Shown piece after piece: positions 1-64,000 of a stretch of DNA of 64,000 nucleotides. Position 1 is the first letter of the stretch; each line of letters begins with the position of its first letter. The notes beneath the pieces were generated by a model. That model saw only the letters and a list, made by a program, of their open reading frames with translations. It was not told where the DNA came from and made no database searches. Origin of the DNA: Streptomyces netropsis (GTDB lineage Bacteria > Actinomycetota > Actinomycetes > Streptomycetales > Streptomycetaceae); NCBI RefSeq assembly GCF_014203545.1, contig NZ_JACHJG010000004.1, positions 248,001-312,000 on the forward strand, given 5' to 3'. Made by a program: the position numbers and the translations under genes.

Positions 1-277
1 GCAGCTGGTCGTACGTGTCCATGTCCATGAACACGAAGTACTCGCCGTCCATGTACGAGAACTGCATACCGCGCTTGTCGACGGTGGCCGTCTCGACCTT
101 GACGCCGGCGTTGAAGGTCTTGTCGACGACCTTGCCCGACAGCACGTTCTTGAGCTTGGTACGGACGAAGGCGGGGCCCTTGCCGGGCTTGACGTGCTGG
201 AACTCGACGACGGACCAGAGCTGGCCCCCGTCGAGCTTGAGCACCATGCCGTTCTTGAGGTCGTTCGTGGAAGCCAC
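1..277 (-). CDS. efp: Elongation factor P, 3' end cut by window start
   Basis: EF-P binds the ribosome between the P and E sites and relieves stalling at polyproline stretches. The visible 92 codons hold the N-terminal KOW-like domain and the start of the OB domains. The loop that reaches the peptidyl transferase centre reads VKPGKGPAF, with Lys33 at its tip; this PGKGP form is the actinobacterial type, in which the lysine is thought to work without the modification used by enterobacteria. The GTG start was chosen because it gives the usual [10 protein letters not shown] beginning. It lies 48 bp downstream of the M24-like gene on the same strand, the usual actinobacterial order. The C-terminal half lies outside the window. 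Confidence 0.95.
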
Positions 278-325
278 GGTTGCGGAATCTCCTGGACTGA
301 AGCTGGTGGAACCAGGAGATGCGCG

Positions 326-1432
326 CTAGAGCGCGAGCAGCTCCTTGGTCGTGATGGTGAGTAGCTCGGGTCCGCCGTCCGCCTCAGGGCGGACGACGAG
401 CGTGTCATCGATCCGGACGCCGCCCCGCCCCGGGAGGTGAACCCCCGGATCTACGGTGACCGGCACGCAAGCGTCCAGTTTACCCATGGCCGAGGGCGCC
501 AACCGAGGGTCCTCGCCGATTTCGAGTCCCACACCGTGGCCGATGCGCGGTCCGAGCCGTTCTCCGTGCCCCGCGCCCTCCAGCACGAGCCGTGCCGCGC
601 GGTCCACTTCGCGGTACGCGGCGCCCGGTGCGAGCGCCTCCCGACCGGCCCGCTGGGCTGCGAACACCTGCTCGTACAGCTCGATCTGCCAGTCCGCCGG
701 GGAGGTGCCGATCACAAAGGTACGGGCCACCTCGCTGCGGTAGCCACGGTAGTCGGCACCCAGGCAGACACTGAGAAAATCGCCTTCCTCGACCCGGCGG
801 TCGGACGGCGGATGACCGACCAGACCCGAATTCGGCCCGGAGCCGACCGAGGTCGGGAAGGCGGGGCCCCGCGCGCCGTGATCGATCAGCCGGCGCTCGA
901 GTTCCAGCGCGAGATGCCGCTCGGTGCGCCCGACGAGGATCGATTCGAGCAGCTCGCCCAGGGCGTGGTCGGCGATCTCCGCGGCGATGCGCAGACTGGA
1001 GATCTCCTCGTCGTCCTTGACCATCCGCTGCTGCTCGACGGCCGTGCCGAGGTCCGCCAGACGCAGCCCGGGCGCGACGGAGCGCAGCGCGCGGTGCCGG
1101 GCCACGGTCAGATGGTGTTCCTCGACCGCGAGCGAGCCCACTTTGGCGGCCACGGCGCGCTCGGCACCCGCGACGGCCGGGTCGCCCTCCGGGGTCGGCA
1201 GCACCACGACCCGCAGGTCCTCGGCGGGCCGGCCGACCGAGGCGTCCGCGTACGGATCGTCGGCGCAGAACAGCACGTCCTGGTCCGGGCCGACGAGCAG
1301 CGCGGCGCCGGAGGGTGCCCCGCCGGCGAGATAGCGGACGTTGGCGTCACCGGAGACGAGGGCGGCCTCGCTGCCGGCCGCCTCGCACCGCTCGCGCAGC
1401 CGCGTGCGCCGTGCCGCGTAGACCTCGGACAT
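326..1432 (-). CDS. M24 family metallopeptidase-like protein (aminopeptidase P fold)
   Basis: The 368-residue protein has an N-terminal creatinase-like domain and a C-terminal pita-bread domain like Xaa-Pro aminopeptidases. The family normally binds two metal ions through Asp, Asp, His, Glu and Glu. Here the matching segments read VCLGADYRGY, RSEVARTF, GHGVGLEI, VTVDPGV and RIDDTLVV, so the first Asp is Cys, the second is Glu and both Glu are Asp; only the His is standard. It may therefore be a weak enzyme or a non-catalytic relative. It sits between the aro genes and efp, where pepQ is found in many actinobacteria. The fold assignment is firm; peptidase activity is not. Confidence 0.85.
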   Translation of the reverse strand: MSEVYAARRTRLRERCEAAGSEAALVSGDANVRYLAGGAPSGAALLVGPDQDVLFCADDPYADASVGRPAEDLRVVVLPTPEGDPAVAGAERAVAAKVGSLAVEEHHLTVARHRALRSVAPGLRLADLGTAVEQQRMVKDDEEISSLRIAAEIADHALGELLESILVGRTERHLALELERRLIDHGARGPAFPTSVGSGPNSGLVGHPPSDRRVEEGDFLSVCLGADYRGYRSEVARTFVIGTSPADWQIELYEQVFAAQRAGREALAPGAAYREVDRAARLVLEGAGHGERLGPRIGHGVGLEIGEDPRLAPSAMGKLDACVPVTVDPGVHLPGRGGVRIDDTLVVRPEADGGPELLTITTKELLAL

Positions 1433-1514
1433 GCTTCCGAGCGTACGGTCAGGCGCCGTGGGCGGCCGTTCCAGCGCGTCCGACCGAGGGCCGACCGGCA
1501 GCAGCCCCGCGGGT

Positions 1515-2258
1515 CTACCAGCTGGGCGGGCTGCTCAGTGAGCGGGCGACCACGTCGTCGAGGAGCCGGGCCGTGGTGGTGACGTCCTGCTGGGAGTTGT
1601 CGATGATGGGCAGACCGGAGCCGTACCAGCCGGCCATGCGGCCGTGGATCCGGGCGACCTCCTCGTCGCTGAGGCGGCGGTTGCCGCTGCGCGCGGCGTT
1701 GCGCTCCAGGACGACCTCGAGGCCCGGCAGCAGCACCACGGGCAGCAGACCGGGGCCGACGTGCCGCTTCCAGCCGCCGAGGCCCACGACGGGCCGGTCG
1801 GGGAAGACCGCGTCGTCGAGGATGCAGGAAATGCCGTTGGCCAGGAAGTTGCGGGCCGCGAAGCCGCAGGTGCGGCGGGCGAGCCGGTACTGGGCCTCGG
1901 AGTGGTCGTTCCACCCCGACTGCGGGTCCGCGAAGCCGGAGCGCACCCATTCGCGTACGTCGTCGAGGCTGATGTGGGCCGTGGGCACCCGGCGGGTGTC
2001 GGCCCAGTGCCGGGCCACGGTGGTCTTGCCCGCGCCCGCCGGACCGATGAGCAGCACCGCGACGGCGGCGACGGAGGGGTCGGCGACGGCCGTGGCCAAC
2101 GGGAAGTGTCCGGTGACGGTTGCCCCGGGCGGGGTCACGGGGGGCGTCACGGGTGGGGTCCCGGCCGGTACCGGCACGGCAGGGGGCCACCCCGGGGCCT
2201 GGGGAGGCTGCGCCGGGGGGTGGGAGGGGGGCAGCGGCGGTCCCACAGGGTGCTGCAT
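1515..2258 (-). CDS. P-loop ATPase/kinase-like protein
   Basis: The 247-residue protein starts with about 45 residues rich in proline and glycine, with repeated TPPV units, followed by a compact P-loop NTPase domain. The Walker A motif GPAGAGKT lies near residue 73. Later segments (HISLDDVREW, FLANGISCILDDAVF, GNRRLSDEEVARIHGRM) resemble small kinases that phosphorylate a metabolite or nucleotide, as in the Zeta-toxin/AAA_33 group. The substrate cannot be told from sequence. It lies downstream of aroQ on the same strand, separated by a strong palindrome, so it is probably transcribed on its own. The start ATG has GGAG nine bases upstream. Confidence 0.8.
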   Translation of the reverse strand: MQHPVGPPLPPSHPPAQPPQAPGWPPAVPVPAGTPPVTPPVTPPGATVTGHFPLATAVADPSVAAVAVLLIGPAGAGKTTVARHWADTRRVPTAHISLDDVREWVRSGFADPQSGWNDHSEAQYRLARRTCGFAARNFLANGISCILDDAVFPDRPVVGLGGWKRHVGPGLLPVVLLPGLEVVLERNAARSGNRRLSDEEVARIHGRMAGWYGSGLPIIDNSQQDVTTTARLLDDVVARSLSSPPSW

Positions 2259-2374
2259 CCGGTGGCACTCCGTCTCGTTCGGGCGCGGGGCAGTGGGGCA
2301 GTGGGGCTTCCCCGGTCCCTCCCCCAGCTACCGGGGGCTCCGCCCCCAGACCCCCGGACCGCGCTGCGCGCGGT

Positions 2375-2426
2375 GTCCTCAATCGCCGGACGGGCTGATT
2401 CTTCAGCCCGTCCGGCGATTGAGGAC
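2375..2426. repeat. Intergenic palindrome, 24-bp perfect stem
   Basis: Two 24-nt arms, 2375-2398 and 2403-2426, are perfectly complementary around a 4-nt loop. The arm contains the core CGCCGGACGGGCTG, which recurs in the palindrome at 18134-18203. It lies downstream of aroQ and upstream of the P-loop gene, so it can act as a terminator on either strand. Repetition of the core at two unrelated loci points to a dispersed repeat family rather than a simple terminator. Confidence 0.85.
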
Positions 2427-2539
2427 CGGGGTCCGGGGCAGAGCCCCGGGAAACGGCGAAAGGGCGGGACCGGGGCCGAAACCCGACGGGAGCGTACCCG
2501 AGAGTAAGCGCCCGCCTCTCCCTAGGGGCAACGCCCGCG

Positions 2540-4620
<2,081 letters not shown>

Positions 4621-4624
<4 letters not shown>

Positions 4625-5805
4625 TTGATGGCCAGGTTGTCGAGGTAGCCGCGGACGTTGCGGCGGGTCTCGGTGACGCTGTCGCCGCCGAACTTCTCGA
4701 CGACCGCGTCCGCCAGGACGAGCGCCACCATGGCCTCGGCGACGATGCCGGCGGCCGGGACGGCACAGACGTCGGAGCGCTGGTGGTGTGCCTGCGTCGC
4801 CTCGCCGGTGACGACGTCGACGGTGGCCAGCGCGCGCGGGACGGTTGCGATCGGCTTCATCGCGGCCCGGACGCGCAGCAGCTCACCCGTGGTCAGACCG
4901 CCCTCGGTGCCGCCGGAGCGGCCCGAGGTGCGACGGATGCCGTCCTCGGTGGCCACGATCTCGTCGTGCGCCTTGGAGCCGGGCACCCGGGCCAGCTCGA
5001 AGCCGTCGCCGACCTCGACGCCCTTGATGGCCTGAATGCCCATCAGAGCGGCGGCCAGGCGGGCGTCCAGACGCCGGTCCCAGTGGACGTGCGAGCCGAG
5101 GCCGACCGGCACGCCGTAGGCGAGGACCTCGACGACGCCACCGAGGGTGTCGCCGTCCTTGTGGGCCTGGTCGATCTCGGCGACCATCGCCTTCGACGCG
5201 TCGGCGTCCAGGCAGCGCACCGGATCGGCGTCGAGCCGCTCGACGTCGGAGGGCTTGGGGTAGACGCCGTACGGGGCCTTGGCCGCCGCCAGCTCCACCA
5301 CGTGCGAGACGATCTCGATGCCGGCCGTCTCCTTGAGGAAGGAACGGGCGACGGCGCCGAGGGCGACGCGGGCGGCGGTCTCACGGGCGGAGGCGCGCTC
5401 CAGGACCGGCCGGGCCTCGTCGAAACCGTACTTCTGCATGCCCGCGAGGTCGGCGTGACCGGGGCGGGGGCGGGTCAGCGGGGCGTTGCGGGCCAGCGAG
5501 GCGAGCTCGTCGGGGTCCACCGGGTCGGCCGCCATGACCTTTTCCCACTTGGGCCACTCGGTGTTGCCCACCATGACCGCGATCGGGGAGCCCATGGACA
5601 GGCCGTGGCGGACACCGCCGAGGAAGGTGATCTCGTCGCGCTCGAACTTCATGCGCGCGCCGCGCCCATAGCCGAGGCGCCGTCGGGCCAGGTGGTCCGC
5701 CACCATGTCGGTGGTGATCGGCACGCCGGCGGGAAGGCCCTCCAGCGTCGCCACGAGTGCGGGGCCGTGCGACTCCCCGGCCGTCAGCCAGCGCAACCTG
5801 CTCAA
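4621..5805 (-). CDS. aroC: Chorismate synthase
   Basis: This 394-residue enzyme removes phosphate from EPSP to give chorismate, using reduced FMN. Diagnostic segments are [13 protein letters not shown] at the N-terminus, [33 protein letters not shown] and [13 protein letters not shown] chose the TTG at 5805 as start: the protein then begins [13 protein letters not shown], as in relatives, and AGAGGAG-type bases lie five to nine nucleotides upstream. A longer in-frame reading to 5835 has no such support. It heads the coupled aroC-aroK-aroB-aroQ set; EPSP synthase (aroA) is not in the window. Confidence 0.96.
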
Positions 5806-5976
5806 CGGGACTCCTCTTGCTCGCGCCTGGATCATGCGGTGGCGTGTCCGGAGCGCGTGCGCGGCCCGGGCCCGCCACCTCAGATCCTCCCACGACCCGG
5901 AGCCCTGTCCGGCAGCCGGTCCGGGTTGTGGACCGGTCGCGTCGGCTCCGGGAACGGGCCGGGGGCCGGTCGCGGG

Positions 5977-6822
5977 TCAGGCCGTACGGGCCGCGAGGGC
6001 CGCCTCGCCCGCCGCGCGCATCGCGGCCAGCGGGGCGGTGGGGCACCCGGTCATCTGCTCGACCTGCAGCACCGCCTGGTGCACCAGCAGGTCCAGACCG
6101 CCGAGGATCGCGCCGCCGCGGCCCGCCCAGGCGGCCGCCAGCGGGGTCGGCCACGGCTCGTACAGCACGTCGAAGAGCGTGCCGGGGTGCTCCGGGACGT
6201 CGGCCGCGAGGCCGTCCGTGGCACCGGCCGGGGTGGTCGCGACGACCAGCGGCGCGCCGAGGCCCTCGGCGGCGCGGCTCCAGTCGGCGGTGCGGACGGC
6301 GACGCCGAGCCGCTCGCCCCAGTGCCGCATCTCGGCGGCGCGCTCGGCGCTGCGGACGTACGCGGTGACCTCGCCGGTGCAGATCCGGGCGAGGGCGGCG
6401 AGGGCGGAGGAGGCCGTGGCCCCGGCGCCGAGGACGGTGGCGGAGCCGACCTTCTCGACGCCGCGCTCGCGCAGCGCCGCCGCGATGCCGGGGATGTCGG
6501 TGTTGTCGCCGAGGCGACGGCCGTCGTCGGTGAGGACGACGGTGTTGACGGCCTCGACGGACTCGGCCGTGGCGCTGATCCCGTCCAGCAGCGGGATGAC
6601 GGCCCGCTTGAGCGGCATGGTCAGGGAGAGCCCCGCCCAGGCGCCGTCGAGCCCTTCCAGGAAGCCGGGCAGCGCGGCCTCGTCGACCTCGAAGCGGTCG
6701 TAGGTCCACTCCCCCAGGCCCAGCTCGGCGTACGCGGCCCGGTGCAGGACCGGGGAGAGCGAGTGGGCGATCGGCGAACCGAGCACCGCCGCCCGGCGGC
6801 GGTGCTCCCTCGGGTCACTCAT
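5977..6822 (-). CDS. aroE: Shikimate dehydrogenase
   Basis: This 281-residue enzyme reduces 3-dehydroshikimate to shikimate with NADPH. The substrate site SPIAHSLSPVLH and LTMPLKR (catalytic Lys, near residue 72) are in the N-terminal domain. EAVNTVVL and the nucleotide-binding loop VLGAGATASSAL follow in the Rossmann domain. Its ATG overlaps the stop of mltG as ATGA, so the two are translated together. About 170 bp separates it from aroC; I see no gene in that gap. Confidence 0.94.
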   Translation of the reverse strand: MSDPREHRRRAAVLGSPIAHSLSPVLHRAAYAELGLGEWTYDRFEVDEAALPGFLEGLDGAWAGLSLTMPLKRAVIPLLDGISATAESVEAVNTVVLTDDGRRLGDNTDIPGIAAALRERGVEKVGSATVLGAGATASSALAALARICTGEVTAYVRSAERAAEMRHWGERLGVAVRTADWSRAAEGLGAPLVVATTPAGATDGLAADVPEHPGTLFDVLYEPWPTPLAAAWAGRGGAILGGLDLLVHQAVLQVEQMTGCPTAPLAAMRAAGEAALAARTA

Positions 6823-8567
6823 CCCTGCTTCTTCGCCTTCTGGCTGTCGTTGAACTCGTCCACGAGCTTCTGGTGTTCCTTGAGGTTCTTGGTGAACCGC
6901 GTCTTCCCGTCGATGGAGACGAAGTAGTACCAGTCGCCGGCCTCGGGATCCATCGCGGCCTTGAGCGCCTCGGCTCCGGGGTTGCCGATGGGACCGGGAG
7001 TCAGACCTCGGTAGAAGTACGTGTTGTACGGGTGGTCGAAGGACCGGAGCTGCTTGGGACTGAGGTCCAGCTTGCTCTGGTTCTTCAGGTAGTTGTACGT
7101 CGAGTCGAACTCCAGCTTGCCGTTCGTCTCGACGTTGGTCGGCTTGAGGCGGTTGTATATGACGCGCGCCATCTTGCGGAAGTCATCACTCGTCATGCCT
7201 TCCGCGTTGACCATGCTCGCCACGGTGATGAGCTGGAGCGGGGACTTCAGGCCCAGTTCCTTGGCCTTGCCCTCCAGGTCTTCCTTGGCGTAGTTCTCCT
7301 TGGCCCGCGCGACCATCTGCTTGAGGATGACCTCCGGCTTGGTGCCCTTGGCCGCGCTGTACTGCGACGGGTAGAGGAAGCCCTCGAGCGGATCCTTGAT
7401 CTTCGGGTCGCTGTTGGCCCACTCGGGCAGCCCGAGGTTCTTCACCTGGCTGGTGGCGACGTCCTTGGTCGTGCCCTGCTTCAGACCGAGCTTCTGGTCG
7501 ATAGCGGCGTAGATCTGGACGGCCCGGCGCCCCTCACCGATGGTGAGGAAGTTCCCGGTGTGGGTCATCATCGCGACGGCCGCCGAACCCGACATCTCCT
7601 TGCGGAGGGTATAGGTGCCCGGCTGGATGGCCACGCCCTTGCCGGCGGCCGCGGTGAAGGCGCCGACGCTCTTGACCACGCCCGCCTTCTCCAGGACCTG
7701 GCCCATCCCGGTCAGGCTGGAACCCTTGGGGATCTCGACCTGGACCTCGCCGCTGCCCTCGCCCGAGTAGTCGGGGGCTGCACCGAAGTGGGTCTGCCAG
7801 TAGTCGTAGGCGAGGTAGCCGCCACCGCCCACGACGCCGACGAGTACGACGGCGACGAGCAGGCAGGCCGTGCCGCTGCGGCGCTTGGTCTTGCCCTTGG
7901 CCTTGCCTTTGCCCTTGCCGCGACGGTCGCGACGGCCCTCGTCGCGGGGGTCGTCCGCGCCGTCGGGGTCGTCGGCACCGGTGAAGAAGGGGTGCTTCTC
8001 CTCTTCGGGCTCGGGCTCCTGCTCCTGCTCGGACTCCGGGCGCCATTCCTCATGCTGCCCGGTGTCATGCGCCTGCTGCGGCACACCGGGACGCGGCTGC
8101 TGATGCTGCCCCGTCTGGTGCGGCTGCTCGTGCTGGCCGGTGTGGTGGGGCTGCTGATGCTGACCCGTGTGGTGGGGCTGCTGATGCTGGCCGGTGTCGT
8201 GCGGCTGCTGGTGCTGACCCGTGTGATGGGGCTGCTGATGCTGCCCAGTCTGGTGGGGCTGCTGGTGCTGACCGGTGTGGTGGTCCTGCTGCTGCGGGTA
8301 GCCGTCGGGCGTGCCGTAGTAGTCCTGGCGGCCGTACTGCTCCCCCGGGGTCGCACCGTACGGACCCCCCGCGCTCTGCGAGGGGTCCCAGCCGTACTGC
8401 TGTTCCGGATACTGCTGCTGTTCGGGGTACTGCTGACCGTACGGAGGCTGCGACTGCTGCTGCGGCTGTTGCTGCGGATACTGCTGCCCGTTGTATCCCT
8501 GGTCCCCGTACAGAGGGTCCTCGGGATGCCACGGTTGGGAGCCGGAGCCCCGGCCATACTCAGTCAT
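6819..8567 (-). CDS. mltG: Endolytic transglycosylase MltG with a repeat-rich cytoplasmic tail
   Basis: MltG cuts nascent glycan strands at the membrane and ends peptidoglycan polymerisation. The 582-residue protein has three parts. The N-terminal 200 or so residues are Gln/His/Pro/Tyr-rich and probably cytoplasmic, with about eight 9-residue units of the type HxTGQHQQP. A single membrane helix (LLVAVVLVGVVGGGGYLAY) follows near residue 250, then the extracellular YceG/LysM-like and catalytic domains. VASMVNAEGM matches the active-site segment that reads ASIVEKE in E. coli, and RVIYNRL, DSTYNY and TPGPIGNPG are conserved. The ATG at 8567 has AGGGGA upstream; a longer reading to 8666 does not. 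Confidence 0.93.
   Translation of the reverse strand: MTEYGRGSGSQPWHPEDPLYGDQGYNGQQYPQQQPQQQSQPPYGQQYPEQQQYPEQQYGWDPSQSAGGPYGATPGEQYGRQDYYGTPDGYPQQQDHHTGQHQQPHQTGQHQQPHHTGQHQQPHDTGQHQQPHHTGQHQQPHHTGQHEQPHQTGQHQQPRPGVPQQAHDTGQHEEWRPESEQEQEPEPEEEKHPFFTGADDPDGADDPRDEGRRDRRGKGKGKAKGKTKRRSGTACLLVAVVLVGVVGGGGYLAYDYWQTHFGAAPDYSGEGSGEVQVEIPKGSSLTGMGQVLEKAGVVKSVGAFTAAAGKGVAIQPGTYTLRKEMSGSAAVAMMTHTGNFLTIGEGRRAVQIYAAIDQKLGLKQGTTKDVATSQVKNLGLPEWANSDPKIKDPLEGFLYPSQYSAAKGTKPEVILKQMVARAKENYAKEDLEGKAKELGLKSPLQLITVASMVNAEGMTSDDFRKMARVIYNRLKPTNVETNGKLEFDSTYNYLKNQSKLDLSPKQLRSFDHPYNTYFYRGLTPGPIGNPGAEALKAAMDPEAGDWYYFVSIDGKTRFTKNLKEHQKLVDEFNDSQKAKKQG
8050..8290 (-). repeat. Tandem 27-bp repeats in the mltG 5' coding region
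   Basis: About eight imperfect copies of a 27-bp unit encode HxTGQHQQP. The variable second position is His, Asp or Gln, and one copy reads HEQP. A ninth, diverged unit (AHDTGQHEEW) ends the array. Copy number in such arrays commonly varies between strains through slippage. Confidence 0.85.
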
Positions 8568-8693
8568 CGATCCCCTAGAGCCGCACAGCGGCAGCCGGTG
8601 AGCGCTCCGTGGAGTACACGTTCGATGCGTCCGGTCCTGTACGGAAGACGTTCGAACGGCTGCCATGTCGCGCGGAACGTTACCGTATCGCGA

Positions 8694-9158
8694 TCAGATG
8701 ACCACTTCTACGGGTTCACCCGGAGGACGACCGGAGATCTTCTCGATCTCCAGGGCGTTCTGCAGAATGATCACAGCCGCCGCCTGGTCGACGACGGAGC
8801 GGCCCTTCTTGGAGTTGACCCCGGAGGCCCGGAGGCCCTGCGTGGCCGTGACCGTCGTCATCCGCTCGTCGACCAGTCTGACCGGTACGGGAGCGATGCG
8901 CCGGGCCATCTCCTTGGCGAAGGTCCGCACCTTGGCCGCCGCCGGGCCTTCCCGCCCGCTCAGCGAGCGGGGCAGGCCGACCACGACCTCGACGGGTTCG
9001 TATTCCTCGACAATCGCCGCCAGCCGCTTGTGAGCTGACGGGATGTCACGTCCGGGGACGGTCTCGACCGGGGTGGCGAGGACCCCGTCGGGGTCGCACG
9101 AGGCGACCCCGATCCGGGCGTCCCCGACGTCGACGGCGATCCGCCTGCCGCGTCGCAC
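8694..9158 (-). CDS. ruvX: RuvX/YqgF-family nuclease
   Basis: The 154-residue protein has an RNase H-like fold. Members act as putative Holliday junction resolvases and process the 5' end of pre-16S rRNA in E. coli. AVDVGDARIGVA at the N-terminus carries the first catalytic Asp, VVVGLPRSLSG and PVRLVDERMTTV are the other motifs, and DQAAAVIILQ ends the domain. It begins with GTG two bases after the alaS stop, in the usual alaS-ruvX-mltG-aroE order. Confidence 0.92.
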   Translation of the reverse strand: MRRGRRIAVDVGDARIGVASCDPDGVLATPVETVPGRDIPSAHKRLAAIVEEYEPVEVVVGLPRSLSGREGPAAAKVRTFAKEMARRIAPVPVRLVDERMTTVTATQGLRASGVNSKKGRSVVDQAAAVIILQNALEIEKISGRPPGEPVEVVI

Positions 9159-9160
9159 GA

Positions 9161-11830
9161 TCAGGCCGCCTCGGCGACGAGACGCTCGACGGCGGCCATG
9201 GCCTCGTCGAGAGCGTCGGCGTTCTGGCCGCCGCCCTGGGCGACGTCCGGCTTGCCGCCGCCTCCGCCACCGAGCGTCTTGGCGGCCGTACGCACCAGGT
9301 CACCGGCCTTGAGCCCACGCTCGCGCGCGGCCTCGTTGGTGGCGATCACGGTCAGCGGGCGGCCGTTCACCACGGTGAACAGCGCGACCACGGCGGCGCG
9401 GCCACCCTGGATCCGGCCCCGGACGTCGAGGACGAGCTTGCGCAGGTCGTCGGCGCCCGTGCCGTCCGGCACCCGGCCGACGGCCAGCGCCACGCCCCGG
9501 ACGTCCTTGGCACCCTCGGCGAGACCGGCGGCGGCCTGGAGCACCTTCTCGGCGCGGAACCGCTCGATCTCCTTCTCGGCGTCCTTCAGCTTGGCGAGCA
9601 TCCCGGAGATCTTCTCCGGCAGCTCCTCCGGACGGCCCTTGACCAGGTCCGTCAGCTGGGAGACGACCGTGTGCTCACGGGCGAGGAAGTTGTAGGCGTC
9701 CACGCCGACGAGGGCCTCGACACGGCGCACACCGGAGCCGATGGAGGACTCGCCGAGCAGCTTCACCAGACCGAGCTGGGCGGTGTTGTGCACGTGCGTG
9801 CCGCCGCACAGCTCCTTGGAGAAGTCGCCGATGGTCACGACGCGCACCCGGTCGCCGTACTTCTCGCCGAACTCGGCGATGGCGCCCTGCTTCTTGGCGT
9901 CCTCCATGCTCATGACCTCGGCGTGCACGTCGAGCTCACGGGAGAGGACCTCGTTGATCCGCTGCTCCACGTCCGTGAGGACGGTGCCCGGCACGGCGGC
10001 CGGGGAGCCGAAGTCGAAGCGGAAGCGGCCGGGCGAGTTCTCCGAACCGGCCTGGGCGGCCGTCGGGCCGAGGGCGTCGCGCAGCGCCTGGTGGGTGAGG
10101 TGGGTGGCGCTGTGGGCGCGGGCGATGGCCCGGCGGCGCCGCACGTCGATCTGGGCGTACACGGACGAGCCGACCGTGACCTCGCCGACCTGGACGACGC
10201 CCTTGTGGACGCTGACGCCGGGCACGGGCTGCTGGACGTCGCGGATCTCCACGACGGCACCGGTGTCGAGCCGGATCCGGCCCTGGTCGGCGAGCTGGCC
10301 GCCGCCCTCGGCGTAGAAGGGGGTGCGGTCGAGGACGACCTCGACCTCGTCGCCCTCCTGGGCGGCCGGCGACGGCACGCCGTCGACCAGCAGACCGACG
10401 ACGGTGGACTCGCCCTCGGTGTCGGTGTAGCCGGTGAAGACGGTGGAGCCTGCGGTGTCGGCGACCGCGCGGTAGGCGGAGACGTCGGCGTGGCCGGTCT
10501 TCTTGGCCTTGGCGTCGGCCTTGGCCCGCTCCCGCTGCTCCTTCATCAGACGGCGGAAGCCGTCCTCGTCCACGGACAGCCCCTGCTCGGCGGCCATCTC
10601 CAGGGTGAGGTCGATCGGGAAGCCCCACGTGTCGTGCAGCAGGAACGCCTTGTCGCCGGCGAGGACCGTGCCGCCGGCGGCCTTGGTCTCGGTGACGGCG
10701 GTGTCGAGGATGTTGGTGCCGCCCTTGAGGGCCTTGAGGAACGCGGCCTCCTCGGCGAGGGCGACGGTCTCGATGCGCTTGCGGTCGGTGAGGAGCTCCG
10801 GGTACTGCTCGCCCATCGTCGTGAGCACGGTGTCGACCAGCTCGGCGACGACCGGGCCGGTGGCGCCGAGCAGACGCATGTTGCGGACGGCGCGGCGCAT
10901 GATGCGGCGCAGGACGTAGCCACGGCCCTCGTTGCCGGGGGTGACGCCGTCGCCGATGAGCATGACGGAGGTGCGCATGTGGTCGGCGACCACGCGCAGC
11001 GACACGTCGGTGCCGTGGGCGGCGCCGTAGCGGACACCGGTCAGCTCGGTGGCCTTGTCCATGACGACGCGCAGGGTGTCGGTCTCGTACATGTTCTGCA
11101 CGCCCTGCAGGATCATCGCCAGGCGCTCGAGGCCGAGACCGGTGTCGATGTTCTTGCTGGGCAGGTCGCCGAGGATCGGGAAGTTCTCCTTGTCCTCGCC
11201 GGCGCCGCGCTCGTACTGCATGAAGACCAGGTTCCAGATCTCCACGTACCGCTCGTCGTTGACGGCCGGGCCGCCCTCGACGCCGAACTCGGGGCCGCGG
11301 TCGTAGTTGATCTCGGAGCAGGGACCGCACGGGCCGGGGACGCCCATGGACCAGTAGTTGTCCTTCTTGCCCAGGCGCTGGATGCGCTCGGCGGGCACGC
11401 CGACGACGTCGCGCCAGATGCGCTCGGCCTCGTCGTCCTCGAGGTAGACGGTGATCCAGAGCTTCTCGGGCTCCAGGCCGTAGCCACCGTCCGCCACGGA
11501 GCTGGTGAGCAGCTCCCAGGCGTACTTGATGGCGCCTTCCTTGAAGTAGTCCCCGAAGGAGAAGTTGCCGCACATCTGGAAGAACGTGCCGTGGCGGGTG
11601 GTCTTGCCGACCTCTTCGATGTCCGGGGTGCGGACGCACTTCTGCACGCTGGTGGCGCGCGGGAAGGGCGGCTTGACCTCGCCGAGGAAGTACGGCTTGA
11701 AGGGCACCATGCCCGCGGGGACCAGCAGCAGGGTCGGGTCGTCCGCGATGAGCGACGCCGACGGCACGACGGTGTGCCCGCGCTCCTCGAAGAAGCGCAG
11801 CCAGCGGCGGCGGATTTCAGCCGACTCCAT
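9161..11830 (-). CDS. alaS: Alanyl-tRNA synthetase
   Basis: This 889-residue class II synthetase charges tRNA-Ala. The N-terminal catalytic domain has [31 protein letters not shown] and GPCGPCSEI. The editing domain holds [16 protein letters not shown] and CGGTHV (zinc/editing residues), and the C-Ala region [15 protein letters not shown] is present. The ATG at 11830 gives the standard start [16 protein letters not shown], with AAAGAGGA upstream. In-frame sequence further upstream belongs to other genes. The start overlaps the stop of the small upstream gene as ATGA. Confidence 0.97.
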
Positions 11831-12156
11831 CAGTGGTCCTCTTTCCGGGTGATCGAGTTGTAGGGGTGGCGCTGGTCGAGGGCGACCAGCCGGCGCTGCT
11901 CGGGCAGCTCCCGGCGCTCGGGCTCCGCCACCGGGCCGAGGCCCAGCGCGTCCTTGAGCGCCGCCTCGCGATCGGCCATGCCGTCGCGGACGTCCAGCGC
12001 GAAGAGCTTGACGCGGCGGCCGGCGATGACCGCGCGGTCCGCGGCCTGCAGGGCCAGGCTCTCCGGGGTGAGCTTGCTCAACTTGCGGTTGACCTTGGTG
12101 GTGGCCCAGACACCGGCTGCTACACCAGTCGTGAACCAGAACGTGCGGCGAAACAT
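11830..12156 (-). CDS. Small conserved actinobacterial protein (DUF6167-like)
   Basis: The 108-residue protein begins [18 protein letters not shown], a short hydrophobic segment that may anchor it in the membrane. A charged, alanine-rich stretch follows and ends in [12 protein letters not shown]. Its function is not known. A TTG at 12168 overlaps the stop of the preceding gene (TTGA) and could be the real start, adding four residues. It is conserved next to alaS in streptomycetes, and its TGA overlaps the alaS ATG, so it may set alaS translation. Confidence 0.8.
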
Positions 12157-12164
12157 TTCCGGGG

Positions 12165-12605
12165 TCAACCCTTCCCACGGGTACGGCGGCTGCCGCGCCT
12201 TGCGGACGGCAGATCCTGTGCGGTCCTGCCGACGAAAACGGTGGTCTTCGGCGCGGGCTCCGCCTTGCGGCCGATCGCACGGCGCACGCCGTAGCCGAAC
12301 GCGGCGACCTTGACCAGCGGCCCGCCGAAGGCGGAGGAGACGGTCGAGGACAGCGCCGAGGCGTTCGCCGTGACCTCCTGGACGTCCGCGGCGATCGAGT
12401 CGACGCGGGCGAGCTGGGTGTTCGCGGAGCGCACGGTCGCGGAGGCGTCGGCCAGCAGCGGCACGGCCTGCTCACTGACCTCGGCCACCAGCTTCGTGGT
12501 CGCCTTCAACGTCTGCGCGAGCCGGACCAGCACCAGGGCGATGAAGGACACGAGGATCGCCCAGAAGACGGCCACGAGGATCCCGGCCACCTCTCCACCG
12601 GACAC
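12165..12605 (-). CDS. DUF948 domain membrane protein
   Basis: The 146-residue protein has one N-terminal membrane helix ([25 protein letters not shown]). A helical DUF948-type region follows ([40 protein letters not shown]), likely a coiled coil outside or along the membrane. The C-terminus is basic. DUF948 proteins have no proven role; some are linked to stress or envelope. It is the first gene of the DUF948 - DUF6167 - alaS set and starts with GTG. Confidence 0.85.
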
Positions 12606-12747
12606 GTTGCACCGCTCCTTAGCTGGTCGTCGAGCTGCTCGTCGCTGGTCGCCCGCGATCGTAAAACGTCGGGTACCGACCTTATCGCGCCGGGCGTCGG
12701 GGCCCGTACCGCATTACGGCCGCGACCGGGCGGTTCACCAGGCAGAG

Positions 12748-12776
12748 TTTACGGTCCGCACACCCGTCGGTACGCT
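12748..12776 (+). promoter_or_regulatory. Candidate promoter for the STAND ATPase gene
   Basis: TTTACG (12748-12753) and TACGCT (12771-12776) are 17 bp apart and resemble -35 and -10 boxes. The -10 ends only nine bases before the ATG at 12786 and there is no ribosome binding site between, so the transcript could be leaderless, which is common in streptomycetes. The match is modest and was found by eye. Confidence 0.35.
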
Positions 12777-12785
12777 CTGTGTGCC

Positions 12786-15032
12786 ATGGCACCGCTCTCC
12801 GGCTCCCCGTTCCCCGGCCCGTCGTCCGACGACGGCGCCGCACCGGCCCGGCCGCCGGGCAATCTGCCCGCCGAGCCGAGCCGCTTCATCGGCCGTGACC
12901 GTGAACTCCACGCCCTGGCCGGGCACTTGGGGCGGTCCCGGTTGGTGACGGTCACCGGGGTGGGCGGGGTCGGCAAGACGCGGCTGGCGATCCGGGCCGC
13001 GCAGGGTGTGCAGGATCGCTTCTGCGACGGGGTGTGGCTGGCCGAGCTCTCGGCGCTGACCGACCCGGCGCTGCTGGATCACGCGGTCGCCGCGGCCCTC
13101 GGGCTCACCGACCACACGGACCGTCCGCCGCGCGCGTGTCTGCTGGAGCAGCTCGCCGACCGCCGGCTGCTGCTCGTGCTGGACGGCGTCGAGCATCTCG
13201 CCCGGGAGTGCGCCCTGCTCACGCACGCGCTGCTGCGGACGGCACCGGGGCTGAGCGTGCTGGCGGCAGGGCGTCGGCGGCTGGGCGTCGCGGGCGAGCA
13301 GGTCTTCCCGCTGTCGCCGATGGGCGGGGCCGATGGCGTCGCGCTGTTCGAGGACCGGGCCACGGCGGTCCGGCCCGACTTTCCCGCCGGGGCGGGCGAG
13401 CTGGTCGCGGCGGCCGAGCTGTGCCGACGTCTCGACGGCATCCCGCTGGCCCTGGAGCTGGCGGCCGGACGGCTGGGCGCCCTCTCCGCGGACCAGGTGC
13501 TGGACCGGCTGGACGACCGCTTCCGGCTGCTGACCGGGGGGTCGCACGGGGCACTGCCCCGCCATCGCACGCTGCGGACGGCGATCGGCTGGAGCCATGA
13601 GCTGTGCACGCCCGCCGAGCGGCTGCTGTGGGCGCGGCTGACGGTCTTCGCGGGGCTGTTCGACCTGGAGGCGGCGGAGTACGTCTGCTCGGGCCCGGAG
13701 CTGCCCGCCGAGGACCTGCTCGACGTGCTGACCTCGCTGGTGGCCCAGTCCGTGATGGTCCGCGAGGACGGCCCGCTGGGCCCGCGCTACCGGCTGCTGG
13801 ACTCCGTGCGGGCCTACGGCGCGGACTGGCTGCGGGCGCTGGGGGACGACGAGCGGATGCGTCGGCGGCACCGCGACTGGTACATGGGCCTGGCCACCTG
13901 GTGCGAGCTCGACTGGTTCGGCCCGCGCCAGGCCGAGGTGGCGGCCAGGGTCGAGGCCGAGCTGCCCAATCTGCGGACCGCCCTCGAGCACAGTCTGGAG
14001 GACAGCGACGAGGCGCATCTCGGCCAGTGCCTGGCGGGGACCCTGTGGTTCTGCTGGGTGGGGTGCGGGCGGCTGGCCGAGGGCCGGTACTGGCTGGAGC
14101 GGGCGCTGCGCGCGCCCGCCGACTACACGGAGACCCGGGCGAAGGCCCTGTGGGTGCTGGGCCACGTCTCGGTGCTCCAGGGCGACCAGGCGCGGGCGGT
14201 CGGCGCGCTCGGCGAGTGCCGGGAGCTGGCGGAGCGCACGGGCGACGACCGGGCGGCGGCCTACGCCGAGCACCGCATGGGCTGTCTCGCGCTGGTCTCG
14301 GACGACATGCCGCGCGCCGAGCGGTCGCTGCGGGCGGCGCTGGCCCGCTATCGCGAGATCGGCGAGTTGAACAGCAATGTGCTGATGGGCCGGGTGGAGC
14401 TGGCGATGGCCGTCGCCTTCCAGGGGGATCTCGCGGGTGCGGTGGCCTTGTGCGAGGAGGTGCGGGAGGTCTGCGAGGACCACGGCGAGCGCTGGACGCT
14501 GGCCTACGCGCTCTACGTGCTGGCCTTCGCGGCCTTCAGCGGCGGGGACCGGAGGCGGGCCCGGGCGCTGCTGGAGGAGTGCCTGGTCATCGATCACGCC
14601 TTCCACGACCTGGTGGGCGCGGTCCTGGCGCTCGAGCTGCTGGCCCTGATGGCGCTGGACGAGCGCGTCGAGGGGGCGGCCGAGGAGGGCATGGAGGGGG
14701 ATGCCGTGGAGGCGGCGGTGCTCCAGGGGGCCGCGGGGCGGCTGTGGCGCTCGGTGGGGCTGCCGTTGTTCGGCTCGCGGTTCTTCAACGCACCGCACGC
14801 GCTGTGCGAACGGCGGGCGCGGGAGCGGCTGGGCGCCGAGCGGTACGAGGAGTGCCTGCGCGAGGGCGCGGGGCTGGATCTGGACGCGGCGGTGGCGCGG
14901 GCGCTGCGGGGCGCGGGCGGCGGGCGGGCGGCCGCGGTGCCGGGCCCGCGGGGGCCGCAGCGGCACCCGGTCCCGGAAACGCACCAGCCCGCTTCCTCCC
15001 CGGCCGCGGGGGCCGGGGAGGAAGCGGGCTGA
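12786..15032 (+). CDS. STAND-type NTPase with TPR-like repeats, no DNA-binding domain
   Basis: The 748-residue protein has an NB-ARC/NACHT-like ATPase at residues 35-320. Walker A is GVGGVGKT (58-65), Walker B LLLVLDGVEH (128-137), and there is an SxR-like RRRLG and an AIGWSHELCTPAERLLWARL winged-helix segment. A long alpha-helical TPR-like region follows. The same architecture occurs in AfsR-like and LuxR-type regulators, but no SARP domain precedes it and no LuxR helix-turn-helix follows, so its output is unclear. The last 15 residues are low-complexity and are encoded inside a terminator hairpin. It faces rpsD. Confidence 0.85.
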   Translation: MAPLSGSPFPGPSSDDGAAPARPPGNLPAEPSRFIGRDRELHALAGHLGRSRLVTVTGVGGVGKTRLAIRAAQGVQDRFCDGVWLAELSALTDPALLDHAVAAALGLTDHTDRPPRACLLEQLADRRLLLVLDGVEHLARECALLTHALLRTAPGLSVLAAGRRRLGVAGEQVFPLSPMGGADGVALFEDRATAVRPDFPAGAGELVAAAELCRRLDGIPLALELAAGRLGALSADQVLDRLDDRFRLLTGGSHGALPRHRTLRTAIGWSHELCTPAERLLWARLTVFAGLFDLEAAEYVCSGPELPAEDLLDVLTSLVAQSVMVREDGPLGPRYRLLDSVRAYGADWLRALGDDERMRRRHRDWYMGLATWCELDWFGPRQAEVAARVEAELPNLRTALEHSLEDSDEAHLGQCLAGTLWFCWVGCGRLAEGRYWLERALRAPADYTETRAKALWVLGHVSVLQGDQARAVGALGECRELAERTGDDRAAAYAEHRMGCLALVSDDMPRAERSLRAALARYREIGELNSNVLMGRVELAMAVAFQGDLAGAVALCEEVREVCEDHGERWTLAYALYVLAFAAFSGGDRRRARALLEECLVIDHAFHDLVGAVLALELLALMALDERVEGAAEEGMEGDAVEAAVLQGAAGRLWRSVGLPLFGSRFFNAPHALCERRARERLGAERYEECLREGAGLDLDAAVARALRGAGGGRAAAVPGPRGPQRHPVPETHQPASSPAAGAGEEAG
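14986..15030. terminator. Bidirectional terminator overlapping the STAND gene end
   Basis: Arms 14986-15005 and 15011-15030 are a perfect 20-bp inverted repeat with a 5-nt loop. It lies between the convergent STAND gene and rpsD, 28 bp past the rpsD stop. The coding sequence runs through it, and the TGA uses its last base. Confidence 0.9.
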
Positions 15033-15057
15033 GCGAAAGGAGAGCGATACGTCCGGG

Positions 15058-15672
15058 TCAGCGGGCGTAGTACTCGACGACGAGCTGCTCGTCGCAGATC
15101 ACGGGGATCTCCTTGCGGTTCGGCTCACGGTCCAGACGGAAGGCCAGCGCCGGCAGGTTGACCTGCAGGTAGCGCGGGGTCTCACCGTCGGTGTCGTAGC
15201 CACCGGCCATGGCGACCTGGAAGGGGTGCTTGGAGCGGCTGCGCTCGCGGACCATCACGACGTCGTCGGGACGGACGCGGAAGGACGGCTTGTCGACCTT
15301 GCCACCGTTGACCTCGATGTGGCCGTGGACGACCATCTGGCGGGCCTGGTAGATGGTGCGGGCGATGCCCGAACGCAGGACCAGCGCGTCGAGACGGCGC
15401 TCGAGCTCGATGACCAGGGCCTCGCCCGTCTTGCCTTCGGCCTTCTTGGCGCGGTCGTAGGCGCGGGCCATCTGGCGCTCGCTGATGTCGTACTGGGCGC
15501 GCAGACGCTGCTTCTCGAGCAGACGGACCTTGTAGTCCGAGTTCTGCTTGCGGCCACGGCCGTGCTCGCCCGGCGGGTAGGGGCGGGCCTCGAAGTACTT
15601 GACGGCCTTCGGCGTCAGCGCGATGCCGAGCGCACGAGACTTCTTGACCTTGGGACGCGACTGGTTAGGCAC
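15058..15672 (-). CDS. rpsD: 30S ribosomal protein S4
   Basis: S4 binds 16S rRNA early in 30S assembly. The 204-residue protein starts [20 protein letters not shown] and has the S4 RNA-binding domain at about residues 90-150 ([33 protein letters not shown]). The four-cysteine zinc site of classical S4 is absent, so this is the cysteine-free form. In actinobacteria the zinc-bearing form usually lies in the alpha operon with rpsK and rpoA, while a stand-alone copy such as this one is typical of Streptomyces. The start is GTG with GGAGG upstream. An iron box lies 24-42 bp upstream, between it and the divergent DUF2470 gene. Confidence 0.96.
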
Positions 15673-15695
15673 GTTCTCCAGACCTCCGTTGTAGG

Positions 15696-15714
15696 TTAGG
15701 TTAGGCTCACCTTA
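15696..15714. promoter_or_regulatory. Iron box (DmdR/IdeR-type operator)
   Basis: The 19-bp site matches the actinobacterial iron-box consensus TTAGGTTAGGCTAACCTAA at 17 of 19 positions; the differences are at positions 13 and 18. DmdR1/IdeR bind such sites with Fe(II) and repress iron-acquisition genes. It lies 14 bp upstream of the DUF2470 ATG, just before its AAGGAG, and also within the leader of the divergent rpsD. Confidence 0.8.
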
Positions 15715-15728
15715 CTTAAGGAGATCGC

Positions 15729-16610
15729 ATGTCTCGCCCGGGGAAAACCACGCACACGGACAGCACAGACAGCGTCGACGCCGCGCAGGGCATCGATACG
15801 ACGGAGGTCCGATCAGATCATGGTCAGCCGCGTCCCAGCGGGCTTGAAATCGCACGGATGCCGTCAGCAGCCGAGCGCACACGAACTCTCGTACAGAGTA
15901 CATGCTCCGCAGTAGTGCTGATCCCCGGCCTGGAGGGTGCCCGCCCGGACCAGCTGATGCCCGAGGCGCGCAGCGTGGGCCCGGACGGGGAGCTGTTCCT
16001 GGTCTTCCCCGCCGACTCACCGGCCGTACGGGCCGCCACCCACGCGCAGGACGACGAGCTGGCCGCCGTACTGGAGATCACCGACGTCGCGCCGGTCTCC
16101 GTGCCCAACCGTATCCGCGGCCGCGCGTGGATCTCCGGCTGGCTCACCTCCTGCCCCGGGGTGACCGAGCCCGGCCGGATGCTGCTGCGGCTGGAGGTCG
16201 GCGAGGTGTGCGTCGACGACCTGTGGGGCGCCTCGGGCGTCGAGCCGGAGGACTTCGCCCGCTCCTGCGCCGATCCGCTCGTCGACCACGAGGCGGAACT
16301 CCTGCAGCATCTGCACTCCGCCCACGGCGACCAGGTGCGGGGGCTGTGGGGCCTGCTCGGTGAACGCGACGGGTGTGCCGGTGCGGAGGGGGCCGGCGCC
16401 GGCGGCCGCGCCGCGCGGGAGACGGGGGCGGCTGCCGTGCCGGTGGCCCTGGACCGCTTCGGCCTGCGGGTGCGCTTCACCCGGGCGAGGGGCGGCGGCA
16501 GCGCGGCGGACCGGTCCTTCGACGCCCGCTTCGAATTCCCCGAGCCGGTCCGCGACATCGCCGAACTGCGCCATGCCATGCACACCCTCTTCGAGGCCGC
16601 CGCGGGGTGA
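15729..16610 (+). CDS. DUF2470/HugZ-like haem-related protein, probably iron-regulated
   Basis: The 293-residue protein has a split-barrel, FMN-binding-like half (residues about 45-185; VPNRIRGRAWISGWL). A DUF2470 half follows, with DHEAELLQHLHSAHGDQV near residue 185 and a C-terminal LRHAMHTLFE. This pairing resembles HugZ-type haem oxygenases and plastid/actinobacterial haem-binding proteins. The iron box directly upstream fits a role in taking iron from haem when iron is scarce. The start ATG has AAGGAG five bases upstream. Catalysis is an inference; the C-terminal half has a Gly/Ala-rich insert. Confidence 0.8.
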   Translation: MSRPGKTTHTDSTDSVDAAQGIDTTEVRSDHGQPRPSGLEIARMPSAAERTRTLVQSTCSAVVLIPGLEGARPDQLMPEARSVGPDGELFLVFPADSPAVRAATHAQDDELAAVLEITDVAPVSVPNRIRGRAWISGWLTSCPGVTEPGRMLLRLEVGEVCVDDLWGASGVEPEDFARSCADPLVDHEAELLQHLHSAHGDQVRGLWGLLGERDGCAGAEGAGAGGRAARETGAAAVPVALDRFGLRVRFTRARGGGSAADRSFDARFEFPEPVRDIAELRHAMHTLFEAAAG

Positions 16611-16655
16611 ACACCGGGGATCACCCGGACGGGGGACCCTCGCCCGGCCGCCCGG

Positions 16656-18026
16656 CTACTGCTCCGCGGCCGGCGGCTGCTCGCCGCGCAGCCGGGACCG
16701 TACCCGCTCCACCACGTCCGCGTAGCGCGCCTCGGCGCCGTAGCGCGTCGGTTCGTAGTACCGCTTGCCGTGGATCGCGTCCGGTGCGTACTGCTGAGCG
16801 GCGATACCGCCGGGCAGGTCGTGGGGGTAGAGGTAGCCCTGCGCGTGGCCGAGCTTCTCGGCACCCTTGTAGTGCCCGTCGCGCAGGTGCGGGGGCACGG
16901 GCCCGGCGAGCCCCGCCCGCACGTCCGCGAGGGCGGCGTCGATCGCGAGATACGCCGCGTTGGACTTCGGGGCCAGGGCGAGCGCCACGGCCACCTGCCC
17001 CAGCACGATCCGTGCCTCGGGGAAACCGATCAGCGCGACGGCCTGGGCGCCGGCGACCGCCGTCTGCAGGGCCGTGGGGTCGGCCAGGCCGATGTCCTCG
17101 CTCGCCGAGATCATCAGCCGCCGGGCGATGAACCTCGGATCCTCCCCGGCCTCGATCATGCGGGCGAGGTAGTGCAGCGTGGCGTCCACGTCCGAGCCGC
17201 GGATGGACTTGATGAGCGCGCTGGCCACGTCGTAGTGCTGGTCGCCGTCGCGGTCGTACTTCACCGCCGCCCGGTCGACGGCGTCCTCCAGCGTCTCCAG
17301 GGTGATCTCGCTCTCGCCCTTGGCGATGGCCGACCCGGCCCCCGCCTCCAGGGCCGTCAGAGCACGCCGGGCGTCACCCCCGGCGATCCGCAGCAGATGG
17401 CCCTCGGCGTCCTCGGGCAGGGTCACCGCACCGCCGAGCCCGCGCTCGTCGGTGAGCGCGCGGTGCAGCAGACCGCGCAGGTCGTCGTCGGTGAGCGCCT
17501 GGAGCGTCAGCAGCAGGGAACGCGAGAGCAGCGGAGAGATGATCGAGAAGTAGGGGTTCTCCGTGGTGGCCGCGATGAGGGTGACCCAGCGGTTCTCGAC
17601 GGCGGGCAGCAGGGAGTCCTGCTGTGCCTTGCTGAAGCGGTGGATCTCGTCCAGGAAGAGGACGGTGTCCTTGCCGTAGCCGCCCGAGGCACGACGGGCG
17701 CCGTCGATGACGGCCCGCACTTCCTTCACCCCGGCGGTGATCGCCGACAGCTCGACGAAGCGCTTGTTGGTGGCCTGGCTGACGACATAGGCCAGCGTCG
17801 TCTTGCCGATGCCGGGCGGGCCCCAGAGGATCACCGAGGAGGGCCCGGCGGGGCCGCCGCTCCCCTCCCCCACCAATCGGCGCAGCGGTGAGCCCTGCTT
17901 GAGGAGATGGCCCTGGCCGACGACTTCGTCGAGGGTGCGGGGGCGCATGCGGACGGCCAGCGGACTGCTCGCCGGGTCTTTCTCCTGGCGGTCCTCTGCG
18001 GCTGCGGTGAACAGGTCGGGTTCCAC
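16656..18026 (-). CDS. rarA: Replication-associated recombination protein RarA (MgsA)
   Basis: RarA is a AAA+ ATPase related to the clamp loader and WRNIP1 that acts at stalled replication forks. The 456-residue protein has Walker A GPPGIGKT, Walker [10 protein letters not shown], sensor ATTENPYF and the arginine finger in [10 protein letters not shown]. The C-terminal RarA tetramerisation region holds [36 protein letters not shown] and the ending [11 protein letters not shown] used GTG 18026 ([13 protein letters not shown]) with AGGG upstream; a TTG at 18056 gives 10 more residues. It is convergent with the DUF2470 gene. Confidence 0.94.
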
Positions 18027-18133
18027 GCTGGAAACCCTATGGCACCCCTCTGACAATGCCGGGGCCTGTCCGGCGGATCATGTGAGCGGGCGCGCTGCGG
18101 GCAGTGTCGCCCGCACCACGGCTGCGCGGCGGT

Positions 18134-18203
18134 GTCCTCAAACGCCGGACGGGCTGGATTCGGCTGAGCTCAGCCGAATCCAGCCCGTCCGGCGTTTGAG
18201 GAC
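18134..18203. repeat. Perfect 70-nt palindrome, same family as 2375-2426
   Basis: Positions 18134-18168 and 18169-18203 are exact reverse complements, 35 bp each with no spacer. The outer 21 bases of each arm are nearly identical to the palindrome at 2375-2426 (core CGCCGGACGGGCTG), with a different inner stretch. It lies downstream of the VKOR gene and upstream of rarA, and should terminate transcription. Confidence 0.9.
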
Positions 18204-18238
18204 GCGCCCGCAGGGCGCTCGCCGCGGCAGCAGGCCCG

Positions 18239-18901
18239 CTAAGCCGTGCCGCCGGTCCAGAACCACCACCACTTGGTGAGGATCAGCATCCCGATGATCC
18301 CGACCCACAGGACGGGCACCACCCAGTGGAACTCCAGCAGCCCGCGCTTGAGCGCCGCCGGGGCCGGGAGGAAGCCGTGCCGGAGGTTCTGCACGGTCAC
18401 GTACCAGAACATGACGATGGTCGCGACCCAGGCGAGGCAGCACCACAGGCACAGCGAGCCGATCACGTACAGCGACTGGTACTGCAGCCAGGTGCAGAAG
18501 GCGACGCCGAAGAGCGTGCCGGCCTGCATGCCCAGCCAGTACCAGCGGCGGTAGCGGGCGCCGGCGAGGAGGGCCAGCCCGATCGCGACGATCGCGCCGT
18601 AGGCGACCAGGCCCAGCATCGGGTTCGGGAACCCGAACGCCTCGGCCTGGTCGCTCTCCATGATGTTGCCGCAGGAGACGATGGGGTTGAGGCTGCACCC
18701 GGGGGTGAACGTCTTCCCCTCGGCCTTGGCCTCGAGGATCTTGTTCTTGTCGAGCGTGATGACCCAGGCCGCGAGCAGTCCCAGCGCACCGGTGATCACC
18801 AGCAGCAGGGCGAAGCCGCGCCCACCGCCCACCGGGCCCGTGGCGGGCCCGTCCCGCTCGTCGCCGTCGAGGTCGGAGCGGTCAAGAGCCGAAGTGGTCA
18901 T
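18239..18901 (-). CDS. Vitamin K epoxide reductase family membrane protein
   Basis: VKOR-like proteins reoxidise secreted disulfide-forming enzymes by passing electrons to quinones. The 220-residue protein has about five membrane helices. The quinone-side CxxC lies in [10 protein letters not shown], and the outer loop cysteines are in [15 protein letters not shown]. The conserved Ser/Leu-Pro-rich [12 protein letters not shown] is also present. A DsbA-like protein (55592) lies in the same window but not next to it. I chose ATG 18901; a TTG at 18949 would extend it by 16 residues. Confidence 0.9.
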
Positions 18902-18960
18902 AGCGCCGTTGATCCCATCAGTCGGTCGTTGCGGCCCATTCTGCACCAACGCCCTCGTAA

Positions 18961-20223
18961 TCAGCCCTGCGCGGCCTGGAGTTCACTCACGACCGCGTCG
19001 AGCGCGACGGCCTTCTGCTCACCGCTCTGCAGGTCCTTGAGCTGGACCACGCCCTCGGCCAGGTCCCGCTCTCCCGCGACGAGCGCGTAGCGGGCGCCGG
19101 AACGGTTGGCGGACTTCATCGCGTTCTTCAGGCCCTTGCCGCCGAAGGCGAAGTCGGTGGCGACGCCCGCCCGGCGCAGCTCGGTCACGAGACCGAACAG
19201 CACCCGCCGGGCCTCCTCGCCGAGCGGCACGGCGAAGACCTCGGTCGCGGAGGGCAGTTCGAGCTCGATGCCCTCGGCCGCCAGCGCGAGCACCGTACGG
19301 TCCACGCCCAGCGCCCAGCCGACGGACGGCAGCGCGGGGCCGCCGATCATCTCGGACAGGCCGTCGTAGCGGCCGCCGCCGCCGACCGCGGACTGCGAGC
19401 CGAGTCCGCCGTGGACGAACTCGAAGGTGGTGCGGGTGTAGTAGTCCAGGCCGCGCACGAGCTTCTCGTCGTCCTCGAAGGCGACGCCCGCAGCGGTCAG
19501 CAGCGTGCGCACCTCCTCGTGGTAGGCCTTGCAGGCCTCGCACAGGTGGTCGCGGAGCATGGGCGCGCCGACCAGCTGCTTCTGGACGGCCTCGCGCTTG
19601 TCGTCGAGGACGCGGAGCGGGTTGATCTCGATCCGGCGGCGGGTGTCCTCGTCGAGTTCGAGGCCGCGCAGGAACTCCTGGAGGGCCTCGCGGTAGGCGG
19701 GGCGGCACTCCTTGTCGCCGAGCGAGTTCAGCAGGAGGCGGAAGTTCTTCAGGCCGAGCGACTTGTAGGCGTCGACGGCCAGGATGATCAGCTCGGCGTC
19801 CAGCGCCGGGTCCTCCGCGCCGATGGCCTCCGCGCCGACCTGCGAGAAGTGGCGGTAGCGGCCGGCCTGCGGGCGCTCGTAGCGGTAGTACGAGCCGGAG
19901 TACCAGAGCTTGACCGGCAGATTGCCGGCCTTGTGCAGATTGGCCTCCAGCGCCGCGCGCAGCACAGAGGCGGTGCCCTCGGGGCGCAGCGCGAGCTCGT
20001 CGCCGCCGCGCGTGGTGAGGGTGTACATCTCCTTGGTCACGATGTCGGTGGACTCGCCGACGCCGCGGGAGAACAGCTCCACCTGCTCGAAGCCGGGGGT
20101 CTCGATGTAGCCGTACCCCGAGCGCTTGAGCGGCGCGGCGATGGCCTCGCGCACGGCGAGGTAGACCGCGGAGTCCGGCGGGGTCAGATCGTAGGTGCCC
20201 TTGGGGGCCTTGAAGGTGCTCAC
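18961..20223 (-). CDS. hisS: Histidyl-tRNA synthetase
   Basis: This 420-residue class II synthetase charges tRNA-His. Motif 1 is [17 protein letters not shown], motif 2 [13 protein letters not shown] with [16 protein letters not shown], and the histidine-binding motif is [14 protein letters not shown]. The C-terminal anticodon domain ends ELQAAQG. I used GTG 20223 ([12 protein letters not shown]), which matches relatives; the best purine-rich stretch is 16 bases upstream, so initiation may be weak. The MBL hydrolase stop lies 10 bp upstream. Confidence 0.95.
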
Positions 20224-20233
20224 GGAAAAATCG

Positions 20234-20959
20234 TCACATTCCTCGTCGCGGAGGGGCGGTAGCGCCGCCTCCGAAGCCGCGTCGCGCGCCGTCCGCCACT
20301 TCCCGCAAGTACGGGTTGGTGGCGCGCTCGCGGCCGATGCTGGTCTGGGGGCCGTGGCCGGACAGCACCACGGTCGAGTCGTCCAGGGGCAGGCACACAC
20401 GGGCCAGCGACTGGAGTATCTCGGCGTGGTCACCGCCGGGCAGGTCGGTGCGTCCGATGGAGCCGGCGAACAACAGGTCGCCCGAGAAGAACACCGAAGG
20501 GATCTCGGCGGTCTCGGGCATCCGGAAGGTCACCGACCCCTTGGTATGGCCGGGCGCGTGCGCGACGGTGAACTCCATCCCCGCGAGGTCCAGCCGGGCG
20601 CCGTCGGTCAGCTCCTTGACGTCGTCCGGCTCGCCCACGGTGAGCTCGCCCATGAGCTGCTGCCCGAAGGCGCGGCCCAGGGCCTTCTCCGGGTCGCTCA
20701 TCATGTAGCGGTCGGCGGGGTGGATCCAGGCCGGGACGTCATGGGCGCCGCACACCGGGACGACCGAGGCGACGTGGTCGATGTGGCCGTGGGTGAGGAC
20801 GACGGCGACGGGCTTGAGCCGATGCTTCTTGAGTGCGTCCTCGACGCCCTGGGCCGCCTGGTGGCCCGGGTCGATGATCACGCACTCCTCGCCCGCGGCG
20901 GGGGCGACCAGGTAGCAATTGGTCCCCCAGGCCCCGGCGGGGAACCCGGCAATGAGCAC
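20234..20959 (-). CDS. Metallo-beta-lactamase fold hydrolase (glyoxalase II-like)
   Basis: The 241-residue protein has the two-metal MBL site THGHIDHVA, the later ligands HAPGHTKGS and [14 protein letters not shown], and the ending SGHGP. This layout is that of hydroxyacylglutathione-hydrolase-like enzymes. Streptomycetes use mycothiol rather than glutathione, so the thioester substrate is unknown. It begins with GTG, with AAGGA upstream, and is transcribed with hisS, a conserved actinobacterial pairing. Confidence 0.9.
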
Positions 20960-21155
20960 ATTCGTCCTTAATGATCGACCAGCGGTAGCCGGCGGTGGCG
21001 TCGGCGGGAGCCCCCGGGCGGGGGTTCCCGGCTGGTGAAGAGCCTACCGGCGGCACTCCCGCCGCGGCGAACCCGTATACGGTACGGGCACGCTTGCAAC
21101 ACGCGGCTCAGACACAAACAAGACGGCACACAGTCGGCATACGAGGAGACGCCCG

Positions 21156-21971
21156 GTGGTCACGAACGAGCAGCGGCGGCGGCAGCTCGCCCGGGAGAAG
21201 TTCGAACGGCAGCAGGAGCGCCGCGAGGCGGCCCGGCGCAAGGTGGTCCGCCGCAACGCGGTGATCGCCGCGGGTCTCGCGGTGGTGCTGGCCGCCGGAG
21301 CCACCGCGTTCGCCACGGGCGCGCTGTCCGGCGACGACAAGAAGGACAAGTCCGACGCCGCGGCGCCGGACTCGCCGCCGGCGAAGAAGCCGAACCCCTG
21401 CGCGAAGGCCGAGCCGGGCGTCCCCGCGACGGCGACGTGGAAGAAGGAGCCGGAGCTGACCGTCGACAAGTCGGCCTCGTACGCGATGGATCTGAAGACG
21501 ACGTGCGGCACCGTCGACATCAAGCTCGACGCGGCGAACGCCCCGCACACGGTCAACTCCTTCGACTTCCTGGCCGGCAAGGGCTACTTCGACCACACCA
21601 AGTGCCACCGGCTCACCACCGGCGGGATCTACGTCCTGCAGTGCGGCGACCCGAAGGGCACCGGCCAGGGCAACCCGGGCTACAACATCCCGGACGAGAA
21701 CCTCAAGGACTCGAGGCTCAAGGGGAACGTCTATCCCGCGGGCACGGTCGCCATGGCCAACACCGGTCAGCCCGGCACCGGGGGCAGCCAGTTCTTCCTC
21801 GTCTACCAGGACAGCCAGCTGCCGCCGACGTACACGCCCTTCGGCACGATCGGCGCCGAAGGCATGAAGGTCCTCAAGAAGATCGCCGCCGCGGGCGAGC
21901 AGTCGGGCGCCGGCGACGGTGCCCCGAACGCGACCGTGGTGATCAACAAGGCGGTCGTCAGGAAATCCTGA
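21156..21971 (+). CDS. Membrane-anchored cyclophilin-type peptidyl-prolyl isomerase
   Basis: The 271-residue protein begins with about 30 strongly basic residues, then a membrane helix (VIAAGLAVVLAAGATAFATG). A Lys/Ser/Pro-rich linker leads to an extracellular cyclophilin domain from about residue 95. DYFDHTKCHRL, GTGQGNPGYNIPDE, GTVAMANTG and GSQFFLVYQDS are the cyclophilin signatures. Two cysteines (KTTCGT and VLQCGD) may form a disulfide. It probably assists folding of secreted proteins. The GTG has GAGGAG upstream. Confidence 0.92.
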   Translation: MVTNEQRRRQLAREKFERQQERREAARRKVVRRNAVIAAGLAVVLAAGATAFATGALSGDDKKDKSDAAAPDSPPAKKPNPCAKAEPGVPATATWKKEPELTVDKSASYAMDLKTTCGTVDIKLDAANAPHTVNSFDFLAGKGYFDHTKCHRLTTGGIYVLQCGDPKGTGQGNPGYNIPDENLKDSRLKGNVYPAGTVAMANTGQPGTGGSQFFLVYQDSQLPPTYTPFGTIGAEGMKVLKKIAAAGEQSGAGDGAPNATVVINKAVVRKS

Positions 21972-22200
21972 CGACCGGGCGGTCGGCGGCGCCCGCGCGG
22001 TCGAAATTTCGGTCGCGCGGGATACGGACAGCCAGGCCACCGGTCGCCTATGTTTGCGTTGTGTAGGGTGCCTGATCCGACGGCGACCCGCACCCCAATG
22101 ACAAGCCGTCGGACCGGTCAGGGCGCGGCCCTGCCGGAACAAACTGTGGACGATGCCCGCGGGTCGCACGCCGGCCCCGGCATCATGTGGAGGAGGCGCT

Positions 22201-23430
22201 GTGAGCAGCGACCCATGGGGCCGCGTCGATGAGACGGGGACTGTGTACGTGCGTACCGCCGACGGCGAGCAGGTCGTCGGCTCGTGGCAGGCGGGGTCTC
22301 CCGAGGAGGCCCTCGCTTACTTCGAGCGCAAGTACGAGGGCCTGGTCGTCGAGATCGGCCTCCTCGAGCGCCGGGTCAGGACCACCGACCTGTCCGCCAA
22401 GGACGCGATGACCGCGATCGACCACCTGCGGACGCAGGTCGACGAGCACCACGCGGTCGGCGATCTTCAGGCGCTGCGCGAGCGGCTCGACAAGCTCGTC
22501 GCCGCCGTGGAGTCCCGCCGCGAGGAGCGCAAGGCGGCGAAGGCGAAGCAGTCCGACGAGGCCCGTACGGCCAAGGAGAAGCTGGTCGCCGAGGCCGAGG
22601 AGCTGGCGGCGAGCGAGCAGTGGCGGTCGGCGGGCGAGCGGCTGCGCGCCCTGGTCGACATCTGGAAGGGCCTGCCGCGGCTGGACCGCAAGGCGGACGA
22701 CGAGCTGTGGCACCGCTTCTCGCACGCCCGCTCGGCGTTCTCCAAGCGGCGCAAGGCGCACTTCGCCTCGCTGGACGCGCAGCGCGAGGAGGCCCGTAAG
22801 ACCAAGGAGAAGCTGGTCGCCGAGGCCGAGTCGCTCTCCGGGTCCACGGACTGGGGCCCGACGGCCGCGCGTTACCGCGAGCTGATGGCGGACTGGAAGG
22901 CCGCGGGCCGTGCGCAGCGCGAGTCCGAGGACGACCTGTGGACCCGCTTCCGCGGCGCGCAGGACGTCTTCTTCCAGGCGCGCAGCGGGGTGTTCGCCGA
23001 GCGCGACGCCGAGCAGGCGGGCAACCTCACGCGCAAGGAGGAGCTGGTCGTCGAGGCCGAGAAGCTGCTGCCGGTCGCGGACCTGAAGGCGGCGCGGGCC
23101 GCCTTCCGCTCGATCAACGAGCGCTGGGAGGCCATCGGTCATGTGCCGCGGGACGCCCGGCCGAAGATCGAGGGCCGGATGCACGCGGTCGAGCGCGCCA
23201 TCCAGGAGGCCGAGGAGGCCGAGTGGCGGCGGACGAACCCGGAGGCGCGGGCCCGTGCGGCCGGTCTGACGGGGCAGCTCCAGGCCGCGGTCGACAAGCT
23301 CCAGGAGCAGGCCGACAAGGCGCGTGCCGCGGGCAACGACGCCAAGGCGGACAAGCTCACCAAGGAGCTCCAGGGCCGCAAGGCGCTGCTGGACCAGGCC
23401 CTGAAGGGCCTGGAGGAGTTCGGCGGCTGA
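22201..23430 (+). CDS. DUF349 repeat protein
   Basis: The 409-residue protein is almost entirely charged helix. It contains three DUF349 repeats marked by W-W spacing: KEKLVAEAEELAASEQWRSA, KEKLVAEAESLSGSTDWGPT and RKEELVVEAEKLLPVADLKA. It likely forms a coiled coil in the cytosol. DUF349 proteins have no settled function. The GTG start at 22201 has GGAGGAG upstream. It lies convergent to relA with a shared terminator, a conserved arrangement, but no link to ppGpp is shown by sequence. Confidence 0.9.
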   Translation: MSSDPWGRVDETGTVYVRTADGEQVVGSWQAGSPEEALAYFERKYEGLVVEIGLLERRVRTTDLSAKDAMTAIDHLRTQVDEHHAVGDLQALRERLDKLVAAVESRREERKAAKAKQSDEARTAKEKLVAEAEELAASEQWRSAGERLRALVDIWKGLPRLDRKADDELWHRFSHARSAFSKRRKAHFASLDAQREEARKTKEKLVAEAESLSGSTDWGPTAARYRELMADWKAAGRAQRESEDDLWTRFRGAQDVFFQARSGVFAERDAEQAGNLTRKEELVVEAEKLLPVADLKAARAAFRSINERWEAIGHVPRDARPKIEGRMHAVERAIQEAEEAEWRRTNPEARARAAGLTGQLQAAVDKLQEQADKARAAGNDAKADKLTKELQGRKALLDQALKGLEEFGG

Positions 23431-23438
23431 TCTTCTCC

Positions 23439-23484
23439 GCATGTGTAAGGGGCTCCGGCTTTAGCCGGAGCCCCTTACACATGC
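23439..23484. terminator. Bidirectional terminator between DUF349 gene and relA
   Basis: Arms 23439-23460 and 23463-23484 are a perfect 22-bp inverted repeat with a 2-nt loop. It sits 9 bp after the DUF349 stop and 6 bp before the relA stop. Confidence 0.92.
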
Positions 23485-23489
23485 CCGTG

Positions 23490-26090
<2,601 letters not shown>

Positions 26091-26193
26091 GAGCACTCCT
26101 CATGCGGGGTCCGGCCCCCCGATCAGGTCCGGACTGCCATGGTATCGATCCCGGCCGGATCGCTCCCGCTGGCCCGGCATCCGAAGAGACGCG

Positions 26194-26230
26194 CGAGGCG
26201 GGCACCGGGTTCTCCCCGGTGCCCGCCTCG
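26194..26230 (-). terminator. Terminator after apt
   Basis: Arms 26194-26209 and 26215-26230 form a perfect 16-bp stem with a 5-nt loop. It lies between apt and relA and suggests that relA also has its own promoter in the remaining 100 bp. Confidence 0.85.
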
Positions 26231-26307
26231 TGGCCTCGCGTGCCCGTTTTCCGGGCCCGTAGCGCCGTCACGGACCGGTTTGGGCGGGTCCATGACGTCG
26301 GTACGGA

Positions 26308-26874
26308 TCAGACCGTGATCAGTGCCTCCAGCGGGGCGCCCTCGAGGGCGCCCGCCAGCCGCTGCCGGCCGTCGAGGAACCCGAGCTCCATCAGGACGGC
26401 CACACCGGCCACCTCGGCGCCGGCGCGGCGGATGAGCCGCAGCGACGCCTCGGCCGTACCGCCGGTGGCCAGCACGTCGTCGATGACCAGCACCCGGTCG
26501 CCGCTGCTGAGCGCGTCGGCGTGGATCTCGATCTCAGCGGTGCCGTATTCCAGGTCGTAGGCCTGGGCCAGCGTCGCGCCGGGCAGCTTGCCCGCCTTGC
26601 GGACGGGCACGAAGCCGAGGCCCGCACGGACGGCGACCGGGGCGGCGAGGATGAAGCCGCGGGCCTCCAGGCCCACGACCTTGTCCGCGCCGTACCGCTC
26701 GCACAGCTCGACGAGGGCGTCGGTCAGCGCGCCGAACGCCTTGGCGTCGGCGAGCAGCGGGGTGATGTCCTTGAACATCACGCCCGGCTTCGGGTAGTCC
26801 GGCACGTCGTGGATTCGGTCCAGGAGCAGCTCGCGCAGCTCCGGGCCGGCGCCGCCGGTGTACGCCGCGCTCAT
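26308..26874 (-). CDS. apt: Adenine phosphoribosyltransferase
   Basis: This 188-residue enzyme makes AMP from adenine and PRPP. The PRPP site VLVIDDVLATGGTA is near residue 128. KPGVMFKDITPLL, GLEARGFILAAPVA and PVRKAGKLPG are typical. Its ATG overlaps the secF stop as ATGA, so it is translated with the Sec genes and followed by relA. This secD-secF-apt-relA order is conserved in actinobacteria. Confidence 0.96.
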   Translation of the reverse strand: MSAAYTGGAGPELRELLLDRIHDVPDYPKPGVMFKDITPLLADAKAFGALTDALVELCERYGADKVVGLEARGFILAAPVAVRAGLGFVPVRKAGKLPGATLAQAYDLEYGTAEIEIHADALSSGDRVLVIDDVLATGGTAEASLRLIRRAGAEVAGVAVLMELGFLDGRQRLAGALEGAPLEALITV

Positions 26875-28019
26875 CGGCGCTTGCCCGACGGACGGCCGCC
26901 GCGGCCACCGCGGCCGTCACGGCCGCTCCGGCCCGCCGACTGGCGGCGCGGGCCGACGACACCGGCCGCGGCCGTGTCGTCGTCCTCGCCGCTCTCGGCG
27001 TCCTGGCCCGCCGCGTCCTGCGGCTGCTCCGTGCCCGACTCGCCCTTGGCCGCCGCGGCGGCGCGCTTGGCGCGCACCCGCTTGGTCAGGGCCTTCATCT
27101 GCGGGTCGCGCTCCTTGAGGTCGGCGACCAGCGGGGTGGCGATGAAGATCGAGGAGTACGCACCGGCCGCGAGGCCGACGAACAGGGCGAGCGAGATGTC
27201 GTTGAGCATGCCCGCGCCGAGGAAGCCACCGCCGATGAAGAGCAGACCGGCGACCGGCAGCAGCGCCACGACCGTGGTGTTGATGGAACGCACCAGGGTC
27301 GCGTTGAGGCTGCGGTTGGCGATCTCGCTGTACGTCCAGCGGGTCTGCTTGGTGATGTCCTTCGCACCCTCCTTGAGACCGTCGAAGACGACGACGGTGT
27401 CGTAGAGGGAGTAACCGAGGATGGTCAGCAGACCGATCACGGTGCCCGGGGTGACCTCGAAGCCGACCAGTGCGTAGACACCGACGGTGATGGTGAGGTC
27501 GTGGATCAGGGCGATCAGGGCGGCGAGCGCCATGCGCCACTCGAAGGCGATCGCGAGGTAGATCACCACCAGGATCATGAAGATCGCGAGGCCGGTCCAG
27601 GCCTTGTTGGCGATCTGGTCGCCCCAGCTGGGGCCGACGATATCGGTGTTGATCTTGTCCAGCGGGACGTCGAGCTTCTTGGCCAGCGCCTCCTGCGTCG
27701 CCCGCGACTGCTCCGTGGTCAGCTCACTGACCTGGACGCGCAGCGTGCTGTTGCCGAGCTTCTGCACGATGGCGGTGTGCCCGGAGGTCTCCTCCGCGAC
27801 GTGCTGGGCCTGGGTGGCCGAGACAGAGGTCTTCGGGGTGTTGAAGACCGCGCCGCCGGAGAACTCGATGCCCATGTTCAGGCCGCGCACCGACAGGCCG
27901 ACGATGGCCGTGATGGTGATGAGGATCGAGATGCCGTACCAGATCATCCGCTTGCCGACGAAGTCGTAGCCGACCTCACCGCGGTAGAGCCGGGCGCCGA
28001 GGTTTCCGAGTTTCGACAT
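26871..28019 (-). CDS. secF: Protein translocase subunit SecF
   Basis: SecF works with SecD to pull proteins out of the SecYEG channel using the proton motive force. The 382-residue protein has six membrane helices. GIEFSGGAVF and VGPSWGDQIANKAWTGLAIF lie in the N-terminal half, and LTITVGVYALVGFEVTPGTV and YSLYDTVVVFDGLKEG in the transmembrane core. The last 80 residues are cytoplasmic, basic and Gly/Arg-rich. It starts one base after the secD stop. Confidence 0.96.
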   Translation of the reverse strand: MSKLGNLGARLYRGEVGYDFVGKRMIWYGISILITITAIVGLSVRGLNMGIEFSGGAVFNTPKTSVSATQAQHVAEETSGHTAIVQKLGNSTLRVQVSELTTEQSRATQEALAKKLDVPLDKINTDIVGPSWGDQIANKAWTGLAIFMILVVIYLAIAFEWRMALAALIALIHDLTITVGVYALVGFEVTPGTVIGLLTILGYSLYDTVVVFDGLKEGAKDITKQTRWTYSEIANRSLNATLVRSINTTVVALLPVAGLLFIGGGFLGAGMLNDISLALFVGLAAGAYSSIFIATPLVADLKERDPQMKALTKRVRAKRAAAAAKGESGTEQPQDAAGQDAESGEDDDTAAAGVVGPRRQSAGRSGRDGRGGRGGRPSGKRR

Positions 28020-28020
28020 C

Positions 28021-29790
28021 TCACGCCTCCTTGGGGTCGACGGGGGCGGCGGGGCGGCGGGAGGCCCGCAGCGGCGGCTTGACGCCGAGACGTTTGGGGT
28101 CCAGACCGGACCACGGGTGGCCGCTGGCGAAGAACTTGCGGCGGGCGAGGAGCGTCATGAGCGGCTTGGTGAAGAAGAAGACCACGACGACGTCGAGGAG
28201 CGTGGTCAGACCGAGCGTGAACGCGAAGCCCTGCACCTTGCCGACGGTGACGATGAAGAGCACCGCCGCGGCGAGGAAGGAGACGAAGTCGGAGACCAGG
28301 ATGGTGCGACGGGCACGCGGCCAGCCACGCTCGACGGCCGGACGCAGGGACCGGCCCTCCCGGATCTCGTCCCGGATCCGCTCGAAGTAGACGATGAAGG
28401 AGTCGGCGGTGATGCCGATCGCCACGATGGCGCCGCAGACGGCCGGCAGGTTCAGCGCGAAGCCGAGGGCGATACCGAGCAGCACCATGATCGTGTAGGT
28501 GAGGATCGCGGAGACCAGGAGGCTGGCCAGGGCGACGAGCGCCAGTCCGCGGTAGTACGCCACCAGGTAGATGACCACGAGGATGAGGCCGATGGCACCG
28601 GCGATCAGACCGGCGCGCAGCTGCTCACTGCCGAGCGCGGGGCTGACCGTCGTCTCGTTGACGACGTCGAAGGACAGCGGCAGCGCGCCGTAGGACAGCA
28701 CGTTGGCGAGGTCCCGGGAGCTCGCCTGGGTGAACCCGCCGGAGATCTCCGCCTGGCCGCCGGCGATGGAGCTGGTCACCGAGGGGTCGGAGACGACCTC
28801 GCCGTCCAGGACGATCGCGAACTGGTTCTGCGGGGGCTGCTGGGTCGCCAGCTTGCCCGTGACGTCGGCGAACTTCTTGGAGCCGTCCTTGGTGAACTTG
28901 AGCTGGACGATCCAGCCCTTGCCCTGCTGGGTGTCGATGACGGCGGAGGCCTTGTCCACGCCGGTGCCCTCGACGGCCACCGGGCCGAGGATCTCCTTGG
29001 CGGAGCCGTCGGTCTTGCAGGCGACGATGGGGTCGCTGGCCTTGGCGGCCGCCGCGGCCTCGCTCGCCTTGGCGCGGGACGCCGGGGTGGAGCAGTCGAG
29101 CGCCGCGAGCTGCTTCTGCAGCGCGGCGACGTCACCCGGGGTCGGCGTGGGCGTGGGCGCCTTCGGGTCCTTCTTCTTGTCGGACCCGGCCTTGTCGCCC
29201 TTGGCCGACGCGCTCGGGTCCGCCGAGGGATCGGCCTTGAGGGCGTCGGTGACGGCACGGCCCTGGGGGCTGGCGGACGCGGAGGCCGAGGCGGACGGCT
29301 TGGTCTTGCCGTCCTTGCTCTTGTCGCCCTTGTCCTTGTCGCCGACCGAGGCGCTCGGCTTGGGCTCGGGGGACTTGACCCCGGGCGCCGAGGTCAGTAC
29401 GGGGCGGAAGCCCAGCTTGGCGGTGGTACCGACCTGCTGACGGGCCTGCTTCGCGTTCGTCCCCTTGGGGATGTTCACGATGATGTGCTTTTCGCCCTGC
29501 GTCTGCACCTCGGATTCCGAGACGCCCAGACCGTTGACACGCCGGTCCATGATGCCGACCGCGGTGTCCATGTTGGTCTTGTTGATCGCGTTGGGCTTGC
29601 CGGGCTCGTTCTTGGCCTCCAGCGTGAAGCTGGTGCCGCCCGCGAGGTCGATGCCCAACCGTGGCGTGGTGTCGCCGGAGGCGAACATGCCCCCGATGAG
29701 CGCCACCATGGCGATCAGGATCAGGGCCAGGACGCGGCCCGGCCTGCCCTGGCCGCCCGGGGACCTGCGGCCCTTCTTGGGTGCTGCCAC
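28021..29790 (-). CDS. secD: Protein translocase subunit SecD with a large low-complexity insert
   Basis: The 589-residue SecD has an N-terminal membrane helix (VLALILIAMVALIGGMFA), the P1 head domain starting LGIDLAGGTSFTLEAK, and five C-terminal membrane helices. The core motifs are VVIYLVAYYRGLALVALASL, AVCGAIVAIGITADSFIVYF and TLLDVVVVFFFTKPLM. Between residues 139 and 220 there is an insert of Ser, Ala, Asp, Lys and TPTPTP-type repeats in the exported loop, which makes the protein longer than most SecD. The start is GTG. Confidence 0.96.
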   Translation of the reverse strand: MAAPKKGRRSPGGQGRPGRVLALILIAMVALIGGMFASGDTTPRLGIDLAGGTSFTLEAKNEPGKPNAINKTNMDTAVGIMDRRVNGLGVSESEVQTQGEKHIIVNIPKGTNAKQARQQVGTTAKLGFRPVLTSAPGVKSPEPKPSASVGDKDKGDKSKDGKTKPSASASASASPQGRAVTDALKADPSADPSASAKGDKAGSDKKKDPKAPTPTPTPGDVAALQKQLAALDCSTPASRAKASEAAAAAKASDPIVACKTDGSAKEILGPVAVEGTGVDKASAVIDTQQGKGWIVQLKFTKDGSKKFADVTGKLATQQPPQNQFAIVLDGEVVSDPSVTSSIAGGQAEISGGFTQASSRDLANVLSYGALPLSFDVVNETTVSPALGSEQLRAGLIAGAIGLILVVIYLVAYYRGLALVALASLLVSAILTYTIMVLLGIALGFALNLPAVCGAIVAIGITADSFIVYFERIRDEIREGRSLRPAVERGWPRARRTILVSDFVSFLAAAVLFIVTVGKVQGFAFTLGLTTLLDVVVVFFFTKPLMTLLARRKFFASGHPWSGLDPKRLGVKPPLRASRRPAAPVDPKEA

Positions 29791-29891
29791 CTTGTCGTTT
29801 CTCCCTGTCCAACCGCCGGGCGTCGGGTGTTCGCCGGACGGCCACGATGTGTTGTGGGGACTTGCCCCCCGCCGGAGCCTAGACCGTAAGA

Positions 29892-29929
29892 GAACCGCGG
29901 CACACCGCTCGGTGGGTGTTCCGCGGTTC
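29892..29929 (-). terminator. Hairpin between yajC and secD
   Basis: Arms 29892-29900 and 29921-29929 give 9 bp, extended by a further 5 bp (29902-29906 with 29915-29919) after one mismatch. It may reduce read-through from yajC into secD. Confidence 0.7.
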
Positions 29930-29939
29930 CTTGAAGGGG

Positions 29940-30431
29940 TTACTTGGCGTCGGCGTCGCCGTCCCGCTTGGTGTCCTGCTTGGCGTCCTTCGCCGGGGCC
30001 TCGCCCGATTCGTCGGCCTTGTCGGCCTTATCGGCCACAGCCGGGGCCTCGGGGGCCTCCTTGCCGAGGTCGATCTTCTTCTCGTCGGCCGGGGCGTCGC
30101 CCTCGGTCAGCGAGGAGGCGTCGTCGGGGACCTCGGTCTCGTCGGGCTCGATGCCGTGGACGATGCGGTTGTACTCCGCGTCCTCCAGGACGGCGCCGAT
30201 GGAGTTCTTCGCGTAGATGGCGTGGACGCCCGGGGCGACCTCGAGGAGCACCGAGTCCTCGCTGATCTCCTTGACGGTCGCGTACATGCCGCCGATCGTC
30301 CGCACACCGGTGCCCGGCTGCATCTGGTCGCGCATCTGCGCGGCCTGGCGCTGCTTGTTCTTGGCCGATCGCGTCATCAGGAACATGGCCCCGATGAGCA
30401 CGATGAACGGCAGGAGAGTCACGATATTCAC
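29940..30431 (-). CDS. yajC: Preprotein translocase accessory subunit YajC
   Basis: YajC associates with SecDF. The 163-residue protein has one N-terminal membrane helix (IVTLLPFIVLIGAMFLM), a basic stretch, and the YajC core GVRTIGGMYATVKEI with SVLLEVAPGVHAIYAKNSI. The C-terminal 60 residues are acidic and low-complexity (Asp, Lys, Ala, Glu), longer than in E. coli. The start is GTG with AAGGAAA upstream. It lies between ruvB and secD, the usual order. Confidence 0.94.
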   Translation of the reverse strand: MNIVTLLPFIVLIGAMFLMTRSAKNKQRQAAQMRDQMQPGTGVRTIGGMYATVKEISEDSVLLEVAPGVHAIYAKNSIGAVLEDAEYNRIVHGIEPDETEVPDDASSLTEGDAPADEKKIDLGKEAPEAPAVADKADKADESGEAPAKDAKQDTKRDGDADAK

Positions 30432-30593
30432 GGGGCGGGGTTTCCTTCACACGACCGCGGGGGGCGGCCTGGTCTACGGGGGTGGTATGCCGTACCGATA
30501 CGGACGGCATCGGCGGAGTCTAAGCGAGTCCGCGCCTAAGGAACAACGCTCAGCATGGCACCGGGGTTCCTGAGGCGAGAAGTCCCCGCGCCG

Positions 30594-31682
30594 TCACCCG
30601 CCGAAGAGTCCCTGCTGGCCGGGGCCGCCCGCGGCCTGCTGGGGCGGCACCATACCGAGGTGTGCCCAGGCCGCCGGGGTGGCGACCCGGCCCCTCGGGG
30701 TACGGGCCAGCAGACCCTCCCGGACGAGGAAGGGCTCGGCGACCTCCTCGACCGTCTCGCGCTCCTCGCCGACGGCGACGGCGAGGGTGGACAGGCCGAC
30801 GGGACCGCCACCGAAGAGCCCCAGCAGCGCGGTCAGCACGGCACGGTCCAGCCGGTCCAGACCCCGGCCGTCGACCTCGTAGACGTTCAGCGCCTGGGCG
30901 GCGATCTCGCGCGTGACGACGCCGTCGGCCTTGACCTGGGCGTAGTCGCGCACCCGGCGCAGCAGCCGGTTGGCGATGCGCGGGGTGCCGCGGGAGCGGC
31001 CGGCGATCTCGGCCGCCCCCTCCCCCTCTATCTCCACGTCGAGGAGACGGGCCGAGCGGTGGATGACGCGCTGGAGCTCGGCCGGGGCGTAGAACTCCAT
31101 GTGCCCGGTGAAGCCGAAGCGGTCGCGCAGCGGGGGCGGCAGCAGTCCGGCCCGGGTGGTGGCGCCGACGAGGGTGAAGGGCGGCAGCTCCAGCGGGATG
31201 GCGGTGGCACCGGGGCCCTTGCCGACGATGACGTCGACGCGGAAGTCCTCCATCGCCATGTACAGCATCTCCTCGGCGGGCCGGGACATGCGGTGGATCT
31301 CGTCGAGGAAGAGGACCTCGCCCTCGGTGAGGGAGGACAGGATCGCCGCCAGGTCGCCGGCGTGCTGGATGGCGGGGCCGGAGGTGATGCGGATGGGGGC
31401 GCCCATCTCGGCGGCGATGATCATCGAGAGGGTGGTCTTGCCGAGGCCGGGCGCGCCGGAGAGCAGCACGTGGTCGGCCGTGGCGCCGCGCTGGCGGGCG
31501 GCGCGGAGCACGAGGTCGAGCTGCTCGCGGACCCGCTCCTGCCCGACGAATTCGTCGAGGTCCTTGGGGCGCAGGGCCGCCTCGACGGCCTGGTCCTCAC
31601 CGTCGGCGAGGGACCCGACCAGCCGGTCGCCTGCGGCGTACGGGCCGTCTGTCTCGGGTGCGGACTCGTCGTCCCAGTTCAC
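30594..31682 (-). CDS. ruvB: Holliday junction helicase RuvB
   Basis: RuvB is the AAA+ motor of branch migration. The 362-residue protein has Walker [10 protein letters not shown], Walker [10 protein letters not shown], sensor [12 protein letters not shown], the arginine finger in PLRDRFG, and the C-terminal winged helix ([30 protein letters not shown]). The start is GTG. It follows ruvA after 125 bp, in the order ruvC-ruvA-ruvB. Confidence 0.97.
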
Positions 31683-31807
31683 GGGTGATGCCTCACGGTT
31701 CGTAGCGGTGGCCCTCGGTCTTCCCGGCTGCCGCCGGGAGGTTTCCGGCGAGGGCCGGGGCCGGGGCGGGCCCCGGATGCGGGAGGTGGACGGGGTTCGG
31801 GGCCCGG

Positions 31808-32425
31808 TCAGCGTGCCCGGTTCAGCGACTGCAGCGCGGCTCTGAGCAGCTGGCCCACCTGGGGCTGGGCCCCTTCGGTGAGGACGGCCTCGGCCTGGGG
31901 GGCGACGGCCGTCACGGCTTCGTCCGCCTCGCGGGTGGCGTAGCCGAGGCCGATCAGGGCGGCGTGCAGCTGGTCGCGCCAGCCGGAGGTGACGGGCGCG
32001 CCGATGCCCTGGCCGGGGCCGACCGGGTCGCCGAGACGGTCCTTGAGCTCGAGCAGCAGGCGCTGGGCGCCCTTCTTGCCGATGCCGGGGACGGCGGTGA
32101 GCGCCTTCTCGTCGCCCGTGGCGACGGCGCGGCGCAGGGCGTCCGGGTTGTGCACGGCGAGCATGGCCTGGGCGAGGCGCGGCCCGACGCCGCTGGCCGT
32201 CTGGAGCAGCTCGAACACCTGGCGCTCGTCGTCGTCGGCGAAGCCGTAGAGGGTCAGGGACTCCTCACGGACGACCAGGGTGGTGGCGAGCTTGGCGTGC
32301 TGGCCGACGCGCAGCGTGGCGAGGGTGCCGGGGGTGCACTGGACGGCCATGCCGATGCCGCCGACCTCGACGACAGCGGTGTCCGGCGCGAGGGCCGCTA
32401 CGGGGCCGGAGACAAAGGAGATCAT
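31808..32425 (-). CDS. ruvA: Holliday junction protein RuvA
   Basis: RuvA tetramers hold the Holliday junction and load RuvB. The 205-residue protein has an N-terminal OB domain ([36 protein letters not shown]), two helix-hairpin-helix motifs ([13 protein letters not shown] and [19 protein letters not shown]) and a C-terminal UBA-like domain that contacts RuvB. Its ATG overlaps the ruvC stop as ATGA. Confidence 0.96.
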
Positions 32426-33021
32426 GAGGTGCCCTTCTGGGTTCCCCCGGGACGCAGCGCCGGGATGCGGGTGCCCGCGACCCGGGCGGCGGCGTGGGGG
32501 GCGGTGGCGCGGCGGTGGGCGGCGACGGCGTCCTGCAGCCGGTTGGTCGCCGGGGCCCGCCAGATGTGACAGATGGCCAGGGCCAGGGCGTCGGCGGCGT
32601 CGGCCGGCTTGGGCGGCGCGTCGAGCCGCAGCAGCCGGGTGACCATGGCACCGACCTGCGCCTTGTCGGCCCGGCCGGAGCCGGTGACGGCCGCCTTGAC
32701 CTCACTGGGAGTGTGCAGGGCAACGGGCAGTCCGCGGCGGGCGGCACAGAGCATGGCGACGGCGCTGGCCTGGGCGGTACCCATGACCGTGCGGACGTTG
32801 TGCTGGCTGAACACGCGCTCCACGGCGACGAATTCGGGCTGGAACTCGTCCAGCCACTGCTCGATGCCACGCTCGACGAGGACGAGCCGCTCGGCGATGT
32901 CGGTGTCCGCCGGGGTCCGCACGACGCCGACGCCGACCATGCTCAGCGGTCGGCCGGCGACGCCGTCCACCACGCCGACGCCACAGCGCGTCAGCCCCGG
33001 GTCCACGCCCAGCACCCGCAT
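32422..33021 (-). CDS. ruvC: Holliday junction resolvase RuvC
   Basis: RuvC cuts Holliday junctions. The 199-residue protein begins [16 protein letters not shown], with catalytic Asp7. [20 protein letters not shown] holds the Glu, and [19 protein letters not shown] and [13 protein letters not shown] hold the last acidic residues. ATG 33021 was chosen because GGGAGG lies upstream and the protein starts as in relatives. It is the first gene of ruvCAB, after the yebC terminator. Confidence 0.96.
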
Positions 33022-33076
33022 CGCGCCCCTCCCTTCGGTCACCTGTTTGTGCAGGCTATCGGCTGCCACTGACAAA

Positions 33077-33113
33077 GCGACGGGCCGACGGAGTGTGTCC
33101 GTCGGCCCGTTGC
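33077..33113 (-). terminator. Terminator after yebC
   Basis: A 13-bp perfect stem (33080-33092 with 33098-33110), loop GTGTG, extends on both sides by three or four pairs with one G-U. It lies between yebC and ruvC. Confidence 0.85.
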
Positions 33114-33126
33114 TCTGTTCGCGAAA

Positions 33127-33879
33127 TCAGGCGTCGACCTGGGCCATGACCTCGTCGGAGACGTCGAAGTTGGCGAAGACGTTCTGCACGTCGTCGCTGT
33201 CCTCCAGCGCGTCGATGAGCTTGAAGATCTTGCGCGCGCCGTCCTCGTCCAGCTCGACCTGCATGGTCGGCAGGAAGTTGGCGTCGGCCGAGTCGTAGTC
33301 GATGCCGGCGTCGACGAGGGCGGTGCGGACCGCGACCATGTCGGTGGCCTCGCTGACGACCTCGAAGGACTCACCGAGGTCGTTGACCTCCTCGGCGCCC
33401 GCGTCGAGGACCGCGCCCAGGACGTCGTCCTCGCTGAGCTCGCCCTTGGGGACGATGATGACGCCCTTGCGGTTGAAGAGGTACGACACCGAGCCGGGGT
33501 CGGCCATCGAGCCGCCGTTGCGGGTCATGGCGACGCGCACGTCGGAGGCGGCGCGGTTGCGGTTGTCGGTGAGGCACTCGATGAGCACCGCGACGCCGTT
33601 CGGCCCGTAGCCCTCGTACATGATGGTCTGGTAGTCGGCGCCGCCGGCTTCGAGACCCGCGCCGCGCTTGACGGCACTGTCGATGTTCTTGTTGGGGACC
33701 GAGCTCTTCTTGGCCTTCTGGATGGCGTCGAAGAGCGTCGGGTTACCGGCCGGGTCGGCGCCGCCCGTACGGGCCGCCACCTCGATGTTCTTGATCATCT
33801 TCGCGAAGAGCTTGCCGCGCTTGGCGTCGATCACGGCCTTCTTGTGCTTCGTCGTAGCCCATTTAGAGTGGCCGGACAT
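33127..33879 (-). CDS. YebC/PmpR-family protein
   Basis: The 250-residue protein begins [20 protein letters not shown] and has the standard three-domain TACO1/YebC fold. The family was long called transcriptional regulators, and recent work links members to relief of ribosome stalling at proline-rich motifs. EF-P, with a related job, lies in the same window, which is noted only as context. It lies between pdxT and ruvC, its usual place in actinobacteria. Confidence 0.95.
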
Positions 33880-33941
33880 CCGCCTGTCTCCTTCGCGTAA
33901 CCAATTACTTAACGAACGACTGAGATCCTACCGGGATCGGT

Positions 33942-34553
33942 TCAGGTCGTGGCGCCCACCGTACCCATGCGCTGCCGGGCCATCCCGACGAACAGGGCGT
34001 GCACCCGGTGGTCTCCGGTCAGCTCGGGGTGGAAGGACGTGGCCAGGACGTTGTCCTGCCGCACGGCGACGGTGTGCCCGTCGTACCTGGCGAGGACCTC
34101 GACCCGGGCGCCGACGGACTCCACCCACGGGGCGCGGATGAAGACGCCCTCGACCGGTCCGCCCTCGATGCCGGCCACCTCGACGGCCGCCTCGAAGGAC
34201 TCGTTCTGCCGCCCGAACGCGTTACGGCGCACGATCATCTCGATGCCGCCGAGGGTCTCCTGGTCCTCCCGCCCGTCCAGCAGCTTGTCGGCGACCATGA
34301 TCATGCCGGCGCAGGTGCCGTAGACCGGCAGCCCGGCCCGCACCCGCTCGCGCAGCGGCTCCAGCATGCCGAAGGCCACCGCGAGCTTGGACATGGTGGT
34401 GGACTCGCCGCCGGGTATGACCAGGCCGTCGAGGCCGTCGAGCTCCTCGGGGCGACGGACCGGGCGGGCGACGGCGTCCGCCGCGGCGAGGGCGATGAGG
34501 TGTTCGCGGACATCGCCCTGGAGAGCGAGTACGCCGATGACGGGAGTGGACAC
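33942..34553 (-). CDS. pdxT: Pyridoxal 5'-phosphate synthase glutaminase subunit
   Basis: PdxT releases ammonia from glutamine for PdxS. The 203-residue protein has [12 protein letters not shown] at the N-terminus, the catalytic Cys in [20 protein letters not shown], and the His-Glu pair in SFHPELTGD. The GTG at 34553, after GAGAGG, gives the standard start; a TTG at 34568 is less likely. It follows pdxS after a 78-bp gap that contains a hairpin. Confidence 0.96.
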
Positions 34554-34584
34554 GGTGGGACCTCTCAAACACTTTCTACGGCCG

Positions 34585-34615
34585 GTGGGCGGCCCCGCGG
34601 AAGGGGACCGCCCAC
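34585..34615 (-). promoter_or_regulatory. Intercistronic hairpin between pdxS and pdxT
   Basis: Arms GTGGGCGG (34585-34592) plus CCCC pair with GGGG plus CCGCCCAC (34608-34615), with one bulged A and a 6-nt loop. There is no T-run after it on the minus strand, so it may attenuate or process rather than terminate. Confidence 0.6.
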
Positions 34616-34631
34616 ACGGAAGACGACGGGA

Positions 34632-35546
34632 CTACCAGCCGCGGTTGGCGTAGCGCTCCGACTCGGGGAGGGTGTCGCAGTTGATGCCGACCATGGCCTC
34701 GCCCAGGTTGCGGGAGGCGTCCGCGATGACCTTCGGGTCGTCGAAGAAGGTGGTGGCCTTCACGATGGCGGCGGCACGCTTGGCCGGGTCGCCGGACTTG
34801 AAGATGCCCGAGCCGACGAAGACGCCCTCGGCGCCGAGCTGGCGCATCAGCGCGGCGTCGGCGGGGGTGGCGACGCCACCGGCGGAGAACAGCACGACCG
34901 GCAGCTTGCCGAGCTCGGCGACCTCCTTGACGAGCTCGTACGGGGCGCGCAGCTCCTTGGCGGCGGCGAACAGCTCGTTGTTGTCGTAGCCGCGCAGACG
35001 GGCGATCTCGTTCTTGATCTGGCGCAGGTGGCGCACGGCCTCGACGACGTTGCCGGTGCCGGCCTCGCCCTTGGAGCGGATCATGGCCGCACCCTCGGCT
35101 ATGCGGCGCAGGGCCTCGCCCAGGTTGGTGGCACCGCAGACGAAGGGGGTGGTGAAGGCCCACTTGTCGCTGTGGTTGATCTCGTCGGCCGGGGTGAGGA
35201 CCTCGGACTCGTCGATGTAGTCGACGCCGAGGGACTGCAGGACCTGGGCCTCGACGAAGTGGCCGATGCGGGACTTGGCCATGACCGGGATGGAGACGGC
35301 GCCGATGATCTCCTCGATCATGTTCGGGTCCGACATCCGGGCCACGCCGCCGTCCTTGCGGATGTCCGCCGGAACCCGCTCCAGCGCCATGACCGCGACG
35401 GCGCCCGCGTCCTCGGCGATCTTCGCCTGCTCGGCATTGACGACGTCCATGATCACGCCGCCCTTGAGCTGCTCGGCCATGCCGCGCTTGACGCGCGCGG
35501 TGCCGGTCTCGGGGTTGGCGGACGTGCTGGTGGTCGTGCTGGACAC
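34632..35546 (-). CDS. pdxS: Pyridoxal 5'-phosphate synthase lyase subunit
   Basis: PdxS builds PLP from ribose 5-phosphate, glyceraldehyde 3-phosphate and ammonia. The 304-residue protein has the highly conserved family sequence: [74 protein letters not shown] and [19 protein letters not shown]. The active-site lysines are in MAKSRIG and near the N-terminus. The start is GTG. It is the first gene of pdxST. Confidence 0.98.
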
Positions 35547-35645
35547 GATGGTGACCTCACTATCAAGGGCGGCGGCAATACTGCACCCTCATACAACCCA
35601 GCGCCTGGCCCGGGGAAAAAGGGCCAATCCGAGGCCGGTGGCTTC

Positions 35646-36188
35646 TTAGTGGCCCGCCCGGTCCCCGAGCGCCACCGGAGGCTCGTCGTCCATCTCGAAG
35701 GCGAGGGGGAACGGCGCGTGGCCGGCGAGCCGGAACCAGCGCACCACCCGGTGTCTGCGCACGGCCCGGGCGGCGCGCACCGCGTCGTTGTGGAACCGCC
35801 GGGCCATCGGCACCCGGCGTACGGCCTCCGTCAGCTCCCGCAGTGACTCCTCACCGCCCGGCGCCTGCCGCACGGCCTCGACCTGCGGCGCCTCGGCGAA
35901 GACGGCGCGCAGCGCCTGGCTCAGCTCGCTCTCGGCGACCTCGCGGTGCTCCTCCTCGGCCTGCCGGGCGGCGTGCGCGGCCTGGTAGAGAACGATGGAG
36001 GAGGCGGGGTCGAGGACGGAGGCGGTGCCGAGTTCCTGGGCGACCGAGGCCCGCCGCAGCAATTGGGCGTCCAGCGCCGCCCGCGCGGCGTCGATACGGC
36101 TGTGCAGCCGGTCCAGTCGGCCGGCCGTCCAGCTCAGATAGACGCCGATGACGACCAGAGCGGCCGCGATCCAGATCAGTGTGGTCAC
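35646..36188 (-). CDS. LemA-like membrane-anchored protein
   Basis: The 180-residue protein has one N-terminal membrane helix (TLIWIAAALVVIGVYLSW), then a helical domain. LDRLHSRIDAARAALDAQLL and the later ARRFHNDAVRAARAVRRH resemble LemA-family segments (a helical bundle with an FxNDAV-type repeat). The C-terminus AFEMDDEPP is acidic. LemA function is unknown in bacteria generally. It lies upstream of pdxS and downstream of pimA, with a large gap before pimA. Confidence 0.75.
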   Translation of the reverse strand: MTTLIWIAAALVVIGVYLSWTAGRLDRLHSRIDAARAALDAQLLRRASVAQELGTASVLDPASSIVLYQAAHAARQAEEEHREVAESELSQALRAVFAEAPQVEAVRQAPGGEESLRELTEAVRRVPMARRFHNDAVRAARAVRRHRVVRWFRLAGHAPFPLAFEMDDEPPVALGDRAGH

Positions 36189-36806
36189 GCGGCCTCACGT
36201 TACCGCTCGCCGCGGGTGCCGCTGCCGCGCCGTGGGGCTCCGCCCAGGGGCCCGCCGGACCGGCCGACGGCCGCGGTGCGACCGTGCGGTCCGCTCACCC
36301 CCCGGCTCAGCCGGGACCACGAGCCGACGACGCGACGGACGGCCGCCGCCCTGCCGCACCGTCCGCCGGGCCCCGCCCACGGCCTTGCCGAACCGGCCGA
36401 CCACCGCGGTACGACCCAGCGGCCGCACCCCTCCGGCTCCGCCGGGCCACGAGCTGACGAAACGGCAGCCCTCACTACCCCTGCCCCACCGCGGCTGCCA
36501 CTGCCGCGCCGCCGGACTCGCACAGGCCCGCCGAACCGGCCGACGGCCGCGCTACGGCCGTGCGATCCACTCCCCGGCTCAGCCGGGACCACGAGCCGAC
36601 GACGCGACGGACGGCCGCCGCTCTGCCGGACCGTCCGCCGGGCCCCACCCGAAGGCATGGCGGGGGGGGGACCACGCCGACGGAGTCCGGGCCGGGCGTT
36701 CGGCTCGGCACACCGGGCGGCCATGCCCGGGGGAACAGAGGCCGCCTCCGCGGGGGCACACCCCGCGCGGCAGCGGCCGAGCGGCGAGCGGCCACGCGGC
36801 GAGCGT
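36189..36806. other. 618-bp non-coding gap with degenerate repeats
   Basis: No reading frame here has a credible start, composition or conserved motif; the long frames translate to Arg/Pro/Gly-rich strings that change frame between repeat copies. The gap is filled mostly by the degenerate direct repeats listed at 36222-36655. It lies between pimA and the LemA-like gene. Confidence 0.7.
36222..36655. repeat. Three degenerate direct repeats, period about 135-140 bp
   Basis: Copy A spans about 36222-36380, B about 36385-36475 (shorter and more diverged) and C about 36497-36655. A and C are identical over 49 bases (36300-36348 and 36572-36620). Each begins near GCCGAACCGGCCGA-like sequence. Spacings between equivalent points are 134 and 142 bp. 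Confidence 0.75.
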
Positions 36807-37967
36807 TCAGTCCCGCGCCAGGCCGAAGCGGGCGCGGAGGCTGACGCGTTCGTCGGCGGCCACCGAGGCCGCACCCGCCGTCACCGTCTCGTAGACGGCC
36901 AGGATGTCCGCCCCGACCCGGGACCAGTCGAAGCGGCGCACGTGCTTGCTGCCCCGTTCGCTCAGTCCGGTGCGGTGCGCGGGGTCGGCGAGGAGGCGCA
37001 GGGCCGCCGCGGCGAGCGCGTCGGCGTCCTCGTTCGCGAACAGCTCGCCCGCCGAGCCCTGGTCGAGGACCTGGGCGAAGGCGTCCAGGTCGCTGGCGAG
37101 GACGGGCGCGCCCGCCGACATCGCCTCGACCAGGATGATGCCGAAGGACTCGCCGCCCGTGTTGGGCGCCACGTACACGTCGACGCTGCGCAGCAGCCGC
37201 GCCTTGTCCTCGTCGCTGACCATGCCGAGGAACTCCACGCGTTCGCGCATCCCGGCGGGCAGGCTCGCGACGGCCTCCTCCTCGTCACCGCGCCCGGCGA
37301 CCAGCAGCCTGGTGCCGGGGCGTTCCGCGAGGATCTTCGGCAGGGCGCGCATCAGGACGGGCAGGCCCTTGCGGGGCTCGTCGATGCGGCCGATGAAGCC
37401 GATCGTGCCGCCCTGCCACTCCGGCTTGGGCTCGGCGCGGGCGAAGAAGTCCACGTCGACGCCGTTGGGGATGACCACCGCGTCGCCGCCGAGGTGCTCG
37501 ACGAGCGTCCTGCGCGCGTACTCGCTCACGGCGATCCGCGCACTGATCTTCTCCAGCGCGGGCTGCAGGATCGGGTACGCGGCGATCATGGCGCGGGAGC
37601 GCGGGTTGGAGGTGTGGAAGGTCGCCACGATCGGCCCCTGCGCGGCCCAGCAGGCCAGCAGGCCCAGCGACGGCGAGGTGGGCTCGTGGATGTGGATGAC
37701 GTCGAAGTCGCCGTCGTGCAGCCAGCGGCGGACCCGCGCGGCGGACAGGAAGCCGAAGTTGAGCCGCGCCACGGAGCCGTTGTACGGCACGGGCACGGCA
37801 CGGCCCGCCGAGACGACGAACGGCGGCAGCGGCGTCTCGTCGTCCGCCGGGGCCAGCACGGACACCTCGTGGCCCAGCCGGATGAGGTGCTCGGCGAGGT
37901 CCCGGATGTGGAACTGGACGCCACCGGGCACGTCCCACGAATACGGGCAGACGATCCCGATCCTCAA
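36807..37967 (-). CDS. pimA: Phosphatidylinositol alpha-mannosyltransferase (PimA-like)
   Basis: The enzyme transfers mannose from GDP-mannose to phosphatidylinositol on the inner face of the membrane. The 386-residue GT4 glycosyltransferase has the N-terminal GIVCPYSWDVPGGVQFHIRD, HIHEPTSPSLG, NGVDVDFF, FIGRIDEPRKGLPVLM and the donor-site motif GGESFGIILVEAMSAG. I chose TTG 37967, since GGGGA lies just upstream and it gives RIGIVCPYS. It overlaps the acyltransferase stop as TTGA. With the next two genes it forms the PI-mannoside operon of actinobacteria. Confidence 0.9.
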   Translation of the reverse strand: MRIGIVCPYSWDVPGGVQFHIRDLAEHLIRLGHEVSVLAPADDETPLPPFVVSAGRAVPVPYNGSVARLNFGFLSAARVRRWLHDGDFDVIHIHEPTSPSLGLLACWAAQGPIVATFHTSNPRSRAMIAAYPILQPALEKISARIAVSEYARRTLVEHLGGDAVVIPNGVDVDFFARAEPKPEWQGGTIGFIGRIDEPRKGLPVLMRALPKILAERPGTRLLVAGRGDEEEAVASLPAGMRERVEFLGMVSDEDKARLLRSVDVYVAPNTGGESFGIILVEAMSAGAPVLASDLDAFAQVLDQGSAGELFANEDADALAAAALRLLADPAHRTGLSERGSKHVRRFDWSRVGADILAVYETVTAGAASVAADERVSLRARFGLARD

Positions 37968-38893
37968 CGTTTCCCCGTTCCGGAACTCTGATCGGCGCGA
38001 CCGGTCCGCGGCTCGAGGTCGGCGAGCCACAGCCGTTGGAGCATGTGCCAGTCCTGCGGGTGCTCGGCGATGCCGGAGGCGAAGGCGTCGGCCATCCCCT
38101 GCGTCATGGCCGCTGCCTTCTCCGCCCGGGTGCCCGTGGCGGGCACCTCGATCGGCGCGTGGATCCGCCCCCGCATGACCGGCGAACGGTCGTACCAGAG
38201 GGTGACCGGCATCAACGGCGCGCCGGTCTGCACCGCGAGCATCGCGGGCCCGGCGGGCATCTTCGCCGCCTCGCCGAAGAAGGTGACCTCTATGCCGGAG
38301 GAGGACAGATCACGGTCGGCCACCAGGCAGACCAGACCGCCCGAGCGCAGCCGCCGGGCGAGCGTCCCGAAGGCGCTGCCGCCCGCGTGCGGCAGGACCT
38401 CCATGCCGAGCCCCTCGCGGTAGGCGACGAACCGGTCGTAGAGCGCCTCGGGCTTGAGCCGCTCGGCGACCGTGGTGAAGGGCACCCCGAGCTTGGTGGT
38501 GACCCAGGCCCCGGCGAGGTCGTAGTTGCCCATGTGGGGCAGGGCGATGATCGCGCCGCGCCCCGCCGCCAGGGCCTCTTCCAGGTGGTGCAGGCCCTCG
38601 GGCGTGAAGCCGTCACGGACGCGGCTCCTGCTCCAGGCCGGCAGCCGGAAGGACTCTATCCAGTAGCGGGTGTACGAGCGCATGCCCGCCCGGGACAGCC
38701 GGGCGAGCCGCGCCGCGTCCGCGTCCGGCACCACCCGGGCGAGGTTGGCCTCCAGGCGCCGCACGCCCGCGCCGCGCCGCTTCCAGACGGTGTCCGCGAT
38801 CCGCCGGCCCAGCCGTACGGCGACCGGTTCGGGAAGCTTCTTGACCGTGGCCCAGCCGAGCCCGTACAGCGCGTCGGTCAGCTTCTCCTTCAC
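37964..38893 (-). CDS. Phosphatidylinositol mannoside acyltransferase
   Basis: The enzyme adds an acyl chain to PI-mannosides. The 309-residue protein belongs to the LpxL/HtrB (LPLAT) family. The HxxxxD motif is LPHMGNYDLAG near residue 128; GLVCLVADRDLSSSGIEV and GPAMLAVQTGAPLMPVTL follow. The GTG at 38893 overlaps the PIP-synthase stop as GTGA. The length and neighbours match the Mycobacterium PIM acyltransferase. Confidence 0.92.
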   Translation of the reverse strand: MKEKLTDALYGLGWATVKKLPEPVAVRLGRRIADTVWKRRGAGVRRLEANLARVVPDADAARLARLSRAGMRSYTRYWIESFRLPAWSRSRVRDGFTPEGLHHLEEALAAGRGAIIALPHMGNYDLAGAWVTTKLGVPFTTVAERLKPEALYDRFVAYREGLGMEVLPHAGGSAFGTLARRLRSGGLVCLVADRDLSSSGIEVTFFGEAAKMPAGPAMLAVQTGAPLMPVTLWYDRSPVMRGRIHAPIEVPATGTRAEKAAAMTQGMADAFASGIAEHPQDWHMLQRLWLADLEPRTGRADQSSGTGKR

Positions 38894-39549
38894 CCGGTCT
38901 CGCCCCCGCCGGCCGGCACCGCGTCCGCCTCGGCGGCCTCGCGGCGCACGGTCACCACCCGCTGGATCATGGTGACCAGGCTGCCGACGGCCACGATCCA
39001 CAGGGCGATGGGCAGCAGCTTGTCGATGTGCGGGACGCCGAACTTGTGCAGTCCGGAGAAGCCGCAGGCCACCAGGGAGATGACGAGCCGCTCGGCCCGC
39101 TCGACCAGACCGTTGACATTGACCGGCAGGCCGATGGCCTCGCCGCGTGCCTTGGTGTACGAGACCACCTGGCCGCTGGCGAGGCAGAAGATCGTCACCG
39201 CGCACAGGGTGATGCTGTCGCCCCCTCCGGCGTACCAGAGCGCGAGCCCGCCGAAGATCGCCGCGTCGGCGACCCGGTCGAGGGTGGAGTCGAGGAAGGC
39301 CCCCCACCGGCTGGAGCGGCCCAGCTGACGGGCCATGTTGCCGTCGATCAGGTCCGAGAAGACGAACAGCGTGATGACGACCGTGCCCCAGAAGAACTCC
39401 CCCTGGGGGTAGAAGACCAGCGCACCCGCCATCACACCGCCGGTACCGATGAGGGTCACCGCGTCGGGGCTGACGCCCAGGCGGATGAGCAGGGCGGCGA
39501 ACGGCGTGAGAACACGCGTGAAGAACGCACGCGCGTACTTGTTCAGCAT
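38890..39549 (-). CDS. pgsA: Phosphatidylinositol phosphate synthase
   Basis: The enzyme joins CDP-diacylglycerol and inositol 1-phosphate. The 219-residue membrane protein has the CDP-alcohol phosphotransferase motif DLIDGNMARQ, then GAFLDSTLDRVAD, giving the full D-x2-DG-x2-AR-x8-G-x3-D-x3-D pattern. About six membrane helices surround it. ATG 39549 gives MLNKYARAFF, with GGGAAGG upstream. It is the first gene of the operon with the acyltransferase and pimA. Calling it PIP synthase rather than PG synthase rests on these neighbours. Confidence 0.9.
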   Translation of the reverse strand: MLNKYARAFFTRVLTPFAALLIRLGVSPDAVTLIGTGGVMAGALVFYPQGEFFWGTVVITLFVFSDLIDGNMARQLGRSSRWGAFLDSTLDRVADAAIFGGLALWYAGGGDSITLCAVTIFCLASGQVVSYTKARGEAIGLPVNVNGLVERAERLVISLVACGFSGLHKFGVPHIDKLLPIALWIVAVGSLVTMIQRVVTVRREAAEADAVPAGGGETG

Positions 39550-40193
39550 GGCCTTCCCGAAGGGTCGTGTCGGGCCGGGTGGTCGGAAGGCCACCGGCTG
39601 GCCCATCGTAGCCAGGCGCCCGGGGCCCGCCGCGCACGCATCACTCGTGGAGCCCAAGGCGCAGGTCACACCCGTACGGCGGTGCCCGACCGGCCGCCTC
39701 CGTGCCGCCCCGGCCAACGGGCCCGGTCCGACGGCCGATCGCGGGCGGCCCGGTGGCGGGCCCGCCGCGCGCGCCCCCCGGCGCGGCCGCCGTCCCGCGG
39801 CGCACGACATGCGGAAGATCACGTGCTGCTCCCCCGCCCGCCCGGCACCTCCACCCCGACCGGCGGCACCGGAAAGCAGGGCCGGAAGACAGGGCCGGAA
39901 ACCGGACGTCCTACGGCGGGGCTCCGTCGAACGGACCCACCGGCGTCCCGGCCCGCACTCGCGCCCGCCCCCGGTCGGCCGGCCCGGCACACCCGGCGGG
40001 CCCCGGGCCGAAACCCGCAGGTCCACGGCCCGGCCGACCCGCCGCACGGGACGGGGAGACCGGAGCCGCCCCCTCCCGCAGGCCCGGCCGCGTGCCCGGC
40101 CGACGGTGGCGGCCCCGTGTTCGACGTATGGACGCAGCGTGACCACGGTGGAAAGCTCGAAGGACCGCAGGTGTCGACCGGGAGGCAAGACAC
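39550..40193. other. 644-bp divergent intergenic region
   Basis: This gap separates the divergent pgsA and EF-G2 genes and must hold both promoters. It is extremely GC-rich. The open frames in it are Arg/Pro/Gly-rich shadows without ribosome binding sites. I see no clear hairpin or repeat. Confidence 0.6.
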
Positions 40194-42401
40194 ATGGGCG
40201 AGAAGACGAGCACACACCCAGGGGCCGCGGGCAGGGCAGCGTCGGCCGACCGGCCCAGCCGCATCAGGAACGTGGTGCTGGTCGGCCACAGCGGGTCCGG
40301 GAAGACGACGCTGGTGGAGGCCCTGGCCCTGGCCACCGGCGCGGTCAACCGCGCGGGCCGGGTCGAGGACGGCGCGGCCCTCTCCGACTACGACGAGATG
40401 GAACACCGCCAGCAGCGCTCCGTACAGCTGTCCCTGGTCCCCGTCGAATGGGCCGGAATCAAGGTCAACCTCTTGGACGCGCCCGGCTACGCCGACTTCG
40501 TCGGCGAGCTGAGGGCCGGTCTGCGCGCCGCGGACGCGGCCCTCTTCGTCGTCTCGGCGGCCGAGGGCACCGAAGGCATCGCCGGCGCGACCCGCACGGT
40601 GTGGGAGGAGTGCGCGGCGGTCGGCATGCCCCGCGCGATCGTGGTGACCCACCTGGAAGCGGCCCGCGCGGACTTCGAGGAGATGACCCGCACCTGTCGC
40701 GACGCCTTCGGCGGCGACTCCCCGGACTCCGTACTGCCGCTGTATCTGCCGCTGCGCGGCGCGGAGGGCCCCGACGGGCACCGCCCCGTGATCGGCCTCA
40801 TCGGCCTGCTCTCCCAGCGGATCTTCGACTACTCCTCGGGGACGCGGACGGACAGCGCGCCCGCCCCCGACCACCTGCCGCTGATCGAGGAGGCCCGCAA
40901 CAAGCTCATCGAGGGGATCATCGCCGAGAGCGAGGACGAGACCCTCATGGACCGCTATCTGACCGGCGAGGACATCGACGTCAAGACCCTCGTCGAGGAC
41001 CTGGAACGGGCCGTCGCGCGCGGCACCTTCCACCCGGTCCTCGCCGCCGCCCCCGCCGCCGAGGGCGCCAAGGCGGGCCTGGGCACCGTCGAGCTGCTGG
41101 AACTGATCACCGGCGCCTTCCCCACCCCGCCCGAACGCCGGACCCCCGTCGTCACCACCCCGGAGGGCGCCCCGCGCCCACCCCTGGAGTGCGACCCGGC
41201 CGGCCCCCTCGCCGCGGAGGTGATCAAGACCTCCTCGGACCCGTACGTCGGCCGGATCTCCCTGGTCCGGGTCTTCTCCGGCACCCTGCGCCCCGACGAG
41301 ACGGTGCACGTCTCCGGACACGGACTGGAGGACCGGGGCCACGAGAGCCACGACGTCGACGAACGCGTCGGCGCCCTCTCCTCGCCCTTCGGCAAGCACC
41401 AGCGGCCGCTCAACCAGGCCATCGCCGGGGACATCGCCTGCGTCGCCAAACTCACCCGCGCCGAGACCGGCGACACCCTCTCCGCCAAGGGCGACCCGCT
41501 CCTGATGGAACCCTGGGAGATGCCCGACCCCCTGCTGCCCGTCGCCATCCAGGCACACAGCAAGGCCGACGAGGACAAGCTCTCCCAGGGGCTGGCCCGC
41601 CTGGTCGCCGAGGACCCCACCATGCGCCTGGAACACAACCCGCACACCCACCAGGTCGTCCTGTGGTGCCTCGGCGAAGCCCACCGCGACGTGGCCCTGG
41701 AGCGGCTGCGCACCCGCTACGGCGTACGCGTCGACGCCGTGCCGTACAAGGTGTCCCTGCGCGAGACGTTCGGCTCCAAGGCCGCCGGGCGCGGGCGGCA
41801 CGTCAAACAATCGGGCGGCCACGGCCAGTACGCCATCTGCGAGATCGAGGTCGAACCGCTGCCCGGCGGCTCCGGCATCGAATTCGTCGACAAGGTCGTC
41901 GGCGGCGCCGTGCCGCGCCAGTTCATCCCGTCGGTGGAGAAGGGCGTCCGCGCCCAGGCGGCCCGCGGCGTCGCCGCCGGCCACCCCCTCGTCGACGTCC
42001 GGATCACCCTCCTCGACGGCAAGGCCCACTCGGTGGACTCCTCCGACGCCGCCTTCCAGACCGCGGGCGCCCTCGCCCTGCGCGAAGCCGCCGCCGAGGC
42101 CCGGATCCACCTCCTCGAACCCGTCGCCGAGGTACGCATCCTGGTCTCCGACGACTACGTCGGCCCGGTGATGAGCGACCTCTCCGGCCGCCGCGGCCGC
42201 GTCGTCGGAACCGAGCAGTCCGGGGACGGCCGCACCCTCGTACGGGCCGAGGTCCCGGAGATCGAGATCGACCGCTACGCGGTGGACCTGCGCTCCCTCT
42301 CGCACGGCACCGGACGCTTCAGCCGCTCCTACGCCCGGCACGAACCCATGCCGCAGAACGTCGCGGACCGCGTCCGCGAACAGGCCGAGAACGGCGCATA
42401 G
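40194..42401 (+). CDS. EF-G-like protein (EF-G2) with degenerate GTPase motifs
   Basis: The 735-residue protein has the five EF-G domains. G1 is intact (GHSGSGKTT, residues 31-39). The usual DTPGH is DAPGY (95-99), so the catalytic His is Tyr. The switch I segment ERGIT is replaced by QQRSVQL. The G4 guanine-specificity motif NKxD is VTHLEAARAD (151-160), with no Asn-Lys-x-Asp. Domain IV/V sequences (FVDKVVGGAVPRQFIPSVEK, VSDDYVGPVMSDLSGRRGRV) are well kept. Such EF-G2 proteins in mycobacteria bind nucleotide without ribosome-stimulated GTP hydrolysis. The ATG has GGGAGG upstream. Confidence 0.92.
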   Translation: MGEKTSTHPGAAGRAASADRPSRIRNVVLVGHSGSGKTTLVEALALATGAVNRAGRVEDGAALSDYDEMEHRQQRSVQLSLVPVEWAGIKVNLLDAPGYADFVGELRAGLRAADAALFVVSAAEGTEGIAGATRTVWEECAAVGMPRAIVVTHLEAARADFEEMTRTCRDAFGGDSPDSVLPLYLPLRGAEGPDGHRPVIGLIGLLSQRIFDYSSGTRTDSAPAPDHLPLIEEARNKLIEGIIAESEDETLMDRYLTGEDIDVKTLVEDLERAVARGTFHPVLAAAPAAEGAKAGLGTVELLELITGAFPTPPERRTPVVTTPEGAPRPPLECDPAGPLAAEVIKTSSDPYVGRISLVRVFSGTLRPDETVHVSGHGLEDRGHESHDVDERVGALSSPFGKHQRPLNQAIAGDIACVAKLTRAETGDTLSAKGDPLLMEPWEMPDPLLPVAIQAHSKADEDKLSQGLARLVAEDPTMRLEHNPHTHQVVLWCLGEAHRDVALERLRTRYGVRVDAVPYKVSLRETFGSKAAGRGRHVKQSGGHGQYAICEIEVEPLPGGSGIEFVDKVVGGAVPRQFIPSVEKGVRAQAARGVAAGHPLVDVRITLLDGKAHSVDSSDAAFQTAGALALREAAAEARIHLLEPVAEVRILVSDDYVGPVMSDLSGRRGRVVGTEQSGDGRTLVRAEVPEIEIDRYAVDLRSLSHGTGRFSRSYARHEPMPQNVADRVREQAENGA

Positions 42402-42406
42402 TTCAC

Positions 42407-42443
42407 AAGCCGCCCGCCCCAACTGACCGGAGGCGGGCGGCTT
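42407..42443 (+). terminator. Terminator after EF-G2
   Basis: A 12-bp stem, 42407-42418 with 42432-42443, has a 13-nt loop and ends CTTTCC. It lies 5 bp past the EF-G2 stop. Confidence 0.85.
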
Positions 42444-42567
42444 TCCGATCTCCCACGACAGGCGGCACCCCACCCGTTACGCTGAGCACGCGGCCCATAA
42501 CGTATGACATCGGGCCGTAGTCGGGAGCACGTCGCAGCATCGGGAATGCGCGGCATTGGGGGCAACA

Positions 42568-44217
42568 GTGGCAGCAGGGGACCCGTTCGACTTCAGTCCG
42601 GGCGCACAGATTCCGCTCTCGGGGGCCGCCGGACAGACCGCGGCGACGCAGGCCCTGGCCTCCGCCGCCTACCGCGACGACGCCGTCGAGGAACTGCTCA
42701 AGGCCAACTCCGACTGGGCCACCTCCGAGGTCAAGAAACCCCGCATCGCCCTCTTCGAACCCAATCTGGGCGAAGCCTTCTCCCGCGCCGTGCAGCAGCG
42801 GATGCTCGGCGGCAAACCCCTCATCCAGTCCTTCGGCCTCGAACCGCGGCCCGTCGTCGAGCACTGCCTCGCCGCCAACCGCATCCGCAAACAGCGCGAC
42901 GCCAGACTGACCCTCATCATGGCCGTCTGCGGGCTGCTCTTCCTGCCCGGCGTCCTGCTCTGGCTCGGCGTCTTCCAGCTCCGCCGCATGCTCGCCGGAG
43001 CGCAGAACAAGCGCGCCGGGGCCCTCAGCACCCTCCTGCTGACCGTCCTCGGCGTCATCGCCGTCATCTTCCTGGTCAAACTGCCCGTCCACGGCTTCTG
43101 GAGCATCTACGTCCGGGCCATGGTCATCGCCCCCGTCATCGGCGGCCTGTGGGCCAAGCGCATCTGCGAGCGCACCGCCAAGGACCTCCGTAGCGCCTGG
43201 ACCGGGCTGCTCGGCGGCGGTGGCGTCGCCGCGAAGATCCCCGAAGCCGTCCCCCAGAGCCCCGGCGAGACCGCCGCCGAGCGACTGCGCCAGAGCCTGG
43301 AGAGGCTCAGCGCCGACCAGCGGAGCAACATCGTCTTCTACGCCGGCCCCAAGGGCATACTCGGCATGGGCACCCGCTGGGGCAGCTGGCAGCTCGCCGA
43401 GGAGCTCATCCCCCTCGACCCCGACAAGGAAATCAACCCCTTCCGCAGCTGGGACGTCATCCGCGCCATCCACGACCAGCTGCGCCTCCTCGAGCGCAGC
43501 CCCGTCCACACCGGCGGCTTCACCCCGCCCTTCGTCGAGCACTGGGTGGTCTCCCCCATCGGCGAGGGCGCGACCGCCGTCTCCCGGCCCGAAGGGACCG
43601 AAGGCGCCTTCCAGATACGCGGCGCGGAGCTCCAGAAGATCTGCAACGAGCAGCAGTTCGGCAGCGGCGACCGCCACTACCTGGGCGTCCAGTTCGTCCT
43701 CTGGGACGGCCAGCTGGTCATCACCCTCCTGATCACCGTCACCGTGCTGCACAAGACGCTGCGCATCGAGGTCACCGGCCACGCCCTCGGCCCCACCCAC
43801 TCCGTGTTCAACGGCAAGCCCAAGAACCGCACCAAGACCTTCAAGAAGGGTCTCAAGTTCTGGGAGACCCGGACCGTGACCCTGCCCGTCGTCGCCCCCC
43901 GCGAGGTCGTGCGGCTCGCCGCCCGAGCCCCCCTCACCTGGTACCCGCCCCTGCTGGAGTACTGGGGCGGCAAGCTCGTCCTCCCCGAGCCCTTCGGTCT
44001 CCGCCACGCCTGGGCCGACAAGCCCTGGCGGCACCGCTTCATGGCCGACGACGCGCTGCGCGCCGCCACCCCCGTCCTGCGGGTGGTCCACGAGGCCGCC
44101 CTGCGCGTGCTGAAGGAGAACGGCGTGGACACCGAGCACTTCGGCAAGCGCGCCGGCTCGCTCAGCGTCGCCATCCAGGATGTGAAGCCCACTCAGGCGG
44201 ACGTGTACAACGCCTGA
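42568..44217 (+). CDS. Unknown membrane protein, 549 residues
   Basis: I do not recognise a family. The sequence shows an N-terminal soluble segment (about 110 residues), a pair of membrane helices near 118-175 (LTLIMAVCGLLFLPGVLLWL; LLLTVLGVIAVIFLV) with a third stretch following, then a large soluble domain rich in Trp, Arg and aromatic residues, and a short hydrophobic stretch LVITLLITVTVLHKTL near residue 395. Residues 235-365 contain IVFYAGPKGILGMGTRWGSW and TGGFTPPFVEHWVVSPIG. I chose GTG 42568, six bases after GGGGG. It is convergent with the propeller gene. Restriction to actinobacteria is expected but unchecked. Confidence 0.8.
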   Translation: MAAGDPFDFSPGAQIPLSGAAGQTAATQALASAAYRDDAVEELLKANSDWATSEVKKPRIALFEPNLGEAFSRAVQQRMLGGKPLIQSFGLEPRPVVEHCLAANRIRKQRDARLTLIMAVCGLLFLPGVLLWLGVFQLRRMLAGAQNKRAGALSTLLLTVLGVIAVIFLVKLPVHGFWSIYVRAMVIAPVIGGLWAKRICERTAKDLRSAWTGLLGGGGVAAKIPEAVPQSPGETAAERLRQSLERLSADQRSNIVFYAGPKGILGMGTRWGSWQLAEELIPLDPDKEINPFRSWDVIRAIHDQLRLLERSPVHTGGFTPPFVEHWVVSPIGEGATAVSRPEGTEGAFQIRGAELQKICNEQQFGSGDRHYLGVQFVLWDGQLVITLLITVTVLHKTLRIEVTGHALGPTHSVFNGKPKNRTKTFKKGLKFWETRTVTLPVVAPREVVRLAARAPLTWYPPLLEYWGGKLVLPEPFGLRHAWADKPWRHRFMADDALRAATPVLRVVHEAALRVLKENGVDTEHFGKRAGSLSVAIQDVKPTQADVYNA

Positions 44218-44240
44218 TCCGCACCCTGACACCGCATGGG

Positions 44241-44277
44241 TGAGGCCCCGGGACCTGATGGGCGCCCCGGGGCCTCA
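44241..44277. terminator. Bidirectional terminator
   Basis: A perfect 12-bp stem, 44241-44252 with 44266-44277, with a 13-nt loop. It lies between the convergent membrane-protein and beta-propeller genes. Confidence 0.88.
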
Positions 44278-44313
44278 CTATGCGTCAGGGGCCCTGCACG
44301 GCCCGGGAGTCCC

Positions 44314-45519
44314 TCAGCGGAAGATGCCGGTGTGGCCCAGCGAGTAGCGGCCCGGCTGGGGGTAGACGGCAAGCCCGTGCGGCCCGGCACCCACCGGGAT
44401 CCGGGCGATCTGGTGCCCGTCCCGGGTGTCGATCACATACACCTCGGAGTCGTAGCGGCCGGACAGCCACAGCTCCTTGCCGTCCGCCGACACCCCGCCC
44501 ATGTCCGGGCTGCCGCCGTCCGGCAGCTCCCACTTCTTCACCAGCTTGCGGCTCGGCAGGTCCAGCACCGAGACCGAGCCCTCGCCCCGGTTGGAGATGT
44601 ACATCGACTTCGAGTCCCGGCTCACATAGAGCCCGTGCGCGCCCTTGCCCGTCGGCATCAGCCAGGGCTTGGTGAACTTGTCGCCGTTCAGCACCCAGAC
44701 GCCGTCGGCCATCATGTCGGCGATGTACCAGGTCTTGCCGTCCGAGGAGATCTTCACGTCCTGCGGCATCGCGCCCTTGAACGGCAGCTTCTGCTGACCG
44801 ATGACCTTCATCTTCGCCGTGTCGACCTTGAGCAGCTCACCGGAGAACTCGCACGAGACGACGAAGTACCTCCCGTCCGGCGAGAAGTCCGCGTGATTGA
44901 CCCCCGCACACGTCACCGGCTCCGTCCGCTTCCGCTCCATCGTGTGCGCGTCGCGGAAGACCAACTCCCGGTCCATCGACGCCATCACCACCGCGTACTT
45001 GCCGTCCGGCGTGAAGTAGAGGTTGTACGGGTCGTGGACCTCGACGGCCTTCCCCACCTCGCCGGTGGCCGGATCGATGGGCGTAAGGGTGTGCCCGCGG
45101 TTGTTGTTGACCCACAGCGTCTTCAGGTCCCACGACGGCACCACGTGCTGTGGCTGCACACCGACCGGGATCGTCTCGATGACCTTGTACGTCTCCGGGT
45201 CGATGACACTGACCGTGTCGGACTCGGTATTGGGCACGTACACCCGCGACGGGAAGTTCTTCACCACGGGAGACAGGGCGTTCGGCCGGTCCGCCGCGTA
45301 GAGGTCGTTCGGGTCGAGCACCGGAGGCATGCCGGGCAGCCCCGGTGGCGCGGCCACCTTCTGATGGTGCGCGCCCCGGTGCGAGCCTTGGTCCGCCGCG
45401 TCGTTCGAGGCGGTGCCACCGCAGCCGGCGGCCAGCAGCGCACAGGCGGCCGCCAACAGCGCGGCCCGGCGGGCCCCCCGCGGGCGGGGGCGGGAACGGT
45501 GGTGCGAGAGGAGGATCAT
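44314..45519 (-). CDS. YVTN beta-propeller lipoprotein
   Basis: The 401-residue protein starts with a lipoprotein signal (ALLAAACALLAAGCGG, lipid-bearing Cys near residue 31). A beta-propeller of YVTN-type repeats follows: RVYVPNTESDTVSVIDPETY, KTLWVNNNRGHTLTPIDPAT and SMYISNRGEGSVSVLDLPSR. Each blade repeats the pattern x-V-x-V-x-D. Such proteins are often annotated as lactonases or surface-antigen-like; no catalytic residues are evident, so the role is unknown. Its ATG overlaps the deacetylase stop as ATGA, so the two extracytoplasmic lipoproteins are made together. Confidence 0.88.
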   Translation of the reverse strand: MILLSHHRSRPRPRGARRAALLAAACALLAAGCGGTASNDAADQGSHRGAHHQKVAAPPGLPGMPPVLDPNDLYAADRPNALSPVVKNFPSRVYVPNTESDTVSVIDPETYKVIETIPVGVQPQHVVPSWDLKTLWVNNNRGHTLTPIDPATGEVGKAVEVHDPYNLYFTPDGKYAVVMASMDRELVFRDAHTMERKRTEPVTCAGVNHADFSPDGRYFVVSCEFSGELLKVDTAKMKVIGQQKLPFKGAMPQDVKISSDGKTWYIADMMADGVWVLNGDKFTKPWLMPTGKGAHGLYVSRDSKSMYISNRGEGSVSVLDLPSRKLVKKWELPDGGSPDMGGVSADGKELWLSGRYDSEVYVIDTRDGHQIARIPVGAGPHGLAVYPQPGRYSLGHTGIFR

Positions 45520-46331
45520 CGGGTCAGCAGCTCCGTAGTCGTCACCGCGCGCAGACCGCGGCGGTGCAAGCCGTCGAGGATCGCGGGCAGCGCGGCGACC
45601 GTGCCGGCGTGCCCGAAGTGCAGACTCACGACCGACCCGGGCCGCACCGCGCCCAACACGGTACGCCGGACCGCCTCCGCGCCCGGGTCGGTGAAGTCCA
45701 GGGAGTCCACGTCGTACGACAGGACGTGCGGGTATCCGGCCTCGCGTGCGAGCCGGGCCACCTGATCGGTGGCGTGCCGCGCGCGCGACGGCCGGAACCA
45801 GCGGCCGATCCCGCCCGTGAGCCGCCGCAACCGCTCGGCGCACTCACGGATCTCGGCGGCGGCCGCCGGGGCGCTCATCGTGGAGATGTCCAGATGGCGC
45901 ATGGTGTGATTGCCCAGCTCGTGCCCGCCGTCGAGCACCCGGCGCGCCATCCGCGGCTGCGCGTCCAGCCAGTCACCGACGGCCAGCACCGTCAGCCGCG
46001 CCTTGGCCCGTTCGGCCGCCGCCAGCATGTCCGTGGCCATCTTCGGATCGCCCCGGCCGTGGAAGGTGAGGGCCACCGCGTTGCCGGTGCGCGGACCGTG
46101 CTCGATCTGGGCGGGCAGCCCGGCCGGAAGCGCGGGCAGCACGAGCGGCCTGGGCGCGACGGGCTTCTTGGACGCCCCGGCCGACGTCGACGCCGCCGGG
46201 CTCCTGGCCGCCGCGCCACCGCCGGCGGTCCCGTCGTGCCCCGCGCAGCCCGCGGCGGCCGCCCCCGCGGCCCCGGCGAGGGCACCGCGCGCGGCCGCGC
46301 GCAGCACCGTGCGGCGGTGAAGGAAGGTCAC
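45516..46331 (-). CDS. Polysaccharide deacetylase-like lipoprotein lacking the first catalytic Asp
   Basis: The 271-residue protein has a signal sequence with twin arginines and a lipobox (HRRTVLRAAARGALAG, then AAAAGCAG with Cys29). A NodB-like domain follows from about residue 80. Motif 1, TFDDG in active enzymes, reads TFHGRGDP (89-96), so the catalytic-base Asp is missing and a Gly-Arg-Gly-Asp replaces it. Motif 2, HTMRH (142-146), is kept. Motif 3 is RPSRARH rather than RxPYG. It may act on a different substrate or bind sugar without catalysis. The start is GTG. It heads a two-gene operon with the propeller protein. Confidence 0.85.
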   Translation of the reverse strand: MTFLHRRTVLRAAARGALAGAAGAAAAGCAGHDGTAGGGAAARSPAASTSAGASKKPVAPRPLVLPALPAGLPAQIEHGPRTGNAVALTFHGRGDPKMATDMLAAAERAKARLTVLAVGDWLDAQPRMARRVLDGGHELGNHTMRHLDISTMSAPAAAAEIRECAERLRRLTGGIGRWFRPSRARHATDQVARLAREAGYPHVLSYDVDSLDFTDPGAEAVRRTVLGAVRPGSVVSLHFGHAGTVAALPAILDGLHRRGLRAVTTTELLTR

Positions 46332-46419
46332 CGCACCATTAGAGCTTCTTTATAAACAATTGGGGCGATTTGCCCGTTTTAACTGAGGCGTGTCCTCGTC
46401 TTACGGCTATACGGCGAGG
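46332..46419 (-). promoter_or_regulatory. Unusually AT-rich spacer, likely promoter of the lipoprotein operon
   Basis: Between HIT and the deacetylase start there is a short AT-rich patch (46345-46360) with TTTATAA and CAATTGG, and GGGCAAATCGCCC as a small inverted repeat. In a genome this GC-rich it stands out and probably holds the operon promoter or an operator. No consensus is certain. Confidence 0.4.
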
Positions 46420-46980
46420 TCAGACGGTCGGCCAGACGTCGGCGAGCATCTTCCGCGTGTCGGCGAGCAGTTGGGGCAGCACCTTGGTGTGGCCGATGAC
46501 GGGCAGGAAATTGGTGTCCCCGCCCCAGCGCGGCACGATGTGCTGGTGCAGGTGGGCGGCAATGCCGGCGCCGGCCACGCTGCCCTGGTTCATGCCGATG
46601 TTGAACCCGTGCGCCCCGGAGGCGGCCCGCAGGGCGGCCATGGCCCGCTTGGTGAACTCCGCGAGCTCCAGGGTCTCGGCGTCGTCGAGCTCCGTGTAAT
46701 CGGCGATGTGCCGGAAGGGGACGACCATGAGGTGCCCGCCGTTGTACGGATAGAGGTTGAGCACCGCGTACACGCGCTCACCTCGGGCGATGATCAGCCC
46801 GTCCTCGTCGCTCTTCTCGGGAATCGAGCAGAACGGACAGCCGTCGTCGGCACCGGGGCCGGTCGGCTTGTTCTCACCCTGGATGTACGCCATCCGGTGG
46901 GGCGTCCACAGGCGCTGGAACGCGTCCGGCGTCCCGACTCCGATCTGCTGTTCCGGCTCAGTCGTCATGTTGAGCAGCAT
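46420..46980 (-). CDS. HIT family hydrolase
   Basis: HIT proteins split nucleoside phosphates or dinucleotides; the active site is the triad HxHxH, here HLHQHIVPRW near residue 150. The 186-residue protein also has the N-terminal FCSIPEKSDEDGLIIARGE and NLYPYNGGHLMVVPFRH. The ATG at 46980 is close to GGGGA; a second ATG at 46968 (MTTEPEQQIGVG) is also possible. The gene lies downstream of thrS with a terminator and the mini-array between, and precedes pgsA-type genes in other actinobacteria. Confidence 0.93.
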   Translation of the reverse strand: MLLNMTTEPEQQIGVGTPDAFQRLWTPHRMAYIQGENKPTGPGADDGCPFCSIPEKSDEDGLIIARGERVYAVLNLYPYNGGHLMVVPFRHIADYTELDDAETLELAEFTKRAMAALRAASGAHGFNIGMNQGSVAGAGIAAHLHQHIVPRWGGDTNFLPVIGHTKVLPQLLADTRKMLADVWPTV

Positions 46981-47006
46981 ATTCCCCGGGCGGGCGAAGA
47001 TGCGCC

Positions 47007-47034
47007 GAGGGGCGGCCCTGATGGGCCGCCCCTC
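47007..47034 (-). terminator. Terminator of thrS and the mini-array
   Basis: A perfect 12-bp stem, 47007-47018 with 47023-47034, with the 4-nt loop TGAT on the plus strand. Its upstream arm overlaps the last four bases of the degenerate repeat (47031-47059). Confidence 0.88.
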
Positions 47035-47118
47035 TCACCCCGCCGGTCGCGGAGAACACAATCCAGCTGGACTTCAAACTACCGGAGCGCGGCTCACCCC
47101 CGCCTGCGCGGGGAACGC
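47031..47118 (-). CRISPR. Two-repeat type I-E-like mini-array in the thrS 3' UTR
   Basis: Read on the minus strand, in the same sense as thrS, an intact 29-nt repeat (47118-47090) has stem CCCCGC, loop GCAG, stem GCGGGG and the 3' handle GTGAGCCG, the form of type I-E repeats of actinobacteria. A 30-nt spacer follows (47089-47060). A second, degenerate 29-nt repeat (47059-47031) is 21/29 identical in position, including GTGTTC-like start and TGAG near the end. It keeps a 6-bp hairpin CTCCGC-GCGGGG with one T-G pair. The first repeat begins one base after the thrS stop. No cas gene is in the window. Confidence 0.72.
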
Positions 47119-47119
47119 G

Positions 47120-49096
47120 TCACACCTGGACGCGACGCTCTACGACATCAACGAGCTTCGCGATCGCCTCGGCACGGGGAATCCCGTTCTCCTGCGACCC
47201 GTCCCGGTAGCGGAAGGACACCGTACCCGCGGCCATGTCCTCGTCACCGACGATGATCATGAAAGGCACCTTGGACTTCTGAGCGTTTCGGATCTTCTTC
47301 TGCATCCGGTCCGAGGAGGCGTCGACCTCGACCCGCAGACCCTTCTTCTTCGCCTCGGCGGCGAACTCCTGCAGGTACTCGACGTGCCCGTCACCGATCG
47401 GGATGCCGACCGCCTGCACCGGAGCCAGCCACGCCGGGAACGCGCCCGCGTAGTGCTCCAGCAGAACGGCGAAGAACCTTTCGATGCTGCCGAACAGCGC
47501 ACGGTGGATCATGACCGGCTGCTGCTTGGTGCCATCGGCCGCCGTGTACTCGAGATCGAACCTCTGCGGGAGGTTGAAGTCGAGCTGGATGGTCGACATC
47601 TGCCACGTACGGCCAATCGCGTCCTTGGCCTGCACCGAGATCTTCGGGCCGTAGAAGGCAGCGCCGCCCGGGTCCATGACGAGCTCCAGGCCCTGCTTCT
47701 CCGCGACCTTGCGCAGGGTCTCGGTGGCCTCGGTCCAGTTCTCGTCGGAGCCGACGAACTTGGTCTCGTCCTTGGTGGACAGCTCCAGGTAGAAGTCGGT
47801 CAGACCGTAGTCGCGGAGCAGGTCCAGGACGAAGGTCAGCGTCGTGTCGAGCTCCTCCGCCATCTGCTCGCGGGTGCAGTAGATGTGCGCGTCGTCCTGC
47901 GTGAAGCCACGGGCGCGGGTCAGGCCGTGGACCACACCCGACTTCTCGTAGCGGTACACGGTCCCGAACTCGAACAGACGCAGCGGCAGCTCACGGTACG
48001 AACGCCCGCGCGCATCGAAGATCAGGTTGTGCATCGGGCAGTTCATGGGCTTGAGGTAGTAGTCCGTGCCCGCGTCGAGCTGCATGGGGGGGTACATGCC
48101 GTCGGCGTACCAGTCCAGGTGGCCGCTCTTCTCGAAGAGCGCGCCCTTGGTGGCGTGCGGGGTGTAGACGAACTCGTAGCCGTTCTCCTCGTGCTTGCGG
48201 CGCGAGTAGTCCTCCATCACCCGGCGGATGATGCCGCCGCGCGGGTGGAAGACCGCGAGACCCGAGCCGATCTCATCCGGGATGGAGAAGAGGTCCAGCT
48301 CGGAACCGAGCCTGCGGTGGTCGCGCTTCTCGGCCTCGGCGAGGAACTCCAGGTGCGCCTTCAGCTCGTCCTTCGTCGGCCACGCGGTGCCGTAGATGCG
48401 CTGCAACATGGGGTTCTTCTCGCTGCCGCGCCAGTAGGCCGCCGCGTTGCGCATGAGCTTGAACGCCGGGATGAACCGGGTGGTCGGCAGGTGCGGGCCG
48501 CGGCAGAGGTCGCTCCAGCACGTCTCGCCGGTCTTCGGGTCCAGGTTGTCGTAGATGGTGAGCTCGCCGGCGCCCACCTCGACGTCCGCGCCGTCCTCGT
48601 GCGAGGCGGAGCCCTTGAGGCCGATCAGCTCCAGCTTGTAGGGCTCGTCGGCGAGCTCCTCGCGGGCGGCCTCGTCGGTCACCACACGGCGGGAGAACTT
48701 CTGGCCCCGCTTCTGGATCTCCTGCATCTTCTTCTCGATGGCCTTGAGGTCATCGGGGTGGAAGGGCTTCTCGACGTCGAAGTCGTAGTAGAAGCCGTCC
48801 TTGACCGGCGGGCCGATGCCCAGCTTGGCCTCGGGGAAGAGCTCCTGCACGGCCTGGGCCATGACGTGCGCCGTCGAGTGGCGCAGGATGTTGAGGCCGT
48901 CCTCGGAGGAGATCTCGACGGGCTCGACCTCGTCGCCGTCGGCGACCGCGTACGCGAGGTCCTTCAGCTCGCCCGCGACACGGGCGGCGACGATGGTGCG
49001 CTCTCCGGCGAACAGGTCGGCGGCCGTAGTGCCCGTCGTCACCACGCGCTCTTCCCGCTCGGAATCGCGTTGGATGATCACACGGACGTCTGACAC
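47120..49096 (-). CDS. thrS: Threonyl-tRNA synthetase
   Basis: This 658-residue class II synthetase charges tRNA-Thr. It has an N-terminal TGS domain and the editing domain with [16 protein letters not shown] near residue 80. The catalytic core holds [10 protein letters not shown] (zinc Cys), [20 protein letters not shown] (motif 2), [10 protein letters not shown] and [18 protein letters not shown] (motif 3). The C-terminal anticodon domain ends ERRVQV. I503-R512, [10 protein letters not shown], is the segment matched by the adjacent mini-array spacer. The GTG at 49096 has AGGAGAG upstream. Its 3' UTR carries the CRISPR-like repeats. Confidence 0.97.
47562..47591 (+). other. Protospacer-like segment within thrS matching the mini-array spacer
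   Basis: These 30 bases on the plus strand match the spacer at 24 of 30 positions. Mismatches are at spacer positions 2, 5, 9, 12, 21 and 30, counted from the PAM side; positions 13-29 have a single mismatch. The three bases immediately 5' are AAC, close to the AAG-type PAM of type I-E systems. The segment encodes IQLDF-LP-R of ThrRS. Confidence 0.6.
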
Positions 49097-49234
49097 CGGT
49101 CTCTCCTGACTCACGGGGCGCGACAGCGAACGCTGCGCGCCTGAATCGTACCGAGCCGGGCACCCTGGTCGCGAAACGGTTGCGCTGCGCGCACGCTCAC
49201 CCGGTCCGGGTGCCGCTGCCGCGCGGGCAGTGGC

Positions 49235-49270
49235 CGGGCGCGACACCGCTGCGCAGCGGTGTCGCGCCCG
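49235..49270 (-). terminator. 36-nt perfect palindrome upstream of thrS
   Basis: Positions 49235-49252 and 49253-49270 are exact reverse complements. It lies between the OB-fold gene (whose transcript would end here) and thrS, about 140 bp upstream of the thrS start. Confidence 0.85.
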
Positions 49271-49314
49271 CAGCCGGCACGACGAACCACGGTCGGAAGA
49301 CCGCCGGGCAGACG

Positions 49315-50505
49315 TCAGTCGTCGCGCGTCTCCTCGAAGGAGGCGACGTGGAGGGACTTCAGCAGGCGGTCCCGCTCCGCCTCGTCGACGTGTACCGGTA
49401 CGACGTCGCTCGCCCCGGTCAGCCGGCGGAAGCCGCCCCGGCTCTCCAGCCGTCCGCTGACGCGCAGCGGGAGTCCTACGAGGTGGGCGTGGCCGGCGAT
49501 CCGGTAGTCGTCCTCGTCGAGCGCCACCCGCACCTGTGCCACGTCCGCGCCGGCGAGCACGCGCAGACGTACCACTCCGGTCCCGCCCGGCGCCTCGCGT
49601 CGCATCCGCACGACGGTGCCGGTGAGCCGCACGGGTACGGAGGGCTCGTCGCGTACGTACCGGGCCCCGGCGGCCCGGAGGGCGGGGAGGTCGCCCGGGG
49701 AGAACTCCACCGGCTCGGGCCGGGCTGCGAACCCCTGGGGCGGGGGGACGGCCGGCGCCCAGTCGAGGGTGACGCGGATGCCTTGCGAGCCGCGGACCAG
49801 CGCGGTGATCGCCTCGGTCAGCTCGCGGCACACGCCCGCCTCCGGCGCCGCGTCGAACGCCTCGGTCCTGCCGGTCGCCCGCTGGTAGTCGGTGGCGTCC
49901 CGGGTCGCCTGCAGGGCCCGTAACAGGGCCGTGGCGACCCGGCGGCCGCCGATGGCGTCCGGGCCCGCGGGGCCCGGTGTCCCGACCGGCAGGAAGACCG
50001 TCAGTTCACGGCCGCCCGGGGCGGGGCCCACCAGCAGCGGGTCCAGGGCGGTCTCGGCCTGCCTGCGGCGGCGCGCGCCGTGGTGGCCCGCGTGCCCGTG
50101 GGCCGCGAGCGCTCCGGCGAGCAGCATGGCGCGGGCCCCGGCCCGGAGCCGTTCCTGCGCGGTCCAGGCGGCGGCGGGGGCGGCGGGTTCGGCGACCTCG
50201 CGGCGCCAGCGGACCTCGTCGCTGGGCGTGCGCAGGGAGACGAGGACGTCGCGGGCGGAGGGGACGGGGCTCCGTTCGAGGGCGGTGAGGGCTTCGGCGA
50301 GCAGGTCGGCGCTGTCGGGGAAGGCGGGGCTCTCGGGGACGAGGAGGCTGGTGCCGGTGCCGTCGGGTGGGGTCCAGCGGCCGTAGCGGCCCGCTTCTCC
50401 GCCGCGGCGGCGCCAGCCGTGGCGGGCCAGGAGGGCGCCGAGGACGAAGGGATCGACCCGCTCCCGGGCGGGGTGTCGTAGGGGGCCGTCGGCCGGTCGG
50501 TGCAT
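49315..50505 (-). CDS. Unknown protein with a C-terminal OB-fold-like domain
   Basis: I do not recognise the family of this 396-residue protein. The first 130 residues include [21 protein letters not shown]; the middle contains an alanine/arginine-rich helix and [13 protein letters not shown]. The last 85 residues ([53 protein letters not shown]) alternate strands like an OB-fold or nucleic-acid-binding barrel. Its ATG overlaps the stop of the DUF4365 gene (TGATG), so both are translated together. The pair may form a complex with nucleic acid as ligand; that is inference. Confidence 0.8.
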
Positions 50506-51083
50506 CAGGGTCTCCCTCCCGCCCCGACCCGCGTCATGATCTCGCAGAGCGCGCGGTCGTCGAAGACGCGCGTGGTCGGGATCCGCACTGTGGTTCTGCG
50601 CCTGCCCGTCACGGGATGGCCGGCCAGGTTGGTCCAGTAGCAGCAGTGGCGTAGTTCGAGGCGGTCGTGGCCGGCCCGCAGCCAATCGTCCCGGGCCCGG
50701 GGCACGATCATCACGACGAGGATCTTGTGCACCGACACGGGGGTGCGGGCGAGCTTGGCCAGGTGGTCGTTGTCGAGGGTGAAGGAGAAGGTCGGCCCGG
50801 GTGGGCGGGGGGCGAGCTGGTAGGTGCATTTGAGCTGCACCTTGATGGTCACCTCGTCGTCGACGGCGTGGCGGGGGGTGCTGTGGCTGACGTGCCAGTC
50901 GATGCCGTAGTCGGGAAAGGGCTGGGCGAGTGAGCAGCCGGCGGCTGCCGCGACGGCGTGCAGATAGCCGACCTGGAGGGTCTCCATGCAGGCGGTGGTG
51001 GCGAGCGTCCCGCGCGGCGGGGGGATCCGGTCGGGCAGCAGGCCGCTCGCCGGCAGGGCCGGGTCGGGCTGCGCGAGGGTCAT
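50505..51083 (-). CDS. DUF4365 protein, PD-(D/E)xK nuclease-like
   Basis: The 192-residue protein has DYGIDWHVSH near residue 60 and VTIKVQLKCTYQL near 80. This is the D...QxK arrangement of DUF4365, a restriction-nuclease-like fold. SVHKILVVMIVPRARDDWL follows. DUF4365 proteins occur both as core genes in actinobacteria and in mobile defence modules. ATG 51083 has GGAAGG ten bases upstream. It is coupled to the OB-fold gene and divergent from a DnaQ-like exonuclease 168 bp away. Confidence 0.82.
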   Translation of the reverse strand: MTLAQPDPALPASGLLPDRIPPPRGTLATTACMETLQVGYLHAVAAAAGCSLAQPFPDYGIDWHVSHSTPRHAVDDEVTIKVQLKCTYQLAPRPPGPTFSFTLDNDHLAKLARTPVSVHKILVVMIVPRARDDWLRAGHDRLELRHCCYWTNLAGHPVTGRRRTTVRIPTTRVFDDRALCEIMTRVGAGGRP

Positions 51084-51251
51084 GTCCGAAATACCTTCCG
51101 GGCTGCACCGGTCCAACGGTTCCGTACATCTGTGTTGTCACCGTATGAACTCCGTTGCAAACAGGGACGGTTCGCATCCGGGGGTGGCCGGGTATCACCT
51201 GGCAAGGAGGAGAACACGCCAATTGCCGGTCAAGCGCGAGGAGTTGTGGAC

Positions 51252-51977
51252 ATGTCGTGCTGGTTCGAGGGACCGCTCGCCGCCTTCGACACCGAGACCA
51301 CGGGGGTCGATGTCGAGAATGACCGGATAGTGTCGGCGGCTCTCGTGCTGCAGTCGCAGTCGGGGGCCGCGCCGATCGTCACCAGTTGGCTGGTGGATCC
51401 GGGGGTGCCGGTGCCCGAGGGGGCGACGGCGATACACGGTCTGACGGATGAGTACCTCCAGCGGAACGGGCGCTGGCCGGCTCCGGTGATGGAGGAGGTG
51501 GCGCGGGCGCTCGCGCGGCAGTCGGCGCGGGGGGTGCCGCTGGTCGTGATGAACGCGCCGTTCGATCTGACGCTGCTGGACCGCGAGTTGCGGCGGCACC
51601 GGGCGACGCCGCTGTCGGAGTATCTGGGGGTCACGCCGTTGTGCGTGCTGGATCCCTGGGTGCTCGACAAGCATCTGGACCGGTACCGCAAGGGGCGCCG
51701 CACGCTGACGGATCTGTGTGCGCAGTACGGCGTGGAGCTGACGGGCGCCCATGACGCGGCGGCGGATGCCACGGCGGCGCTGGAGGTGGTGCGGGCGGTG
51801 GGGCGCCGGTTCTCGGCGCGGCTGGAGCGGCTGAGCCCGGCGGAGCTGCACACGCGGCAGGCGGTGTGGCACTCGGCGCAGGCCCGTGGCCTTCAGGCGT
51901 GGTTCGCGCGCAACGGCTCGGAGGAGGTGTGCGACCCGGCCTGGCCGCTGCGGCCGGATGTGCCCGCCGCGGCGTGA
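51252..51977 (+). CDS. DnaQ-like 3'-5' exonuclease
   Basis: The 241-residue protein has DEDDh-family motifs: Exo I FDTETTGVDVENDRIVS near residue 13, Exo II VVMNAPFDLTLLDREL near 98, and Exo III ELTGAHDAAADATAALEVV with the catalytic His near 165. HGLTDEYLQRNG is also typical. It is smaller than polymerase III epsilon fusions and lacks a helicase or BRCT domain, so it probably repairs DNA ends or degrades short substrates. ATG 51252 follows GAGGAG. Confidence 0.9.
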   Translation: MSCWFEGPLAAFDTETTGVDVENDRIVSAALVLQSQSGAAPIVTSWLVDPGVPVPEGATAIHGLTDEYLQRNGRWPAPVMEEVARALARQSARGVPLVVMNAPFDLTLLDRELRRHRATPLSEYLGVTPLCVLDPWVLDKHLDRYRKGRRTLTDLCAQYGVELTGAHDAAADATAALEVVRAVGRRFSARLERLSPAELHTRQAVWHSAQARGLQAWFARNGSEEVCDPAWPLRPDVPAAA

Positions 51978-52035
51978 GGCCCTCAGGCGGGCGGTCCGCC
52001 GGCGGTCGCTGCGACGGCCGCTGCGCACAACGCAC

Positions 52036-52067
52036 AAGGCCGGTCCGTCATTTGACGTACCGGCCTT
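52036..52067 (-). terminator. Terminator after tRNA-Val(CAC) 1
   Basis: Arms AAGGCCGGT (52036-52044) and ACCGGCCTT (52059-52067), continued inward by CGTCA-TGACG after one mismatch. It lies 7 bp past the 3' end of the tRNA gene, and also downstream of the exonuclease gene. Confidence 0.85.
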
Positions 52068-52073
52068 CTCGGG

Positions 52074-52145
52074 TGGGCGATACTGGGTTCGAACCAGTGA
52101 CCTCTTCGGTGTGAACGAAGCGCTCTCCCACTGAGCTAATCGCCC
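52074..52145 (-). tRNA. tRNA-Val(CAC), copy 1
   Basis: The 72-nt gene folds as a cloverleaf: acceptor GGGCGAT/ATCGCCC, D arm GCTCAGTGGGAGAGC, anticodon stem CTTCG-CGAAG with loop TTCACAC (anticodon CAC), and T arm ACTGG-TTCGAAC-CCAGT. The encoded discriminator is A, with no CCA. Confidence 0.97.
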
Positions 52146-52208
52146 GAGTGCGTTCCCGGCGTTTCCCCCGGCAACGCAGTGAACAATACAGCCCGTGGCG
52201 GCTCTCCA

Positions 52209-52676
52209 TCAAATCTCCCCCGCCCGGCGCTCCAGGTGCGCGCGCAGTCCGCGTCGTCCGGCGCGCATCATCCACGCGTGGTTGGCGACGAAGAGCGGGC
52301 GGGCGGGCAGCGCCAAGCGCCGCATGAGGGGGCTGCGGGCCTCGACCTCCTGCTCGAAGCGGACGTGGCTGCCCGTGGCGCCGTGAGGCTGCACGGTCCA
52401 GCGGACCCATCCCTCGAGGTCGCCGGTCATGGTGATCTCGAGGATCCGGGCGGCCGGGTCGCGGCGTCGTTCGCGGGCGGTGACGGTGAGGTCGTACGGC
52501 AGGAGGGAGCGGAAGCGTGCGGTGCCGCTGGTCCCGTCGAGGGTGTGCACGTCCCGGACCTGGGGCCACCAGGCGGGGTAGCTCTCCACGGCCTCCAGGG
52601 CGGCGTAGACGGCATCCGGCGGGGCGGGCAGGGTCCAGTCACTGCGGAAGCGGAAGGTGTGGCGGCTGCGGGGCAT
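52209..52676 (-). CDS. SRPBCC-family protein
   Basis: The 155-residue protein has the START/polyketide-cyclase-like fold: FRFRSDWTLPAPPDAVYAAL, YPAWWPQVRDVHTL, ILEITMTGDLEGWVRWTVQP and the long C-terminal helix RRGLRAHLERR. Members bind lipids or polyketides, or act as cyclases. I chose ATG 52676 (MPRSRHTF). No Shine-Dalgarno sequence precedes it, and it lies only 24 bp after the terminator of the upstream tRNA-Val gene. A longer reading runs through a tRNA gene and was rejected. Confidence 0.85.
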   Translation of the reverse strand: MPRSRHTFRFRSDWTLPAPPDAVYAALEAVESYPAWWPQVRDVHTLDGTSGTARFRSLLPYDLTVTARERRRDPAARILEITMTGDLEGWVRWTVQPHGATGSHVRFEQEVEARSPLMRRLALPARPLFVANHAWMMRAGRRGLRAHLERRAGEI

Positions 52677-52699
52677 GGGGGTCAGCGGACACCAAAAAA

Positions 52700-52737
52700 C
52701 CGAGGGTCCGCAAGGGGTTAACCTCGCGGACCCTCGG
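52700..52737 (-). terminator. Terminator after tRNA-Val(CAC) 2, with T-run
   Basis: A perfect 12-bp stem, 52700-52711 with 52726-52737, with a 14-nt loop. On the minus strand it is followed by a run of six T, so it is a classic intrinsic terminator for the tRNA. Confidence 0.93.
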
Positions 52738-52744
52738 TCCGATG

Positions 52745-52816
52745 TGGGCGATACTGGGATCGAACCAGTGACCTCTTCGGTGTGAACGAAGCGCTCTCCC
52801 GCTGAGCTAATCGCCC
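52745..52816 (-). tRNA. tRNA-Val(CAC), copy 2
   Basis: The 72-nt gene is almost the same as copy 1, differing at one D-loop base (AGCGGGAG for AGTGGGAG) and one T-loop base (TTCGATC for TTCGAAC). The anticodon is CAC. It is followed by an intrinsic terminator. Confidence 0.97.
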
Positions 52817-52894
52817 GGGCGCACCGCAAACATTACCGCATGTCAGACGGTGCCTTGGACCATGGCGGCCACCCTGTGCCGGGGCGGGCGGGAA

Positions 52895-53329
52895 TCAGTC
52901 GCGGACCTTCCACGGCAGCTCCATGCCGAACTTCCACACGTAGACGCCGACGAGCACCGCGATGATCACGAGGCCGACGGTGGTGAGGATGATGTTGCGG
53001 CGGCGCACCTTGGGGTCGAGGGCGCGCTGGGCGGCCTCGGTGACCTTGCGCTTGGTCCAGCGCAGCACGAGCTGGGCCCAGACGAATTCGGTGGCCCAGA
53101 TGGCCATGCCGCCGAAGATCACCAGCCAGCCGGGGCCGGGCAGGGGCAGCATGATGATGCCGGCGACGACGACGGCGAGGCCGACGATGAAGACGCCGAC
53201 CTGCCAGCTCACGTGCAGGGGCCGGGACCGCTTGATGAAGTGCGGCGCCTTCGAGCCGAGAGGCGGCTCGGTTTTGGCGCTGTCCCCCGCCGCGGCCGCC
53301 GCTGGCCGCTCGTCACTCTCCGCGTTCAT
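52895..53329 (-). CDS. TIGR02611-family membrane protein
   Basis: The 144-residue protein has an N-terminal Ala/Glu-rich tail of about 40 residues, then three membrane segments (VGVFIVGLAVVVAGIIMLPL, GPGWLVIFGGMAIWATEFVW and TTVGLVIIAVLVGVYVW). PLPGPGWLVIFGGM is the family signature. Its function is unknown; it is found next to ssgB in streptomycetes. The ATG has little ribosome-binding sequence. Confidence 0.88.
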   Translation of the reverse strand: MNAESDERPAAAAAGDSAKTEPPLGSKAPHFIKRSRPLHVSWQVGVFIVGLAVVVAGIIMLPLPGPGWLVIFGGMAIWATEFVWAQLVLRWTKRKVTEAAQRALDPKVRRRNIILTTVGLVIIAVLVGVYVWKFGMELPWKVRD

Positions 53330-53435
53330 GGGGTCCAACGTACCCGACCGGGAAGTGCTCACCGGTATGGCGGTACAAGCGACGGAACAACACCGCCGTC
53401 CGAGGTATCCGAAGAGCCTCAAAACGGTCAGAGGG

Positions 53436-53459
53436 GTTTACAACGGCACCGTAGGTGGC
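53436..53459 (+). promoter_or_regulatory. Possible stress-sigma promoter of ssgB
   Basis: GTTT (53436-53439) and GGTGGC (53454-53459), 14 bp apart, loosely resemble the GTTT / GGGTAC boxes of SigB-like factors. In S. coelicolor ssgB is transcribed from a SigH-dependent promoter. The -10 match is weak, so this is a suggestion. Confidence 0.3.
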
Positions 53460-53520
53460 ATGTCGATTTCGCCGACGTGCGAATCCCCGAGCGCACACTG
53501 AGCGAAAGGCCCTGGCGCTT

Positions 53521-53934
53521 ATGAACACCACGGTCAGCTGCGAGCTGCACCTGCGCCTCGTCGTGTCGAGCGAGTCCTCACTGCCTGTACCCGCAGGGCT
53601 GCGTTACGACACGGCCGATCCGTATGCCGTGCACGCCACCTTCCACACCGGAGCCGAAGAGACGGTCGAATGGGTCTTCGCGCGAGATCTGCTCGCCGAA
53701 GGGCTGCATCGTCCCACCGGCACCGGCGACGTCCGTGTCTGGCCGTCCCGCAGCCACGGTCAGGGCGTCGTCTGCATCGCGCTGAGCTCTCCGGAGGGGG
53801 AAGCCCTGCTGGAGGCCCCGGCGCGAGCCCTGGAGTCGTTCCTGAAGCGGACCGACGCCGCCGTCCCGCCGGGCACCGAGCACCGGCACTTCGACCTGGA
53901 TACGGAGCTGTCCCACATCCTGGCCGAGAGCTGA
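53521..53934 (+). CDS. ssgB: Sporulation regulator SsgB
   Basis: SsgB brings FtsZ to the sites of sporulation septa in aerial hyphae. The 137-residue protein starts NTTVSCELHLRLVVSSESSL and has the SsgA-like fold (DPYAVHATFHTGAEETVEW, ARDLLAEGLHRPTGTGDVRV, and the end DLDTELSHILAES). It is essentially identical to the S. coelicolor protein I recall. ATG 53521 is preceded by GAAAGG. Its presence places the organism among sporulating streptomycetes. ssgA or ssgG relatives are not in the window. Confidence 0.97.
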   Translation: MNTTVSCELHLRLVVSSESSLPVPAGLRYDTADPYAVHATFHTGAEETVEWVFARDLLAEGLHRPTGTGDVRVWPSRSHGQGVVCIALSSPEGEALLEAPARALESFLKRTDAAVPPGTEHRHFDLDTELSHILAES

Positions 53935-54011
53935 GTCAGGGAGGAATCCGGCCCGACGCGCACCCGCCCACTCGGGGAGGCGGGGTGCGCACCCTCGCAT
54001 ACGGCATGTGC

Positions 54012-54053
54012 ACGGCGCCGTCGCCGCGGATCCACCGCGCGCGACGGCGCCGT
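54012..54053 (+). terminator. Terminator after ssgB
   Basis: A perfect 13-bp stem, 54012-54024 with 54041-54053, extends inward by CGCGG-CCGCG with one bulged base. It lies 78 bp past the ssgB stop. Confidence 0.88.
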
Positions 54054-54130
54054 CGCGTGGGGAGCCGCTAGAGTCGGCCCGCAATCGAACAGATGCCGTC
54101 TGTCCCCGGCAGGCCAGGGAGCGAACGCCC

Positions 54131-54697
54131 GTGCTGATCAACCACGACACCCGGTGCGCGCTCAACGCCGTCGTCGAGCTGCTGAACACCGCCCCGGAGG
54201 GGCCCGACGGCCCGGCGGGCGACGGACTGACGGATCTGGCGGCGTTGCGCCGGTTCGTCGAGAGCACGGACCTGAGCGATGTCGGCGCGCTGGGCGAGCG
54301 GGACCTGGCGGCCGTACGGGCCGTGCGGGACCGATTCGCTCAGGTGTTCGCAGCCGGCGACGCGCGGAAGGCGGCGGAGCTGCTGAACGCGCTGGTGGCC
54401 GAGGCCGGGACCACACCGCGGCTGACGGATCACGACGGCTATGACTGGCATGTGCATTACTTCGCGCCCGGCGCCTCGGTCGCCGAGCACCTCGCGGCCG
54501 ACGGCGGGATGGCGCTCGCGTTCCTCGTCGTGGCGGGTGAGCGGGAGCGGCTGCGGCGCTGTGAGGCGCCCGACTGCGGGCGGGCCTTCGTGGACCTCTC
54601 CCGTAACCGGTCGCGCCGCTACTGCGACGGGCGGACCTGCGGCAACCGGCTCCATGTCGCCGCGTACCGGGCGCGCCGCAAGGAAGCGGCGGACTGA
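54131..54697 (+). CDS. CGNR zinc-finger protein
   Basis: The 188-residue protein has an N-terminal ABATE-like domain (residues 1-130; FAPGASVAEHLAADGGMAL) and a C-terminal zinc finger, RRCEAPDCGRAFVDLSRNRS then RYCDGRTCGNRLH, giving the CGNR motif. Such proteins are thought to bind nucleic acid and act as stress-linked regulators. The GTG at 54131 gives LINHDTRCALNAV. It is downstream of ssgB after a terminator, so it likely has its own promoter. Confidence 0.9.
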   Translation: MLINHDTRCALNAVVELLNTAPEGPDGPAGDGLTDLAALRRFVESTDLSDVGALGERDLAAVRAVRDRFAQVFAAGDARKAAELLNALVAEAGTTPRLTDHDGYDWHVHYFAPGASVAEHLAADGGMALAFLVVAGERERLRRCEAPDCGRAFVDLSRNRSRRYCDGRTCGNRLHVAAYRARRKEAAD

Positions 54698-54738
54698 GAC
54701 CCGCGCGGCCGCCGGGGCCGCGGGGGCGGTGCGGCGGG

Positions 54739-54879
54739 TCACCAGCGGTACAGATCGTGCAGGCCGGTCAGGAAGATCAGGGTGCCGACGAAGGCGAGAA
54801 ACAACATCAGCGGCGGTTGGGAGAGCGCGAAAAGACATCCGCGCGGCTCCTCGGTCAGCTCGGCGGGTTCATCGTTCAT
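54739..54879 (-). CDS. Small single-helix membrane protein, 46 residues
   Basis: The peptide begins MNDEPAELTEEPRGCLFALS, an acidic cytoplasmic tail with one Cys, then one membrane helix (PPLMLFLAFVGTLIFLTG) and ends LHDLYRW. The ATG has AGG five bases upstream. No family is recognised. Codon use follows the high-GC third-position pattern of its neighbours, and the hydrophobic segment is compact, which supports a real gene. It lies between the CGNR gene and the membrane protein at 54948, on the same strand as the latter. Confidence 0.65.
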   Translation of the reverse strand: MNDEPAELTEEPRGCLFALSQPPLMLFLAFVGTLIFLTGLHDLYRW

Positions 54880-54947
54880 CTCCGCCTGATCATGGCGTAG
54901 CCGGAGGCGGTGATCTTACCAATGCGCCTCCGCGGCACGTCAGTTCA

Positions 54948-55400
54948 TCAGATTCCGTGCTTCTTCAGGATGGCCTCGATGTCGGAGAAGTCGTCGCCGC
55001 CCGCCCCCGGCTTGCCCTTGGCCTTGGCCTTGGGTGCCCGCGCGGTACGGCCGGGACCCAGGGAGGGTGCGGCGGCAGCGGGGGCCACGGCCTCGGGCCG
55101 CTCGGCGGCGGCCGCCCGGCGCTCCTTGCGGGTGCCCGTGGTGCCGCCGCGGCGCTCCACCGCCCTGGTGATCATGAACAGTGCGACGGAGAGCGCGAGC
55201 ACGCCGAAGCCCGCCCAGACACTGGGCTTGAGGACCAGGTCCGTGACCCAGTCGATGATGCCGGTCATGACCAGGCCGACGGGTATCAGGGCATAGGCCG
55301 CGATGCGGGTCGCGGCGAGAAAACGCTTGCGGTAAGCCGTCAGCAGGGCGATGCCCAGGCCGGCCGCTGACACCGCGGCGCAGACGGTCGAGATCAACAT
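54948..55400 (-). CDS. Conserved membrane protein, 150 residues
   Basis: Three hydrophobic segments are visible: STVCAAVSAAGLGIALLTA, IAAYALIPVGLVMTGIIDWV and VWAGFGVLALSVALFMITRA. A basic, Ala/Pro/Lys-rich C-terminal tail ends GDDFSDIEAILKKHGI, a short amphipathic helix conserved in streptomycetes. I know no function. ATG 55400 has CTGGAGGA upstream. Confidence 0.85.
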   Translation of the reverse strand: MLISTVCAAVSAAGLGIALLTAYRKRFLAATRIAAYALIPVGLVMTGIIDWVTDLVLKPSVWAGFGVLALSVALFMITRAVERRGGTTGTRKERRAAAAERPEAVAPAAAAPSLGPGRTARAPKAKAKGKPGAGGDDFSDIEAILKKHGI

Positions 55401-55591
55401 CCGGTCCTCCAGCCGTGGGGCTCCTCCTGTCCATCCTGCACCGGTCGGTGCGAGGCGGGCCAGGATCGGGGCCGGGATCGGGGGGATCTAGGGGTTGGGC
55501 AGGGGCGCTCTCCTCCTCAGGGCCGAGGGGGCCCGGCCTCGGGGCCGGGCCGGAGGCCGACCGGGAGGGCGCGGGCTGGAAGACTGGCCCC

Positions 55592-56113
55592 ATGAGCGAT
55601 GCCGACACCGACCGCACCACCCGCCCCGTCCGCCCCGTCCTCGATGTCTGGTGCGAGCTGCAGTGCCCCGACTGCCGCAAGGCCCTGGACGACCTCCACG
55701 CGCTGCGTGCCCGCTACGGCGACCGCCTGGAGATCCGGCTGCGGCACTTCCCGCTGGAGAAGCACAAGCACGCCTACGCGGCCGCGCAGGCCGCCGAGGA
55801 GGCCGCCGATCAGGGCCAGGCCTGGCCGTACGTCGAGGCCGTGCTGGCGCGGGCCGAGGAGCTGGGCGAGCGGGGCGAGAAGCTGCTCGTGACGGTGGCG
55901 GAGGAGCTGGGCCTGGACGCCGAGGAAGTCGACACCGCGCTCATCGACGGGCGGCACCTGCTGATCGTCGACGCGGACCAGGCCGAGGGCAAGGCGATCG
56001 GGGTGACGGGCACGCCCACGTACGTCATCGACGGTCAGCGGCTGGACGGCGGTCAGAGCCAGGAGGGGCTGCGGGAGCGCATCGAGGAGATCGTGGACCG
56101 GCTGCTGGGTTAG
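55592..56113 (+). CDS. DsbA-family thioredoxin-fold protein
   Basis: The 173-residue protein has the active-site CPDC in WCELQCPDCRKAL near residue 30, then the inserted helical domain and the cis-Pro segment GVTGTPTYVIDGQ near residue 140. There is no signal peptide, so it is likely cytosolic, closer to FrnE/DsbA-like oxidoreductases. It is convergent with the GNAT gene and their ends overlap by four bases. Confidence 0.9.
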   Translation: MSDADTDRTTRPVRPVLDVWCELQCPDCRKALDDLHALRARYGDRLEIRLRHFPLEKHKHAYAAAQAAEEAADQGQAWPYVEAVLARAEELGERGEKLLVTVAEELGLDAEEVDTALIDGRHLLIVDADQAEGKAIGVTGTPTYVIDGQRLDGGQSQEGLRERIEEIVDRLLG

Positions 56114-56946
56114 AGCAGCGCCTTGTACAGGTGGAAGACGGTCGGCCGGTAGCCCAGCGACTCGTACAGGCGCAGCGCCGGAGTGTTGTTCGCGAAGACG
56201 TTGAGGCCGAGGAGGCGGGCACCGGCCGCCAGGGACTGCGTCTCCGCCAGCTGCATCAGTGACCGTCCGTGCCCCCGGCCCCGGTGTTCCTCGGCGGTCT
56301 CGACGTCGTAGACGTACGCGCCCGGCTCGTCCGGGCCGCCCTCCCGGAGGGTGATCCAGAGGGTGCCGACGGTGGTGCCGTGGTGGGTGAGGACGCTGAT
56401 CAGCGTGCCGGGGGTGGCGAGGCCCGCGGGCAGCGCGCCGGCGTGGTCGGCCTCGGCCTTGGCGTGCGCCTGGTCGGCGGGGACGCCGCGGCTGATCCAG
56501 TCCTGGGCGTACGCGGCCTTGGCCCGCTCCTGCCAGACGGCGAACTCGGCCTCGGTCATCGGCCGCCCCTCCGCGCCTTCGGGCAGCCGGGGAGCGTCGG
56601 TCAGGGGCTTGGCCATGTTGCGGTTGCGCTCGACGTAGCCGAGGGCACCGGCGAGGCCCAGGGCCACCTCGGCATCGGCCTCTATGGACACCTCGACGCG
56701 CTCGCAGCCCCAGCCGCGCAGCACTTCCTCGGCGGCGAGGGCGGCGACGGTGGCGCGGCCGCGGTGCCGGTCGCGTTCGTCCACGGCGAGGTGGGCGATC
56801 CTGCCGACGCGGGGGCCGAAGCGACGGTCCGTGGTCAGCTCGACGCGGCCGACGGGCCGGCTGTTGACGCAGATCTCGTAACAGCGGGAGCGGCCTCCGT
56901 CGCCGGTGCGCTGTTCGGGTGCGGTGGGCCGCAGGGTGGTGGTCAC
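56110..56946 (-). CDS. Tandem GNAT N-acetyltransferase
   Basis: The 278-residue protein contains two GNAT domains. The first (residues about 20-115) has IAHLAVDERDRHRGRATVAAL; the second (about 150-278) has DVETAEEHRGRGHGRSLMQL and LGLNVFANNTPALRLYESLG. The two-domain form resembles mycothiol synthase but has no clear specificity motif, so the substrate is unknown. The start is GTG. It is on the same strand as the pabC-pabB pair but 40 bp away. Confidence 0.88.
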   Translation of the reverse strand: MTTTLRPTAPEQRTGDGGRSRCYEICVNSRPVGRVELTTDRRFGPRVGRIAHLAVDERDRHRGRATVAALAAEEVLRGWGCERVEVSIEADAEVALGLAGALGYVERNRNMAKPLTDAPRLPEGAEGRPMTEAEFAVWQERAKAAYAQDWISRGVPADQAHAKAEADHAGALPAGLATPGTLISVLTHHGTTVGTLWITLREGGPDEPGAYVYDVETAEEHRGRGHGRSLMQLAETQSLAAGARLLGLNVFANNTPALRLYESLGYRPTVFHLYKALL

Positions 56947-56986
56947 GTTGGTGTTGTACCGGCCCGGCGGCGTCGCGTCACGGGAT

Positions 56987-57808
56987 TTACGGATCGAGGT
57001 CCGCGCTCGCGTGCTCGTCGAAGATCCGCATGGCCTTCGCGGTCACCGGGCCCGGCGCGTCGGGCAGTTCACGGCCGTCGAGCATGCGCACGGCTTGGAC
57101 GTCGCGGAGGGTGGAGGTCAGGAAGACCTCCTCGGCGCGGTCCAGGATGTCGAGCGGCAGGTCGGTCTCCCTGGCCCCGGTCCACTCGACGACGAGGGCC
57201 CGGGTGATGCCGGGCAGACAGCCGGAGGCGACGGGCGGGGTGTGCAGCTGCCCGTCGAGGACGACGAAGACGTTGGAGCCGGTGCCCTCGCAGAGCGCGC
57301 CGACGGTGTTGGCGAACAGCGCCTCGGAGGCGCCGTGTTCACGGGCCCGGGCGAGCGCGACGACGTTCTCGGCGTACGAGGTGGACTTGAGTCCGGCGAG
57401 GGCACCGCGTTCGTTGCGGGTCCAGGGCACGGTGACGGCGGCCGTGGTGTCGGGGCGCCGGGTGGTCTCGCCGACGGCGACGACGAGCGTGGGCGCGGTG
57501 GTGCCGCGGTCCGAGCCGAGCGGGGAGAGTCCGCCGGTGTAGGTGATGCGCAGCCGGCCGAGCGGCACGGGGTTGGCGCCGAGGACCTCCGCGCAGGCCC
57601 GGCGGACCTCGTCGAGGTCGGGCTCGGGCAGGCCGAGGCCGCGGGCGGAGGTGGCGAGCCGGGCGAGGTGCCGGGTGAGGGCGAAGGGCCGGCCGTGGAC
57701 GGTCTTGAGCGTCTCGAAGACGCCGTCGCCGACCGTCAGCCCGTGGTCGAATACCGAGACGTGGGCGCTGTCCGCGTCACGCAGCGCTCCGTCGAGCCAG
57801 ATCGTCAC
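56987..57808 (-). CDS. pabC: Aminodeoxychorismate lyase (PabC-like aminotransferase class IV)
   Basis: This 273-residue PLP enzyme is expected to release pyruvate from aminodeoxychorismate to give p-aminobenzoate. The class IV features are FDHGLTVGDGVFETL, the Schiff-base Lys in GLKSTSYAENVVALARA, SEALFANTVGALCEGTGSNV and the ending SADLDP. It starts at a GTG overlapping the pabB stop as GTGA. Its adjacency to the chorismate-binding protein favours PabC over branched-chain or D-amino acid aminotransferase. Confidence 0.9.
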   Translation of the reverse strand: MTIWLDGALRDADSAHVSVFDHGLTVGDGVFETLKTVHGRPFALTRHLARLATSARGLGLPEPDLDEVRRACAEVLGANPVPLGRLRITYTGGLSPLGSDRGTTAPTLVVAVGETTRRPDTTAAVTVPWTRNERGALAGLKSTSYAENVVALARAREHGASEALFANTVGALCEGTGSNVFVVLDGQLHTPPVASGCLPGITRALVVEWTGARETDLPLDILDRAEEVFLTSTLRDVQAVRMLDGRELPDAPGPVTAKAMRIFDEHASADLDP

Positions 57809-58878
57809 CGTGGTGTCCCTCCGAGCGGCTGATGGGTTCCCGACGCTATCGCGAGCAGCCGGGCCGCCTTGAGCTCCGTCTCGGCCCACTCGCGCTCGGG
57901 GTCGGAGCCCCAGGTGATGCCGGCGCCGGTGCCGAAGCGCAGGGCCGGGCCGCCGGTGGCCTGCCGGTCGATCCAGAAGGTGCGGATGCCGACGGCCAGC
58001 TCGCCGGTGCCCCGGTCGGCGTCGACCCAGCCGATGCCGCCGCAGTACGGGCCGCGGGGCGCGGTCTCCAGGGCCTCGATGATGCGCAGGGCGCTGGCCT
58101 TGGGGGCGCCGGTGACGGACCCGGGCGGGAAGGTCGCGGCGAGCAGCTCCGTCCAGCCGGCCCCGCCGCCGCGGGGGTCCGCGGGCAGCTCCCCGCGCAC
58201 GGTGGAGACGAGGTGGACGAGCCCGGGGTGGGCTTCGATCGCGCAGAGTTCGGGAACGGTCACCGAGCCGGTGGCGCAGACCCGTCCGAGGTCGTTGCGG
58301 ACCAGGTCCACGATCATGACGTTCTCGGCGTGGTCCTTCTCCAGCAGGTCCTCGGCGGTGCGGCCGGTTCCCTTGATCGGCCCGGACGTCACGGTCCGGC
58401 CGGTGCGGCGCAGGTACAGCTCGGGCGAGGCGGTGGCGACCTCCACGCCGTGGGCGGGCAGGCGGACCGTTCCCGCGTAGGGGGCGGGGTTGCCGTGGGC
58501 GAGCAGCGCGGTCAGGGCGTCGACATCGGCCGCCCCGGGATCGGGCAGTGGTGCGCTCATCACGCGGCAGAGGTTGGCCTGGTAGACCTCGCCGGCCGCT
58601 ATGTGCTCGCGGATGCGTCGTACGCCCGCGGTGTAGGCGGCGCGGTCCAGGGAGCTGGTCCAGGCGTCGGGGGCGGGCCCGCGCCAGCGGCCGGGGGCCA
58701 CCGCGGGGGCGGGGTCGGGCCGTACGTCGCCGAAGCGGGCGCACACGAGGCGTCCCTCGAAGTCCGCGACCACCGCCCACCAGCCCGTGGAGTCCAGGGC
58801 GGCGGGATCACTGGTGACGTCGCGCAGGTCGGTGGCGAGGAGGCCGCCGAAGCGGGCCATGGGAGGGAGGTCGTGCAC
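57805..58878 (-). CDS. pabB: Aminodeoxychorismate synthase component I
   Basis: The 357-residue chorismate-binding protein has the signatures YQANLCRVMSAP, TSGPIKGTGRTAEDLLEKDH, IVDLVRNDLGRVCATGSVTV, FPPGSVTGAPKASALRIIE and YCGGIGWVDADRGTGELAV. It would aminate chorismate with a glutaminase partner (pabA) not seen here. It lacks the Trp-binding elements of TrpE. The start is GTG 58878; an ATG at 58860 is also possible. It uses chorismate, the product of the aro cluster at the other end of the window. Confidence 0.92.
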   Translation of the reverse strand: MHDLPPMARFGGLLATDLRDVTSDPAALDSTGWWAVVADFEGRLVCARFGDVRPDPAPAVAPGRWRGPAPDAWTSSLDRAAYTAGVRRIREHIAAGEVYQANLCRVMSAPLPDPGAADVDALTALLAHGNPAPYAGTVRLPAHGVEVATASPELYLRRTGRTVTSGPIKGTGRTAEDLLEKDHAENVMIVDLVRNDLGRVCATGSVTVPELCAIEAHPGLVHLVSTVRGELPADPRGGGAGWTELLAATFPPGSVTGAPKASALRIIEALETAPRGPYCGGIGWVDADRGTGELAVGIRTFWIDRQATGGPALRFGTGAGITWGSDPEREWAETELKAARLLAIASGTHQPLGGTPR

Positions 58879-59056
58879 GTCAACGAGTCTATGGCGAGGT
58901 CGTCCGGGGCGGTCGGCGTGAACGTCTCGGGGCGGCCGGTGGCCGGAAGGGTGAAAGAAAACCGCAGCAAGCTGGGGAAACGGAATTTGAGCTGGCGCTG
59001 GAATCCGCTAGAGTTCAACACGTCGCCGGGACGCGCAAGCGGACCGGGCAGACACT

Positions 59057-59129
<73 letters not shown>

Positions 59130-59164
59130 CGATGTATGGGGGTCTTCCCGGCCCCCACACTCCT

Positions 59165-59235
59165 GGTGGAGTGGCCGAGAGGCGAGGCAACGGCCTGCAA
59201 AGCCGTCTACACGGGTTCAAATCCCGTCTCCACCT
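59165..59235 (+). tRNA. tRNA-Cys(GCA)
   Basis: The 71-nt gene has acceptor GGTGGAG/CTCCACC, anticodon stem ACGGC-GCCGT with loop CTGCAAA (anticodon GCA), and the U73 discriminator that tRNA-Cys needs. CCA follows at 59236-59238. Confidence 0.97.
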
Positions 59236-59239
59236 CCAA

Positions 59240-59311
59240 GGACGATTAGCTCAGCGGGAGAGCGCTTCCCTGACACGGAAGAGGTCACTGGTTCAATCCC
59301 AGTATCGTCCA
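59240..59311 (+). tRNA. tRNA-Val(GAC), copy 1 (GGACGAT acceptor)
   Basis: A 72-nt gene with acceptor GGACGAT/ATCGTCC, anticodon stem CTTCC-GGAAG and loop CTGACAC (anticodon GAC). CCA is encoded at 59312-59314. Confidence 0.97.
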
Positions 59312-59334
59312 CCAGGGTCTTCATAGACCTTCCC

Positions 59335-59406
59335 GCGCGATTAGCTCAGCGGGAGAGCGCTTCCCTGACACGGAAGAGGTCACTGGTTCAATCCCAGTAT
59401 CGCGCA
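59335..59406 (+). tRNA. tRNA-Val(GAC), copy 2 (GCGCGAT acceptor)
   Basis: Body identical to copy 1 but with the acceptor GCGCGAT/ATCGCGC. No CCA is encoded. It is 23 bp after copy 1. Confidence 0.97.
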
Positions 59407-59434
59407 CGCTACCTGCGGAAACGCAGTACATCCC

Positions 59435-59506
59435 GGACGATTAGCTCAGCGGGAGAGCGCTTCCCTGACACGGAAGAGGTCACTGGTTCAATCCCAGTAT
59501 CGTCCA
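59435..59506 (+). tRNA. tRNA-Val(GAC), copy 3 (GGACGAT acceptor)
   Basis: Same sequence as copy 1, located exactly 195 bp after it, with encoded CCA at 59507-59509. Confidence 0.97.
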
Positions 59507-59529
59507 CCAGGGTCTTCACGGACCCTCCC

Positions 59530-59601
59530 GCGCGATTAGCTCAGCGGGAGAGCGCTTCCCTGACACGGAAGAGGTCACTGGTTCAATCCCAGTATCGCGC
59601 A
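59530..59601 (+). tRNA. tRNA-Val(GAC), copy 4 (GCGCGAT acceptor)
   Basis: Same sequence as copy 2, exactly 195 bp after it, without encoded CCA. It ends the six-gene tRNA array Gly-Cys-Val-Val-Val-Val. Confidence 0.97.
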
Positions 59602-59615
59602 CAGGAATCGGCCGA

Positions 59616-59641
59616 GGGCCGGGGCTTTCGAGCTCCGGCCC
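59616..59641 (+). terminator. Terminator of the tRNA array
   Basis: A 10-bp stem with one G-T pair, 59616-59625 with 59632-59641, loop TTTCGA, followed by TTTGTCGTC. It lies 14 bp after the last tRNA gene. Confidence 0.88.
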
Positions 59642-59674
59642 TTTGTCGTCGTATGCCGTGTATGCGGACGCGCG

Positions 59675-59706
59675 ATGGCCGGGCACCTCCCCAGGTGCCC
59701 GGCCAT
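59675..59706. terminator. Terminator of the 68-residue membrane protein gene
   Basis: A perfect 14-bp stem with loop CCCC, 59675-59688 with 59693-59706. It lies between the tRNA array and the convergent small gene at 59796. Confidence 0.88.
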
Positions 59707-59795
59707 TCGTGCCGTCCGCCGCACCCCCGTCCCCACGGGGTTATCGGCCGGCCTGCCCCCGGCCCGGGCCGCTCTCCCGGGCCCGGGGCACGTTC

Positions 59796-60002
59796 TCAGT
59801 GCCCCAGCATTCCGGCCACGGACGACGCTTGGGTGACGACGGCGTCCCAGCCGCCGAAGACCACGGCGAGGAGGGTCGCCAGCGGCAGCACCATCGCCGC
59901 CGCGACCAGGGGATGACGGGTGCCGGACGGACGGTCGCCGAAGACGCCCGCGAGTCGGTGCTCCTGCGACCGGTCGGCCGCGCGTCCTGCACTGTCCGCC
60001 AT
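59796..60002 (-). CDS. Small membrane protein, 68 residues
   Basis: A charged N-terminal half (RAADRSQEHRLAGVFGDRPS) is followed by one membrane helix (HPLVAAAMVLPLATLLAVVF) and a short C-terminus. The ATG has AGGAGAGGG upstream, a strong ribosome binding site, and a terminator follows. I know no function. Confidence 0.8.
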   Translation of the reverse strand: MADSAGRAADRSQEHRLAGVFGDRPSGTRHPLVAAAMVLPLATLLAVVFGGWDAVVTQASSVAGMLGH

Positions 60003-60225
60003 CGTCCCTCTCCTGTCGTTTCGAGAGCGGCGGGCGCCTGACCTCGGGGGACGAGTGCTGCCGCCCGCCGCTCGATTCCAATCTAGGCGCCGGGCGACAT
60101 CCCGGCGTCATGCCCTCGTACCCATTGACGGGCCTCCCCGAGGATGACCCGGACCGCGCGGGGCTACTCCCCTGGGTGGAGACCGGGGCCCGGGCCTTGG
60201 GGTCTTCCCCCAGGGGCCGGCAGGG

Positions 60226-60456
60226 TCAGGGCGTCTCGTCGGCCCTCGGCACGGGGTGCTCCACCAGGGCGAGCACCCGGCCGGCCATGAAGCGCGCCGT
60301 ACGCACGACCGAGCCTCCCCGGGTGACTTCGCTCACTTCCACCACGCCCCGGCGCACCGTCGTCTCCACCCTCCGGCCGGCCCTGCCGGCCACCACTTCG
60401 TACGTCCGTGTCGTGTCCCCCGCGTCCACGACTATCTCCACCCGATCACCCTTCAC
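60226..60456 (-). CDS. Small conserved hypothetical protein, 76 residues
   Basis: The sequence begins KGDRVEIVVDAGDTTRTYEV and has alternating strands (VETTVRRGVVEVSEVTR, SVVRTARFMAGRVLALVEHP), suggesting a small beta-rich domain of the kind found beside signalling genes in streptomycetes. The GTG start has GGGGGA upstream. It is divergent from the kinase gene at 60654. The function is unknown. Confidence 0.75.
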   Translation of the reverse strand: MKGDRVEIVVDAGDTTRTYEVVAGRAGRRVETTVRRGVVEVSEVTRGGSVVRTARFMAGRVLALVEHPVPRADETP

Positions 60457-60653
60457 GGCTTCAATCCCCCTTCCGCGACGGCCTCTTGAGGTCGCGCACC
60501 CGGGCCGGGGCCCCGCTGCCGGCGCTCCGTGCCCACTCCGTCAGGATCCCACCGGGCACTGACAATCCGGTCGCCGACGCATGCGCGGCCTATCAGCGCG
60601 CCCGCCCGGCAATCCGTAAGCTGTGCCACGTCAGACGGGACCGGGCAGCGGGG

Positions 60654-61940
60654 ATGAAGATGACGATGATGCGGCTCCGGCGCGAGGACCCGCGTGTCGT
60701 CGGCTCGTTCCGGCTTCACCGCCGGCTGGGCGCCGGCGGCATGGGCGTGGTGTACCTCGGCTCCGACCGGCGCGGGCAGCGGGTGGCGCTGAAGGTGATC
60801 CGGCCTGATCTGGCCGAGGACCAGGAGTTCCGTTCGCGGTTCGCGCGGGAGGTGTCGGCCGCGCGGCGGATCCGCGGCGGCTGCACGGCGCGGCTGGTCG
60901 CCGCGGACCTGGAGGCGGACCGTCCGTGGTTCGCCACGCAGTACGTACCGGGCCCCTCCCTGCACGACAAGGTGAACGAGGAAGGGCCGCTGTCGGCGGC
61001 TCAGACCGCCTCCATCGGGGCGGCGTTGGCCGAGGGGCTGCTCGCGGTGCACGACGCGGGGGTGGTGCACCGCGATCTGAAGCCGTCGAACATCCTGCTC
61101 TCCCCCAAGGGCCCCCGGATCATCGACTTCGGCATCGCCTGGGCGACCGGGGCGAGCACGCTGACGCACGTCGGCACGGCGGTCGGCTCACCCGGCTTCC
61201 TCGCGCCCGAGCAGGTGCGGGGCGCCGCGGTGACGCCCGCGACGGACGTCTTCGCCCTCGGCGCGACCCTCGCCTACGCCTCGACCGCGGACTCCCCCTT
61301 CGGCCAGGGCAGTTCGGAGGTCATGCTCTACCGCGTCGTGCACGAGGAACCGCAGCTCATGGGCGTGCCGGACGCGCTGGCGCCGCTGGTGCACGCCTGT
61401 CTGGCCAAGGACCCCGAGGACCGGCCGAGCACGCTTCAGCTGTCGCTGCGGCTCAAGGAGATCGCGGCGCGCGAGGCGCAGGGCCTCTCGGACGGACGCC
61501 CGCCGGCGCCGCGCCGTGAGCCGGAGCGGCCGTCCGGGCAGCGCGCCGCGGAGTACGCGGAGCAGCGCACCCTGCGGCGTCCCGGCAGCACCCCGCCGCC
61601 GCGCCCGCAATCGCCGTCCCGGCCCGCCGAGGCGAACCGGCCGCAGGCGCCGCGTCCGGGCGGGGCCCGCCCGAGCGGTGCGCGACGGACGGGCGGGACG
61701 AGCGGCGCGGCACGGACTCCTCGCACCGGTTCGCGGCCGGGCGGCCGTACGGGGCCGGGTGCCCGGCGGCCGGCCGACCCCCGGTTGCTCCGGCAGCGGC
61801 TGATCGTCTTCGTCGTGGTGACGTTGCTGGTCGCGCTGGGGATCGCGGCGGCGCAGGGCTGTCAGGGGCCGGCGAACAGCAAGGGTGCCGTGCCCCCGGT
61901 CCCGGCGGTGGCGAACGTTTCCGGACCGTCCACCGGCTGA
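60654..61940 (+). CDS. Membrane-anchored Ser/Thr protein kinase
   Basis: The 428-residue protein has a Hanks-type kinase domain at about residues 20-270. The Gly loop is RLGAGGMGVVYLG, the Lys VALKVIRPD, the catalytic loop VVHRDLKPSNILL, DFGIAWATGAS, and the APE equivalent SPGFLAPEQVRG. About 100 Pro/Arg-rich residues follow, then one membrane helix (LIVFVVVTLLVALGIAAA), and only about 30 residues outside. It lacks PASTA domains. The ATG at 60654 is close to GGGG; later ATG codons 60660, 60666 and 60669 are alternatives. Confidence 0.92.
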   Translation: MKMTMMRLRREDPRVVGSFRLHRRLGAGGMGVVYLGSDRRGQRVALKVIRPDLAEDQEFRSRFAREVSAARRIRGGCTARLVAADLEADRPWFATQYVPGPSLHDKVNEEGPLSAAQTASIGAALAEGLLAVHDAGVVHRDLKPSNILLSPKGPRIIDFGIAWATGASTLTHVGTAVGSPGFLAPEQVRGAAVTPATDVFALGATLAYASTADSPFGQGSSEVMLYRVVHEEPQLMGVPDALAPLVHACLAKDPEDRPSTLQLSLRLKEIAAREAQGLSDGRPPAPRREPERPSGQRAAEYAEQRTLRRPGSTPPPRPQSPSRPAEANRPQAPRPGGARPSGARRTGGTSGAARTPRTGSRPGGRTGPGARRPADPRLLRQRLIVFVVVTLLVALGIAAAQGCQGPANSKGAVPPVPAVANVSGPSTG

Positions 61941-61949
61941 CCCCGTGGA

Positions 61950-61974
61950 GCCCGCAGGGGTCAGTCCTGCGGGC
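61950..61974. terminator. Convergent terminator overlapping the rRNA methyltransferase stop
   Basis: A 9-bp stem, 61950-61958 with 61966-61974, with a 7-nt loop. The stop codon of the minus-strand gene (61961-61963) lies in the loop, so the hairpin covers its 3' end. Confidence 0.7.
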
Positions 61975-62779
61975 GGCCCGTGGCCACGGCGTAGAACGAC
62001 ACGGCTGCCGCGGCGCCGACGTTGAGCGAGTCGACTCCGTGGGCCATCGGGATGCGGACCCATTCGTCGGCCGCCCGCAGCGCGCGGGCGGACAGGCCGT
62101 CGCCCTCCGCGCCGAGCATCAGCGCGACCCGGTCCAGGCGGTGCGGGGCGACCGTGTCGAGGGGGGTGGCCTTCTCGTCCGGGGTGAGGGCCAGGAGCCT
62201 GAAGCCGGCCTCGCGGACGGTCTCCAGGTCGCGGGGCCAGCTGTCCAGGCGTGCGTAGGGCACGGAGAAGACGGCGCCCATGGAGACCTTCACGGACCGC
62301 CGGTAGAGGGGGTCGGCGCAGTCCGGGGAGAGCAGGACCGCGTCCATGCCCAGGGCCGCGGCGCTGCGGAAGATCGCGCCGATGTTGGTGTGGTCGACGA
62401 GCGACTCCAGGACGGCGACGCGGCGTGCGCCGCGCAGCAGTTCCTCGGCCGGGGGCAGTTGCTTGCGCTCCAGGGAGGCCAGCGCTCCCCGGTGGACGTG
62501 ATAGCCCGTCACCTGCTCGGCGAGGGCCGGGGTCACGGCGTAGACGGGGGCCGTCGACTCCTCGATGACGTCACGCATGACGTCGACCCACTTGGCCGAC
62601 AGCAGCATCGAGCGCATCTCGTACCCCGCGTCGCGGGCCCGGCGGATCACCTTCTCGCCCTCGGCGATGAAGAGCCCTTCGGCCGGTTCGCGGCGGCGGC
62701 GCAGCTCGACGTCGGTCAGGCCGGTGTAGTCGTGCAGGCGCGGGTCGTCGGGGTCGTCGATGGTGATGAGTTCAGCCAC
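61961..62779 (-). CDS. TrmH/SpoU-family RNA methyltransferase
   Basis: The 272-residue protein has an N-terminal substrate-binding domain (GLFIAEGEKVIRRARDAGYE) and the knotted SPOUT domain with LVDHTNIGAIFRSAAALG (motif 1), LMLGAEGDGLS (motif 2) and IPMAHGVDSLNVGAAAAV (motif 3). It probably 2'-O-methylates rRNA or tRNA. The exact site cannot be told. The start is GTG 62779. It is convergent with the kinase and shares a hairpin with it. Confidence 0.92.
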   Translation of the reverse strand: MAELITIDDPDDPRLHDYTGLTDVELRRRREPAEGLFIAEGEKVIRRARDAGYEMRSMLLSAKWVDVMRDVIEESTAPVYAVTPALAEQVTGYHVHRGALASLERKQLPPAEELLRGARRVAVLESLVDHTNIGAIFRSAAALGMDAVLLSPDCADPLYRRSVKVSMGAVFSVPYARLDSWPRDLETVREAGFRLLALTPDEKATPLDTVAPHRLDRVALMLGAEGDGLSARALRAADEWVRIPMAHGVDSLNVGAAAAVSFYAVATGRPQD

Positions 62780-62830
62780 GGGGTGATACTGCCTTGTCCT
62801 GGTCGGGCCTACGGGGGATGCGGGGCCGGT

Positions 62831-64000
62831 CTACCGGTCGACGGGCGGGCCGACCGCCACCACGTCGCCGATGACGATGACGGCGGGGGGGCGTATCCCC
62901 TCGGCCTTGACCCGCTCCCCCGCCGTGGCGAGCGTCGCGTCGACGCGGCGCTGGGCGGCGGTCGTGCCTTCCTGCACCACCGCGACGGGGGTCTCGGGCG
63001 ACCGTCCGTGCGCCACGAGGGTCTCGGCGATCGCGGCGATGTTCTCCACCGCCATCAGCAGGACGAGGGTGCCGCGCAGCCGGGCGAGCGCCTCCCAGTC
63101 GGCCAGCGACCGGGGGTCGTCGGGTCTGACGTGCCCGCTGACGACCGTGAACTCGTGTGCCACGCCGCGGTGGGTGACGGGGATCCCGGCCGCGGCGGGG
63201 ACGCTGATCGAGCTGGAGATGCCGGGGACGACGGTACAGGTGATGCCGTGCTCGGCGAGCGCCTGGACCTCTTCCATGCCGCGGCCGAAGACGTACGGGT
63301 CGCCGCCCTTGAGACGGACGACGGCCTTGCCGGCCTTGGCGTGCTCGATGAGGGCGTTGTTGATGGCCTCCTGGGCCATGAAGCGGCCGTACGGGATCTT
63401 CGCCGCGTCGATCACCTCGACGTGCGGCGGGAGTTCGTCGAGCAGGTCGCGGGGGCCGAGCCGGTCGGCGATGACCACGTCGGCCTCGGCGAGCAGCCGG
63501 CGGCCGCGCACGGTGATCAGGTCGGGGTCGCCGGGGCCGCCGCCGACGAGGGCGACGGCGGGTCGGTCGGCGCGGCTGCGGTAGTGCGGCGCGGCCAGCG
63601 AGCCGTCGCGCAGGCCCTCGACGACGGCGTCGCGCACGGCGGCCGAGCGGCGCGGGTCCGCTCCGGTGAGTACGGCGACCGTCACGCCCTCGCTGCGGCC
63701 GGTGGCCGGGGTCCAGGCGGAGGCGGCCGCGGCGTCGTCGCTGCGCACGGCCCACACCCGGCGGGCCTCGGCCTCGGCGGAGGCGGCTTCGTTGGCGGCC
63801 GGGTCGTCGGTGGAGATCAGGGCGTACCAGGCGCCCTCGAAGTCGCCGTCGCGGTAGCGGCGGCGCTCCCAGCGCAGCTCCCCGGCCTCCGCCATCGCCT
63901 CGACGGACGGGGTCGCGGAGGGGGAGATCAGCAGGACGTCGGCGCCCGCCGCGATCAGCGCGGGCAGTCGGCGCTGGGCGACCTGTCCGGCGCCGAGGAC
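62831..64000 (-). CDS. cobA: Siroheme synthase-type fusion (precorrin-2 dehydrogenase / uroporphyrinogen-III C-methyltransferase), 5' end outside the window
   Basis: The visible 389 codons hold two domains. The N-terminal part, reading out of the window end (VLGAGQVAQRRLPALIAAGA), is a precorrin-2 dehydrogenase-like NAD domain. From about residue 150 of the visible part comes the SAM-dependent methyltransferase: VALVGGGPGDPDLITVRGRR, LKGGDPYVFGRGMEE, GISSSISVPAAAGIPVTHRG and PPAVIVIGDVV. The fusion makes siroheme or feeds cobalamin synthesis. Starting at MAEAGELRWERR (63895) would cut the first domain, so the gene must begin beyond 64000. Confidence 0.93.
   Translation of the reverse strand, partial: VLGAGQVAQRRLPALIAAGADVLLISPSATPSVEAMAEAGELRWERRRYRDGDFEGAWYALISTDDPAANEAASAEAEARRVWAVRSDDAAAASAWTPATGRSEGVTVAVLTGADPRRSAAVRDAVVEGLRDGSLAAPHYRSRADRPAVALVGGGPGDPDLITVRGRRLLAEADVVIADRLGPRDLLDELPPHVEVIDAAKIPYGRFMAQEAINNALIEHAKAGKAVVRLKGGDPYVFGRGMEEVQALAEHGITCTVVPGISSSISVPAAAGIPVTHRGVAHEFTVVSGHVRPDDPRSLADWEALARLRGTLVLLMAVENIAAIAETLVAHGRSPETPVAVVQEGTTAAQRRVDATLATAGERVKAEGIRPPAVIVIGDVVAVGPPVDR

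What the first reader, a model, noticed from the sequence alone, without database searches (positions are those of the whole stretch)
47031..47118. CRISPR mini-array embedded in the 3' UTR of thrS
One intact type I-E-like repeat begins one base after the thrS stop, followed by a 30-nt spacer and a degenerate repeat of the same length that keeps a 6-bp hairpin. The array has the same orientation as thrS, so a crRNA could be cut from the thrS mRNA by a Cas6-type enzyme. The handle GTGAGCCG is at the right end. Known regulatory mini-arrays, such as CreR and those near cas8, also pair an intact with a degenerate repeat and use a partly matching spacer. One placed in a tRNA synthetase transcript, away from any cas locus, would be a new kind.
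Basis: partly seen in the sequence, partly recalled or inferred. Interest (0 to 1): 0.95.

Follow-up and report, generated by a model that had tools for sequence, protein, structure and literature searches.

The report
Guide RNA targeting other strains' thrS
Directly behind an essential gene (thrS), many Streptomyces carry a one-spacer CRISPR unit whose guide matches the thrS gene of strains lacking the unit, while the carrier's own thrS is usually altered at that site so it is spared: it looks like a natural 'cleave-and-rescue' element, a design otherwise known to me only as an engineered one.

Summary
In detail: an I-E-type repeat, 32-nt spacer and degenerate repeat with a kept stem lie 1 nt after the thrS stop. 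I examined 38 distinct full arrays at this site in Streptomyces and Kitasatospora. Nearly all readable spacers encode a ThrS peptide, two or so the neighbouring HIT gene, from about a dozen places, each next to an AAG/AAC PAM in strains without the unit. The carrier's own site is broken (PAM Lys AAG to Arg CGN, or seed changed) in 20 of 30 testable cases, 4.3 expected; against the nearest array-less relative it is 19 to 0. Spacer-target mismatches pile up at positions 6, 12, 18, 24, 30, the bases Cascade flips out, in all 12 target-site groups, so the guides look selected to pair with other strains' thrS. CreR-like self-regulation is therefore unlikely. Best reading: an RNA-guided toxin (guide) linked to its antidote (immune thrS), using host I-E Cascade-Cas3. 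Similar repeat units sit at rpmB, where the guide equals the empty site. Expression, cleavage and spread are untested; this genome lacks Cas7e and Cas6e.

The parts
47120..49096 (-). thrS, threonyl-tRNA synthetase (658 aa, GTG start), the carrier allele
   Evidence: ORF and tblastn. C-terminal ...[11 protein letters not shown] with GTG-TGA end shared by carriers.
47090..47118 (-). R1, intact type I-E-like repeat GCGTTCCCCGCGCAGGCGGGGGTGAGCCG; last 8 nt (47097-47090) form the 5' handle GTGAGCCG
   Evidence: Same class as bona fide I-E repeats beside cas in other carriers.
47058..47089 (-). Spacer/guide CGCTCCGGTAGTTTGAAGTCCAGCTGGATTGT; complement encodes TIQLDFKLPER, a ThrS peptide (antisense guide)
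   Evidence: 26/32 to own thrS, 28-29/32 to thrS of other streptomycetes with AAG/AAC PAM.
47031..47057 (-). R2, degenerate repeat GTTCTCCGCGACCGGCGGGGTGAGAGG, 6-bp stem retained
   Evidence: equivalent R2 stems in 36 of 39 arrays.
47007..47034 (-). Intrinsic-terminator-like hairpin GAGGGGCGGCCC-ATCA-GGGCCGCCCCTC ending the thrS-array transcript
   Evidence: Sequence. A terminator hairpin follows R2 in carriers and follows thrS directly in array-less genomes.
47562..47593 (+). Carrier's own (disabled) protospacer inside thrS, adjacent AAC at 47559-47561; mismatches at guide positions 2, 5, 9, 12, 21, 30 (two in the seed)
   Evidence: 90 of 108 array-less thrS have no seed mismatch here, 73 of 108 have AAG.
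46420..46980 (-). HIT-family gene downstream of thrS; its homologue is the target of the G130/L210 array (peptide FIPVVGHMKV) and probably of L220

Best explanation
The unit is a minimal type I-E crRNA gene (repeat-spacer-repeat) carried on the thrS mRNA and genetically linked to a thrS allele that its guide cannot attack. Proposed action: host Cas6e cuts the thrS 3' UTR at the two repeat stems, Cascade takes up the guide, and Cascade-Cas3 attacks thrS (or the adjacent HIT gene) wherever the sequence still has the AAG/AAC PAM and seed, that is, in non-carrier alleles met when chromosomal DNA is exchanged between streptomycetes. The linked thrS allele, with PAM lysine AAG changed to CGN or with seed changes, is spared and keeps the cell alive. 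Anatomically this is a natural cleave-and-rescue (toxin-antidote, homing-like) element: guide = toxin, immune essential gene = antidote. SHOWN here by sequence: anatomy, thrS/HIT-derived guides, target PAM, carrier-specific loss of PAM or seed, Cascade 6-nt mismatch pattern, patchy distribution, spacer turnover at a fixed site. INFERRED: processing, interference, and that the unit spreads or protects its locus by destroying non-carrier alleles.
For: (1) 38 distinct arrays at the same place behind thrS; nearly all interpretable spacers are thrS pieces, two HIT pieces, from about 12 sites. (2) PAM next to the sites in array-less genomes is AAG or AAC, matching the AAN PAM reported for S. avermitilis I-E (PMC12231136). 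(3) Own site broken in 20/30 versus 4.3 expected; versus nearest array-less relative 19:0, p=4e-6; own match worse in 27, better in 2. (4) Among conserved ThrS lysines, the significant carrier losses are PAM lysines of guide sites (195, 491, 123, 227) or K607 inside site KIR; the exceptions are C-terminal K647/K650, part of a shared carrier end; most others are unchanged. (5) Excess guide-target mismatch at positions 6k versus elsewhere, 0.34 versus 0.05, in 12 of 12 site groups; every sixth base is flipped out in Cascade and the seed is 1-5, 7-8 (PMC5904413). Relaxed sixth positions imply the guides were kept able to pair with generic thrS. (6) Full arrays need 25 changes for 36 carriers on a thrS-body tree (shuffled mean 33, min 28). 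(7) Parallel units at rpmB: repeat inserted exactly at the AAG|protospacer border, so the guide equals the empty site.
Against: No RNA, cleavage or transfer data. Cas7e is found in only 17 of 32 array or relic carriers searched, near the genus background of 64/150; this genome has neither Cas7e nor Cas6e. About 10 of 30 own sites keep PAM and seed and differ mainly by more distal mismatches (site KIR, the antisense [10 protein letters not shown] site, L206, L197), and L238 matches its own thrS 28/32 with AAG. Spread by drive was not shown directly: the scattering could also come from many losses or from recombination within thrS, and no recombination tract was resolved. Arrays sharing a site may share ancestry; the 30 comparisons use 17 distinct nearest relatives.
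Confidence: 0.6

Rival explanations
1. Allele guard: the host benefits. The spacers are immune memories of thrS-HIT DNA arriving from other streptomycetes by conjugation, kept beside thrS because only a linked immune allele is safe; they block replacement of the locus and act as a recombination barrier.
For: Same sequence evidence as the best explanation; spacers against relatives' chromosomal genes acquired during inter-species mating are known in haloarchaea (own knowledge; topic search).
Against: Does not by itself explain why the array sits directly behind the gene it targets, nor the fixed location with turnover of spacers at one essential gene rather than a spread over ordinary arrays.
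Confidence: 0.2
2. Scar of autoimmunity: a spacer against the cell's own thrS arose by primed or naive adaptation at a repeat-like hairpin; survivors had PAM or seed escape mutations; the array is a fossil.
For: Some own sites are near-perfect apart from the PAM (L227 30/32 with CGC; L208 29/32 with CGT). Carriers without cas are common.
Against: A fossil guide should decay evenly; instead mismatches to other strains' thrS are confined largely to flipped-out positions in all 12 site groups. Recurrence at one site with many different thrS guides is unexpected.
Confidence: 0.12
3. CreR/CreA-like regulation: the crRNA guides Cascade to its own thrS (or HIT) and represses it without cleavage, a feedback loop (closest to the first reader's idea).
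For: About 10 of 30 own sites keep PAM and seed with distal mismatches only; AAG plus 5 seed nt suffices for Cascade binding in E. coli (PMC5904413); CreA acts through an 11-bp seed match (PMC10989794).
Against: Own PAM or seed is lost in 20/30, the opposite of what a repressor guide needs; targets are scattered inside the coding region and on both strands; cas absent in many carriers.
Confidence: 0.06
4. Guide of a CRISPR-associated transposon or a solitary-repeat anti-CRISPR (Racr) decoy.
For: Delocalised crRNAs of CASTs sit near conserved genes with partly matching spacers (PMC11656645); TnsB/TnsC-associated I-E loci are reported in Streptomycetaceae (PMC12231136); phage solitary repeats exist (PMC10651486).
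Against: Target sites lie throughout thrS, so insertion would break the gene; no transposon lies at thrS; CASTs have no reason to destroy their own protospacer; a decoy needs no target-matched spacer.
Confidence: 0.02

Closest known systems
Cleave-and-Rescue (ClvR) / toxin-antidote gene drives (synthetic; own knowledge)
   Same: Guide against an essential gene linked to a resistant (recoded) copy of that gene
   Different: Natural, bacterial, uses host type I-E Cascade-Cas3 instead of a carried Cas9; the rescue allele is the resident thrS itself
Homing endonuclease genes / introns (own knowledge)
   Same: Element recognises the allele lacking it; at rpmB the insertion itself separates PAM from protospacer, so the carrier is immune
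   Different: RNA guide instead of an encoded nuclease; homing not shown
CreA/CreR crRNA-like regulators (type I)
   Same: Stand-alone repeat-spacer-degenerate repeat with partial match, depends on Cascade
   Different: Target is non-carrier thrS/HIT, own site is usually PAM- or seed-broken; located in a housekeeping mRNA, not beside cas
Virus-borne mini-CRISPR arrays (archaeal viruses SPV1/SPV2; PMC6858448, PMC11656645)
   Same: Mini-array borrowing host Cas to destroy a close relative's DNA
   Different: Chromosomal, one essential gene, linked immune allele
Housekeeping-gene spacers: inter-species mating spacers in haloarchaea (own knowledge); hisS spacer of Pelobacter (PMC6990116)
   Same: Spacers matching chromosomal housekeeping genes, in Pelobacter a tRNA synthetase
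   Different: Those lie in ordinary arrays, not linked to an immune copy of the target
CAST delocalised crRNAs (PMC11656645)
   Same: Atypical repeats and mismatched guides next to conserved genes
   Different: No transposon, targets all over the gene, own target lost
Phage solitary repeat units, Racr (PMC10651486)
   Same: Isolated repeats without cas
   Different: Here spacer and target are conserved features

Membership tests
Type I-E CRISPR array | 29-nt palindromic repeat of the I-E class with GTGANCCG-like handle | tested here: met
   R1 and comparison with 61-bp-period arrays beside cas7e
Type I-E CRISPR array | 32-33 nt spacer whose protospacer has an AAN PAM | tested here: met
   AAG/AAC at targets in array-less genomes; AAN reported for S. 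avermitilis
Type I-E CRISPR array | I-E effector genes available in the cell | tested here: inconclusive
   Absent in this genome; Cas7e in 17 of 32 carriers or relics searched
CreR/CreA-type regulatory crRNA | Intact plus degenerate repeat, stand-alone | tested here: met
CreR/CreA-type regulatory crRNA | PAM and seed match to a site controlled in the same cell | tested here: not met
   Own PAM or seed lost in 20/30, including this genome
Cleave-and-rescue / toxin-antidote element | Guide matches the wild-type allele of an essential gene | tested here: met
   Guides pair with array-less thrS, Cascade-pattern mismatches; thrS essentiality from general knowledge
Cleave-and-rescue / toxin-antidote element | Linked copy of the gene is resistant | tested here: met
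   PAM/seed loss 19:0 against nearest relatives; only distal mismatches in about 10 of 30; exception L238; resistance itself inferred from sequence
Cleave-and-rescue / toxin-antidote element | Guide directs cleavage of the susceptible allele | not testable with these tools
   Needs an interference assay
Cleave-and-rescue / toxin-antidote element | Biased spread or locus protection | not testable with these tools
   Patchy distribution is compatible but not proof
CRISPR-associated transposon guide | Transposon inserted a fixed distance from the protospacer | tested here: not met
   Targets lie throughout thrS; HIT gene or terminator directly follows

The most novel reading that the evidence does not exclude
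A natural RNA-guided cleave-and-rescue element: one-spacer I-E crRNA genes parked behind an essential gene, in linkage with an immune allele, that use host Cascade-Cas3 to eliminate non-carrier alleles during chromosomal exchange, with an arms race at PAM lysines and turnover of guides; related repeat units at rpmB, mqnL and other core genes would make this a general class of selfish guide genes.
Probability: 0.5. Interest if true: 0.97.

Novelty: categorically new. Interest (0 to 1): 0.93.

Why it matters
It would be a natural counterpart of engineered cleave-and-rescue drives, in bacteria and without its own nuclease, and a role for orphan CRISPR repeats that are usually dismissed. It ties CRISPR to allele competition and species barriers in Streptomyces, explains directed Lys-to-Arg changes in a core enzyme as PAM escape, and gives simple testable predictions for many thrS-linked guides.

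Tried and rejected
Second thrS paralogues as targets: present (51% and 40-42% identity) but without matching sites. Plasmid- or phage-borne thrS as targets: no streptomycete housekeeping-like copy found (best Streptomyces plasmid copy 52%). Own Cas7e and Cas6e: none. Automatic array detection by regular expression missed most arrays, so the 38 arrays were picked by eye from printed sequence and read at a fixed offset. Sliding identity between carriers sharing similar guides gave no clear recombination tract. Published precedent for thrS mini-arrays or natural guide-plus-immune-allele elements: none found in ten searches of open-licence papers; subscription papers were not held, nor was Shmakov et al. 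2023 on CRISPR-derived regulatory RNAs.

Full report
OBSERVATION. On the minus strand, one base after the thrS stop codon, lie a 29-nt type I-E-like repeat (47118-47090), a 32-nt spacer (47089-47058), a degenerate repeat (about 47057-47031) and the thrS terminator (47034-47007). Read on the plus strand the spacer encodes TIQLDFKLPER; ThrS itself has [11 protein letters not shown], and 26 of 32 nt match thrS at 47562-47593. The spacer is therefore a piece of a threonyl-tRNA synthetase gene.

CONSERVATION. In 150 Streptomyces genomes I located the thrS 3' end and read the downstream sequence in 130. Seven had a full repeat-spacer-repeat at the same place, and others a lone or decayed repeat hairpin. 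A pattern search found the thrS-stop-plus-repeat layout in 41 of 394 Streptomyces genomes and in 49 named contigs, including S. klenkii, S. griseocarneus, S. olivoreticuli, S. sparsogenes and Kitasatospora xanthocidica. I analysed 38 distinct full arrays. The R2 stem is kept (at least 6 bp in 36 of 39, control windows 24%), with some compensatory pairs (CTCCGC/GCGGAG in L240, CCCCGT/ACGGGG in L205). The repeats are of the class found in true I-E arrays beside cas7e in carriers G130, G116, G014, G380, G317 and G218.

WHAT THE GUIDES TARGET. Nearly all interpretable spacers are thrS segments, in sense (KIRxAxKxKV, [70 protein letters not shown]) or antisense ([32 protein letters not shown]); L210 and probably L220 match the neighbouring HIT gene; a few (such as L274) are unclear. 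In genomes without the array these sites are preceded by AAG or AAC, agreeing with the AAN PAM reported for S. avermitilis I-E (PMC12231136). Carriers closely similar in thrS and terminator (L013, L197, L199, L225, L240, L244) carry arrays at the same place with quite different thrS guides: the site is stable, the guide turns over.

THE CARRIER'S OWN GENE IS SPARED. At site DAIGR all six carriers have CGC or CGG instead of the PAM AAG (array-less genomes: AAG in 81 of 108). At DLCRG the three carriers have CGT, CGC, CGC (AAG in 106 of 108 elsewhere). At NPMLQ the carrier has CGC (AAG in 105 of 108). At DPEKF four of four carriers have 4-5 seed mismatches where most array-less genomes have none or one. 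Overall 20 of 30 own sites have lost PAM or seed, 4.3 expected. Compared with the nearest array-less relative by the rest of thrS: own broken and relative intact 19 times, reverse 0 (p=4e-6); own match worse 27, better 2. Among the conserved lysine positions tested, the significant losses in carriers are at 195, 491, 123 and 227 (PAM lysines of guide sites), 607 (inside site KIR) and 650 and 647 at the C-terminus. Carriers of other guides are also enriched for loss of some PAM lysines, as expected if guides have changed over time. The C-terminal change is part of a shared 3' end ...LVDVVERR(V/I)QV with GTG-TGA. Full arrays are scattered over a tree of the rest of thrS: 25 changes for 36 carriers, shuffled mean 33, minimum 28.

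A CASCADE SIGNATURE. Every sixth crRNA base is flipped out in Cascade, and the seed is positions 1-5 and 7-8 (PMC5904413). Mismatches between guides and array-less thrS, corrected for diversity of the target, average 0.34 at positions 6, 12, 18, 24, 30 and 0.05 elsewhere, with the same direction in 12 of 12 site groups. Against other third-codon positions the contrast is 0.54 to 0.27 in 26 sense guides (p=3e-5, guides not all independent), and antisense guides show 0.52 to 0.15. Guides have thus been free to drift mainly where pairing does not matter, with respect to thrS of strains that lack the array. A dead relic would not show this.

INTERPRETATION. A guide kept able to pair with non-carrier thrS, sitting directly behind a thrS that it cannot attack, is the anatomy of a toxin-antidote element. 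The most likely mechanism: crRNA cut from the thrS mRNA by Cas6e, loaded into host Cascade, attack by Cas3 on thrS or HIT of non-carrier DNA in the same cell after chromosomal exchange, survival through the linked immune thrS. Primed adaptation from the attacked locus would explain why replacement guides again come from thrS or HIT. Sequence supports the anatomy and the selection; processing, cleavage and spread are inferred. Regulation of the carrier's own thrS is unlikely for most arrays, although about a third keep PAM and seed with distal mismatches, where binding without cleavage is conceivable. No streptomycete housekeeping-like thrS was found on plasmids or phages, so the targets are most likely chromosomal.

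GENERALITY. The same type of repeat occurs at other core genes. At rpmB, array-less genomes read CTGAAG|TCTTTGGAGTGACCCGTGGC before the gene; in six genomes (G060, G051, G069, G055, G096, G304) a repeat ends exactly at that border, so its guide would be the empty site with its AAG PAM. At the 3' end of rpmB in this genome and G060 the repeat is followed by GTCTCGC plus the ancestral flank, again preceded by AAG in array-less strains. Single cases lie at an mqnL/UbiD-type gene, ffh, a cobN-like gene, rplV and upstream of clpC, not yet tested in relatives; gene names there are by eye.

LIMITS. No expression or functional data; this genome has neither Cas7e nor Cas6e and 17 of 32 searched array or relic carriers have Cas7e; L238 matches its own thrS 28/32 with AAG; arrays sharing a site may share ancestry; genomes from the genome search are unnamed; the literature search covers open-licence papers only.

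Noticed in passing
L003/L275 (G000:C18:98354-98430), outside the window: Second I-E repeat in this genome, directly behind rpmB; its guide equals the rpmB 3' end plus the ancestral downstream flank (empty site), with AAG in array-less relatives.
   Followed up: yes
L276, L282, L286, L299, L300, L324: I-E-type repeat inserted exactly between AAG and TCTTTGGAGTNACCCGTGGC before rpmB in six genomes, with some compensatory stem changes.
   Followed up: partly
L329, L345, L348 (R1 near 1500): Lone repeat between a UbiD-like (mqnL-type) gene and a UbiA-like gene; downstream guide repeats the gene's last codons (EYGL stop), preceded by AAG in the gene.
   Followed up: partly
L327 (G035), L331 (G024), L321 (G022): Mini-arrays next to ffh (spacer 22/32 to ffh, PAM AAA) and next to a cobN-like gene (27/32 with AAG; another 20/32 with AAC): gene and target again adjacent.
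   Followed up: partly
L322 (G073); L323, L338, L344: Lone repeats directly before rplV and, conserved in three genomes, upstream of clpC.
   Followed up: no
G000:C29:11694-11718: Third repeat-core match in this genome; surroundings not examined.
   Followed up: no
L238 (Streptomyces huasconensis): Exception: guide matches the carrier's own thrS 28/32 with AAG PAM and intact seed; cas status unknown.
   Followed up: no
ThrS residues 195, 491, 123, 227, 607, 650 across carriers: Lysine loss (mostly to Arg) at guide PAM sites in carriers, also at sites of guides they do not now carry, suggesting past exposure.
   Followed up: partly
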